From positions 1-40,534 of the IMG/VR virus record IMGVR_UViG_3300035703_000185: DNA of 40,534 bases. The stretch is one strand, 5' to 3'. Within the stretch, counting starts at the first letter, position 1. Each line of letters opens with the position of its first letter. Positions 1 to 40,534 of this stretch are shown piece after piece. The translations under genes and the position numbers were made by a program. Under the pieces are notes generated by a model. The model saw only the letters and a program-made list of their open reading frames with translations, had not been told where the DNA came from and ran no database searches. This DNA comes from a virus.

Positions 1-86
1 TGATCGGCTACGCCCTGTGCCTGGCCACCGAGCACGTGCTCTCGCGCCGCATCGACCGCCACATCCACAAGGGCCCGCGCGCATGA
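1..86 (+). CDS. 3' end of an unknown early phage protein (partial)
   Basis: Only the last 27 or so codons are visible, read in the frame that starts at base 3 and stops with TGA at 84-86. The visible tail is IGYALCLATEHVLSRRIDRH followed by a short basic end. Its stop overlaps the next start codon (ATGA), as in the rest of this operon, and its GC-rich third positions support coding. It is probably a small early-operon protein. Function unknown. Confidence 0.5.
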   Translation, partial: IGYALCLATEHVLSRRIDRHIHKGPRA

Positions 87-445
87 CCCGCCCCGACCAC
101 CCCGGCCCGCTGAACATCGCCCTGCACTACGACCTGCACCGCGCCGAGATCTACGCGCGCATCACCGTAGACACGCAGGACCCCCACGAACTGCACGTCG
201 ACATCAAGAGCCCCGACAACATCGACAAGGTGCTCAGCCGCACCGTCGAGCGCGTGCTCGCGCGCCCCGTGGCCGTGCACCACGTCATGCCCGACCGGCC
301 GCAGCTGTGGCTGGGCCGCACCGCCATCAACCTCGCCCCGCACCAGGTGCAGCCCGCCGCCGCATGGTGCCAGCGCTATCTCGACTGGCTGCGCGAAGGC
401 GACCTCACCCAGACCGCGCCGCGGGCGCAGCAGGCCTCCGCATGA
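83..445 (+). CDS. Unknown early phage protein, 120 aa
   Basis: I do not recognise this protein. It begins MTRPDHPGPLNIALHYDLHR at an ATG that overlaps the stop of the preceding gene. It is mixed alpha/beta in composition, has several His and Trp residues and an Ala/Gln-rich tail, and has no signal peptide or membrane segment. The longer frame starting at base 17 is rejected because the upstream part is a shadow of the preceding gene. Its stop overlaps the next start by 4 bases, so it is translationally coupled within the early rightward operon. Confidence 0.7.
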   Translation: MTRPDHPGPLNIALHYDLHRAEIYARITVDTQDPHELHVDIKSPDNIDKVLSRTVERVLARPVAVHHVMPDRPQLWLGRTAINLAPHQVQPAAAWCQRYLDWLREGDLTQTAPRAQQASA

Positions 446-699
446 CCGCCGCCGCCCTCACCACCCAGCCGCGCCCGCACACCGGCCGGCCCGACACCGC
501 GGCCGACCGCGTGCTGCGCCTGCTCACGCCCGGCGTGCCCACGCTGGCCAGCACTGTCGCTGACCTCACCCGCCACAGCGAGAGCTACGCCGCCGACCTG
601 CTGCAGCGCCTGCACCGCCGCGGCCTGGTGCAGCGCGTGCGCCACTACAGCGGCACTGTCGGCCAGCCCGCCTGGGCCTACATGAGGCCGCAGGCATGA
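442..699 (+). CDS. Small winged-helix-like early protein, 85 aa
   Basis: Residues about 22-80 read as a compact helix-turn-helix/wing unit: TAADRVLRLLTPG, then a helix containing LTRHSESYAADLLQRLHRRG, then LVQRVRHYSG and an aromatic end. This is the pattern of small MarR/ArsR-like winged helices (helix, recognition helix, basic wing). The ATG at 442 overlaps the previous stop (ATGA). It may bind DNA or act as a small regulator in the early operon. The target is unknown and the family is inferred from pattern only. Confidence 0.65.
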   Translation: MTAAALTTQPRPHTGRPDTAADRVLRLLTPGVPTLASTVADLTRHSESYAADLLQRLHRRGLVQRVRHYSGTVGQPAWAYMRPQA

Positions 700-896
700 A
701 CGTGCGCTCGATCCCGCCCAAGGCCGACTGGAAGCGCCACCACCCCACCGCCCGCGCCATCGCCGACCGCCTGCTGCAGCACCGCGACGTGCTGCGGCTC
801 AGCACCGGCCTGCTGGTCCAGGACATCACCACCACCCACCGCGTCGGCGCCACCACGGCCAGGCTCGCGGTGGGGTTTGCGAGGGCATCCGCTTGA
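696..896 (+). CDS. Unknown small early protein, 66 aa
   Basis: A basic 66-residue protein starting MNVRSIPPKADWKRHHPTAR. The middle, AIADRLLQHRDVLRLSTGLL, followed by TTHRVGATTARLAVGFARA, could form a small helix-turn-helix. It has no signal peptide or cysteines. Its ATG overlaps the preceding stop, and its own stop overlaps the next (TTG) start. I do not recognise a family. Confidence 0.55.
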   Translation: MNVRSIPPKADWKRHHPTARAIADRLLQHRDVLRLSTGLLVQDITTTHRVGATTARLAVGFARASA

Positions 897-1396
897 CCCC
901 CTTCCGCCGCCTCGCCGAGGCCATCATCCGCCGCGTCACTCGCCGCCCACCCGACGTCATCATCGGCGGCGCCGACGCGCCCTACCTGCGCCGCTGGCAC
1001 GTCCTGCCGCGCAACCGCATCTTCAACCTCTACCTGCACCACTTCCTGCGCGACGACGACGACCGCGCGCTGCACGACCACCCCTGGGCGTGGTGCAGCC
1101 TGGTGCTGGCTGGCGGCTACTACGAGCACACCATCGCCGCCGGCGGCATCCACCGCCGCCGCTGGCGCCCGGCCGGCAGCCTCGCCATCAGCGGCCCGCG
1201 TCGCGCGCACCGCATCGAGCTGCACAAGCTCCCTGCCGAACACGCCCCGCTGCCCGTCACCTGCTTCACCCTCTTCGCCACCGGCCCCACCGTCCGCAAC
1301 TGGGGCTTCCACTGCCCCAAGCGCGGCTGGGTGCCGTGGCAGCAGTTCACCGACCCCGCAGACCCGGGCATCGTCGGGCGAGGGTGCGAGCCGTGA
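893..1396 (+). CDS. Cupin-like phage protein, 167 aa
   Basis: The reading frame starts at a TTG that overlaps the previous stop (TTGA). The core has cupin character: LHHFLRDDDDRALHDHPWAW, then LVLAGGYYEH, later RRAHRIEL, and an aromatic C-terminal part (NWGFHCPKRGWVPW). The His residues of HDHPW and the later HRIEL are natural metal-ligand candidates for a double-stranded beta-helix. Similar cupin-like proteins of unknown function occur in other phages; the enzymatic role, if any, is unknown. It lies among small early genes, so a host-takeover or anti-defence role is possible but only inferred. Confidence 0.65.
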   Translation: MTPFRRLAEAIIRRVTRRPPDVIIGGADAPYLRRWHVLPRNRIFNLYLHHFLRDDDDRALHDHPWAWCSLVLAGGYYEHTIAAGGIHRRRWRPAGSLAISGPRRAHRIELHKLPAEHAPLPVTCFTLFATGPTVRNWGFHCPKRGWVPWQQFTDPADPGIVGRGCEP

Positions 1397-1671
1397 TGCG
1401 CATCGAGTGGATGCCCAGTCGTGACGGCTCACTGGATCGGGTCACTGTGGTCGACCGACGCGCGGGCTACCAGGCGAAGGTGCGCAACGCAGACCTGCAC
1501 ATCACGCTCGACTTCCGCAGCCGCTACGCCCGGGGCCTTGCCTACAAAGCCCGGGCCGGACTGATCTGCAAGCAAGGCGTCGATCACGCCCTGCGCGCCG
1601 CCCTGCAGCAGCTCGACTGGACCCCACCCCACCCCCGCCCCGACGCGCCGCCAGCCCGCGACTGCGCCTGA
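1396..1671 (+). CDS. Unknown early phage protein, 91 aa
   Basis: The ATG at 1396 overlaps the TGA of the cupin-like gene; an in-frame GTG at 1393 is an alternative. The protein begins MRIEWMPSRDGSLDRVTVVD and has alternating hydrophobic strands (VTVVD, LHITLDF), then a basic helix and a Pro-rich tail. This suggests a small beta-rich fold. No family is recognised. An untranslated gap of about 19 bases follows before the next start, one of the few gaps in this operon. Confidence 0.6.
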   Translation: MRIEWMPSRDGSLDRVTVVDRRAGYQAKVRNADLHITLDFRSRYARGLAYKARAGLICKQGVDHALRAALQQLDWTPPHPRPDAPPARDCA

Positions 1672-1690
1672 CTCACTCCCGAGGCCACCC

Positions 1691-1942
1691 ATGACCATCG
1701 CCCACAGCGAAGAGCTGCCCGTCGACGAGAACTCCATCGAACACCGCGCCGCCTGTCTGCGCGCCGCCGACGACGCCTACCGCGAAGCCGCCGGCATCGC
1801 CGCGATAGCCCGAAACAAGGAAACCGACGCACTCAACGCCCTGAATGCGGCCCAGGCAGCATTCGACAAGGCCGTAGAGAGCATGCGGAGAAGCGCAGCC
1901 CGCGGCTCGGACTGGAACCGCCTGCCCAGCTTTCCCGCATGA
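1691..1942 (+). CDS. Unknown helical early protein, 83 aa
   Basis: An Ala-rich, almost entirely helical protein (MTIAHSEELPVDENSIEHRA and onward). Heptad-like spacing in residues about 15-65 suggests a coiled coil or helical bundle. The ATG is preceded by a purine-rich stretch (cccgaggccaccc). The stop overlaps the start of the methylase gene (ATGA), so the two are coupled. It could be a partner of the methylase, but there is no direct evidence. Confidence 0.6.
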   Translation: MTIAHSEELPVDENSIEHRAACLRAADDAYREAAGIAAIARNKETDALNALNAAQAAFDKAVESMRRSAARGSDWNRLPSFPA

Positions 1943-2790
1943 CAATCACCCGCCCCGCCATGCGCTACCACGGCAGCAAGTTCCGCCTGGCCGACTGGAT
2001 CCTGCCGCTGCTGCCCGAGCATCGCTGCTACGTCGAGCCCTACGGCGGCGCGGCCGGCGTGCTGCTGCGCAAGCCGCGCGCGGAAGTCGAGGTCTACAAC
2101 GACCTCGACGGCGACATGGTCAACTTCTTCCGCGTGGTGCGCGACGCCCAGGCCTGCGCCGAACTGATCCGCCAGCTCGAGCTGACGCCCTACGCACGCG
2201 CCGAGTTCGAACTGGCGTGGCAGCCCACCGACTGCCCCATCGAACGCGCCCGCCGCACCTGCATCCGCGCACAGATGGGCTTCGGCAGCGCCGGCGCCAC
2301 GAAGCAAACCACCGGCTTCCGCATCGGCCACCGCAAGAACTACCAATCCGTGCAGACCGACTGGGCCAAGTACCCCGCCCACCTCGCCGCCGTCGCCCAG
2401 CGCATGCAGGGCGTGCTGATCGAGCAGCGCCCGGCGCTGCAGGTGATGGCCGACCACGACGCCGCCGACACCCTGCACTTCGTGGATCCGCCCTACCTGC
2501 ACAGCACCCGCAGCAAGCCCCGCGGCGCCACGCGCACCCAGGCCTACCGCCACGAAATGACCGACGCCGACCACGCCGAACTGCTGGCCGCAGTGCAGGG
2601 CCTGCGCGGCCTGGTGATGCTCTGCGGCTACGCCAGCGAGCTCTACACAGACACCCTGCGCGGCTGGCTGCGGCTCGACAAAGCCACCCGCGCAGCGTCT
2701 GGCCAGAGCGGCGGCGCACCCCGCACCGAATCGCTGTGGCTGAACCCGGCCGCGGCCGAAGCCCAGCAGCAGGGACGGCTCATCGCATGA
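1939..2790 (+). CDS. dam: DNA adenine (N6) methylase, D12/Dam family
   Basis: A 283-aa class D12 (Dam-like) adenine methyltransferase, which transfers a methyl group from S-adenosylmethionine to adenine in DNA. Visible motifs are the N-terminal YHGSKFRLADWI (motif X region, about residue 10), EPYGGAAGVLL (SAM-binding motif I, Phe replaced by Tyr, about residue 33), and FVDPPY (catalytic DPPY, about residue 181). Length and motif order fit the family. No restriction endonuclease partner is adjacent, so it is an orphan phage methylase, commonly linked to protection from host restriction or to regulation. It is coupled to both neighbours by overlaps. The target sequence cannot be read from here. 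Confidence 0.93.
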   Translation: MTITRPAMRYHGSKFRLADWILPLLPEHRCYVEPYGGAAGVLLRKPRAEVEVYNDLDGDMVNFFRVVRDAQACAELIRQLELTPYARAEFELAWQPTDCPIERARRTCIRAQMGFGSAGATKQTTGFRIGHRKNYQSVQTDWAKYPAHLAAVAQRMQGVLIEQRPALQVMADHDAADTLHFVDPPYLHSTRSKPRGATRTQAYRHEMTDADHAELLAAVQGLRGLVMLCGYASELYTDTLRGWLRLDKATRAASGQSGGAPRTESLWLNPAAAEAQQQGRLIA

Positions 2791-2981
2791 CCAGCCCCGC
2801 CCGCCGCATGAAGCAGCAACCCCTGCCCCTGCCCGACACCCGCGCCACCGCCGCGCACTACCGGGCATCCGCCGAGCGCGCCCTGGTCGACAGCAACTAC
2901 ACGCCCACCGAACAGCGGCAGCGCCACGCCTACTACCTGCAGAAAGCCCAAGAACTCGAGGCCCAGCGCAATGAGCACTGA
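2787..2981 (+). CDS. Unknown small early protein, 64 aa
   Basis: A short, Gln/Arg-rich protein starting MTSPARRMKQQPLPLPDTRA at an ATG overlapping the methylase stop. The second half (AAHYRASAERALVDSNYTP, then a helix ending in KAQELEAQR) looks like a pair of helices. The start is set by the ATGA overlap; the much longer open frame upstream is a shadow of the methylase gene. Function unknown. Confidence 0.6.
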   Translation: MTSPARRMKQQPLPLPDTRATAAHYRASAERALVDSNYTPTEQRQRHAYYLQKAQELEAQRNEH

Positions 2982-3411
2982 CACCCCTACCGCACAGCCC
3001 GAACCCACTCGACAGAGCTTCTTCTCTATCGACGAAGAGAACTTCAACTACGAAACCAAGTGGGAAGCGATGGGCGCGATGGACGACGAAAGCCGTCTAA
3101 ACGTCGGCGCCGAGTACGAAGAGGGTGTGTTTGAGCATGCCGACCCGCGCGACGCCTTCGACGTTAAAGACCTGACCGAACGATACGATGAATGGCTGTC
3201 GGACAACGCCTACCTTGGCGAAGACGGCGAGTACTTCACGCTGTTCAGCACCGACGCCCGCGCCGAGCTCGACCAACTACTCCGCGCCTGGCACGACAAG
3301 CACAAGCCCAACGTGACCCTGTGGAAGCCGGTCGGCCGCACGATCACCCACACAGTCACCGCCGAAGATCTCGCCGAGTTCCACGCCGGCAACCCGGGCG
3401 AGGGCCGGTGA
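2971..3411 (+). CDS. Acidic unknown early protein, 146 aa
   Basis: A strongly acidic, soluble protein with many Asp/Glu residues between about 20 and 90 (for example DDESRLNVGAEYEEGVFEHA) and a beta-like C-terminal part (VTLWKPVGRTITHTV). Small acidic phage early proteins include several DNA mimics that block host DNA-binding enzymes; that role is only a possibility here. It overlaps the previous gene by 11 bases and the next by one base. Third-position codon use is somewhat less GC-biased than in its neighbours. Confidence 0.65.
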   Translation: MSTDTPTAQPEPTRQSFFSIDEENFNYETKWEAMGAMDDESRLNVGAEYEEGVFEHADPRDAFDVKDLTERYDEWLSDNAYLGEDGEYFTLFSTDARAELDQLLRAWHDKHKPNVTLWKPVGRTITHTVTAEDLAEFHAGNPGEGR

Positions 3412-3908
3412 TGAGCCATCAACCCGGCACCACCCTCAAACCCCTGGTCAAGCTGCCCAAGTCCGGCGACGCCTGCTGGGAATGGATCGGCCGCGCCACC
3501 GCCGGCGGCTACCCGGTCAAGCAGTTCAACGGCGCGCCCATCCCGGCACGCCGCTGGATCTACACCCAACTGCTGGGCCCGATCCCCGACGGCCTGGTGG
3601 TGGCCGCGCGCTGCGGCAACCGCATGTGCGTCAACCCGCTGCACCTGTACGTGACCTTCCAGGCGCACGCCAACCGCGACGGCAGCAACACCGTGCTGAC
3701 ACCGTCCGACGTCGCCGAGATCCGCGCCAAGGGCCGCGCTCGCACACCCAGCCTCGCCCGCCTGCTGGCCGAGCGCTACGGCGTCACCCCGCAGACCATT
3801 CGCGACGTCTGGCGCCGCCACAGCCACCGCACCCCGCGCAAGCGCCCCGATGCCAAGGCCGTCAACTTGCCCGCCACGCTCGCCGAACCCGAGGCCGAAG
3901 CCGCATGA
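3411..3908 (+). CDS. HNH endonuclease-like protein, first His apparently lost
   Basis: A 165-aa protein with an HNH_3-type zinc core at about residues 60-88: VVAARCGNRMCVNPLHLYVT, followed by an Asn (HANRDG). Related HNH proteins usually have His two residues before the first Cys (HxC...CxNPxHL). Here that place reads Ala-Arg-Cys, so the first catalytic His appears missing. C-terminal to this is a helix-turn-helix-like segment (PSLARLLAERYGVTPQTIRD) that may direct DNA binding. It may be a nicking enzyme with altered chemistry or a DNA-binding relic. The stop overlaps the next start. Confidence 0.75.
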   Translation: MSHQPGTTLKPLVKLPKSGDACWEWIGRATAGGYPVKQFNGAPIPARRWIYTQLLGPIPDGLVVAARCGNRMCVNPLHLYVTFQAHANRDGSNTVLTPSDVAEIRAKGRARTPSLARLLAERYGVTPQTIRDVWRRHSHRTPRKRPDAKAVNLPATLAEPEAEAA

Positions 3909-4339
3909 CCACCGCCAGCCGCACCGTGCAGCGCGCCCAGGCCCTGCTGCAGCAGCGCGAAGAGGTCGGCCGCGCCAAGTACGGCACCGACGTCGATCGC
4001 ACCGACCTGCTGGCCAGCGACTGGCTGCAGCACGCGATCGAAGAGGCCGCCGACAAGCTGCTCTATCTGCTGCGCGCCCGCGACCAGGTGCGCGCATTGG
4101 AATCGCAGCTCGGCCCCACCACCGGCGACCTCAGCCCCGTCGAGACCGCCTGCCTGCATTCGCTCAAGACCCTGGGCCCGATGAGCACGGAAGCCGCCGC
4201 CATCCTCGCCCGCAGCACGGAAGCCCGCACCAGCCACGCCCTGAACAAACTCTGCCGCCGCGGCCTCGCCCGCCTGCAGCCGACCACCCGCCCCGCCAAG
4301 GGCCGCCCCATCAAGGTCTTCGAGGCCCGCCATGACTGA
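3905..4339 (+). CDS. Pyrophosphohydrolase-like/winged-helix two-part protein, 144 aa
   Basis: The N-terminal half (about residues 5-60) contains EEVGRAKYGTDVDRTDLLAS and DWLQHAIEEAADKLLYL. This pattern (KYG...L, DWLQHA.EE..D...YL) is seen in small phage proteins of the MazG-like/dNTP pyrophosphohydrolase type. The C-terminal half (about 78-140) looks like a winged helix: SPVETACLHSLKTLGPMSTE, then a recognition helix and a basic wing. Fusion of the two is unusual. I infer a nucleotide-related or regulatory role. The start comes from the ATGA overlap with the preceding gene. Confidence 0.6.
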   Translation: MTTASRTVQRAQALLQQREEVGRAKYGTDVDRTDLLASDWLQHAIEEAADKLLYLLRARDQVRALESQLGPTTGDLSPVETACLHSLKTLGPMSTEAAAILARSTEARTSHALNKLCRRGLARLQPTTRPAKGRPIKVFEARHD

Positions 4340-4733
4340 CCCCAGCACCGACGAATACACCCTGCTCGGCCTACTCGCCGACATCCGCGCCGCCGCCGGC
4401 GACCGCGAAGGCCGGCTGATGCAGCCGGAGCTGGTCGAGCACATTCGCGGGCTGAAGGCTCGGGCCGATGAGGCCGACAGACTCCGCGCCGAGGTGGCGG
4501 TGAAGGACGCGCGGATTGCGGAATCGGACGAAGCCCTGGTCGAGGCAAACAAACTGCTTGGCGAGTTTTCGTCGGAACGCGACCGCCTCCGCGCCGAGGT
4601 GGAGGCGCTGCGCAACCGCTGCCAACAGGCGCACGACGCGATCTTGAGCGGCGAGTCCGACTCCGAGCTGCTAGCTAGGCTGGATTTCTGGACAGCCGCC
4701 CGCGCCGAAGGCGGGAAGGGGGTGGGGTTGTGA
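4332..4733 (+). CDS. Coiled-coil early protein, 133 aa
   Basis: Residues about 30-105 form a long predicted coiled coil, with regular heptads of Leu/Ala and charged residues (LKARADEADRLRAEVAVKDA, then ERDRLRAEVEALRNRC). There is no catalytic motif. Phage genomes often carry such small coiled-coil proteins in early operons, annotated as hypothetical. It overlaps the preceding gene by 8 bases, and its stop overlaps a GTG start. Confidence 0.65.
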   Translation: MTDPSTDEYTLLGLLADIRAAAGDREGRLMQPELVEHIRGLKARADEADRLRAEVAVKDARIAESDEALVEANKLLGEFSSERDRLRAEVEALRNRCQQAHDAILSGESDSELLARLDFWTAARAEGGKGVGL

Positions 4734-4951
4734 TCCGATCAGGAAAGTTCGCCGACCCGTGGCGCGGCGACGGATGGTTCATCGCTAGTAGAAACTGGCT
4801 GATGGCCATCCGGTGGCGGTGGCGCTTTGCGTTTGTGCGCCCGCCCGGAAAGCCCGGTTATGCCCGGCTGTACGTCGGGCCTTTTGAGATCGAGCGCAGG
4901 GCCGAGTGGGCAGCCAAGCGAGCCGCCCGGGCGAAGGAAGGTGCGGAGTGA
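4730..4951 (+). CDS. Unknown basic Trp-rich early protein, 73 aa
   Basis: Starts at a GTG overlapping the previous TGA (GTGA). The protein is rich in Trp and Arg (DPWRGDGWFIASRNWLMAIR, WRWRFAFVRPPG), with a helical basic tail. No signal peptide or true membrane span is apparent; the hydrophobic parts are broken by charged residues. Unknown function. The stop overlaps the next ATG by one base. Confidence 0.55.
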   Translation: MIRSGKFADPWRGDGWFIASRNWLMAIRWRWRFAFVRPPGKPGYARLYVGPFEIERRAEWAAKRAARAKEGAE

Positions 4952-5235
4952 TGCACATCTATGATTCGCGAGTGCGCCTGACTCACATCCCTTCAGGCCG
5001 CGTCGTCATCACCTCCGGGCACTGGCGTGCCTCGCTGCACCGGATGCGTGAGAACGCCATGCGATTGCTGGCATCGAAGCTCTGGCGCGACGCAAACGAA
5101 CCGGCCGACATGGCGCGGGAGGTCGCGGCATACATCCTTCCGGACGATGTGGAAGCCCCGCACGATCTGGCGCCGTACCGTATCGGGCCTGCGATTGGAG
5201 CCGCCCAGCACGGCGAGGGCCAGAACCATGGCTGA
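4951..5235 (+). CDS. Release-factor (RF-1 domain)-like small protein without GGQ
   Basis: Residues about 5-46 (DSRVRLTHIPSGRVVITSGH, then RMRENAMRLLASKLW) match the segment that follows the GGQ loop in class I peptide-chain release factors (pattern SAVRxTHIPTGxVV...NRAxAMxxLRxxL). The catalytic GGQ and the codon-recognition domain are absent; the protein has only 94 residues. Some phages encode short RF-1-domain proteins; their role is not settled. It may bind the ribosome or tRNA mimicry sites, or be a degraded fragment. Start chosen at the ATG overlapping the previous stop. Confidence 0.65.
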   Translation: MHIYDSRVRLTHIPSGRVVITSGHWRASLHRMRENAMRLLASKLWRDANEPADMAREVAAYILPDDVEAPHDLAPYRIGPAIGAAQHGEGQNHG

Positions 5236-5917
5236 CGGCACCCAGCACCATTTCCGCTTCCGCTGGACCGCCGACGCGGTGGCCACCCTGCGCCACCTGT
5301 ACCCCGACCACGCCGCACAGGACGTGGCGGTCGCGATCGGCTGCAGCACCTCAGCCGCGCACAACAAAGCCGCCGCGCTGGGCCTTAGCAAGTCGCGCGC
5401 GTGGTGGGCACGCGAAGCTGAGCGCGCCAAGATCGTCGGCGCTGCCAGCCGCTTCCGCCCAGGTCAAACGCCCTGGAACAAGGGCACGCATTTCGTGGCC
5501 GGCGGCCGCAGCGCCGAGACGCGATTCAAGGCCGGCCGCCCTGCGCACGAAGCGGCCAACTACCTCCCCATCGGCAGCACCCGCATCACGAAGGATGGCT
5601 ACCTTGAGCGCAAGGTCACCGACGACCCCGCCCTGGTGCCCGCCCGCCGCTGGGTGGCCGTGCACCGCCAGGTGTGGGAAGCCGCGCACGGCACGGTGCC
5701 GCCCGGCCACGCCGTCGTGTTCAAACCCGGCCACCGCACCACCGCCGAGGCCGAGATCACCCTCGACCGCATCGAACTGGTCACGCGCGCCGAGCTGATG
5801 CGCCGCAACAGCTACCACACGAACTACCCGCCCGAGCTGCGCACGCTGGTGCAGCTACGCGGCGCCCTGAACCGCAAGATCAACAACCGCCGCAAGCGGC
5901 TGGAGCCCACCCGATGA
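5228..5917 (+). CDS. HNH endonuclease with N-terminal helix-turn-helix
   Basis: A 229-aa homing-type HNH protein. The N-terminal 55 residues (FRWTADAVATLRHLYPDHAA, then a recognition-like helix with GCSTSAAHNKAAALGL) resemble a Myb/SANT-like HTH. The segment GQTPWNKGTHF and FKAGRPAHEAANY is typical of this phage HNH group. The HNH core follows: AVHRQVWEAAHGTVPPGHAV (His at about 146, second His at about 161), then IELVTRAELMRRNS. It probably cuts or nicks DNA, acting either as a free-standing homing enzyme or in phage DNA metabolism. Overlaps both neighbours. Confidence 0.82.
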   Translation: MADGTQHHFRFRWTADAVATLRHLYPDHAAQDVAVAIGCSTSAAHNKAAALGLSKSRAWWAREAERAKIVGAASRFRPGQTPWNKGTHFVAGGRSAETRFKAGRPAHEAANYLPIGSTRITKDGYLERKVTDDPALVPARRWVAVHRQVWEAAHGTVPPGHAVVFKPGHRTTAEAEITLDRIELVTRAELMRRNSYHTNYPPELRTLVQLRGALNRKINNRRKRLEPTR

Positions 5918-6153
5918 AAAACGCCATGGTCGACGTCCGCAACCACATCGTCGCCGCCCTCGAGCGCCTGGGCGAAGAGGAAATCAAGCCGGACGACCTC
6001 AAGCGCGCCGCCGCCATCAGCGAGCTGGCCAAAACCTTCACCGACACCGTCCGCGTCGAGATCGAAGCCATGAAGCTGCTGTCCGTGAAAGACCAGCTGC
6101 CCGCTCCGCTGCGCCCGAAGCCCTTTGAATCGCTCGAGCACAGCCAGTCGTGA
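5914..6153 (+). CDS. Unknown small helical protein, 79 aa
   Basis: A helical protein (MKNAMVDVRNHIVAALERLG, then a helix with DDLKRAAAISELAKTFTDT) ending in a short Pro-rich tail. This pattern (small acidic-basic helical protein next to HNH genes) is seen in many phages and is annotated hypothetical. The ATG overlaps the HNH stop (ATGA). No motif for a function is visible. Confidence 0.65.
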   Translation: MKNAMVDVRNHIVAALERLGEEEIKPDDLKRAAAISELAKTFTDTVRVEIEAMKLLSVKDQLPAPLRPKPFESLEHSQS

Positions 6154-6353
6154 TGAGCACCGAGACCATCATCCTCACCGCCGCCGAAGTCTGCGACATG
6201 CTTCGGCTCAGCACGCGCACATTCGAGCGCCGGCACACCTGGCGGCCCAAGTTCCCGGCGCCCCTCACGCGCAGGCCGCTGACCTGGACGCGCGAGGCTG
6301 TGATTGAATGGGTGCGCAAGCGCGATGCTCTCGCGCAGAGGGAGGCGGCGTGA
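6153..6353 (+). CDS. AlpA/excisionase-like HTH protein, 66 aa
   Basis: A MerR-type winged-helix of the AlpA/Xis size. It has LTAAEVCDMLRLSTRTFERR (helix-turn-helix, about residues 7-26), a Pro-containing wing (RPKFPAPLTRRP) and the helix TREAVIEWVRKRD. AlpA-like proteins serve as excisionases or activators of integrase. Its place as one of the last genes of the rightward early operon, just before the converging integrase and the attP region, supports a directionality (Xis) role. An in-frame GTG lies one codon upstream of the chosen ATG. Confidence 0.75.
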   Translation: MSTETIILTAAEVCDMLRLSTRTFERRHTWRPKFPAPLTRRPLTWTREAVIEWVRKRDALAQREAA

Positions 6354-6586
6354 ACAGAAAATTAGAAGGTATGTCGCGGGCTGACCTTTGCGCGCTGATG
6401 CCGCCGGACTGCCTGATGCATCCCGACCCCTCGCTTTCGCTTCAGCTGCGGCAGCTGCTGAAGGCGTTGACTTATCCCGCATCGCTAGACGCTTACCGCA
6501 GGGTTGCGAATCAGACAGTTTTTTCTACTGCCGACGTTCACGCGGCCCATTGCTGGATGTCGAGCAATGGGCAGCTGAACCCCTAA
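6350..6586 (+). CDS. Unknown small protein at the end of the early operon, 78 aa
   Basis: Starts at GTG 6350, overlapping the previous stop (GTGA), with a good purine-rich ribosome site (gagggaggc) just upstream; an ATG at 6371 is an alternative. Base composition is clearly less GC-rich than its neighbours, suggesting a later arrival. The protein has repeated Leu/Cys residues (MSRADLCALMPPDCLMHPDP) and helical segments. The 3' end overlaps the converging integrase gene by 4 bases. Unknown function. Confidence 0.55.
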   Translation: MNRKLEGMSRADLCALMPPDCLMHPDPSLSLQLRQLLKALTYPASLDAYRRVANQTVFSTADVHAAHCWMSSNGQLNP

Positions 6587-7599
6587 CCCAGCTTCGCCGC
6601 CAGCTCCTCAGCCGTGCTGTTGTAGTAGAGCATCAGGCTGCGCGGATCCCGGTGCCCCACCATCCGCGCCAGCTCCAGCACATCCAGCCGCTTCGACAGC
6701 CTGAAGATTGCCTCGGCCCGCGAGTCATGGAACCGCAGCGCGGCCAGCTCGCGCTTCAGCCCGGCATCGCCACGCTTCTCCGCATCTGCCGCCGCCCTGC
6801 CTTTGGCCTTGCGCCACAGCGCATCGCGGCTGGCAGCCGACACACCGGCCACCGGCTCGCCGGCCTCACCCGGCCCGAGCAGATCCAGCAGCGCCCGCGC
6901 CGCCGTAGATAGCGGCACCTCGCGCGCATCGCCGTTTTTTGTGGCCGGCAGCCGCACCGACTTCGGCCGCACGTCCGCCCAGGTCAGGCCCAACACCTCG
7001 CCGGAGCGCATGGCCGACTCCAGGCACAGCAGGAAGCACATCGCCACCCGCTGCGACAGCGTCACCGGCCGCGCACCGCGCACGTAGCCCAGCGCCTGCA
7101 CCATCGCATCCACCGCCGCCGTGCTGATCCGGTTGCGCCGGGCCGGCGGCGCCTTGGGCTTGCGCAGGTCGCGCAGCGGGTTGACCGACAGCAGCCCCCA
7201 ATCCAGCCGGCAGGCCTCGAGCACGCAGCCCAGCAGCACGAGCTCGCGCTTGACCGTGCCCGGCGACACCTCGCGCAGCCGCGCATCGCGCCACTCCGCC
7301 AGCCGCGCCGTCGTCAGATCAGCAAGGGCCACGCCGGCGATGGCATCGCGCTCGAACGCCAGCAGCCGGATCCGCTCCCACTTCTCGCCCTTGTGCTGCG
7401 GCACCACCTGCTGGCGATAGCGCGCGCACGCTTCCCCAAGCAGCAGCCGCGGCGGGCCGTCGGCTTGCCGCAGCTCGGCTTCCATCCGCAGCGCCCAGGC
7501 CGCGCCCTCGCCCTTCGTGTCGACACTCTTGCCCCGCCGCTTGCCGTCGACGTAGACCTCGACGTACCAGCGCCGGCCGCGCTTCCGAAATGTGGCCAC
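6583..7599 (-). CDS. int: Tyrosine site-specific integrase
   Basis: A 338-aa tyrosine recombinase. The N-terminal part (about residues 1-50, FRKRGRRWYVEVYVDGKRRG) is an arm-binding-like domain; residues about 55-150 form the SAM-like core-binding domain. Catalytic residues are visible: Arg198 in SAMRSGEVLGLTW, Lys221, His291 and Arg294 in RFHDSR, His316 in MVGHRDPR, and the nucleophile in the Tyr325-Tyr326 pair. It should integrate and excise the phage at attP, the candidate for which lies just upstream (7606-7837). It converges on the early operon carrying the AlpA-like protein. Confidence 0.95.
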   Translation of the reverse strand: MATFRKRGRRWYVEVYVDGKRRGKSVDTKGEGAAWALRMEAELRQADGPPRLLLGEACARYRQQVVPQHKGEKWERIRLLAFERDAIAGVALADLTTARLAEWRDARLREVSPGTVKRELVLLGCVLEACRLDWGLLSVNPLRDLRKPKAPPARRNRISTAAVDAMVQALGYVRGARPVTLSQRVAMCFLLCLESAMRSGEVLGLTWADVRPKSVRLPATKNGDAREVPLSTAARALLDLLGPGEAGEPVAGVSAASRDALWRKAKGRAAADAEKRGDAGLKRELAALRFHDSRAEAIFRLSKRLDVLELARMVGHRDPRSLMLYYNSTAEELAAKLG

Positions 7600-7605
7600 A
7601 CCGCC

Positions 7606-7837
7606 CCCCGGCTGACGTAGTTTCTGACGTAGAGCCTAGCGGTTTCGGGGCGGACTGTGGCGGATAAGGCCCAAGGTCCAGACAGCAAAAAGCCCGCAAG
7701 CACAAGGCGTTGCGGGCTTTAGGCGGTCACTGCGGGTGGCAGCGGGATATGCGGTGGTGCCGGAAACAGGCACCCGAACCCCGCGTTATTGCTGGCGTTC
7801 CGGGCCGGCTGACGTAATTCTGACGGAGTGCGTCAGA
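7606..7837. other. Candidate attP: tRNA-3'-end-like core with CTGACGTA arm sites
   Basis: Directly upstream of int. CTGACGTA occurs at 7612-7619 and 7624-7631. A second pair lies at 7809-7816 (CTGACGTA) and 7820-7827 (CTGACGGA), with an inverted CTGACGC at 7830-7836. The first copy of each pair extends to CCGGCTGACGTA. Between the pairs, 7755-7780 reads on the minus strand like the T-arm and acceptor end of a tRNA, ending CCGGCACCA. Paired arm-type repeats flanking a tRNA-like core are the expected form of an attP for a tyrosine integrase that targets a tRNA gene. Inferred from sequence only. Confidence 0.65.
7687..7720 (-). terminator. Intrinsic terminator of the leftward operon
   Basis: A perfect 11-bp inverted repeat (AAAGCCCGCAA at 7689-7699, TTGCGGGCTTT at 7710-7720) with a 10-base loop. 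On the minus strand it is followed directly by a run of five T (complement of 7687-7691). This is a textbook rho-independent terminator for leftward transcription from the accessory cassette and perhaps the late operon. It keeps that transcription out of int. Confidence 0.85.
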
Positions 7838-8111
7838 TGCGGTCGATGCGAACCACCCGGCCGCTCTGAATCCAGAACTGCACCATCCCCGTGGTGCGCT
7901 CGTACTCCCAACGCTCGCCGACGCCGGCGCCGAAGACGTTTTCGAGCTGGACGATCCGCCACGGCTCTCCGCAGGCGCGGCGGACTTTCGTGATCACGTC
8001 ACCCACGGTGATGACGGACTGGCCGCAGCTTTCGCTGTGTGATCCGCTGGCGTGGGCCAGGCTGGTGCTGAGCGCGGCGGCCAGGGCGAGGGTGGCGATC
8101 AGGGTGCGCAT
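7833..8111 (-). CDS. DUF2845-like secreted protein, 92 aa
   Basis: An N-terminal signal peptide (MRTLIATLALAAALSTSLAH, cleavage likely after AHA) precedes a small domain with CGQSVITVGDVITKVRRACG, EPWRIVQLE and a beta-rich end. This is the layout of the DUF2845 periplasmic domain (C-G-...-V-G-D-...-V...CGEP), which has two cysteines. Function unknown. It is the last gene of a cassette next to attP, the usual place for lysogenic-conversion genes that change the host envelope. Its stop overlaps the putative arm sites. Confidence 0.7.
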   Translation of the reverse strand: MRTLIATLALAAALSTSLAHASGSHSESCGQSVITVGDVITKVRRACGEPWRIVQLENVFGAGVGERWEYERTTGMVQFWIQSGRVVRIDRI

Positions 8112-8138
8112 GGTCGGTCTCCGGTCGGTGGAGCTGGG

Positions 8139-8375
8139 TCAGACGTCGCCGCGCTGCGCGCGTGACGCGGCATCGAGTAGAGCACGGGCGATGCAGGCTG
8201 TCGCACTGGAGGCGTAGCCGCCGGCCTGCAGGCTGTCGAGCGCGGCGGCGGCCTCGGGCGGGAGCACGCCCCGAGGGGTCGGACGCGCGCCGGCGGCGAT
8301 TGCCTTGGCCCGCGACCGCTCGACACGCTCGGCCAGGGTGGCGGGGCGCTTGGGCCCGCCTTTCTTGGCCGTCAT
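8139..8375 (-). CDS. Ribbon-helix-helix-like small protein, 78 aa
   Basis: Begins MTAKKGGPKRPATLAERVER, a basic helical lead. Residues about 36-75 (GVLPPEAAAALDSLQAGGYA, then SATACIARALLDAA) have the strand-helix-helix pattern of CopG/Arc-type DNA-binding proteins. It could be the autoregulator of this cassette, acting at the palindrome in front of the first gene, but this is inferred. The start is set by overlap with the preceding stop (ATGA). The upstream extension of this frame is a shadow. Confidence 0.6.
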   Translation of the reverse strand: MTAKKGGPKRPATLAERVERSRAKAIAAGARPTPRGVLPPEAAAALDSLQAGGYASSATACIARALLDAASRAQRGDV

Positions 8376-8605
8376 GCTGACTGCGACCGCGAGTAGATCA
8401 TGCTCACCGTGCCACCAATGCTGGCGTAATGCTCGGCCGCCTCCTTGGGCCCAGCCAGCGTAGCTGGCCAGCATTCCGCACCCACCGCGGCGGCGTCTTC
8501 GTCGCAGATGATCGTGAGGCCAGTCGCTTCGGCGACAGATTGCGGATCCGGTGAATCGGCGCGGCGCATGAAGATGTCGAGCGAGAAGAACTCGACGGCG
8601 CTCAT
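8372..8605 (-). CDS. Unknown accessory-cassette protein, 77 aa
   Basis: Starts MSAVEFFSLDIFMRRADSPD. It is a small acidic, mixed alpha/beta protein without signal peptide or membrane span. It overlaps both neighbours by 4 bases, so it is made with them from one transcript. I do not recognise a family; the context (a small autoregulated-looking cassette) suggests a lysogen-expressed function. Confidence 0.55.
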   Translation of the reverse strand: MSAVEFFSLDIFMRRADSPDPQSVAEATGLTIICDEDAAAVGAECWPATLAGPKEAAEHYASIGGTVSMIYSRSQSA

Positions 8606-8928
8606 GCCACCACCTCGACAAAGCCGAGGTACTCGCAGTCGCGCTCCACGGCCTCAATCATCTCGCCGTCCTGCCCATCCTGGACACAAGCGACCTGATC
8701 GCCGCTGGCGTCATAGACGTGGTAACCGGTCACGGTGCTACGCGGGTCGGCGCGGTGGTAGACGTAATCCCGCCCGAGCTCGCCGATGCCCTCATCCAGC
8801 AGGCGAACAGCCTCGATGATGTCGGCCTCGCTCTTGGCAGTCCAATCGCTCTGACGGCCGACCAGCTCTGCCGCGGTGTCGCCGAAGATGTAGCCAGAAT
8901 CGTTGTCGATGGTGATGAAGCGCGCCAT
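8602..8928 (-). CDS. Unknown first protein of the accessory cassette, 108 aa
   Basis: Starts MARFITIDNDSGYIFGDTAA. The middle holds a helix (AVRLLDEGIGELGRDYVYH) followed by beta strands (GYHVYDASGDQVACV) and an acidic end (AVERDCEYLGFVEV). The proportions recall small plasmid or phage accessory proteins of unknown role. It is the promoter-proximal gene of the 8928-7833 cassette and has a purine-rich ribosome site (gggaga) upstream of its ATG. Confidence 0.6.
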   Translation of the reverse strand: MARFITIDNDSGYIFGDTAAELVGRQSDWTAKSEADIIEAVRLLDEGIGELGRDYVYHRADPRSTVTGYHVYDASGDQVACVQDGQDGEMIEAVERDCEYLGFVEVVA

Positions 8929-8938
8929 GTCTGTCTCC

Positions 8939-8998
8939 CGTTAGGGCCAGCGGTTGCTGGCGTGGGGATAGACTCTCACGTTAGGGCTCTAACGTCAA
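8939..8998 (-). promoter_or_regulatory. Palindromic operator and -35-like element of the accessory cassette
   Basis: CGTTAG-GGCT-CTAACG (8979-8994) is a 6-bp-arm palindrome, and a half-site CGTTAGGGC recurs at 8939-8947 next to the first gene. On the minus strand a TTGACG (8998-8993) overlaps the palindrome edge and could be a -35 box; no good -10 is evident 16-18 bases further. The arrangement suggests a repressible promoter for the leftward cassette, separate from the late operon. Confidence 0.5.
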
Positions 8999-9028
8999 CA
9001 CCCGCACCGATTGATTTTTTCTATCGAA

Positions 9029-9268
9029 TCACACCGCCAGGTCGAGAATGGTCGCCACCGTCGGCGCCTCGCCCTCGATCACGCCGTCGCGGACGAACGC
9101 GAACGCGCCCTCGGCGACGCCGGTACCGAGCGCCTTGAACTGGCTGGCCGTGCCCGGCAGCTGCACGACGCTCGTGCCGTCTGTGTCGTGGGCAATCACC
9201 TCGACCAGCATGCGCGGCGCGCGGGGCAGCAGGCCGCGGAATTGGGCCCACAGGCTGACATCAGTCAT
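9029..9268 (-). CDS. Unknown small tail-region protein, 79 aa
   Basis: Begins MTDVSLWAQFRGLLPRAPRM. It has several beta-like segments (LVEVIAHDTDGTSVVQLPGT) and a C-terminal GEAPTVATILDLAV. Its start overlaps the end of the large tail-tip gene. Small proteins with this kind of short beta barrel often lie at the end of tail operons. It is the last gene of the structural transcript. The longer upstream frame is a shadow. Confidence 0.6.
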   Translation of the reverse strand: MTDVSLWAQFRGLLPRAPRMLVEVIAHDTDGTSVVQLPGTASQFKALGTGVAEGAFAFVRDGVIEGEAPTVATILDLAV

Positions 9269-10931
9269 GGTGGTGGCGCTCCAGGGTGAGGGTCTGGCGC
9301 ACGCTGTTGGCCTCGCCGGACTTGCTGGCATCGATGCGCACGGCCATCACCTGCCCGCGCCAGACGTCGGGCTCGGCTTCGGGGTCGGCCGGGTCCAGCG
9401 GTTCGCTGACCTGCAGCAGCGCGCGCAGCGGCAGCAGGCCGGGCGCGGCGGGGCTGGGGAATAGCGGGATCTGCAGGGTGGGCGTGCTGACGCGGCCGGC
9501 GCGGGCGATCTCGGCGCGGCCGCGTTCCTGCAGGGCGTCCTCATTCGCGAGCAGGCGCTCGACGATCTGCGTGGCCTGCACCTCGCCGCCGGTGCCGTCG
9601 ATTCGCACCAGCGCGCCGCTGCCCACGCCGTCGAACACATAGACGCCATTCGCCCCGGGGCCACGCGCCGCCCCACCGCTCAGGCTGGCGATGATGTGCG
9701 CGGGGATCACGGCATAGGGCGAGGCCGTGCCCCAATCCCACGGGCTGGTCGGGTAGCGCGGGCGCACCTGCAGCTCCAGCGTGGTGCGCGCCGTTTCGAT
9801 GCCGGCGCCGATCGCGGCAGCCAACTCGCCCAGGGCCTGCATGGCGGTGGCGTCCTGGTAGCTCCACCGCTCGCCCGGCACCAGCCAGTCGACCGCGTCC
9901 CACACCAGCGACCAGCCGGTACCGAATAGCTGCTCATCGCCAAGCTGATTCGCGGTGCGCGCCTCATCCGGCAGGCCGGTGCGCGCGGGCGCGTAAGGCG
10001 CGTCGAGCAAGGCCGAGCGCGAGCGGATCTGCAGCGAGGCGGTGTTCGACCCGAAGCGGCGGTTGTCGCTGTAGTCGTCGACCAGCAGCACCCAGGTGTA
10101 GCCGTTGATGCTGATCTCGATTTCAACGGGCTCGGGGCTGGGCTTCACCCCGGCGAGCTCGCGGAACGGGATCTGCGCGCTGCCCTGCCAGCCGTAGCTG
10201 TCGACGTCAGTCGCCAGACTCACGCTCAGCACGTTGAGCGGCGCGCGGCCGGGCAGCACCACGGCGGAAATGACGGGGACCATGATGTACGCCTCGCGAA
10301 TGATCGGTTGCAGGGTGCCGCCTGGGTTGCCGGGGTTGGGGTCGATCGGCCACGGCGTGCCGATGCCGACCTGCCGCCGGCCGGCCGGGCCCCAAGGCAG
10401 CGCGACCACCGCCCCGCGCGCCGCGGCTTGGCGCCAGAACGCGGCGACCGCGCGGTTGCGCTGCTCGGCCGTGCCCCAGGGCGTGGCGAGCGCGCTGTTG
10501 ATCTGCGCCGGCACGCCCCAGCCGGCGGCCAGCGTGTCGGCGGCGGGGGCCGCCGTGCCCCAGGGCAGCCCGCGCGCATCATTGACGGGCGTGGACTGCC
10601 CGAACGGCAGCTCGACCGCCTGCTGGATCTGCTGCGAGGCCTGGCCGAACGGCAGCCGCAGCAGCTGGTTCACGACATCGGGCATGCCCCAGGGCGCCGC
10701 GGCCTGCGTGCCGGCCGGCTCGGCATCGCCCGCCGGCAGCGCCACGCCCGTGCCCTGCGCCTGCACGCTGCGCACCGGCAGGCGCGTCATGCGCTGGCGG
10801 CCGGTCGGCAGCTCCCACCGAAAGCCGCCGCCCAGCAGCCGCGAGGGCACCTGCACGGCCGGCACCAGCTCCAGGCCACGGTACGTCTTGGCCGCGCGGT
10901 AGGGCCCGGGGTGGCGGTAGACCGTCGCCAC
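9261..10931 (-). CDS. Tail-tip protein with PWG/PFG tandem repeats, 556 aa
   Basis: Starts at GTG 10931, three bases after the preceding stop. Residues about 70-200 contain eight or nine degenerate 14-15-residue repeats, each beginning with P-W-G or P-F-G (PWGMPDVVNQLLRL, PFGQASQQIQQAVEL, PWGTAEQRNRAVAA, PWGPAGRRQVGIGT). The C-terminal part (from about 200) is beta-rich and resembles tail-hub/baseplate-type domains (VSLATDVDSYGWQGSAQIPF, EIEISINGYTWVLLVDDYSD). I infer a virion structural protein at the tail tip, with the repeats forming a regular extended or collar element. The open frame upstream of the GTG is a shadow of the next gene. Confidence 0.7.
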   Translation of the reverse strand: MATVYRHPGPYRAAKTYRGLELVPAVQVPSRLLGGGFRWELPTGRQRMTRLPVRSVQAQGTGVALPAGDAEPAGTQAAAPWGMPDVVNQLLRLPFGQASQQIQQAVELPFGQSTPVNDARGLPWGTAAPAADTLAAGWGVPAQINSALATPWGTAEQRNRAVAAFWRQAAARGAVVALPWGPAGRRQVGIGTPWPIDPNPGNPGGTLQPIIREAYIMVPVISAVVLPGRAPLNVLSVSLATDVDSYGWQGSAQIPFRELAGVKPSPEPVEIEISINGYTWVLLVDDYSDNRRFGSNTASLQIRSRSALLDAPYAPARTGLPDEARTANQLGDEQLFGTGWSLVWDAVDWLVPGERWSYQDATAMQALGELAAAIGAGIETARTTLELQVRPRYPTSPWDWGTASPYAVIPAHIIASLSGGAARGPGANGVYVFDGVGSGALVRIDGTGGEVQATQIVERLLANEDALQERGRAEIARAGRVSTPTLQIPLFPSPAAPGLLPLRALLQVSEPLDPADPEAEPDVWRGQVMAVRIDASKSGEANSVRQTLTLERHHHD

Positions 10932-10933
10932 GC

Positions 10934-11281
10934 TCAGCCGCCCCAGGCGTAGGCGTAGCCAGCGACCACGGTGCCGCCCCCGCCGCTGCCCTCTTCCAGC
11001 GTGACGGTGACGGACGTGCCAGCGACCACGATCGACCAGCCGCGCGGGGCGCCGACTTCGCTGGCCCAGTAGGTGCCGTTGTCCAGGCCGTTGACCTGCC
11101 ACTCGCCGGCATCGTCGGCGATGGCCGTGGCCACGCGGCCCGAGCGCAGGAACACCGCCACCGCAGCCCCCGGCGTGGCGCCTGCGCCGGTGATGACAGC
11201 GGCCGCGAATCGGCCGAAGGCATAGCTGGTGACGCGCAGGCCGTTGCCGGCGATGACGCCGATGTCGCCGAGGTGGCTCAC
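10934..11281 (-). CDS. Small beta-rich virion protein, 115 aa
   Basis: Starts at GTG 11281, which overlaps the stop of the previous gene. It has an Ala/Gly-rich beta fold: VFLRSGRVATAIADDAGEWQ, then VNGLDNGTYWASEVG and GWSIVVAGTSVTVTLEEGSG. The DDAGEWQVNGLDNGTYW pattern recalls Ig-like/carboxypeptidase-regulatory modules found in appendage proteins. It ends in YAYAWGG. Probably a tail-tip or decoration component; function inferred from position. Confidence 0.65.
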   Translation of the reverse strand: MSHLGDIGVIAGNGLRVTSYAFGRFAAAVITGAGATPGAAVAVFLRSGRVATAIADDAGEWQVNGLDNGTYWASEVGAPRGWSIVVAGTSVTVTLEEGSGGGGTVVAGYAYAWGG

Positions 11282-12270
11282 AGCGGCGGCACCTGCCAGG
11301 TATCGGTGGTCTCGACCACCCATTTGCCGGCCGCGCTGAGCGCACCGCCCATCAGCTCGAACCGCGCATCGGGGTCATAGGTCGAGATGCCGAAGGTGTC
11401 GCCGAACGGCGCGGAGCCCGCCGCACCGCAGTTGTGCAGCGGCGACCACAGGTTCGGCATGACGCCGGCGGGGGCCTGGTTGGATGCGGTGGTGCCGGCT
11501 ACTCCATTGATCCAGAGCTGCGGGGCGGCGAGCACGATTCGGCCTGCCCCGTCCGGAATCGCGGGGCCCACGATGCCCGGCAATCCGCCACCGACTGAGG
11601 TTGCACTACCGGTCACGAAGCTCGCGCGCGGCGCCTTCACCGTGCCATCTGGCGTGCGCATGGCGAATAGTCGCGTGGCGCCCGAGAACTGCGTCGCGGC
11701 GGGCACTGCGCAGCTGGCCGCCTGCGACTGGATACCCGAGTTTGATGAATTGCGCACCGTGATCAGGTACGGCCACGCATTGCCGCTGTCCAGCGGGTGG
11801 TACTTGCCGAACCGGTATTCGTCGTTGATGTTCGCGCTGGCACCGAACATCACATTCAGCACCAGCCAGTTCTCGCTGGCGATCAGCACCCACGCGCGGG
11901 CAGTGGTATTCAGCGTGTCGGAAGTGCGCCACGTCTCGCTGCCGGCAGCGACGTCGGAGAGCGAGGGGAACTGGTCGACCAGCGTGTCGACGTTCGTCGC
12001 ACCCTCGGCCGCGCGCACCAGAGCCTCGCGATATCCGCCGGCACCGCCGCCATCCTGCTGCACGCGCAGGTAGCAGTTGCCGTCGACGGTGCGGTACACA
12101 CCTTTATCCGTTCCCGAGAACACCTTCGTCCAGCCGAGCTTCGGCTTGCTGCCGTAGGCCGTGCCGCTGCCGACCAGGCAGATGTCAAACAGGTTTGGGA
12201 CACCATTGCCCGCCGTACCATTGATGACCGGGGCGCCGGCATCGGTGCTGCGAAACTCGACGACACTCAT
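11278..12270 (-). CDS. Virion tail protein, 330 aa
   Basis: Begins MSVVEFRSTDAGAPVINGTA. It is a soluble, beta-rich protein with many Gly, Ser, Thr and aromatic residues (YREALVRAAEGATN, WVLIASENWLVLNVMFGASA, FELMGGALSAAGKWVV). It lacks catalytic motifs. Its position between the coiled-coil fibre-like protein and the small beta protein, in the stretch after the tape measure, supports a tail-tip structural role. Similar unnamed proteins occur in other siphophages. It overlaps both neighbours. Confidence 0.7.
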   Translation of the reverse strand: MSVVEFRSTDAGAPVINGTAGNGVPNLFDICLVGSGTAYGSKPKLGWTKVFSGTDKGVYRTVDGNCYLRVQQDGGGAGGYREALVRAAEGATNVDTLVDQFPSLSDVAAGSETWRTSDTLNTTARAWVLIASENWLVLNVMFGASANINDEYRFGKYHPLDSGNAWPYLITVRNSSNSGIQSQAASCAVPAATQFSGATRLFAMRTPDGTVKAPRASFVTGSATSVGGGLPGIVGPAIPDGAGRIVLAAPQLWINGVAGTTASNQAPAGVMPNLWSPLHNCGAAGSAPFGDTFGISTYDPDARFELMGGALSAAGKWVVETTDTWQVPPL

Positions 12271-12908
12271 TGCTGCACACCCTCAAGAATCAGAATCACA
12301 CCCGGCACCAGCCCCGTGCGGCTGGTGATCTCGACCTGCACCAGGTCGCCCGCGGCAAGCTCCACCGTCCACCCCGTCAGGGTGTCGCTCTCGGCATTGG
12401 CGCCGCCGGTGCTGGCGGGCGCGGCGCTGGCGGTGATGCTGGTGAAGCTGCCGCTGCCGAACGGCTTGACCTGCACATCGAGCTCGATATCGCCGGTGGC
12501 ACCGCCCTGCGGCAGCACCGACCACCGCTGCAGCTCGATGCCCCACGGCAGGCGCCAGACGAACACGCTGCCGACGGCCACGCTCTGCAGCGTGCCGTCC
12601 ACGCTGCCGCTGCCGCCGACGAAGCCGAAGGTGAGCGCCCGCGCCACCGCTCCGCCGCCGGGCGCGCTTTCCAGCGCGGTGACGCGGTCCTGCAGGTCGG
12701 TGATAGCGGTCTCGGCATCGCCCAGGCCTTCGCCCAGCGCGCCGATCGACGTGGCCGCCCCATCGGCGAAGGCCAGTAGCCCGGCGATGGCGTCCAGCTC
12801 GAGCTGGTGCAGCACATCGTGCTCGGTGCCCTCGCCGTCCTCGCGCGTGTTCGCCTCGATCGGCGGCACCGCCTCGACTAGGGCCAGCAGCTCTGCGAGC
12901 GTCGGCAT
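12267..12908 (-). CDS. Coiled-coil tail-fibre-like protein, 213 aa
   Basis: The N-terminal about 85 residues are helical with heptads (ELLALVEAVPPIEANT, DAETAITDLQDRVTALESAP), then a Gly-rich hinge. The C-terminal about 120 residues are beta-rich (ALTFGFVGGSGSVDGTLQSV, TVELAAGDLVQVEITSRTGL). A trimeric coiled-coil stalk plus a beta head is the classic short fibre or receptor-binding layout. Inferred role: tail fibre or tip protein. It lies immediately downstream of the 1217-aa tail protein. Confidence 0.68.
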   Translation of the reverse strand: MPTLAELLALVEAVPPIEANTREDGEGTEHDVLHQLELDAIAGLLAFADGAATSIGALGEGLGDAETAITDLQDRVTALESAPGGGAVARALTFGFVGGSGSVDGTLQSVAVGSVFVWRLPWGIELQRWSVLPQGGATGDIELDVQVKPFGSGSFTSITASAAPASTGGANAESDTLTGWTVELAAGDLVQVEITSRTGLVPGVILILEGVQQ

Positions 12909-12911
12909 CGA

Positions 12912-15900
12912 TCAGTCCCGGTCGTAGCGCGCTTGGATGCGAATGCGGTCGTCCAGCACCGTCGCCGGGCTGGGCGCCACGCAGCGGCCGACCCACACCG
13001 CAGCACCCGCTGCACCGGTGTTGAAGCGCAGCACGTTGCCGGTGGCCCAGCCCGCGCCCCACCCCGCCGCACGCAGCACGAAATAGGGCTCGCTGGTCAC
13101 CGGGTTGATCGGCGCGAGGTCGCTGCCGGTAGTGCCCGTGGCGATCACACCCAGGTCTTCGCCGACCACGTTGTAGGCCGTGCTGCTCGTGAACTGAATG
13201 CGCCAGCGCTGGGTGATGCAGTCCGCGTTGATCACCTCGATCGGGTGCGAGATCGCGTTGTACGCCGCGCCACTGGTCGGCGGGTTGCCGATCAGCTCAT
13301 CCGACCAGACATTCGTCCAGGTGTTCTGCGCGAACAGATTCGCCACCCGCGCCGACACATCGCCCCGCACCAGCGCCGAGCTGACCAGCGTGTTCGCCGC
13401 ATCGAAGTTGCGCGTCAGCGGCTGGGCGAAAGTCACCGTGCCGTCGATCTGCGCATCCGTGCAGAGCATCATGTCCTCGACCGTGTGCAGCGCGGTCAGC
13501 GGCTCGGTGTAGCCGGTCAGGTCGAGCGGGTCGGCCATGGTCACGCTGCCGGCGACGCGGTCGACGGTGAACAGGTCCGCCGGCACGCCCAGGCCGTTGG
13601 CCGCGTAGATCGCCACGCTGGCCAGCCCGCCGCGCGGCAGCATGTAGGTCTCGCCGGCTTCGACCGGGTTGTCGAGTGCGAAGGCCTGCGTGTCGTGCAT
13701 CACCAGCGTGTCGCCGGCGCGCAGCAGTTGCACGCGGCCGTCCTGCGGCAGGCGCACGGGGTTCACGCCGATGATTTCGGGGCTCAGCGGCAGGTTCGCC
13801 TGCACCACGCAGCTGAAGCGCACGGTGCCCGGCAGCGCCGGCTCGGGCCGCCAGATGTAGCCGTCGGCGTCGATTGCGTCCGCGTCGTACCACGGCGCGG
13901 CCAGGTCTTCCGGGCTCAGCCCGCTGGCGAGCACGTAGCGGCCGAATGCGACTTGCCAGGTGCCGTTGGCCGAGTCGACATAGCCGTGCATGTCGGCGGT
14001 GCTGATGTTGCCGTTCTGGTCCGCGAGCGCGGTGATCTGCGCGCCGTCCACGTACCGGTTTGCCTGCACGATCAGGCTGCCCGGCCGCACCGGCGCGCCC
14101 GGCGCCAGCCCCGTGGCTGCCGACAGCGGCAGCGGTCGCAGCTGGGTCAGCAGGGCCCGCACATCCAGCGCAGGCGCGATACCGCCGGGCCAGCTGGTGA
14201 TCACCGCCTCGCCGGTGCTGTAGCTCAGCGTGCCGGCATCCACGCCGGCGCCGTTGATCGGGCTGGGGTTGCGCACCAGCCGGCCGCCGCGGTCCACGTA
14301 GCGCGCGCCGCCCAGCGTGAAAAGCACGCTGCCGGGCACGATCGTGTTGCTGGTGCCGCGCGTCAGCCGCACGCGCACCGGCGGGGCCGGCACGCTCTGC
14401 GTCTGCGCGCCGTCGGTCACGCCGTCTTGTTTGTACTGCAGCGTAACAGCGCTGCCGTTTTGGAAACCCACGCTGCGGGTTTCGTTGGTGATGCCCACCG
14501 GCCACAGGCCGAACTGCGCCTGCGCCGCGAAGTAGCCGGTGCTCGGGTCGACCACGCGCGCCGGCAGGCCCTGCTCGAAGTCGCTGTAGCTCAGCACCGG
14601 CGTGATGGCGGTGAAGTCCGGGTCGAAGGTGATCTCGCCCGTCGTGTAGTTGACCGCGCTGCCGGCCTTGATCACGCCGGCCGCGTCCACCAGCTGGCCG
14701 ATGCCGTTGTCCGTCAGCTGCTGCGCGGTGCTGATGCTCAGCAGGCCCTGCTGGATCGTCTGCGGGTAGGTGATCAGGATGCTGCGCGGCCGCACCGGGG
14801 CCTCGGCCGCGGTGATCGTGATCGTGCTGCCGCTCTTCGTGGGGTTGAAGATCTCCGTCTCGACCGCGCCGCTTTCGTACGCGAGTTCGAAGGTCGCGGT
14901 GCTGTCCGGCAGCAGGGTCGGCCGCAGCGCCAGCTGGCCGGTGCCGTAGATGATTCGGCCAGTCGCGTCGCCAGTGATGCCGCCCACGCCGTTGTCGGTG
15001 GCCGTGCGCGTGACGCCGCCGGCTTCCCACTCGATTTCGAGCGTGCCCGGCTCGCAGTTGCCGGCCGCCAGCGTGATCTCGACCTCGGGCACCTGGGTGC
15101 CGATCGCCTGCGTGCGGATCTCGTAGGTGCTGTTCTGGCCCCAGCTGAAGATGATGCTGCTGCCCACATCCGGCAGCGCGCCCAGGGTGACGCTGGCCGT
15201 GCCGGTGATGTAGTTGATGCTGCCCACGCCCACACCCGGATCCGCCCGCAGCGAGCCCGCGCCGTCGTCGACCAGGGTGTAGCGCTTGCCCAGCGCGCGG
15301 TAGCTCACCTGCACGCTGCCCGGCGCCGGCGTGGGCGCCAGGTTCGCGATGTAGACCGTGCCGCGGTTGCCGAGCGTCACGCGGCGGTTCTCGGTGATGG
15401 CGGCCTCGGAGACATCGATGTACGGCTCGGCCAGTAGACGGATTTCGCCGGGCTGGATCTGGCCGCCGAAAGTGATCACGAAACTGAAGGTGCCGGCCTC
15501 GGAGTCGGCCACCACATCCGAGATACCGGGCGCCGCACCCGCGGTGAGCACGAAGCTGCCGTCCGGCTGCTCTGTCCACTCGCCGAAGTTGGCGGCGCTG
15601 CGCTCGATACGGATCTTCGCGGTGCCGCGGCGCCAGGGCATGGGCGACAGGCACGAGATAGTCTGCGTGCCCACCGGCAGCGTCGACCAGTCAAAGGGCT
15701 GCTGCACCAGCGTGATCGACGCGCCGGCCGGGTCCAGCCGCTTCGTGGTGCCATTCACCGGCGCATTGACCACCGGCGACTCGCTCACCGCCGCCGGCAC
15801 CAGCTGGCCGAACACGCTTTCGCACTTGATCGTGAGGTCGCCGATGCTGGCATTCACCGCCAGCGGCACGGTGCCGTAGTAGCGCGCCGCGTTGCTGACC

Positions 15901-16565
15901 ACGCTGGCGCGCAGCAGGCTGCCGGCTTGGATGGCGCCGTCGGCTTTCTGCACGCGCATCTCGCGGTTCGGCTGCGTGCCCGGCCATTCGTTCTGCAAGG
16001 CCTGCGAGATGGTCAGCGTGATCACGCGCGCGGGGTAGTCGCCGCGGTCGTCGGTGAAGATCTCGACGCGGTGCGCGATATCGGTCACGCGGATGAACTC
16101 TGTCAGCGTGCCCGCCTGATTCGCTAGCACGTACACCTCGCCGATCTCCGGCAGCGGCAGGTCAGGCCGCTGGAACACCAGCACCGTGCGCTGGCCGGCC
16201 AGCTGGCGGTCGTACGGCAGCATGCGCGTGACCACGCTGGCGTCGAGGTAGCGTTCGACCGCGTTGGCCGCCGTGGCGCGCTGGTCCGCCCAGCCGCGCG
16301 TGCTGAACAGGAACGCGCTCACCGCCGGGTCGGTCGGCACCGCCTGCACGATGAAGTGCAGGCCCAGGAAGGTGCTGGCGTCCTCTGTGTTCGCGATCGC
16401 GAAGAACTTGCGCAGGCTCACCGCGCCGTTGGTGCGGTCGATTCGGTCGACATCGTCGAACAGGTTGTTGATCTGCCCGTCGACGATCTCGACCGTGGTG
16501 GCCAGGCCGCCGCCGTCGGGGTTGTCGGTCAGCCGCTGCGGGCGATAGAGCTTGATGTCGGTCAT
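12912..16565 (-). CDS. Giant tail-tip protein with repeated Ig-like modules, 1217 aa
   Basis: The largest gene after the tape measure. From about residue 400 it contains repeated beta modules, each with an acidic turn and an Y-x-T-G strand: DDGAGSLRADPG...INYITGTASVTLG, DNGVGGITGDATGRIIYGTG, DNGIGQLVDAAG...VNYTTGEITFDP, and LSYSTGEAVITSW. These lie at about residues 453, 540, 640 and 782, and a weaker version near 865. Such modules occur in phage tail-tip and host-attachment proteins. The N-terminus (MTDIKLYRPQRLTDNPDGGG) may anchor it to the tail. No enzymatic motif is seen. Confidence 0.75.
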   Translation of the reverse strand: MTDIKLYRPQRLTDNPDGGGLATTVEIVDGQINNLFDDVDRIDRTNGAVSLRKFFAIANTEDASTFLGLHFIVQAVPTDPAVSAFLFSTRGWADQRATAANAVERYLDASVVTRMLPYDRQLAGQRTVLVFQRPDLPLPEIGEVYVLANQAGTLTEFIRVTDIAHRVEIFTDDRGDYPARVITLTISQALQNEWPGTQPNREMRVQKADGAIQAGSLLRASVVSNAARYYGTVPLAVNASIGDLTIKCESVFGQLVPAAVSESPVVNAPVNGTTKRLDPAGASITLVQQPFDWSTLPVGTQTISCLSPMPWRRGTAKIRIERSAANFGEWTEQPDGSFVLTAGAAPGISDVVADSEAGTFSFVITFGGQIQPGEIRLLAEPYIDVSEAAITENRRVTLGNRGTVYIANLAPTPAPGSVQVSYRALGKRYTLVDDGAGSLRADPGVGVGSINYITGTASVTLGALPDVGSSIIFSWGQNSTYEIRTQAIGTQVPEVEITLAAGNCEPGTLEIEWEAGGVTRTATDNGVGGITGDATGRIIYGTGQLALRPTLLPDSTATFELAYESGAVETEIFNPTKSGSTITITAAEAPVRPRSILITYPQTIQQGLLSISTAQQLTDNGIGQLVDAAGVIKAGSAVNYTTGEITFDPDFTAITPVLSYSDFEQGLPARVVDPSTGYFAAQAQFGLWPVGITNETRSVGFQNGSAVTLQYKQDGVTDGAQTQSVPAPPVRVRLTRGTSNTIVPGSVLFTLGGARYVDRGGRLVRNPSPINGAGVDAGTLSYSTGEAVITSWPGGIAPALDVRALLTQLRPLPLSAATGLAPGAPVRPGSLIVQANRYVDGAQITALADQNGNISTADMHGYVDSANGTWQVAFGRYVLASGLSPEDLAAPWYDADAIDADGYIWRPEPALPGTVRFSCVVQANLPLSPEIIGVNPVRLPQDGRVQLLRAGDTLVMHDTQAFALDNPVEAGETYMLPRGGLASVAIYAANGLGVPADLFTVDRVAGSVTMADPLDLTGYTEPLTALHTVEDMMLCTDAQIDGTVTFAQPLTRNFDAANTLVSSALVRGDVSARVANLFAQNTWTNVWSDELIGNPPTSGAAYNAISHPIEVINADCITQRWRIQFTSSTAYNVVGEDLGVIATGTTGSDLAPINPVTSEPYFVLRAAGWGAGWATGNVLRFNTGAAGAAVWVGRCVAPSPATVLDDRIRIQARYDRD

Positions 16566-16568
16566 GGC

Positions 16569-17000
16569 TTAGGGGTCCGGAGTGACGATGGCGCTCACGG
16601 CCAGCAGCCGCAGCTCGATCAGGTACAGGTCAGTGGCCTGCTGCGGCACGATGTGCTTCCAGGGGCGCGCGCTGAAGCGCTCGGCACCGCTGCCGCGAAA
16701 CAGCACGGTGGTGGTGCGGCCGTCGGGCAGCTCCAGCGCGAGCGGCGTCGACTGCGTGCGCGGCGTGTCCACCAGCGCGCGCAGCGCTTCCACCGTGGCG
16801 CGCGCGGCCAGCGCCCAGTAGTTGCCGCCCTCTTGCCCGCTGCGCAGCGTGATCGGCCGGCCGGTAAGCTGCGCCGACTCTTCGACCAGCAGCGCGCCGG
16901 CGAGGCTGATCTCGACCTGCTGGGCGACCGGCGACCAGTCGTATTCGTCGACCCATTCCAGGTCGTCAGGCAGGGCGACGCCGCCGAGGTTGCTGGCCAT
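16569..17000 (-). CDS. Tail protein downstream of the tape measure, 143 aa
   Basis: Begins MASNLGGVALPDDLEWVDEY and overlaps the tape-measure stop by one base. It has alternating strands (VEISLAGALLVEESAQLTGR, then PITLRSGQEGGNYWA) and a helix. The position directly after the tape measure is that of distal tail components such as lambda M-like proteins, but the sequence does not let me name the family. Likely a distal-tail or tip-complex subunit. Confidence 0.7.
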   Translation of the reverse strand: MASNLGGVALPDDLEWVDEYDWSPVAQQVEISLAGALLVEESAQLTGRPITLRSGQEGGNYWALAARATVEALRALVDTPRTQSTPLALELPDGRTTTVLFRGSGAERFSARPWKHIVPQQATDLYLIELRLLAVSAIVTPDP

Positions 17001-20000
17001 CAGATTCGAAACCTCTGTCCGGTGATGCCGCGCGAGCTGACGCCGAGGATCTGCACCACGCGCTGGGCGATCTGCTCAATCGCCGGGTCGCCCAGCTCGC
17101 CCAGCAGCTCGCCAGGCTTCTGGCGGTTGGCCGCGATCAGCTCGATCTTCTGCGGCGGCAGGTTCTCCCGCGTCGAGGCCAGCTCGCGCGTCAGCCCGAC
17201 CTGCTGCGTCAGCGCGGTGACAGACGCCTGCTGCACACCGGCGCGCTCTTTCTCCACTTCGAGCAGCTGGCGCGCGTACTCGAGATTGCGCTCGCGCTCG
17301 GCCTCCAGGCTCAGCGTGGCGTTCTGCGCAATGTCGGCGCTGGTGTTGGCGAGGTTCTGCGCACTGCGGTTGCTGTTGTTGTAGGCGCGCTCGAGCTCTT
17401 CGACTGTGTCCGTGGCCAGCTTGATGCGGTCGATCTGGCGCTGGTAGAACTGCTCGATGGTGAAGCCGGTGCCACGGACGCGCTCGCCCACCCGCAGCGT
17501 GCTGTCGAAGGCCTCTTCCGCTGCACCCCCCAGCGCCACCGCCCTGTCGCGCAGTTCGCCGAACTTGGCACCCAACGCCGCCAGCGGCCCGCCGGTGACA
17601 GTGCTGGCGCCGCGGCCGATGTTGCCGAAGCTGTCGTCGGCGGCTTGCTCGACACTGCGCAGCGCATCGCTGGCACCGCCCGCAGCGCCACTGATCCCGC
17701 CCAGGCTGCTGGCCGCGCGGTCGCTCGACGCGCTGAACCGATCCAGCGCAGCCTTCGTGTCGTTGATTTGCACCGTGGTGCTGTTGATCTGCCCCTCGAC
17801 GCCCGCGAGCTGCGCCTGCAGTGCCGAGGTGTCAATGCCATCGCGCAGGCCCTGGGCGATGGCGCCGGCTAGCTGGTTGGCCTTGGCGGCCAGCTGGCTG
17901 CGCGAGGCGTCGAGGGTCGCCAGCAGCGCGCGAGTCGCTTCCTCGCCCGCGTCCACGATCTGCTGGAAGCTGCCGGCGGCTTTGCTGGCGGCGTCTTCAA
18001 TGCCCTTGATGCGCGCCTTCGTGGCGTCCATCAGTGTGTTGAATTGCTCGGCGCTCAGCCGACCTTTGTCGAACGCCGTCTTCAGCAGCTCGCCAAGACG
18101 CTCGACTTCGGCAACCGTCTGACTGCGACCCAGGGCATTGTTGAACGCCTCACCGATCTGCGCGCCGGTCGACTCGGCATTGACCACGATGCGTGCGAAC
18201 ACACCGAGGATCTTCTCGCCCTCTTCTGTGATGGCGTTGCCGGCGTTCTGTGCAGAGACGCCCAGCTCCTTGAGCGCATCGGCCAGGTCGCGCGCTTGGC
18301 TTTGGTCGGCGAAAGCCGCCTTCTTCGCGCGATCGATCCGGGCGAAGCCTTCGGCAACCACGTCCAGTGCGGTCTTGAACTCGCCAAGGCGACGCTGCGC
18401 GTCTTCCAGCGCTGCGGCGTCGTTGGCCTCCTTGGCCTTGGCCTGCACCGCTGTGAAGTAGCGCTCGGCTGCTTCCAGCCGCTGCCGGTAAAGGATCAGG
18501 TCGCCTTCGCCCAAGGCATTGAGCTGTTCCTGCGTCTTGATCTGAGTGTCGGCGTACTTGCCGTAGACCCTGATCACTTCCTCGATCAAGGCCGCGCGAT
18601 CGCGCGCGTACTGCCGCTGACTAGCCTCGAAAGACTCCAGCTCGAGCAGGCTCTGCTGGTACGCGTTGATCGCCTCATTGAGCCGCTTGAATTGGCCCAT
18701 CAGGAAGTCGAACGCGATGATGCCGATCGCGATCTTGATGTTGGCCGGGATAGCCGCCAGCCGCGCGCCCAGACCACCGACCACACCGGTCAGCGTGCGG
18801 GCCTGCACTGCCGCCGCGACCATGCCCTGCGCACTCGCCGCCAGGCCAGCGATGAAGGGCGCGAACCGCACCGCGAGATACGCCTTGCCCAGCAGGATCA
18901 GCGCGCCCGAGTAGTCGCGCACGAACACCACGGCCGACTTCACCGCCTCGGCCGTGGCGACGATGCCATCGCTCACGCTCTTGGCGTACTGGGTCAGCGT
19001 GCCGTCGGCAGCGAGGCGCCGCACTTCGGCATTCAGCGCCGCCAGCTGGTTCTTGAAGAACTCGAGCACGCCGCTGTTCGCGACCGTCTCCAGAAACTCC
19101 TGCGCGCGGTTTCGCACCAGCTGGAACTGTGCGCCGAGCGTGCTCAGGCCACGCGCCGCGGCGCCCTCGCTGGCGCGGCCGATCTCCTGCAGCAATGCCT
19201 GGATCGTCTCGCGGCCGAGCTCGCCGCGCTCCGACAGCCGCTGCAGCTCCTGAACGTTCTTGCCGGTCGCCTGCGCCAGCAGATCCCACACCGGCACGCC
19301 ACGCTCGACCAGCTGCAGGATTTCCTCACCCTGCAGTTTCTGTTTCGACCACGCCTGGCCGACGGCGAGGATGATGCCTTCCAGCTGCTGCTGCGAACCG
19401 CCCAGCTTCGTGTTCTGGTCGATCAGGCTTTGCAGCGTGCCGTCGAGCGGATCCAGCCCGAAGCCCTTCAGCCGGGCCGCGGCCTCGGTGATGGCGTCGA
19501 AGCTCTGCCCGTTTTCATCCGCGATGCGGCGCAGCTCGCCGAAGACGCGGTTGGCTTCTTCCTGCGTGCCATACAGGCCTTCGAGCCTATCGCGCGTGCG
19601 CTCGGCTTCGTCACCGATGCGGGCGATGCCGGCGACGGCCTGCCCGGCTTCGCGCAAGCCCAGGAACACGCCGACGCTCGCGAGCACACCGCGCAGGCGA
19701 TCGAAGATGCCGATGCCGCGCTGCGCGGAATCGTTGACGCGGTCCTGACCCTGCGCCGCTTCGGCCGCGGCGGCGCGGTGGCGCTGCAGCGCTCCGGCAC
19801 TGGTGCGGCTGGCTGCGGCCAACCGGCGGAAGCGCTCATCCCCGTCGGCCAGCCGGCGAGCCGTGGCTTCAGCCGCCTCGGCGGTGGCGCGCAGGGCCTG
19901 AGCATTCGCCAGCGCCTGCTGCCGCGCCACGTCGAGCGATCGCGCCAGATCGGCCTGCGACTTTCCAAGGCCTTCGGAGGCGCGCTGCGCGGCCTGCAGA

Positions 20001-20563
20001 TTGGTGCGCGCGCTGGCGAGCTCGCTGTCCAGCTTTTCCTGCGCGTTGGCAGCGCGCTCGTACTCGCGCGTGGCGCCGTTCAGCGCGGTGCTGGCCTGAG
20101 CAAAGGCGCGCTCGGCGGCTTTCTGAGCGTCGGCCGTTTCCTTGACTGCGATCTTCAGCTCGCGCTGGACCAACAGGCTCTTGTTGCCGCTCTCCGCGTA
20201 CTGCTGCTGCTCAAGGCGCACCTGCGCGGAGGCCGCACGCGCACGCTCCAAGGCCTCGGAGGCTTCTTGCTGTACGCGCGTCTGCAGCTGCAGCCGAAGC
20301 CCAGCGCGATCGACTGCCGCGGCAAGCTCGCCCTGCTCTTGCTGCAGCTGCTGAGTGCGCTGGGTCAGGCGCTCCAGGCCCGCCGATGCCGCTGCGGTTT
20401 TCTGCAGCTCATCCAGCTGGCGCACGAAGTCGCCCATGGCGTCGTCGCTGACTTCCGCCGTGGTGTTCAGCTCTTTGATGGCCGCTGCGAGCTTCAGAAC
20501 CTCGGGGTCACCCGAGGTCTGCAGCACCAGCTCGATGACCTGTTCAAACGCTGCGTTGGCCAT
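17000..20563 (-). CDS. Tape measure protein, 1187 aa
   Basis: A long Ala/Gln/Glu-rich helical protein that sets tail length. Residues about 50-290 are coiled coil. Around 300-520 lies the N-terminal tape-measure domain (GIARIGDEAERTRDRLEGLY, GQAWSKQKLQGEEILQLVER, LAQATGKNVQELQRLSERGE). Hydrophobic segments around 550-600 (LILLGKAYLAVRFAPFIAGL and a following stretch with IAIGIIAFDFLMG) could cross the host membrane during DNA entry. At 3.56 kb it is one of the two longest tail genes. A 1187-residue tape would fit a siphovirus tail in the 150-180 nm range by the usual rough proportion. Confidence 0.93.
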   Translation of the reverse strand: MANAAFEQVIELVLQTSGDPEVLKLAAAIKELNTTAEVSDDAMGDFVRQLDELQKTAAASAGLERLTQRTQQLQQEQGELAAAVDRAGLRLQLQTRVQQEASEALERARAASAQVRLEQQQYAESGNKSLLVQRELKIAVKETADAQKAAERAFAQASTALNGATREYERAANAQEKLDSELASARTNLQAAQRASEGLGKSQADLARSLDVARQQALANAQALRATAEAAEATARRLADGDERFRRLAAASRTSAGALQRHRAAAAEAAQGQDRVNDSAQRGIGIFDRLRGVLASVGVFLGLREAGQAVAGIARIGDEAERTRDRLEGLYGTQEEANRVFGELRRIADENGQSFDAITEAAARLKGFGLDPLDGTLQSLIDQNTKLGGSQQQLEGIILAVGQAWSKQKLQGEEILQLVERGVPVWDLLAQATGKNVQELQRLSERGELGRETIQALLQEIGRASEGAAARGLSTLGAQFQLVRNRAQEFLETVANSGVLEFFKNQLAALNAEVRRLAADGTLTQYAKSVSDGIVATAEAVKSAVVFVRDYSGALILLGKAYLAVRFAPFIAGLAASAQGMVAAAVQARTLTGVVGGLGARLAAIPANIKIAIGIIAFDFLMGQFKRLNEAINAYQQSLLELESFEASQRQYARDRAALIEEVIRVYGKYADTQIKTQEQLNALGEGDLILYRQRLEAAERYFTAVQAKAKEANDAAALEDAQRRLGEFKTALDVVAEGFARIDRAKKAAFADQSQARDLADALKELGVSAQNAGNAITEEGEKILGVFARIVVNAESTGAQIGEAFNNALGRSQTVAEVERLGELLKTAFDKGRLSAEQFNTLMDATKARIKGIEDAASKAAGSFQQIVDAGEEATRALLATLDASRSQLAAKANQLAGAIAQGLRDGIDTSALQAQLAGVEGQINSTTVQINDTKAALDRFSASSDRAASSLGGISGAAGGASDALRSVEQAADDSFGNIGRGASTVTGGPLAALGAKFGELRDRAVALGGAAEEAFDSTLRVGERVRGTGFTIEQFYQRQIDRIKLATDTVEELERAYNNSNRSAQNLANTSADIAQNATLSLEAERERNLEYARQLLEVEKERAGVQQASVTALTQQVGLTRELASTRENLPPQKIELIAANRQKPGELLGELGDPAIEQIAQRVVQILGVSSRGITGQRFRI

Positions 20564-21246
20564 CAGAGAATCCCCTGCTTGGCGAGGCGGCGCTGCAGCT
20601 CAGCGACATGGAAGTCGCGGGCGCGCTCGATCACCTTCAGCCGAGGGGCATCGCTTCCCAGGCTCCGCAACTTCAGCAGCGTGTCTTGCGACCGCTGCTG
20701 ATTGCCCTTGCCCTGGGCCACCAACTCATCGCCGCGCATCATGTCGTTGGGTGACGGCCCGTAGAGCATTTCCAGCGGCCCGCGCCCGACGCGCTTCGGG
20801 CCCTTGAACGGGCGGATGCGCGCTGCCTGCCGGTCGTTGCCGTACTTCTTCTTGCCGCTGCTGTTCATGAACGCGCTTTCGATCATCAGCTGACGACCGC
20901 GCACGATGTTCACGGTGACGCCTGGCGACTTGGGGCCGGCCCACTTGGCGCCGAAGTCCATCAGCGGGAATCGCGTCTTCCACGCATGCAGGAAAATCGA
21001 GGCGCCGGTGATCTCGGTGAAAAGCCGCTTGTCGAGCTTCTTGCGCGGGATGTTGAAGACCGTGCTGATGCCCTCGCGCGCGAAACTCATCATGCGGCGC
21101 GCGGTGCTTACCGCCACTTCTTTCTGGACGCGGTCGCCGCGCTTCACCGCCGCACCGACGCGCGCCTCCAGGCCGAACTGGCGATTGGCCAGCTTGCCGT
21201 TGGTGGCCAGCTTGATCGTGCGGGAGAAGCGGTTTCGACGCGCCAT
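20563..21246 (-). CDS. Minor tail protein Z-like, 227 aa
   Basis: A basic protein with the pattern of the lambda minor tail protein Z family: helical N-terminus (FGLEARVGAAVKRGDRVQKE), then GISTVFNIPRKKLDKRLF, a beta part (GVTVNIVRGRQLMIESAFMN) and a basic end. In lambda, Z acts in tail completion at the head-proximal end. Here it sits between the tail tube and tape measure, the place where lambda-like phages usually carry the frameshifted chaperones G/GT, which I do not find. The start was moved to the second Met (ATG 21246). Confidence 0.75.
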   Translation of the reverse strand: MARRNRFSRTIKLATNGKLANRQFGLEARVGAAVKRGDRVQKEVAVSTARRMMSFAREGISTVFNIPRKKLDKRLFTEITGASIFLHAWKTRFPLMDFGAKWAGPKSPGVTVNIVRGRQLMIESAFMNSSGKKKYGNDRQAARIRPFKGPKRVGRGPLEMLYGPSPNDMMRGDELVAQGKGNQQRSQDTLLKLRSLGSDAPRLKVIERARDFHVAELQRRLAKQGIL

Positions 21247-21277
21247 GCTGTGCCTCGACAAGGATCGATGAAACGAC

Positions 21278-21348
21278 CCCCGCGCGCCCTAGTCTGGGCT
21301 CTCCCTGACCGGTCCCACGCAACAGCGTGAGCGTTCAGGCGCGCGGGG
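21278..21348 (-). ncRNA. Long-range hairpin element between tail-tube and Z-like genes
   Basis: CCCCGCGCGCC (21278-21288) pairs perfectly with GGCGCGCGGGG (21338-21348), enclosing 49 bases that contain an inner hairpin (CACGC-AACA-GCGTG, 21316-21329). The 110-base gap is unusually large for this compact genome. In the leftward mRNA this would fold into a branched structure just after the abundant tail-tube gene. No T run follows, so it is more likely an mRNA-stability or partial-termination element than a standard terminator. Confidence 0.5.
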
Positions 21349-21356
21349 CTCAGGCC

Positions 21357-22142
21357 TTACGTGTAGTTCACGAAGGTGTAGGGCGCGCTCTCGCCATCTG
21401 CCACCACGCAGGCGCCGGTCAGCGTCACCTGGATGGGCTGGTCGGAAAGCCAATCGACCTCGCCGTCGACGCCCAGCGTGGCCTGCGGGATGCGCAGCTC
21501 GCCGCTCTCTCCGCTGATGCGGTCTTCCATGTCGCCGGTGATGTAGAAGTCGCGAGTCGGCACAGCGCCGCCCTCGATCGTCACCGACACATGGGCGTCG
21601 TAGCTGGCCGTGATCAGCAGCGTGTCGCCCACTTCGATCGCCGCACCCACCGGCGTCAGCTGGCCACGGCGCAGGTCGATCTTGTAGTCGGTGCCCGCGA
21701 CCAGCGTGGTGGCGCCAATCTTGACCACCGGCGCCGGCGAGGCCGCGAGCTTGCGGTACGGCAGCTGGATCGGGGCATCCACGCGGGTCACGGCGACGGG
21801 AGAGTCCGTGATGGACCCCGCGGTGACGGTCGCCGTCGACGACTGACCGAACAGCATGCTGGCCAGCATCAGGGTCGGCACTTCGAGCAGCTGGGCGGTG
21901 ACAGTGGTGGTGCCCGGCAGCTGCGAGCGCAGCACCGGCTGCTGGTAGCGCGCGCCACGGCGCTTGCTGATGACGTTCTGCTCTTCGCCGGCCTCGTAGC
22001 CGAAGACCAGGCTGTTGGTTTCCAGAGGCTGGTTGAGATCCGGGTCCGCCGGCTCGGGAATGACGGGGGTCAACGCCCCGTTGCTGCCTCGCTGCCAGAA
22101 CCGGATATCACCGGCGAACTGGCGCACTTTGGTCTGTGCCAT
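21357..22142 (-). CDS. Major tail tube protein
   Basis: A 261-aa protein with the beta-rich composition of a tail tube subunit: KVRQFAGDIRFWQRGSNGAL at the start, then TATVTAGSITDSPVAVTRVD, GTDYKIDLRRGQLTPVG and DTLLITASYDAHVSVTIEGG. The central GTDYKID...G..T...AI..GDTLLI.Y module is often found in tube proteins with an added Ig-like domain. It lies between the tail-terminator gene and the tape-measure region, as expected. A purine-rich site (agagga) precedes the ATG. It should be the most abundant tail protein. Confidence 0.88.
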   Translation of the reverse strand: MAQTKVRQFAGDIRFWQRGSNGALTPVIPEPADPDLNQPLETNSLVFGYEAGEEQNVISKRRGARYQQPVLRSQLPGTTTVTAQLLEVPTLMLASMLFGQSSTATVTAGSITDSPVAVTRVDAPIQLPYRKLAASPAPVVKIGATTLVAGTDYKIDLRRGQLTPVGAAIEVGDTLLITASYDAHVSVTIEGGAVPTRDFYITGDMEDRISGESGELRIPQATLGVDGEVDWLSDQPIQVTLTGACVVADGESAPYTFVNYT

Positions 22143-22218
22143 TGTCGCGTCCTCTTGGGGGTGGAATGTCCGCCGGTGGGCGGTGCATGCGGCCGCGGGA
22201 TGCGGCCTGTGCTCTTGC

Positions 22219-22680
22219 TCAGGGTGGCGTCAGGCTCTCCGTCAGTAGCGCGGTGAGGGTCAGCCGCACGATGATCAGCCGCAGCGATGCAGGCCTGGAC
22301 TCGATCTCTTGCCCCTGGATCTCGAACGCGGACACGCCCTGCGGCAGCCACTCGCGCGAGCCGGTGCCAAGTGCCAGCGCCACATCTGCCAACACGCGAT
22401 GGGCAGAGCGCTGCGCTTCTGTCGGCGGGCCCGGCACGATGCAGTCGACGATCACGGTGGTGGTGTCTTTCTTCGTGCGCGGCCCGCTGCTCTGAATGTC
22501 GCGGCTCAGGTCGTTGGTGTAGACGTAAGCCCGCAGGCTGATCTCGCCGGCGAGCTCTTCCAGCGCATAGCCTTCGATGCGCACATCGGCGCCGAGGTCG
22601 CTGCGGAAGCTGGGCTGCTCGATGATCTGCAGGCGCTGCTGGATTGCCTCCAACAGCTGATAGCTCAGCGGCTCAGACAC
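22219..22680 (-). CDS. Tail terminator (gpU-like) protein, 153 aa
   Basis: Starts MSEPLSYQLLEAIQQRLQII. It has the compact alpha/beta layout of tail-terminator proteins: N-terminal helix, then YALEELAGEISLRAYVYTND, a central TVIVDCIVPGPP strand, the helix HRVLADVALALGTG and a closing beta strand (RLIIVRLTLTALL). Its position between FII-like and tail-tube genes matches the lambda U place. It probably caps the tail tube and ends polymerisation. It overlaps the FII-like gene by 8 bases. Confidence 0.75.
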   Translation of the reverse strand: MSEPLSYQLLEAIQQRLQIIEQPSFRSDLGADVRIEGYALEELAGEISLRAYVYTNDLSRDIQSSGPRTKKDTTTVIVDCIVPGPPTEAQRSAHRVLADVALALGTGSREWLPQGVSAFEIQGQEIESRPASLRLIIVRLTLTALLTESLTPP

Positions 22681-22996
22681 GGCTGGCCTCCCACTCGGTG
22701 CTGCCGGTGTCCTGCCGGATCATCTGTTCCAACTCGAAGGTCTGCGCGCCTACCACCACGCGCGCGCCGCGCGCAGGCGCGGCCACGTCGGCGCGCAGCA
22801 GGGTGATCCGCGCCCACGTGCCCGGCAGGCGCGACAACTCGCCCACTTGAGCAACGTCGTCATCGACCATCACGCGAACAGGGATAGGTGTGGCGCCAGG
22901 GGCGATGCCGGTGTAGGTGCCGGTGTCGGCAATGCCCGCATCCGCGAAGGCGCTGTGCGCGATGGCGTCGAAGTCGGCGAGAAAGGCGTTACTCAT
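22673..22996 (-). CDS. Head-tail attachment protein, FII-like, 107 aa
   Basis: Begins MSNAFLADFDAIAHSAFADA. It has a short helix followed by a beta barrel (YTGIAPGATPIPVRVMVDDD, ARITLLRADVAAPARGARVV, GAQTFELEQMIRQD). This matches lambda FII/Phage_attach proteins, which join the packaged head to the tail. Length fits the family. Together with the terminator and tube it marks the start of the tail section; it comes after the lysis cassette here. Confidence 0.75.
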   Translation of the reverse strand: MSNAFLADFDAIAHSAFADAGIADTGTYTGIAPGATPIPVRVMVDDDVAQVGELSRLPGTWARITLLRADVAAPARGARVVVGAQTFELEQMIRQDTGSTEWEASRV

Positions 22997-23255
22997 CGCC
23001 CTGCCCCTTCGCGCCGGCGATGCCGTTGATGGCGGCCTTGTCGGCGTTGCACTTGACCAGCTCGGCGCGGCGCTGCGCGGCGACGCTCAGGCACTGGCTG
23101 AGCGGGCCTTCGGCGATGGGGTGCAGCTGCAGCAGCTCGGGGTCGATCGGCTTCACCACCTGCTGCACGCGGTCGACAAAGCGGACGCGATCGATGTACC
23201 GCACCTGCGGGGTGGCGCAGGCGGTGAGGGTGAGCAGCGCGAGGCCGCCCAGCAT
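22989..23255 (-). CDS. Rz1-like outer-membrane spanin lipoprotein, 88 aa
   Basis: Begins MLGGLALLTLTACATPQ, a short signal peptide with lipobox LTAC, so the mature protein would be lipidated at its Cys and sit in the outer membrane. The mature part has IDRVRFVDRVQQVVKPIDPE, typical of Rz1-like o-spanins, followed by a short helical tail. It would pair with the Rz-like protein just upstream to fuse inner and outer membranes at lysis. The same frame is open for 92 codons upstream of this ATG; see the longer ORF. Confidence 0.72.
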   Translation of the reverse strand: MLGGLALLTLTACATPQVRYIDRVRFVDRVQQVVKPIDPELLQLHPIAEGPLSQCLSVAAQRRAELVKCNADKAAINGIAGAKGQGDE

Positions 23256-23531
23256 TGCCTTCGGCCAAGGCAATCGCCGCTTGCAGGCCCCGCTACATAC
23301 GCGACTTCCGCACACGCATCGGGCCGCGGCGAGCACCGCCTCGCCTTTCGACTTTTCCAGCAGCACGCGCAGCGGGTCGTAGTGCTCCGACGCGGGATCG
23401 CGCCAAGGCTCGCGCGCCAGCCGCCGCGCCGCGGCGCGCTTTGCTCGCGCGAGCTTGGCTTCGGCGATGGCGCGGCGTGCGGCCAGGACAGCCGGCGGCG
23501 CGGTGGGAACCGGGTGCACAGACTCGACCAC
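22989..23531 (-). CDS. Longer reading frame joined to the Rz1-like gene, 180 aa
   Basis: From GTG 23531, next to the Rz stop, the frame reads into Rz1 without a stop. Its first 92 residues include VESVHPVPTAPPAVLAARRA, a basic helix, HYDPLRVLLEKSKGEAVLAA and a Cys cluster CVCGSRVCSGAC (C-x-C-x4-C-x3-C). This could be a separate small gene fused to Rz1, or an upstream protein that shares the C-terminal part. A long cytoplasmic lead would prevent lipoprotein export, so two starts would be needed. Alternative to the shorter Rz1 call. Confidence 0.4.
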   Translation of the reverse strand: MVESVHPVPTAPPAVLAARRAIAEAKLARAKRAAARRLAREPWRDPASEHYDPLRVLLEKSKGEAVLAAARCVCGSRVCSGACKRRLPWPKAMLGGLALLTLTACATPQVRYIDRVRFVDRVQQVVKPIDPELLQLHPIAEGPLSQCLSVAAQRRAELVKCNADKAAINGIAGAKGQGDE

Positions 23532-23532
23532 T

Positions 23533-23937
23533 TCAGTACCCCTCCAACTCAGGACACGCCGGGTCCAGCGCCTGCAGCGCGGCGGCGCACTGCGGCGTGC
23601 GGCCTGCGTAGCGGCCAGCGAAGGCCTCGGCCCAGCGGACGGCGTTGCGGCGGTGTTCGGCGGCGGCGGCCTTGTGGAAGTCGGCGTCGGCTTTGACCTC
23701 GGCCCACTGCGCCTGGCACTGACTGAGCGCGCGGTGGGCGTCGAGGGTGGCGGCTTCCCACTCTTCGTTGGCCGTGACGGCGCTGTCGCGCGCAGCGCTG
23801 CACGCGCCCAGGTCGGTCGCGGCCTGCGTTGCGTCCGCGCGCACGCTGCCGACATGCAGCCACCAGCCCGTGAGGGTGGCGATCTGCAGCGCGGCGGCGA
23901 GGCCGAGCACCTTGGCGGTGGCGCCGAGGGCGAGCAT
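23533..23937 (-). CDS. Rz-like inner-membrane spanin, 134 aa
   Basis: An N-terminal membrane anchor (VLGLAAALQIATLTGWWLHV, about residues 10-29) is followed by a helical periplasmic part with heptads (ARDSAVTANEEWEAATLDAH, QAQWAEVKADADFHKAA) and a short C-terminal segment with two Cys. This is the layout of i-spanins. It overlaps the upstream lipoprotein gene by one base, and the Rz1-like gene follows. It acts after endolysin to complete lysis in Gram-negative hosts, so the host is Gram-negative. Confidence 0.75.
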   Translation of the reverse strand: MLALGATAKVLGLAAALQIATLTGWWLHVGSVRADATQAATDLGACSAARDSAVTANEEWEAATLDAHRALSQCQAQWAEVKADADFHKAAAAEHRRNAVRWAEAFAGRYAGRTPQCAAALQALDPACPELEGY

Positions 23938-24671
23938 CAGCCTTCGTCCTCTTCCGGATCGGGCAGCGGGTTTGTGATCGGGCGGTTGACGCCCTGGCAG
24001 CCCGGGCCCTCGCAGGTCGTGGTCTGGCTGTTGTCGTCGGGGCTGGTCTGGCGGTTGTTGTCGCCGTAGTTGCCGGCGTTTTCGATCTGCGTGCCGGTGT
24101 TGATCTCGCCGATGCTGATGGCGGTGTCATCACCCACGCGGGCGCCGTCGCCCAGCAGGTCGCGGCCGGCGATCTGCATGTCACCGAACGCGATGTTCTG
24201 GCCGGCCGTGATGTTCGGCTGCAGCTCGGGGATCATGTTGAACGCGGCTTCGTTGCTGCGCGCCGATGCGCTGGACACATCGCGCACCACACCGCCGAGG
24301 AAGCCGAACTGCGCTTCGGCGGTGCGCACGCTGTTGTCGCTGCTGCGCCAGGCGACCGCGGCCGAGGCCAGCGGGCTGAGCTGGCCGATGAGCGCGAGGC
24401 CCACGCGGGCCGCGGTGCTGGGCTGCGGCACGTACTGCTGGGGCTGGGCATTTCCGCCGCCAGCCACATACGCGAGCGCCGCGAAGGCCTTGGTGTTCTC
24501 GACGCAGCGGTCGTCTTTGCAGGCGGACGTGTCGGCGAGCGCGGCAAGCTGCACGGAGCGCGCCGATTCGGCCGACTCTTGCCGCGCGTAAAACGCTGCC
24601 TCGCCGGTGGTGGCGCAGCCGCTCAGCAGCAGCAGCGCGGAGAGCAGCAGCAGGGTGATCAGGGTGCGCAT
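23937..24671 (-). CDS. Phage lipoprotein in the lysis cassette, 244 aa
   Basis: Signal peptide plus lipobox: MRTLITLLLLSALLLLSGCA, with Cys19 the likely lipidated residue. The mature part is Ala/Ser/Asn-rich with FYARQESAESARSVQLAALA, LALIGQLSPLASAAVAWRSS and a polar, Asn/Asp/Thr-rich tail. No catalytic motif. Candidate roles are an outer-membrane lysis accessory, a superinfection-exclusion lipoprotein, or a late envelope protein. It lies between a small protein gene and the Rz-like gene. Confidence 0.7.
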   Translation of the reverse strand: MRTLITLLLLSALLLLSGCATTGEAAFYARQESAESARSVQLAALADTSACKDDRCVENTKAFAALAYVAGGGNAQPQQYVPQPSTAARVGLALIGQLSPLASAAVAWRSSDNSVRTAEAQFGFLGGVVRDVSSASARSNEAAFNMIPELQPNITAGQNIAFGDMQIAGRDLLGDGARVGDDTAISIGEINTGTQIENAGNYGDNNRQTSPDDNSQTTTCEGPGCQGVNRPITNPLPDPEEDEG

Positions 24672-24673
24672 GG

Positions 24674-24865
24674 TTACTTCTCCAGCACTGCTGCGTGAAG
24701 GGATGCACCGAGGTCTGCGGCTTGCTCCCTGGTGAGGTGGACCGCTGCGCCGGTACCGCCCGGGCTTCGGACCTCCACGAAATAGCTGCCGCCAACGCGC
24801 TTGACGGAGATAAACGCCGGAAGATCAGCGCCCGGCGCCGTATACGCATACACGTTCTTGTCCAT
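24674..24865 (-). CDS. Unknown small protein, 63 aa
   Basis: MDKNVYAYTAPGADLPAFIS, then strands (FVEVRSPGGTGAAVHLT) and a closing helix (REQAADLGASLHAAVLEK). The strand-strand-helix layout is compact and lacks a signal or membrane segment. It is placed between holin-like and lipoprotein genes with gaps of only 2-5 bases. Similar small proteins are common in siphophage lysis regions. Function unknown. Confidence 0.6.
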   Translation of the reverse strand: MDKNVYAYTAPGADLPAFISVKRVGGSYFVEVRSPGGTGAAVHLTREQAADLGASLHAAVLEK

Positions 24866-24870
24866 AGCAT

Positions 24871-25236
24871 TCAGTCCTCAGAGTTGGGGCGGTCACCACT
24901 AAGGCGGTCGCGCAGCCAGGGCCAGCGGTGTTCGATGGCGCGGCGGAAGAGTGCGTAGCTGACGGGGCCCCACAGGCCGACGGCACCGCCAACGGCGGCA
25001 CCGGTGCGCCAGTCGAGGTCGGCGGGCCAGAGCGCGTAGGACGTCGCCAGGCCGAAGACCAGCGCGATCAGCTGGATCGTGCGGTGGCGCACGCGATCGG
25101 GCAGGCCTTCGCGCAGCCACGGCTTGACGAACTGCGTGGCGCCCACGGAGATCAGCCACGCCAGCAGCATCGGCGTGAACCACTGCGGGGCCGTGCCGAC
25201 GACGTGAACCAGCAGATCCCAGGTGCCGCGGATCAC
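24871..25236 (-). CDS. Holin-like membrane protein, 121 aa
   Basis: Starts at GTG 25236, overlapping the preceding stop. Three hydrophobic segments are visible: WFTPMLLAWLISVGATQFVK, IQLIALVFGLATSYALWPAD and GAAVGGAVGLWGPVSYALF. A charged C-terminus (RRAIEHRWPWLRDRLSGDRP) follows. Size, three membrane spans and position beside the endolysin fit a class I-type holin that times lysis. Sequence family not certain; an antiholin is a possible alternative role. Confidence 0.65.
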   Translation of the reverse strand: MIRGTWDLLVHVVGTAPQWFTPMLLAWLISVGATQFVKPWLREGLPDRVRHRTIQLIALVFGLATSYALWPADLDWRTGAAVGGAVGLWGPVSYALFRRAIEHRWPWLRDRLSGDRPNSED

Positions 25237-25631
25237 AGCAGCACTCCGAGGGCGCAGCCGACCAGAGCCGACACTGAGCCGATCGCCCAGCCTTTCCAAG
25301 ACGCCCGGAGCACCGCAGCCTTTCGCTCTGCCTGCATCGAGGCCACCAGGTGCACTCGCTCGTTCTCGAACCTTGCCCGCTCATCCCGCTGCGCGATCGC
25401 CACCGCGCGATCGATGCGGGCCTGCTCGGGCTCGAACGGCGGGCAGTCCTCGGGGTTGGTCTTGGCGCGGTCCACACCGTCGCGGATCTGCTCTACGGTC
25501 AGCAGCACCGGCTGCGGCTCCTGCCCTGGCTGCAGCAGGTGCACGACGATGTATTCCAGCGCGGCGCCGAAGCGGCGCGCGGTGTTGGGGATGCGCTCTC
25601 CGGTGCGGATGTAGCCGGTCACGGGCTGCAT
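25233..25631 (-). CDS. Tail-anchored protein in the lysis cassette, 132 aa
   Basis: The N-terminal part (MQPVTGYIRTGERIPNTARR, FGAALEYIVVHLL) is soluble, the middle is helical and charged, and the end is a single hydrophobic segment (WAIGSVSALVGCALGVLL), so the protein is probably C-tail anchored in the inner membrane. It sits between endolysin and holin-like genes. Role unknown: it may be an accessory pore or lysis regulator. Confidence 0.65.
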   Translation of the reverse strand: MQPVTGYIRTGERIPNTARRFGAALEYIVVHLLQPGQEPQPVLLTVEQIRDGVDRAKTNPEDCPPFEPEQARIDRAVAIAQRDERARFENERVHLVASMQAERKAAVLRASWKGWAIGSVSALVGCALGVLL

Positions 25632-25632
25632 G

Positions 25633-26070
25633 TCAGTAGCTCCAGATCGCCGGCGAGGCGAGGCCGCGCCCGCCCATGCCGAGGTGGATGAACCGGGTGT
25701 TCTGCGGCCCTTTCTGCTGCACGCCGATGCGGGTGATGCCGCGGGCGGTGGCGATCTGGATCAGCCGCAGCGCGTCGGCGCCGCTCACCGCCACATCGCA
25801 CGCCGCGCCCTGCGTGTGCTCGCCCGTGGTGTGGCCCTTGCGGGCCTCGACCGGGTGCGTCGGGTGGCGGTAGCCGCTGGTGATGCGCATCGGCCCGAAG
25901 TCGGCGCGGATGCGCTGCAGCGCGGCCATGAAGTCGCGGCGCATGTGGCAGGCACCGGTGTGCTTGCAGGCGAACTCATGCCGCCCGAAGTTCGGGTAGG
26001 CCGACCAGCCGCTGCGGCTGACCAGCTCGGTCTCTTCGGGATCTGGGTCGAGGATGATGACGGTAGACAT
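25633..26070 (-). CDS. Endolysin, M15 (VanY-like) peptidase, 145 aa
   Basis: A zinc peptidase of the M15 family that cuts peptidoglycan cross-links. Visible zinc ligands are His85 and Asp92 in GEHTQGAACDV, and His129 in TRFIHLG; the preceding SGYRHPTHPVEA is typical. No cell-wall-binding domain is attached. It lacks a signal peptide, so it needs the holin to reach the periplasm. The upstream extension of the frame is a shadow. Confidence 0.88.
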   Translation of the reverse strand: MSTVIILDPDPEETELVSRSGWSAYPNFGRHEFACKHTGACHMRRDFMAALQRIRADFGPMRITSGYRHPTHPVEARKGHTTGEHTQGAACDVAVSGADALRLIQIATARGITRIGVQQKGPQNTRFIHLGMGGRGLASPAIWSY

Positions 26071-26074
26071 GGCG

Positions 26075-26362
26075 CTACTCCGATGCCTGCGCACGCAGGC
26101 GGGCGTCTTCTTCAAGCCGGGCGCGCACCTCGCGCTCGACGCTGGGGGCGACGCGGTAGATGGCGTTGAGCTGGTGGCCGTGCTCGCGCAGCTGCAGGCG
26201 GGCGTCGCCGGCATCGCGTGCCATGAAGCCGGCGATCACCAGCATCACGACGCAGCAGCCCACCGCGATCGAGACACCCCAGCCGCCGGCGTTGACGGTG
26301 ACGGTGATGTTTCCGCTGCCGCGCAGGGCCTTCAGCAGGCGCTCGGGGTCGATCTCGCTCAT
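26075..26362 (-). CDS. Small single-span membrane protein, 95 aa
   Basis: Soluble N-terminus (MSEIDPERLLKALRGSGNIT), one membrane span (VSIAVGCCVVMLVIAGFMA, about residues 30-48) and a charged helical C-terminus (VEREVRARLEEDARLR). Its start overlaps the previous stop (ATGA). It may be a pinholin or a holin partner in the cassette. The upstream part of the longer frame is a shadow. Confidence 0.62.
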   Translation of the reverse strand: MSEIDPERLLKALRGSGNITVTVNAGGWGVSIAVGCCVVMLVIAGFMARDAGDARLQLREHGHQLNAIYRVAPSVEREVRARLEEDARLRAQASE

Positions 26363-26649
26363 TTGCGACGACGCTCTGGGCGCTTGATGTGCCGGATGTC
26401 GACGCCTTCGCGATCGACCAGCACCAGCAGAATCCGCGCTACCCACTCAAGCTCATCCTTGAGATCGCTCACGTCCTCGCTCAGGTCGACGTTTTCGATC
26501 AGCGCCAGGCGCTTATCCATTCGCGCGAACTGGGTGTGCAGCCAGATCAGCCAGCCGCCCAAGATCACGCAGATCGTGAGCAGGCCGATCACCAGTCCGA
26601 TGATTGCGTTGAGCTGATCGAGCACGGCGCAGTCCTGTGCAAGGGCCAC
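26359..26649 (-). CDS. Small membrane protein, first gene of the lysis cassette, 96 aa
   Basis: Single membrane span (IIGLVIGLLTICVILGGWLI, about residues 16-35), then an acidic helix (LALIENVDLSEDVSDLKDEL) and a basic C-terminus (KRPERRRK). This is a typical small holin or holin-partner size. It overlaps the next gene by 4 bases. With it, the cassette has three or four candidate pore-forming proteins, so the true holin cannot be picked from sequence alone. Confidence 0.62.
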   Translation of the reverse strand: MALAQDCAVLDQLNAIIGLVIGLLTICVILGGWLIWLHTQFARMDKRLALIENVDLSEDVSDLKDELEWVARILLVLVDREGVDIRHIKRPERRRK

Positions 26650-26653
26650 GCAC

Positions 26654-26671
26654 CGCCCGGCGAACCGGGCG
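26654..26671 (-). other. Small GC hairpin between decoration and lysis genes
   Basis: CGCCCGG-CGAA-CCGGGCG is a perfect 7-bp stem with a 4-base loop, in the 36-base gap after the decoration-protein gene. No T run follows on the minus strand, so it may slow transcription or protect mRNA ends rather than terminate. Confidence 0.45.
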
Positions 26672-26685
26672 ATGCGGTTCGGGGT

Positions 26686-27066
26686 TTACGCGGTGAGGGT
26701 CGCGTTGCCCGGGGTGAGCTTCACGCGGCAGGTGGTCTGGGTGTTGAGGCCCGGATTCACCGCGATCGCTGCACCCATCAGGTCGCCGCTCGCCGGCGTG
26801 GCGGCGCTGTCGTCAAACGCGCCGAGGCCGCCGTTTGCGGACACGTCGAGCAACAGCTTCTCGCCGATGACGAAGACCGCGGCAGACACCTTTGGCACGT
26901 CGAAGATGCCCTCGATCGCTACGGTGCCAGTCGCGCCGTTCGCGATGGTGGTCAGCGCGACGGCGGCGATATGGCCGGCCTTGACCAGCTGGCCAGAAGC
27001 CACCGATGCGCCGGTGCTGTTGGTCCAGGGGATGGTGTCCCCCGGCGCCACATAGTTCTTTGCCAT
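26686..27066 (-). CDS. DUF2190 capsid decoration protein, 126 aa
   Basis: Begins MAKNYVAPGDTIPWTNSTGA and continues SGQLVKAGHIAAVALTTIAN, GTVAIEGIFDVPK, then a loop with VIGEKLLLDVSANGG. This is the DUF2190 fold (a small beta barrel), which is found as a capsid-binding cement or decoration protein. The gene follows the capsid gene directly, as is usual. A good ribosome site (gagg) precedes the ATG. Confidence 0.85.
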   Translation of the reverse strand: MAKNYVAPGDTIPWTNSTGASVASGQLVKAGHIAAVALTTIANGATGTVAIEGIFDVPKVSAAVFVIGEKLLLDVSANGGLGAFDDSAATPASGDLMGAAIAVNPGLNTQTTCRVKLTPGNATLTA

Positions 27067-27087
27067 GACACTTTTCCTCTTTGAGGG

Positions 27088-27110
27088 GCCCGGCCGGGGT
27101 TCGGCCGGGC
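27088..27110 (-). other. GC-rich hairpin between the capsid and decoration genes
   Basis: GCCCGGCCG and CGGCCGGGC (9 bp, no mismatch) are separated by a 5-base loop, in the 74-base gap between the capsid fusion gene and the decoration gene. Transcribed leftward it has no long T run behind it. It may act as a partial terminator or stabilise the downstream mRNA, which would tune capsid to decoration ratio. Confidence 0.55.
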
Positions 27111-27140
27111 TTTGGCTATGGGGTGGTCAGGTCGGGACGA

Positions 27141-30100
27141 TCAGCCGCCGGTGCCGGCGTTGCGCACGGCGCCGCGGAAGCCGACTGCGCCGGTGGCGTA
27201 GCGGTGCGAGACCTTCCAGTCGACGCCGTCGCTGCGGAAGTTGTCCTGCTGCTGAAGCGTCGGGGTCTGCACGCCGTCCATGAAGGACACTTCGAACACC
27301 GGCTCGGCCTCGGGCTCGGCGAGCATGTACCACGCGGTCGGAGCCATACGGACGGAGTCCACGACATCGCGGAACAGGCCGCGCACCACGTTGGGCTTGC
27401 GCTGCTGCTTGTTGGATTCGTCGTTGTATTCCTGCGCGTTCAGCTCGCGCGCCTTGCTGCCCAGCGACAGCGGGCCGAGCCACAGAGCAGGCGTGATGTC
27501 GAGGTAGTCGTTGGCGCCCGGGTCCATCTGGCTCGCCATCTGCTGGCGCATGGCGTCGATGATCTCGATCGACGGCGCGCCACCGGTGGCGGCGATGTTG
27601 TTGTGCGAGGCGTGGAACAGCGGCTGGCCGTCCGACATGGTCGGCCCGAAGCCGCCGTTGAGGGCGAACAGGGCGTGCACGTCTTTCTCGATCGTGCGGC
27701 CCGCGGCCTGGCCGAGGGCGCCAGCAGCCCGCAGGATCAGCCCCAGGTCGTCGTTGACGATGACTTCGGGGGTAACGCTCAGGATGCGGCCCTTGCGAAC
27801 ACCCTGCACCACCTGCTTTTCACCATCGCCCAGCACGCCGTTCTCGTACTCGCCGGCCTCGTTGACGACCTTCAGATCACTGAAGCTGGACAGCGAGTAG
27901 CGGTTGTGCGGGCGGTAGTCGGTCAGCGTGCCGATCGAGCAGAAGCGGCTCCAGGTGAACGGGATGAGGCGGTAACCCGCGATCACCGTCTTGTGCATGG
28001 TGTTCTCGAGCACGACCACGAAGTCGCTGGTGGTCTGCCGGGCCAGGGCCTTCTGCGCGATCTCTTCGCGGTTCATGTGGCGCGTGTCGACGCCCTGATG
28101 CCGCAGGAAGCTCTCGGCGATGGCCGACAGCGTCATGCTGCCGAACGGGTTGGCCTGACGCGCGGCTTCGGCCTCGGCGCCGGTGATGATGTTGTGGCGC
28201 GCCAGCAGCAGGTTCGATGCGGCGGCGCGCAGCTTGTCGCGTTCGTCGACGTTGTCGCCGCGCAGGGAGGGGCCGCCCGCCGTGCCCTGCACCGGCGAGC
28301 CCTGGCCGACGCGCGCCAGCAGACGGGCCTGCGCCTGTTCCAGGCTGACATTCGGGTCGGCGAGGACTTCGGCTTCGAGCTGGGCGACGCCCTGCATCTC
28401 GCGGAAGCCGGCGAACACGCCGCGGATGTTGGTGTTGCGCTGCTGGATGGCCGCGATGGCGGCATTGGCTGCGGCGATGGCATCGGCAGCGACCGCCGGC
28501 TGCGGGTTGGCTGCAACAGCAGCCGGGGCCGGCGCGGGAGCAGCGGGCGCCGGCGAGGGGGTCGGGGTGGGAGTGGGCTGGCCGCCTGCGGCAGCCGCCA
28601 TTGCATTCACCAACTGCGTACGCATGGTCGGGTCCTCGATGTGCTCCAGTACGGAGCGCTGGTAGTCCTCGCTGAGCGAGGCGAAAGCGGCCAGGGAGCA
28701 GGCCGAATTGATGTGCGCGCGCAGCTGGGCGCGCGGTGCTTCCGGCGCCTTGCTGATCGCGTTGACGTAGCCGATGAGCGCAGCCGCGGCGGCGCTGGCG
28801 TCGAGCGCTTCGGGGCTGCCATCGATGAGGGTGTCGGCGAGCTTGGCCTCGATCGCCTGGGCGGCCGTGTACCAGTGGTCGCGGCCGTCGGCCATCAGGT
28901 CGATGAACTCGGCGGCGGGCCGGCCGGTCTTGCGCGCGTAGCTCTGCGCCATGGCCTCGCGCTGCACGCGCAAGTAAGCGGCGGCGTCGTCCATTTCCTC
29001 GGGCGACCCGAACTGCCCGGCCTTGGGCGTGTGGATCATCATCGAGGCGTTGGGATAGATCCGCACTTCATCGCCGGCCATGGCGATGAGGCTGGCGATG
29101 CTGGCAGCGACGCCTTCGATCTCGACCACGATGCGGCGGCCGGACTCACGCAGGATGTTGTGGATGGCCACGCCTTCGCTGACGAAGCCGCCATCGCTGT
29201 TGATGCGCACGCGCACATCGCCGGCCGGCGCGCCTTTGAGCTGTGCGGCGACCGCCTGGACGGTGACGCCTTCATCCCAGAAGCTGGCGCCGATGGGGCC
29301 GTAGATCAGCAACTCAGCACCGGCGGCGAGAGCGGTGGCGCGCAGCACGCCGCGCTTGGCTTCGGCGGCACTCGCCGATGCTTCGGCCGCGAGATGGCTG
29401 GTGCGGTGGCGCGCGGAGGCGTTGGGCGGGGTCATGTTGGTCTCCGGGGGCGGCGCGGAGCCGCTGGCGTTCGCGTCGGGGATTCCCCACTGGCGCTTGC
29501 GGGCGATCCACGCGGATTGCTGATCGAGCACGTCGCGCGGGTTGGCGCCACGGCGGCGGATGATTTCGGGCCCGGACATGTAGGTGTGCTCTTCCAGCAC
29601 GGCCATGGCCTCGGCCTCGTGCAGCGGGTTGATCCACGGCATCTGCGGCAGCGCGTACATGGCGTCGCCGATGCTGGCGGGGTCGAAGTCGGCGGGCACG
29701 CGCAGCAGGCCAGGCGTGGCCAGGGCGACAGCGGCGAAGCGCTCATAGCGGCGGCGCGCGATCGCGCTGATGAACTCGTAGCCGAGCACGCCGTAGGCGC
29801 CGTACTGCTCGACCAGCTCTTGGCGCTGCGCGGAGTAGGTGCCGTTGTAGTTCTTGGCCAGCGCGCTGAAGCTGATGCGCATGCCCGAGGCCGCGGCGCG
29901 CAGCTGGCCGTTGCGCCAGCCTTCGAGGTTCGGGTTCGGGCGGTTGGTGTCGACCGTGCCGACGGACTCGCCGGGGCGCAGGCTGTCAAACACCATGCCG
30001 GGCGCGAGGCGCGCGGTGCGGTCGCGATCAGGCGCACCCTCCGGCAGCATCGTCGGATCGCCCTTGATGATGAAGGCCGCGAAGCACGCGGCAATCTTGG

Positions 30101-30920
30101 CCGCGATGCGCTCGCTCTCTTCGTAGTCCTTGAGGTCGTCGAGCCGCGTGAGCACGGACGCCAACAGGCTGATGCCGCGCACCTGCCCGATGCGGTCGAC
30201 CAGGCGCAGGTGCATCACGCGCTCAGCCGGCACCGACTTGGTCTCACCGACCAGGGCCAGGGTGTCGCCGGGGTGTTGCTTGTACAGGTGGTAGGCGACA
30301 GGTCGCCCCCAGGCGTTGCGCTGGACCCCTTGCGTGATCCCTCGGCCCGGGTCGGTGAGATCCCACGGCAGCAGGTCCGGCTCGATCATCTCGAGGCTGT
30401 ACGGCACGCGGGTGCCGTGGTCGAGAAGCGGCACCGGGCCGATCAGCTCCTGCGTCAGCACCTCTCCGTCGCGGAGCCAGGTGCGGCACAGCAGGCGATC
30501 CATGCTGCCGATATCGTGCTGCCAGGTGACTTCCGGCCGCTTGGCGAAGTCCGTGTGCAGCATGCCGAGCTGAAAGGCGAGGTCTTCCAGCACGTCGCCA
30601 TTGCGGTTACGCGGCTGCGGCTCCACGCCCACACCGGTCGCGCCGATGATGTTCTGCGCCAGGGTGTTCAGCGCGCCGCTGACGATGTCGAGATTGCGGT
30701 CGAGGTGGCGCGCCATGTTGCGCACATACAGGCCGCTGCCGACCACTGCGTTGTTGCCGCTGCCGAAGTCGCGCACGGCGTCGCGGAAGCGGTTGCGGTC
30801 GGCGGCGTCGTAAGCCTTGTGCGAAAGCGCGATGGCCTGCCGCGCCTGCGCGCGCTTGAAGCCGTGCAGCGGAGCCACGGTTTCGATGGTGCGATCGATG
30901 GCGCGGGCCAGCCAGCTCAT
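27141..30920 (-). CDS. Portal, ClpP-type protease and major capsid protein in one ORF, 1259 aa
   Basis: One uninterrupted frame. Residues about 1-495 are a lambda-type portal (WLARAIDRTIETVAPLHGFK, NMARHLDRNLDIVSGALNTL, AERVMHLRLVDRIGQVRGIS). Residues about 530-725 are a ClpP-like prohead protease: INSDGGFVSEGVAIHNILRE, catalytic Ser607 in EGVAASIASLIAMAG, and His630 in MMIHTP. A Pro-rich linker lies near 780-810, and 900-1259 is the capsid subunit (TTSDFVVVLENTMHKTVIAG, RPHNRYSLSSFSDLK). Protease-capsid fusions are known; adding the portal is unusual. An ATG at 29435 (residue 496) with a GGAG six bases upstream could restart translation, so two products (495 aa and 764 aa) are possible. Confidence 0.85.
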   Translation of the reverse strand: MSWLARAIDRTIETVAPLHGFKRAQARQAIALSHKAYDAADRNRFRDAVRDFGSGNNAVVGSGLYVRNMARHLDRNLDIVSGALNTLAQNIIGATGVGVEPQPRNRNGDVLEDLAFQLGMLHTDFAKRPEVTWQHDIGSMDRLLCRTWLRDGEVLTQELIGPVPLLDHGTRVPYSLEMIEPDLLPWDLTDPGRGITQGVQRNAWGRPVAYHLYKQHPGDTLALVGETKSVPAERVMHLRLVDRIGQVRGISLLASVLTRLDDLKDYEESERIAAKIAACFAAFIIKGDPTMLPEGAPDRDRTARLAPGMVFDSLRPGESVGTVDTNRPNPNLEGWRNGQLRAAASGMRISFSALAKNYNGTYSAQRQELVEQYGAYGVLGYEFISAIARRRYERFAAVALATPGLLRVPADFDPASIGDAMYALPQMPWINPLHEAEAMAVLEEHTYMSGPEIIRRRGANPRDVLDQQSAWIARKRQWGIPDANASGSAPPPETNMTPPNASARHRTSHLAAEASASAAEAKRGVLRATALAAGAELLIYGPIGASFWDEGVTVQAVAAQLKGAPAGDVRVRINSDGGFVSEGVAIHNILRESGRRIVVEIEGVAASIASLIAMAGDEVRIYPNASMMIHTPKAGQFGSPEEMDDAAAYLRVQREAMAQSYARKTGRPAAEFIDLMADGRDHWYTAAQAIEAKLADTLIDGSPEALDASAAAAALIGYVNAISKAPEAPRAQLRAHINSACSLAAFASLSEDYQRSVLEHIEDPTMRTQLVNAMAAAAGGQPTPTPTPSPAPAAPAPAPAAVAANPQPAVAADAIAAANAAIAAIQQRNTNIRGVFAGFREMQGVAQLEAEVLADPNVSLEQAQARLLARVGQGSPVQGTAGGPSLRGDNVDERDKLRAAASNLLLARHNIITGAEAEAARQANPFGSMTLSAIAESFLRHQGVDTRHMNREEIAQKALARQTTSDFVVVLENTMHKTVIAGYRLIPFTWSRFCSIGTLTDYRPHNRYSLSSFSDLKVVNEAGEYENGVLGDGEKQVVQGVRKGRILSVTPEVIVNDDLGLILRAAGALGQAAGRTIEKDVHALFALNGGFGPTMSDGQPLFHASHNNIAATGGAPSIEIIDAMRQQMASQMDPGANDYLDITPALWLGPLSLGSKARELNAQEYNDESNKQQRKPNVVRGLFRDVVDSVRMAPTAWYMLAEPEAEPVFEVSFMDGVQTPTLQQQDNFRSDGVDWKVSHRYATGAVGFRGAVRNAGTGG

Positions 30921-31168
30921 CGGCGGAAGCCCTCGCAGTGCGAGTGGCCATTGCCGCTGAAGTCGGCCAGGGCGTACAGCGAGGACTGGCCCTGCGCGCC
31001 GGCAGCTTCGGCCTTGACCTTCGCTTCCCACTCGCGGCGGCCGTCCTGAACCATGCTCAGGTCAGCCAGCGTCAACATGCGCTCACCCATGCGCACCGAC
31101 TGGCCCTTAAGGATCTTGGCCTCGGCGTCCAGGTAGGTCTGCAGCATGATTTGCGCGGTGCTCGACAT
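30917..31168 (-). CDS. Head connector, DUF6148-like, 83 aa
   Basis: Begins MSSTAQIMLQTYLDAEAKIL, then KGQSVRMGERMLTLADLSMV and the charged helix QDGRREWEAKVKAEAAG. The A..(YL)DAE..vL.GQS....G..LT.ADL motif is that of DUF6148, found between terminase and portal genes in lambda- and Mu-like phages (gpW-type head joining position). The ATG at 31168 is preferred over an upstream one. It overlaps the portal start by 4 bases. Confidence 0.75.
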   Translation of the reverse strand: MSSTAQIMLQTYLDAEAKILKGQSVRMGERMLTLADLSMVQDGRREWEAKVKAEAAGAQGQSSLYALADFSGNGHSHCEGFRR

Positions 31169-31229
31169 GCGGGCTGCGGCTCTCGCACCCCGCGACCGGC
31201 GGGGAGTGATGCGCATGCTCCGTACCCAA

Positions 31230-31266
31230 GTGCGTCCCGTCTCGGGGGAACGGGACGCACCCCGAG
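31230..31266 (-). promoter_or_regulatory. Mutually exclusive RNA hairpins after the Mor-like gene
   Basis: Stem B: GTGCGTCCCGT (31230-31240) with ACGGGACGCAC (31250-31260), 11 bp, loop of 9. Stem A: CTCGGGG (31241-31247) with CCCCGAG (31260-31266), 7 bp, loop of 12. Both use the same bases, so only one can form at a time. In the leftward transcript stem A appears first, then B can displace it. It starts 4 bases after the Mor-like stop, in a 102-base gap before the connector gene. Such a layout is typical of attenuators; no T run is visible. Confidence 0.5.
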
Positions 31267-31270
31267 CGAG

Positions 31271-31612
31271 CTACGCGGCGCGCTGCTCCGTCGGCGTCGC
31301 GCGGCCGTCTTCAGCGTCGATCACGGCATACAGCGTGCGGCGCGACATGCGGAACTCGCGACAGATGGCGCGAATCGACTTGCCCCCCTGCAGGGCCGCG
31401 CGAATCTCGGCCACCGGGTACTGCGGCTCGCTGGCGCTGGCCGGGATGTACAGGTCTTGGCTCGGGTATTCCTCGACCAGGTACGCAACAACCGCCTCGA
31501 CCACCGGACGGATGTCGTCGCTATCCAAGCGCAGACGCAGCGCCGCACCGATGGCGAGCTCATCCACCAGCTCGCTGACACGGGCACGACAGCGAGCGAC
31601 TTTGCGACTCAT
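31271..31612 (-). CDS. Mor-like transcription activator, 113 aa
   Basis: The protein has the Mor/C-type layout: N-terminal helical dimerisation part (ARVSELVDELAIGAALRLRL), a beta turn with LYIPAS, then a C-terminal helix-turn-helix (EIRAALQGGKSIRAICREFR, MSRRTLYAVI). Mor activates middle and late genes in Mu. Here it lies inside the late operon between terL and the connector, so it may boost or time expression of the head operon, perhaps with the overlapping hairpins just after it. It overlaps terL by 4 bases. Confidence 0.72.
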   Translation of the reverse strand: MSRKVARCRARVSELVDELAIGAALRLRLDSDDIRPVVEAVVAYLVEEYPSQDLYIPASASEPQYPVAEIRAALQGGKSIRAICREFRMSRRTLYAVIDAEDGRATPTEQRAA

Positions 31613-33582
31613 AGGCGGCGGCTCCAGGCATCGGATGCGACGGGGGTGGCGGGCGCGAGAGACCTCGGCGCATCCGCCGGCTTGAACACGGCGGCAGGTG
31701 GCGGCGCGGACTGGGAGGCCGGGCGCGGCGGGCCGTCACCTGGCGTAGTGAACAGATCCATCACCGCCGGCTCGAGCTTCGACTCCAGCGCGGCCCAGTC
31801 GGCATCGCGCCGGACATGCAGGCGCACACGCGGGTGCACGGCAGCGGCGTAGGCATAGACCCAGCAGTCGAAAGCCTCGTTGCGCACGGACTTGTCGCGG
31901 ACCACCCAGCGCTTGAGCGTCAGGTCGTAGCGCTCGCTGGTGATCTGGCGGAAGAACTCTTCGGGCATGTCGTCCGGGATGTGGCAGCGGCGCTTGTCGG
32001 CATCGGCGCCAGCGTCGCCCATCAGTCGGGCGAAGAGCGTGGTCTTCGTGGTGTTGACGCCCAGCGTCCACAGCTGCACGCCGTGGCGCTGAATGCGGCC
32101 GCGCCAGTTGACGTCCTGCAGGGTTGGGCGGCCGATGATCGGTTTGGTCGGGTCTTTGCTGCCCTTGATGGCGATGACGCCACGCGCGGCGTTCTTGCGC
32201 GCCCAGTTGTAGACCTCGTGCGTCCAGTTGCCGGAGTCGATGGCGACCACTTCGGGCCGCAGCGGCACGCCGCAGCGGTTGGCGATGGGTGCGAACACGA
32301 TGTCGTCCAGCGCGTCCCAGTCTTCCTCGCGCGTGGGGTCGCCCGGCACTTCGACCCAGTCTACGAACCAGCAGACCTCGCCGCGGCCCCAGCCGCAGAC
32401 CAGCACGGACCAGCGGTTGTGCTGCACGTCGATGCCGACGGTCAGCACCAGGCAGCCGGCTGGCAGTGTGCGGCGCTGCCAGGCTTCGCGGCGTTCCAGC
32501 AGCTCGCTGCTGTCGACCTTCTGGCTTTCGCTTTCGTAGGTCTCGCCGAGGATGGTGTTGGTGAAGGTGATGGCGAAGTCGGCATCGGTGCGGGCGCGCG
32601 TGCGCTGCTGAGCAATCTCCGCCCAGGTGTCGCCGAGGCCGATCGGCGAGTAGAGCGCGTTGATGTGGTAGCTGCGGATGGCGGCGCCCGGGTTGTCCGG
32701 GATCCACTCGCCAGCCGCGAGCATGGCTGGCTTGTGGTGCTCGGCGATGAGCGTGCCGCAGCCCTCGCACAGGTACTGGCCGTCTTCGGTCAGCTGCTCG
32801 ATCACCAGCCGCTGGCGCACGCCACAGTGCGGGCACGGGACGTGGTAGCGGCGCTGGTCGCCGGCGAGGTAGGCGCGCTCAATGTTGCTGGAGCGCTTCA
32901 CCGTGGGCGTGCTGACCTTGAGGATCTTGCGGCCGGGGAAGGTGGTCGTGCGGCGCTCGGCGAGCTCGATCGCGCCGCCCTGGTCGTTGAGGTCGTCGGG
33001 GTATTCGTCGATCTCATCCATGGCCAGGTACTTGACCGGCTTGGAGCGCAGCGTGCTGGAACTGTTGGCGCCGGCGATGAACAGATGACCGGCAGGGAAG
33101 GCTTTGCTTAGGGTGGTGTTGCCGCTGTCGCGCGCCTTCGAAGGCGGCAGGATCTCGGCCAGCGCGGGGCTCTCGGCGATCATGTTCGCCAAGCGCTGCT
33201 TGCTCCACTCTTCGCCCATCTGCACGGTGGGCTGAACCACCATCATCGGCGCCGGCGCGTGGTGGATGACGTAGCCGCACCAGTTCAGCAGGGCTTCGGT
33301 GCCGCCGACCTGCGAGGACTTCATGAACACGACTTCGCGCACGGGCGAGCGCGAGCTCAGGCATTCCATCAGCTCGCGCATGTAGGGCGTGCGGGCTGTG
33401 CGCCACGGGCCAGACTCGTTGCCGCCTGCGCGCGGCAGCACGCGGTACTGGTCCGCCCACTCGGCCACCGTCATCGGCGCGGGGATGCTCCAACCCTTGG
33501 CCCAGCCGGCGCGAAAGGCTTCGACGCCGTCGGCGGTCGGCAGCGGTTCGGCGCCCATGGCCAGCATCACGTCGAGGGTCAT
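31609..33582 (-). CDS. terL: Terminase large subunit, GpA family
   Basis: A 657-aa packaging motor. ATPase part: Walker A-like FMKSSQVGGTEALLNW (about residues 86-101) and Walker B YLAMDEIDEYP (Asp189-Glu190). A zinc-finger-like pair, CPHC (250-253) and CEGC (272-275), follows. The nuclease half has TVGIDVQHNRWSVLVCGWG, VAIDSGNWTHEVYNW and a late DCWVYAYAAA, the acidic residues expected to cut concatemers. This fits GpA (lambda A-like) terminases, which usually make cohesive ends. The start was set at ATG 33582, which overlaps the terS stop. The C-terminal part is Pro/Ala-rich. Confidence 0.95.
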   Translation of the reverse strand: MTLDVMLAMGAEPLPTADGVEAFRAGWAKGWSIPAPMTVAEWADQYRVLPRAGGNESGPWRTARTPYMRELMECLSSRSPVREVVFMKSSQVGGTEALLNWCGYVIHHAPAPMMVVQPTVQMGEEWSKQRLANMIAESPALAEILPPSKARDSGNTTLSKAFPAGHLFIAGANSSSTLRSKPVKYLAMDEIDEYPDDLNDQGGAIELAERRTTTFPGRKILKVSTPTVKRSSNIERAYLAGDQRRYHVPCPHCGVRQRLVIEQLTEDGQYLCEGCGTLIAEHHKPAMLAAGEWIPDNPGAAIRSYHINALYSPIGLGDTWAEIAQQRTRARTDADFAITFTNTILGETYESESQKVDSSELLERREAWQRRTLPAGCLVLTVGIDVQHNRWSVLVCGWGRGEVCWFVDWVEVPGDPTREEDWDALDDIVFAPIANRCGVPLRPEVVAIDSGNWTHEVYNWARKNAARGVIAIKGSKDPTKPIIGRPTLQDVNWRGRIQRHGVQLWTLGVNTTKTTLFARLMGDAGADADKRRCHIPDDMPEEFFRQITSERYDLTLKRWVVRDKSVRNEAFDCWVYAYAAAVHPRVRLHVRRDADWAALESKLEPAVMDLFTTPGDGPPRPASQSAPPPAAVFKPADAPRSLAPATPVASDAWSRRL

Positions 33583-34148
33583 GCGGCGACGGCCTGCTGC
33601 GGTTCGAGCGAGGCGATCAGCTCGCACACGCGGCGCAGCTCATCGCTCAGCAGTACGTGCACGCGGTGCGGATCGGACTCGGCCGCCAGCTGCGGGGCAA
33701 GACGGTCGGCGATGCCCATCAGCGCTTCCTGCCCTCGGCGCGAGAGGTCGAAGGCAGTGCGCTCGACGTCAGTGCGGCTGACCAGGTTGCCGGCCTTCTC
33801 TTCGATTTCCATGTGCAGCAGGCGGACCTTCTGCACCTTCTCGAGCCTGGCGGCGTTTGCCAGCGACAGCTCATCGCCAGAGCCTTGACCGTCGGCATCG
33901 GGCGGGGCCGTCGACGCCGGTGCCGTGCCCGGCTCGCTGGCCGCCCGAGATCCAGACCGGCCGCCCTTCGTCGGGTGCATGTCTTTGTCGAGCACCAGGT
34001 CCGTCGCCCGCACCAGGATCCGGCCGCTCGAGTCCAGCACCAGCCGGCCCGCCGACTTCCACCGGCTGATCAGCGGCTGGCTGACGCCGCGATGCGCCGC
34101 GTACTCGGTGACGTTCATGGTCTTAGCGTTGTCGACGGCCGTGGTCAT
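33579..34148 (-). CDS. terS: Terminase small subunit, Nu1/DUF1441-like
   Basis: N-terminal helix-turn-helix (MNVTEYAAHRGVSQPLISRW, about residues 11-30) with a following basic wing, then a Gly/Ser/Ala linker and a helical region (LANAARLEKVQKVRLLHMEI, RTAFDLSRRGQEALMGIADR). This is the layout of Nu1-type small terminases, which bind the phage DNA packaging site. ATG 34148 is chosen over two alternatives (34190 and Met11). It is directly followed by terL with an ATGA overlap. A pair of 21-bp repeats lies just upstream and may be its binding site. Confidence 0.85.
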   Translation of the reverse strand: MTTAVDNAKTMNVTEYAAHRGVSQPLISRWKSAGRLVLDSSGRILVRATDLVLDKDMHPTKGGRSGSRAASEPGTAPASTAPPDADGQGSGDELSLANAARLEKVQKVRLLHMEIEEKAGNLVSRTDVERTAFDLSRRGQEALMGIADRLAPQLAAESDPHRVHVLLSDELRRVCELIASLEPQQAVAA

Positions 34149-34245
34149 AACCTCACCAGCCCCGGCATAACCGGTCGCAGAACCCTGCACCTAGCCGCGT
34201 TTTGCGGCCATGCAACCCGCATCGCCAAAAGCGGGGGAGGACCCG

Positions 34246-34290
34246 TCCGTTCAGGTTTGCCTTCACATATCCATTCAGGTTCGCCTTCAC
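34246..34290. repeat. Two 21-bp direct repeats upstream of terS (candidate cosB/pac site)
   Basis: Copies at 34246-34266 and 34270-34290 agree at 19 of 21 bases, with 24-bp start-to-start spacing (core TTCAGGTTTGCCTTCAC and TTCAGGTTCGCCTTCAC). They sit in the 138-base gap before terS, at the end of the P-like gene. Small-terminase binding sites in lambda-like phages are short repeats next to the terS gene, so this is a good candidate. Not proven. Confidence 0.55.
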
Positions 34291-34901
34291 GCGGGCGACC
34301 CCGGCGACTCGGGCCGACCGACGCCGAGCAGGCGCTCCAGGGTGGCCATGTGGCCTGCGACCTTGGCCGGATCGGCCGGCACGAACTCCCGCCGCTCTGC
34401 TTCGATCGCTGCGACCGGCTGCTCAGGTAGCGCACCGCCGCGCATGACGTGATCGTGGGCGCGCTTGTAGGTCTGTTCGAGCAGGCGCATCGCACTGGCG
34501 GCGGGCTCGCAGCGGTAGCGCGTCCAGTCGAGGCCTGGCCATCGCACGCCGTTGTGGTCGACGCCACCCTGCAGGACCAGGCGCGTGAAGCGCGAGTAGG
34601 TGCGCGTGTCGATCTCATCCCGCACCACTGCCAGGTCGGGGATACCCAAGCACCGCGCACGGAACTCTGCAGGCATCGGCACGAACGGCGTACCCGTCAG
34701 TCTGCAGGCCTCGATGCCTGCGGCGATCTGGTCATCGGTCAATCCCGCGATGGCCCGCATCCACTCATCGCCCGCAATGCGCAGGCTGCCGTCAGGCTTC
34801 TCTGGCGTGTCGCCGAGGTCCTTGCACCAGCGCTGCGGGTAGATGGCTGCCATGCGCGCCCACAGGCGCCGCAGCACCGCCCTACGCCGTTCGGCCTCCA
34901 T
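34287..34901 (-). CDS. Replication protein P-like helicase loader, 204 aa
   Basis: The sequence contains VLRRLWARMAAIYPQRWCKD, WMRAIAGLTDDQIAAGIEAC, TGTPFVPMPAEFRARCLGIP and VVRDEIDTRTYSRF. The LW..M...YP..W....W...L..LT..Q...GI.A......FVPMPAEF.A pattern is that of lambda P-like helicase loaders. It follows the O-like initiator, as in lambda. The start is uncertain: ATG 34901 gives only a 20-base overlap with the O-like gene, while 34943 and 35012 give longer proteins. Confidence 0.7.
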   Translation of the reverse strand: MEAERRRAVLRRLWARMAAIYPQRWCKDLGDTPEKPDGSLRIAGDEWMRAIAGLTDDQIAAGIEACRLTGTPFVPMPAEFRARCLGIPDLAVVRDEIDTRTYSRFTRLVLQGGVDHNGVRWPGLDWTRYRCEPAASAMRLLEQTYKRAHDHVMRGGALPEQPVAAIEAERREFVPADPAKVAGHMATLERLLGVGRPESPGSPA

Positions 34902-35787
34902 CGATGACGCTGAGACCGGCAACGCGCCTGCGTGCGAGTTCATCGCCCCACTCGCAGGCTCGCTCTGCACGCTCGCTCGAAGATCGCCCACCTGCAACCG
35001 TTCCAGACCCATCGCCGTGTCCCTTGCCGTCCTGTGCCCTACCCCTCACCGTCGCCACCAGGTACGCCAGCTTCGGAGGCCCCTGTCCCTTGCTGACCAG
35101 CTCTGTCGCCACGGCCTCGATCCATTCCGGGCTGATGCCCTCCCGCAGCGCCTGCAGCAGCCCAGGGTGATGCGGCTGAACGCCCTGCACACCCACCGCC
35201 CGCAGACGGCGGCACAGCGCACCGGCCACAGTCGGCGCCACGCGCGAGGACTCACCCTCTCCCTCAGGCTCTACTACGGAGTAGCTGTTATCTGTTCTCT
35301 GTTGTGCGCCCCTCATCGGCGCATCAGGGGTGCCCCTCATCCCGCCCCTCATCGGCTCGGAACCCGCATCACTGCTGGATTCTTCGCCGCCCCTCATGGG
35401 GTCCCCTGATCCCGCCCCTGATCCGCCCCTCATCCTGCGGACCTGATGACACTGAGCCGCGATCGCACATCGAAAAACGAGGCGCCCTTGAAAGCCCGGC
35501 ACACGCTGCAACAGGCCCGACTCGACCAGCACATCGAGCGCATGCCGGATCGTCTTCTCGCTCGGGGTCGTCTCATCCGCGCTATGCCGGCCACGCACAG
35601 CGGGCACCGTCACCGTCTCGGCCAGGCTGCGGTAGGTCACCGTTCGCCGCCCGGGCTCACCCACACGGAAGGTGCGCCCGCACATGAAGCGGCGCAGACC
35701 CTGCAGGTAGATCAGCCTCGCGACGAGCGGCAGCTCGTGCAGCGCCGCATCCTCTTCCGCGTACCAGTGACCGTCGGGCCCGCTCAA
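34882..35787 (-). CDS. Replication initiator, O-like, with winged helix, 301 aa
   Basis: N-terminal winged-helix region: EDAALHELPLVARLIYLQGL, then PSEKTIRHALDVLVESGLLQ and a wing (FQGRLVFRCAIAA). The middle, about residues 118-160, is a low-complexity linker with repeated M-R-G-G units; its DNA holds the iterons. The C-terminal part (LLQALREGISPEWIEAVATE, PPKLAYLVATVRGRAQ) is probably the loader-contact domain. This is the layout of lambda O: initiator with the origin inside its own gene. Coupled to the next gene by overlap. Confidence 0.72.
   Translation of the reverse strand: MSGPDGHWYAEEDAALHELPLVARLIYLQGLRRFMCGRTFRVGEPGRRTVTYRSLAETVTVPAVRGRHSADETTPSEKTIRHALDVLVESGLLQRVPGFQGRLVFRCAIAAQCHQVRRMRGGSGAGSGDPMRGGEESSSDAGSEPMRGGMRGTPDAPMRGAQQRTDNSYSVVEPEGEGESSRVAPTVAGALCRRLRAVGVQGVQPHHPGLLQALREGISPEWIEAVATELVSKGQGPPKLAYLVATVRGRAQDGKGHGDGSGTVAGGRSSSERAERACEWGDELARRRVAGLSVIDGGRTA
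35272..35433. other. Candidate replication origin: eight iterons with AT-rich flank
   Basis: GCCCCTCAT occurs at 35308-35316, 35332-35340, 35344-35352, 35389-35397 and 35425-35433. Close variants are GCCCCTGAT (35414-35422), TCCCCTGAT (35402-35410) and an inverted CCCCTGATGC (35321-35330). Next to them, 35272-35306 is less GC-rich (CTACTACGGAGTAG palindrome and TGTTATCTGTTCTC), a likely unwinding region. Iterons inside the initiator gene beside an AT-richer stretch match the lambda ori plan. Confidence 0.7.
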
Positions 35788-35978
35788 GCCTCACCCTCCA
35801 ACCCCGCCGCCTGCAGCGCCTCACGCGCCCGCCGCAGCTGATGCTCGACCTGTTCCGGCGTCAGCGCCTGCAGGGCCTTGCGCTCGGCCTCGCGCTGCTT
35901 GCGCGCCACGTGCGGCAGCGCGAACGGCCGGCGTGACTTGTCGCCCAGCGGGCTCAGCTTCGGACGGCGCTTACCCAT
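35784..35978 (-). CDS. Unknown small basic protein, 64 aa
   Basis: MGKRRPKLSPLGDKSRRPFA, then a helix (LPHVARKQREAERKAL, TPEQVEHQLRRAREALQAAG). It is strongly basic and helical and overlaps both neighbours by a few bases. A nucleic-acid-binding role is possible, but no family is recognised. The upstream open frame is a shadow. Confidence 0.55.
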   Translation of the reverse strand: MGKRRPKLSPLGDKSRRPFALPHVARKQREAERKALQALTPEQVEHQLRRAREALQAAGLEGEA

Positions 35979-36558
35979 GGGCCGGGAACTCCACACCCGT
36001 GGCGACCTGCCGATCGTGCTCATTGACCAGACACCGCCCCGCTTCGCACTGCCCACCGATGCCCAGGTGCGCGTGCTGGCACGTGCGGTAGCCATCGAAG
36101 CAGCGCGCCGGCCGCGCCTGCAGCTCAGACGCACGCACCGACGCCGCCACGTAGGCGGCCACATCCGGCTCCACATCGAACTGCTCAGGCGCAGGCCCAT
36201 GCACCACGCGGAAGCCCGCGAGGCAGCGTGCCGAATCCCTGATGACACGGCACAACACACGCTGCGCCTCAGCCCGCTCATAGGTATCGAGATCGCTCAA
36301 CCGCTGCTGCATGCCACCAGACCCGAAGGCCGCAGCACGCAACTCCCGCCGCCGCATCGCCCGCGCCTTCGGCGGCCGCGCAGGACGCTTGCGCGCCTCC
36401 CGCAGCCCCCGCATCAGCGCGTGTGCCTGCGGCAACGTGCAGCGCATCGCAGCGCGCACCGCGTCGACATCCTCGGCGAGCTCACCGTGCTCGACCGCCC
36501 ACAGCGCGAACGCCATGCAGCGGCCCGCACTCAGCCACTGGCGCTTCGGGGCCGCCAT
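35971..36558 (-). CDS. Unknown protein with Cys/His cluster, 195 aa
   Basis: N-terminal helical part (WLSAGRCMAFALWAVEHGEL, AVRAAMRCTLPQAHALMRGL) looks like a DNA-binding bundle. The C-terminal part carries CFDGYRTCQHAHLGIGGQCE and a further Cys, a possible zinc site. It lies between the CII-like gene and the small basic gene before the initiator, a region for regulators in lambda-like phages. Function unknown. The start is set by overlap with the CII-like stop (ATGA). Confidence 0.6.
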   Translation of the reverse strand: MAAPKRQWLSAGRCMAFALWAVEHGELAEDVDAVRAAMRCTLPQAHALMRGLREARKRPARPPKARAMRRRELRAAAFGSGGMQQRLSDLDTYERAEAQRVLCRVIRDSARCLAGFRVVHGPAPEQFDVEPDVAAYVAASVRASELQARPARCFDGYRTCQHAHLGIGGQCEAGRCLVNEHDRQVATGVEFPAHG

Positions 36559-36944
36559 CAGCGCCGCGCCCGCTTCGGTGCCGTGCCGGCCACCCCCGCC
36601 TGCTGCATCAGCGCGGCCAGGGCCTGCAGCTGCTGCTGCATCTGCGCCATCGCCGCCGCCTGCACCGCATCGGGCGCGCGCAGGAACTTGTCGACCAGGT
36701 AGTGCACCGGGCCCAGGTCGCCCGTCGCCTCGATGTAGCGCTCCAGCTCCGACACGCTCACATCCCGCACCCGGTCGCCCGTGCCGCCGCTCAGCTTCTC
36801 GGACAGCTTCGAGGGCGCCACATCGATATCGGCCGCCGTGCGCGCCAGACCACGCTGGTACACGCCGGCGGCCACACACTCGCGCAGGCTGCGGTGGCGG
36901 CGGGAAATGCCCTCTTCGAGCGTCAGAGTCAGCTGCGCAGACAT
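36558..36944 (-). CDS. CII-like regulatory protein, 128 aa
   Basis: MSAQLTLTLEEGISRRHRSL, then LRECVAAGVYQRGLARTAAD and a recognition-like helix (DIDVAPSKLSEKLSGG), followed by a helical C-terminus (FLRAPDAVQAAAMAQMQQQL). This is the layout of phage CII-family regulators, which favour lysogeny by activating repressor and integrase promoters. It sits between the Cro-like gene and the replication genes, as in lambda. The start ATG 36944 follows a purine-rich site; the longer frame upstream is a shadow. Confidence 0.65.
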   Translation of the reverse strand: MSAQLTLTLEEGISRRHRSLRECVAAGVYQRGLARTAADIDVAPSKLSEKLSGGTGDRVRDVSVSELERYIEATGDLGPVHYLVDKFLRAPDAVQAAAMAQMQQQLQALAALMQQAGVAGTAPKRARR

Positions 36945-37132
36945 GGGGAACCTCAGGGAAGGATGCGTCCCCGTGTTTCCCCATGTCGAGCCCGACGATA
37001 GGCCCCATGGATGAGCACGGAAGACAGACGAAGGAAGCCCCACCCCTCCCCCAAGCGCACCGCGCAGGGGGTCGCAGCGCACTCGCGCAGGGCGGGGGCG
37101 GAACTGCGTTGCAGGGAGGGGCGGGACATGGG

Positions 37133-37771
37133 TCAGGCCTTGCCCGACAGCGCGCGGCGCAGGGCGCGGATGGCGCTTTCGATCTCAGCAGGATCGACAC
37201 CCGAAGCACTCGCTTCGAGCTCTCGCTCCCCGCCGCGAATCCTGTAGGTCACGGTGGCGCCACACGCGGTCACGTCGACCGACGCCACCGCCGCATTCAT
37301 CTGCTCGTGCACGCGGTCGCTCGCATCCGCATCATCCGATTTCACATCGCCACGCGGCCCGACAAACCTCTCCATCTCCAGGCGCTTCAGCTCAAGCTGC
37401 GCCCGAACAAGCCGCGTGCGCGCCTCCAGAATCCGCTGCTGCAGGCTTCCTGCCTCATCGGGATTCAACGGCGCCAACTCCGGCACCGTCTCGAAGCACA
37501 CCACGCCGCCGAGACGCTCCAGCGCGAACTGCAGATCGGCCCGGCCGATCTTGAAGTACTCCGTGCCCGTCGCGGGGTTCACCGGCGCCCAAGAGGGGCA
37601 ATCCCAGCCACCCACAAGCACGATGCCAACGTCCTCGCCGCGGATGCGGACAAAGCCGCCCTCTTGCTCGACCGTCCACCGCTGCTTGATGCAACCGCTG
37701 CGGTACAGCGCCACGCGCAGCTCGCACGTCCCGCCCGCACCATTGCCTGCCACCACTGTCACCAGGGGCAT
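37133..37771 (-). CDS. Unknown early leftward protein, 212 aa
   Basis: Starts MPLVTVVAGNGAGGTCELRV, with beta strands (GCIKQRWTVEQEGGFVRIRG, GTEYFKIGRADLQFALERLG) in the first half and a helical second half (ILEARTRLVRAQLELKRLEM, EIESAIRALRRAL). It is not recognised. It is separated from the CII-like gene by about 190 bases that contain no clear gene. Its position in the early operon suggests regulation or takeover functions. Confidence 0.6.
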   Translation of the reverse strand: MPLVTVVAGNGAGGTCELRVALYRSGCIKQRWTVEQEGGFVRIRGEDVGIVLVGGWDCPSWAPVNPATGTEYFKIGRADLQFALERLGGVVCFETVPELAPLNPDEAGSLQQRILEARTRLVRAQLELKRLEMERFVGPRGDVKSDDADASDRVHEQMNAAVASVDVTACGATVTYRIRGGERELEASASGVDPAEIESAIRALRRALSGKA

Positions 37772-37850
37772 CTGTCAACCTCCGAAAGAAGCGGCGCCCA
37801 GCCGCTGGTACGCTGGGGTTTCCACACCGACCAGCCCAGCGGAGGGCACC

Positions 37851-38111
37851 GTGATCAACGACGACGAACCACCGAGCGAAGCGCAGGCCCGACAAATCGC
37901 TACCGGCCAATACATGGCGCTGAGTGCAGCTGTGCACGCATTGATGGCCACGCACCCAAGGCCTGCCGAGATCCGCGCGATGTTCATGCACTTCCTCTCG
38001 GTTCCAGATCAGATCCTTCTGACCCAGCAGGCCCTGCAGGCGGACGATGGTCTGCGGCAGGCATACGCCGAAGTTCGGCTTTCGCTGCTCGACGCACTGC
38101 CCGGAAGCTGA
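37851..38111 (+). CDS. Small gene on the opposite strand of the early leftward operon, 86 aa
   Basis: Starts at GTG 37851 with a strong GGAGG ribosome site six bases upstream. The protein (VINDDEPPSEAQARQIATGQ, MALSAAVHALMATHPRPAEI, FLSVPDQILLTQQAL) is helical and acidic. It runs against all neighbours and overlaps the end of a weak minus-strand frame. A helical protein of this type recurs in phage genomes without known function. It is probably expressed separately, perhaps in the lysogen. Confidence 0.6.
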   Translation: MINDDEPPSEAQARQIATGQYMALSAAVHALMATHPRPAEIRAMFMHFLSVPDQILLTQQALQADDGLRQAYAEVRLSLLDALPGS

Positions 38112-38181
38112 GCCGATACGCGCAAGCGATCGCGCGCAGTTGGCTCAGCACAAAGCGGCTGTACTTAGGAGGCGGCTTCAT
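37984..38181 (-). CDS. Doubtful small basic protein, 65 aa
   Basis: MKPPPKYSRFVLSQLRAIAC, then YRLSFRAVRRAAKAELRRM and a Pro-rich tail. The ATG overlaps the previous stop (ATGA), which argues for a real coupled gene. But 128 bases overlap the plus-strand gene, and only one of the two may be expressed. No family. Confidence 0.35.
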   Translation of the reverse strand: MKPPPKYSRFVLSQLRAIACAYRLSFRAVRRAAKAELRRMPAADHRPPAGPAGSEGSDLEPRGSA

Positions 38182-38531
38182 TTCGCGCCGACCTCGGCGA
38201 GGCAATCCCGCGCCTCGCGATCACACAGCGCCCGGCCGACCCGCTCGCGCTCAGCGCACAGCGCAGCCCACTGCTCGGGCGACAGCTCCGGCGACGGCGC
38301 GATGAAGTGGCACACCGTGTGGCGGCGCATGCGAAGGTGCTCGGACAACGCATACCGGGGCGCAGCACCGCCGCGGCCCATCAGGGCCTGGCGCGAGACC
38401 AGCGGCAGCACCTCGATCTGCGCGGGCAGCGCTTCAGCCGCCGCCTGCTTCAGCTCGGCGATCAGGCGTTCGAGTTCGCCCGCACCTTCGATCTGGATCA
38501 GCAACCGCAGCACTTCGTCGCGGATGGCCAT
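38178..38531 (-). CDS. Unknown early protein after the Cro-like gene, 117 aa
   Basis: MAIRDEVLRLLIQIEGAGEL, then LERLIAELKQAAAEALPAQI (coiled coil), LPLVSRQALMGRGGAAP and a helical end with three Cys. No known family. It comes one base after the Cro-like stop, so it should be among the first lytic genes made. It may act as an early regulator. Confidence 0.6.
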   Translation of the reverse strand: MAIRDEVLRLLIQIEGAGELERLIAELKQAAAEALPAQIEVLPLVSRQALMGRGGAAPRYALSEHLRMRRHTVCHFIAPSPELSPEQWAALCAERERVGRALCDREARDCLAEVGAK

Positions 38532-38532
38532 C

Positions 38533-38796
38533 TCACGCCGCCCTCTGTTCGGCCGCGCTGGGCGCGGGGGTGGTGGGTTGGGCTTCTTGCGGCTGCAGGC
38601 CCCAAAGGTCAGGGCGAAGCTCTGCGCGCGCCACCTGCCCTCCCGTCGCCGCCTCAATGCGAAGCGCGAACTCGGCGCTAGGTCTGCGGCCGCGCCAACC
38701 AGTCGCCAGCTGCCAGAGGTAGCCGTCCGACGTGCCCAGCGCACTGACCAGCGCGGCGCGCCGGGTTTCGTCTGCGATGAAGCTCTTCAGGTCCAT
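38533..38796 (-). CDS. Cro-like repressor (YdaS-type), 87 aa
   Basis: Residues about 2-60 form a helix-turn-helix: MDLKSFIADETRRAALVSAL, GTSDGYLWQLATGWRGRRPS, then AEFALRIEAATGGQVARAEL. This is the YdaS/Cro-type pattern in which residues around LWQLA set recognition. It would bind the operators between it and cI and favour lytic growth. ATG 38796 is chosen; a TTG at 38805 is an alternative. The -10 element ends about 8 bases upstream, so the mRNA may be nearly leaderless. Confidence 0.82.
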   Translation of the reverse strand: MDLKSFIADETRRAALVSALGTSDGYLWQLATGWRGRRPSAEFALRIEAATGGQVARAELRPDLWGLQPQEAQPTTPAPSAAEQRAA

Positions 38797-38803
38797 GGCA
38801 GGC

Positions 38804-38867
38804 AATGTAGCGAAACGCTAAACCCAGCGCAAGCACCACGCTACTCGCGCGGCGTAGCGCGGCGCTA
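38804..38867. promoter_or_regulatory. Three-site operator (OR-like) and cro promoter
   Basis: TAGCG-AAA-CGCTA (38808-38820), a degenerate AAGCA-CCA-CGCTA (38831-38843) and TAGCG-CGG-CGCTA (38855-38867) lie 23 and 24 bp apart. On the minus strand TTGCGC (38832-38827) and TACATT (38809-38804) are 17 bases apart, a fair promoter for the Cro-like gene. The first operator falls within its spacer. The third operator ends just before the cI start and could control cI itself. Confidence 0.78.
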
Positions 38868-38880
38868 TTGAATGCTGAGC

Positions 38881-39615
38881 ATGGAAACCGTCGCCGACAT
38901 CCGCCATGCCAACCTGATCGAACTCATCCGCCGCGCAGGCGGAACCGGCGCGTTCGCCGAGCGCATCCGGCGCGACGCCAGCCAGGTCAGCCAATGGGCC
39001 AACCGAGCGCCGGACTCAAAGACCGGGAAGCCGCGCAACATCGGCGACCGCGCGGCCCGACACATCGAACAGGCCCTGCAGCTACAGCGCGGCTGGATGG
39101 ATGCCGTGCACGCGCCAGCGGCGCCGTCGACTTCCTACATCGGCAAGGATGCCAACCTCGCGCGCTACCGAATCGAGGAAGGCACCACCGAGAACGGCGC
39201 GCGCGATATCGCGTTCATGGATGCAATGGGCAGCTGCGGGGGCGGCATGCTGAACATCGATGCTGAGATGCGCACACCCCTGCTCAAAGAAGCAGGGTGG
39301 TTCAAGCGCTACCGTGTGCAACCCGAAGACTGTCTGGCCGTGTGGGCCGACGGCGACAGCATGGCCAGCTTCATCGTCGATGGCGATATCGTCATCTTCA
39401 ACCGCTCGCGCCGAATCCCTCGCAGCGGCCAGATCTTCTTGATCGAGCACCCGGACGGCCTGCGAATCAAGCGCCTGCGCCGAGAGATCGACGGCACGTG
39501 GGTGCTGGAAAGCGATAACCCCGACAAGCGCCGCTTCCCCGATGAGCGCATCGGCCCTGAGGAAGCGCACCTGTTGAACATCGTGGGCGAGTTCGTGTAC
39601 CGCCAGGGCGGCTAG
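38881..39615 (+). CDS. cI: CI-like repressor with S24 (LexA-type) peptidase
   Basis: N-terminal helix-turn-helix (ADIRHANLIELIRRAGG, then FAERIRRDASQVSQWANR), a linker, then a LexA/S24 peptidase: Ser in WADGDSMASFIVDGDIVIF and Lys in HPDGLRIKRLRREIDGTW. A Cys-Gly in MGSCGGGML could be the self-cleavage site, so the repressor should be SOS-inducible. It should bind both operator sets. ATG 38872 is an alternative start (three more residues). The 3' end overlaps the converging lipoprotein-like gene by 4 bases. Confidence 0.9.
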   Translation: METVADIRHANLIELIRRAGGTGAFAERIRRDASQVSQWANRAPDSKTGKPRNIGDRAARHIEQALQLQRGWMDAVHAPAAPSTSYIGKDANLARYRIEEGTTENGARDIAFMDAMGSCGGGMLNIDAEMRTPLLKEAGWFKRYRVQPEDCLAVWADGDSMASFIVDGDIVIFNRSRRIPRSGQIFLIEHPDGLRIKRLRREIDGTWVLESDNPDKRRFPDERIGPEEAHLLNIVGEFVYRQGG

Positions 39616-40295
39616 CGCAAGCGGCGGTAGGCGGTCACCTGCCCTTCGATGCAGTGCGCGACCATGGGCCAGTTGTAGCCGTGATGATCATTCCACTCTG
39701 AGGCACAGGTCTGCACGACCTGCTGCAGCTCGGGCGTGCTCGTTACCTGAGGGTCGTTCATCCAGCGCTGCACATCGCGCGCCCCGTTCTGCTGGCGCTC
39801 CAAGCAGTGCGCCTGCATTCTAAAGTTGCCGGGCCACTCTTCTTCGCATCGTGCCATGAGCACCTTGCGAGCCTCCATCGCCCTCAAGGCACCAGCGTAG
39901 GACGCCTCCGCACGGGGCGCAGGCTCGCCATCTTCATCGCAGTGCGATCGCCACTCACCATCTTGGCACCGCCGCGAAGCACCCCCACCAGCGAAGGCAC
40001 GTCGCTCGCCCAACTCTTCCCGCGCGACCTCGCGCATCTCCCATCCCTGGGCCCTGCACTCAGCCTCAGTGAGACGCTCGAATGCCGTCCCAGCAGAGGA
40101 GTAGCAGATTCTCAGGGTTGCGGGCGGCTCGCGCCGCTCGTTGAAGTCGAGGTAGGTCCCGCCTGCGACCTCACAGTCACGCGGCGTCGCACTCAAGATC
40201 GGGGTGCCACCCTTCGACATGCACAGCCCTCCGCGACCTTCCGCGGGCAACGAAGCGGCTGCCAGAACGAGCAACATCAGTGCAGCAGAGCGCAT
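39612..40295 (-). CDS. Secreted Cys-rich protein next to cI (lysogeny-associated candidate), 227 aa
   Basis: Starts MRSAALMLLVLAAASLPAEG, a signal peptide. The mature part has many Cys (GGLCMSKGGTPILSATPRDC, CYSSAGTAFERLTEAECRAQ, RCQDGEWRSHCDEDGEPAPR, then RCEEEWPGNFRMQAHCLERQ). The C-terminal part recalls short helical modules with paired Cys (CASEWNDHHGYNWPMVAHCI). Periplasmic or secreted; function unknown. It lies beside cI and starts about 70 bases from an operator pair, so it may be made in the lysogen. Start 40295 is chosen at the signal peptide. Confidence 0.68.
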   Translation of the reverse strand: MRSAALMLLVLAAASLPAEGRGGLCMSKGGTPILSATPRDCEVAGGTYLDFNERREPPATLRICYSSAGTAFERLTEAECRAQGWEMREVAREELGERRAFAGGGASRRCQDGEWRSHCDEDGEPAPRAEASYAGALRAMEARKVLMARCEEEWPGNFRMQAHCLERQQNGARDVQRWMNDPQVTSTPELQQVVQTCASEWNDHHGYNWPMVAHCIEGQVTAYRRLR

Positions 40296-40363
40296 CGGAC
40301 CTTCTCCACAGGTAACCAAGGAGAGGATGCCACAGGGCGCCAAACGTCCCACGCTCAAGAATT

Positions 40364-40406
40364 TAGCGAATCGCTATTGACACAGAGTTTAGCGCGGCGC
40401 TAATGT
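40364..40406 (+). promoter_or_regulatory. Two-site operator (OL-like) and rightward early promoter
   Basis: TAGCG-AAT-CGCTA (40364-40376) and TAGCG-CGG-CGCTA (40390-40402) are the same 13-bp operator as beside cro. Between and across them lies a promoter with a perfect -35 TTGACA (40377-40382) and a TAATGT -10 (40401-40406) at 18-bp spacing. The second operator covers the spacer and -10, so repressor binding should shut the rightward early operon. Confidence 0.82.
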
Positions 40407-40445
40407 CCTCCCCACGCCGCACCCCGCGGCACGGAGGGAGCACCC

Positions 40446-40534
40446 ATGCAGCACGCACCCATCACCCGCACCGGCCCGCAGATCGGGTACGCCTTTGTCG
40501 CCGGCGGCGTGGTCATCAAGAGCAGCGAGCGCCG
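40446..40534 (+). CDS. First gene of the rightward early operon (5' part)
   Basis: Starts with ATG six bases after a strong ribosome site (GGAGGGAG, 40433-40440). Reads MQHAPITRTGPQIGYAFVAG, then GVVIKSSERR, and runs off the window. It is controlled by the OL-like promoter just upstream. The frame does not continue sensibly into the first bases of the window, so the end of the gene is missing. Function unknown. Confidence 0.6.
   Translation, partial: MQHAPITRTGPQIGYAFVAGGVVIKSSER

Follow-up and report, generated by a model that had tools for sequence, protein, structure and literature searches.

Among the head genes already described, the closest to the one considered here are those of Gifsy-2 and of the NF045540 family (F10, Fels-1 and mEp460 relatives), in which the protease, a scaffold-like region and the capsid protein are encoded in one gene; for Gifsy-2, Effantin et al. 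are said to have spoken in 2010 of a "tripartite capsid gene" (cited in PMC8814770). Those annotated relatives that were examined have a portal gene of its own, which lies in another frame wherever this was checked, and their NF045540 proteins begin at the protease, a trait that they share but that the NCBI model does not itself require. In contrast, the frame reported here begins with the portal. The difference bears on the placement of exactly one portal in the capsids of tailed phages and herpesviruses, which is still debated, with portal nucleation and scaffold contact as the leading idea (PMC10275583).

A four-part head gene and its relatives

The window, by which we mean the whole 40,534-base IMG/VR virus record that was analyzed, carries on its minus strand an open reading frame that runs from 30920 to 27141 (ATG at 30920-30918, stop at 27143-27141) and encodes 1259 aa without any internal stop, and it is from this DNA sequence that the fused frame is known. 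The first-pass annotation had described a single ORF for portal, protease and capsid protein at 27141-30920; these limits are right, and the strand, which it did not state, is the minus strand. The frame and its parts are the following.

27141..30920, minus strand: portal-protease-scaffold-capsid fused frame, 1259 aa plus stop
29436..30920, minus strand: portal module of lambda type, residues 1-495 (TIGR01539 and PF05136 above cut-off; profile match 42-481)
28821..29318, minus strand: ClpP-type head-maturation protease, residues ~535-700 (profiles, catalytic residues and ClpP structure matches)
28221..28790, minus strand: scaffold (delta)-like region, residues ~711-900, Ala/Pro-rich and of low complexity (position in the NF045540 match)
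27159..28049, minus strand: major capsid domain, residues 958-1254 (PF25209)

A portal at about residues 1-495, as first annotated, agrees with the portal profiles: portal_lambda TIGR01539 (NCBIfam) scores 295.8 bits against a curated cut-off of 172.7, PF05136 scores 273.1 bits against 32.9, and Phage_portal_2 (Pfam) matches residues 49-375 with an E-value of 5e-81. The C-terminal ~720 residues (535-1256) match NF045540, the ClpP-like prohead protease/MCP fusion, over positions 2-652 of its 652 and with 510.7 bits against a cut-off of 475 (487.5 bits for the more distant fused protein of contig L006); fusions of protease and capsid protein were, as first remarked, already known. Within this part, the protease profile match spans residues 535-697 and CLP_protease (Pfam) matches residues 564-700 (E 3e-23); Ser607 and His630, both named in the first-pass annotation, are invariant in all six fused proteins described below, as is the candidate Asp696, and the protease, with its ClpP-type catalytic residues present, is putatively active. 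The capsid domain is present as well, but not from about residue 900 as first placed: its profile (Phage_capsid_4 in Pfam, residues 958-1254, E 1e-41) starts near residue 958, and residues ~711-950 are scaffold-like. We infer a scaffold function for residues ~711-900 from their position between the protease and capsid domains.

A structure predicted for residues 1-760 has a mean pLDDT of 65, with the linker at 484-532 disordered. Foldseek returned the portals of Chi, R4C and lambda as the top matches to the portal part, at a TM-score of only ~0.5-0.56 for this moderate-confidence model (pLDDT 65), and matched the protease domain well to ClpP structures (target-normalised TM ~0.78). A lambda-type portal gene is thus joined in frame to a Gifsy-2/F10-type protease-scaffold-capsid gene; the fusion is real and heritable, and it appears that each portal comes with a protease and a shell subunit on its tail end. 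On the opposite strand, a 1322-aa ORF lies antisense to the fused gene (27081-31049, plus strand) and is probably no more than a shadow that GC-rich codon usage casts.

Around the fusion lie terminase and adaptor genes upstream and a decoration protein gene downstream, in the gene order of F10.

31609..33627, minus strand: terminase large subunit (phrog_15, E 1e-236)
30917..31216, minus strand: gpW-like head-tail adaptor (phrog_118, E 2e-20), whose stop codon and the portal ATG overlap (ATGA)
26686..27066, minus strand: head decoration protein (phrog_122, E 1e-23)

Farther away, 12912-16565 on the minus strand encodes a 1217-aa protein with a full-length match to phrog_6128 (E 0) and no assigned function.

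The first-pass annotation had allowed that related phages might all carry a stop between the two parts. They do not: the same unbroken frame is found in five other IMG/VR contigs, whose proteins are 89% (L003), 82% (L004), 83% (L005), 48% (L006) and 48% (L007) identical to that of the window. Among 83 distinct relative junctions, drawn mostly from IMG/VR, with the window excluded and some near-identical pairs or sets included, 5 are fused, 6 have the protease in the same frame with a stop and 72 have it in another frame, so that the portal stop is present in 78 of the 83. All six fused genes stand on metagenomic virus contigs, from a small group of uncultivated tailed phages, and those of L006 and L007, whose sample numbers are close, may not be fully independent. 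No prophage or isolate with the fusion was found among 5 genome-contig relatives, or when 149 genomes were screened with the portal part and 60 with the junction motif, and no fused gene of an annotated phage or plasmid was among the matches listed. Neither a second portal nor a second capsid gene was found in the six fused records as they stand, each giving one match of either kind, and because no other portal gene was detected in them the portal would seemingly come from the long chain only.

Some loci that resemble the fusion are of another kind. Flotzy, HannyBb and Tritos have seemingly overlapping portal and protease genes that prove to be two genes in different frames. Contig L104 was set aside because it holds only a fragment, a lone 27-residue stretch at 680-760 that is 93% identical to the L006 portal; no other head gene was found near it, and the contig is perhaps chimeric. 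In three further relatives (L051, L080 and L105), ~2.7-3.7 kb separate portal and protease, with ORFs that we named by eye as fibre-like, collagen-like or carboxypeptidase-like.

In trees, the fused genes form two groups, the window with L003-L005 and L006 with L007. The portal and protease trees require two changes, but the AU test does not reject a single fused clade (p 0.38), and we leave undecided whether the fused genes had one origin or two, both being compatible with the trees. The window and L003 are ~95-100% identical across portal and protease and ~61-93% identical from residue ~750 onward; a recombination boundary inside the fused gene near that residue is likely.

The junction and its internal start

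The linker between portal and protease contains four features.

29325..29471, minus strand: linker, residues ~484-532, predicted disordered (pLDDT <50), containing the internal start
29442..29445, minus strand: Shine-Dalgarno (SD) sequence GGAG, six bases 5' of the internal ATG, predicted -6.6 kcal/mol
29433..29435, minus strand: internal ATG (Met496), putative start of a separate 764-aa protease-capsid protein
29432..29434, minus strand: out-of-frame TGA of an ATGA, located where close unfused relatives have their portal stop

The first-pass annotation had proposed that translation may also begin at the ATG at 29435, with GGAG six bases upstream, and the motif is indeed found at 29445-29442. 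The internal ATG of the fused genes corresponds to the protease start of the unfused relatives and is kept in all six. In the window it has the best SD site of the 33 in-frame ATGs, and with 28-37 in-frame ATGs per fused gene, the predicted anti-SD pairing of the junction ATG ranks 1, 1, 2, 1, 1 and 2 in the six genes. The arrangement GGAG-6-ATG is found at the junction in the window, L003, L004 and L005, while the ATG is preceded by GGGGGA in L006 and by GGGAG in L007. SD and ATG are conserved while the surrounding linker has diverged in the six fused genes, with pre-ATG lengths of 27, 26, 20 and 51 codons and the frame always kept. What results is, to judge by the alignment, a conserved SD site and start nested inside a longer frame, as in the lambda C/Nu3 type, and this conservation supports internal initiation.

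The first interpretation is supported in part, and the two starts may, as was also proposed at first, set the portal:capsid ratio. Predicted SD energies are nearly equal at the portal and internal starts of the window clade (-6.4 and -6.6), and the predicted product ratio therefore hangs on predicted RNA folding, which over positions -30 to +30 is weaker at the internal start (-9.4 to -18.7 kcal/mol) than at the portal start (-24.6 to -32.6 kcal/mol) in the window, L003, L004 and L005, the direction that the proposal calls for. The fusion itself would not be needed to set the ratio, since the unfused relatives presumably use separate starts. In L006 and L007 the portal start is less certain; a GTG lies seven codons 5' of the aligned start and is followed by A, and the resulting GTGA may overlap the stop of the upstream gene.

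We put forward, as a reasonably probable account of the whole, a fusion with a retained internal start that yields two products, of which the longer enters the procapsid and is cleaved by the protease. Initiation at the internal ATG would give an abundant protease-scaffold-capsid chain, and initiation at the portal ATG a scarcer four-part chain from which all portal would derive. This longer chain would be taken into the procapsid at its portal vertex, and there the ClpP-type protease would probably release the portal from its tail, together with the scaffold; no cleavage site between portal and protease was identified. The C-terminus of a portal faces the capsid interior, so that the attached protease and scaffold would sit on the right side of the shell.

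Origin of the fusion and alternative readings

In the close unfused relatives L109, L110, L115 and L116, the portal gene ends at an ATGA whose TGA overlaps the protease ATG, and an ATGA is retained at the junction of the window, L003 and L005, its TGA one frame off the portal frame. The ancestor would thus have had a portal stop overlapping the protease start, and the simplest path from it would be an indel that shifted the frame within the linker, which is short and variable, so that the ATG came to be read in the portal frame, with the old protease start and its Shine-Dalgarno site retained inside the fused frame.

It is conceivable, though in our judgment unlikely, that nothing more than this took place, i.e. 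that an indel removed the stop, that the fusion is tolerated without a role because the protease frees the portal, and that the frame is still open owing to short time and GC-rich DNA. The linkers are indeed GC-rich, with few potential stops, and when the pre-ATG linkers are shuffled the probability of finding no in-frame stop is 0.31-0.75 per linker; it is the recurrence of the open frame in five further contigs, and not the open linker alone, that makes the fusion more than chance. The pre-ATG linker also changes fast and under weak constraint (pN/pS ~0.6-1, on few sites), and only ~1.7-2.3 stop gains would be expected without constraint among the window, L004 and L005. None was observed, however, across ~0.5 synonymous changes per site among these three, a result that luck would give with a chance of roughly 0.1-0.18; the fusion is kept in two groups, changes in linker length stay in frame, and a single mutation would bring the stop back. 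The open frame is maintained, and we take this as modest evidence for selection on it.

It is very unlikely that only the full-length chain is made, with the internal ATG a relic, portal and capsid protein produced 1:1 and the surplus portal discarded or cut away. The unbroken frame would permit this, as would the similar predicted SD strengths at both starts in the window clade, but the internal SD and ATG are conserved where their surroundings are not, and a capsid normally holds 12 portal subunits and shell subunits in the hundreds. Still less credible is a programmed frameshift at the SD-like GGAG onto the out-of-frame TGA, which would give a free portal and leave the remainder as the fusion. 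The window, L003 and L005 do have GGAG just 5' of a TGA that overlaps the ATG, but the TGA is absent in L004, no ATG-overlapping TGA exists in L006 or L007 and the six junctions share no conserved slippery sequence; with the out-of-frame TGA not conserved, we reject this reading. We likewise reject, as the least probable of all, an assembly or sequencing artefact in which a missed base hides a true ATGA overlap where the portal stops. The window, L003 and L005 do have a TGA at the ancestral position, shifted by one frame, but the frame is open in the five further contigs too, across different metagenome records, two groups and differing linker lengths, third-position GC is high throughout the window-clade linkers, and the L004 linker is stop-free in every frame, so that no single base error could mask a stop there.

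Assembly and comparison with described systems

Returning to the fusion with two products, we note that the long chain might do more than deliver the portal. Lambda is believed to build an initiator out of portal, protease and scaffold, to which the shell protein is added later (PMC3224144), and the HK97 capsid protein includes a scaffold that becomes stabilised around the portal (PMC10275583). We raise as a doubtful extension that the four-part chain is a covalent assembly initiator, uniting portal, protease, scaffold and the first shell subunits in one molecule. The procapsid would then be seeded around the portal and acquire one portal ring and no more; the protease would subsequently release the seed.

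Among described systems, lambda has head genes of this kind (portal B, protease C and scaffold Nu3), and Nu3 begins inside C, in frame with it, much like the internal start proposed here. In lambda, however, portal, protease and capsid protein are separate gene products, whereas the chain encoded in the window unites all four functions. Herpesvirus UL26 and UL26.5 likewise give a long and a short product with a common C-terminus, the short one being abundant, but they do so from separate transcripts, and the long form bears the protease and not the portal. HK97 and T5 resemble the fusion in that a covalent link joins the scaffold domain to the capsid protein (PMC10275583), although portal and protease are separate proteins in HK97.

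We found no description of portal-protease or portal-capsid fusions in the open-licence literature. A portal-scaffold-capsid fusion that occurs in nature would lend itself readily to testing portal nucleation, because the peptide bond fixes the neighbours of the portal. Two starts within a single frame would, moreover, set the portal:capsid dosage, and portals with a very large C-terminal cargo would have a precedent in nature. Compared with Gifsy-2 and F10, the protease-capsid half of the gene is of a known kind, and it is the portal joined to it for which those papers gave no precedent.
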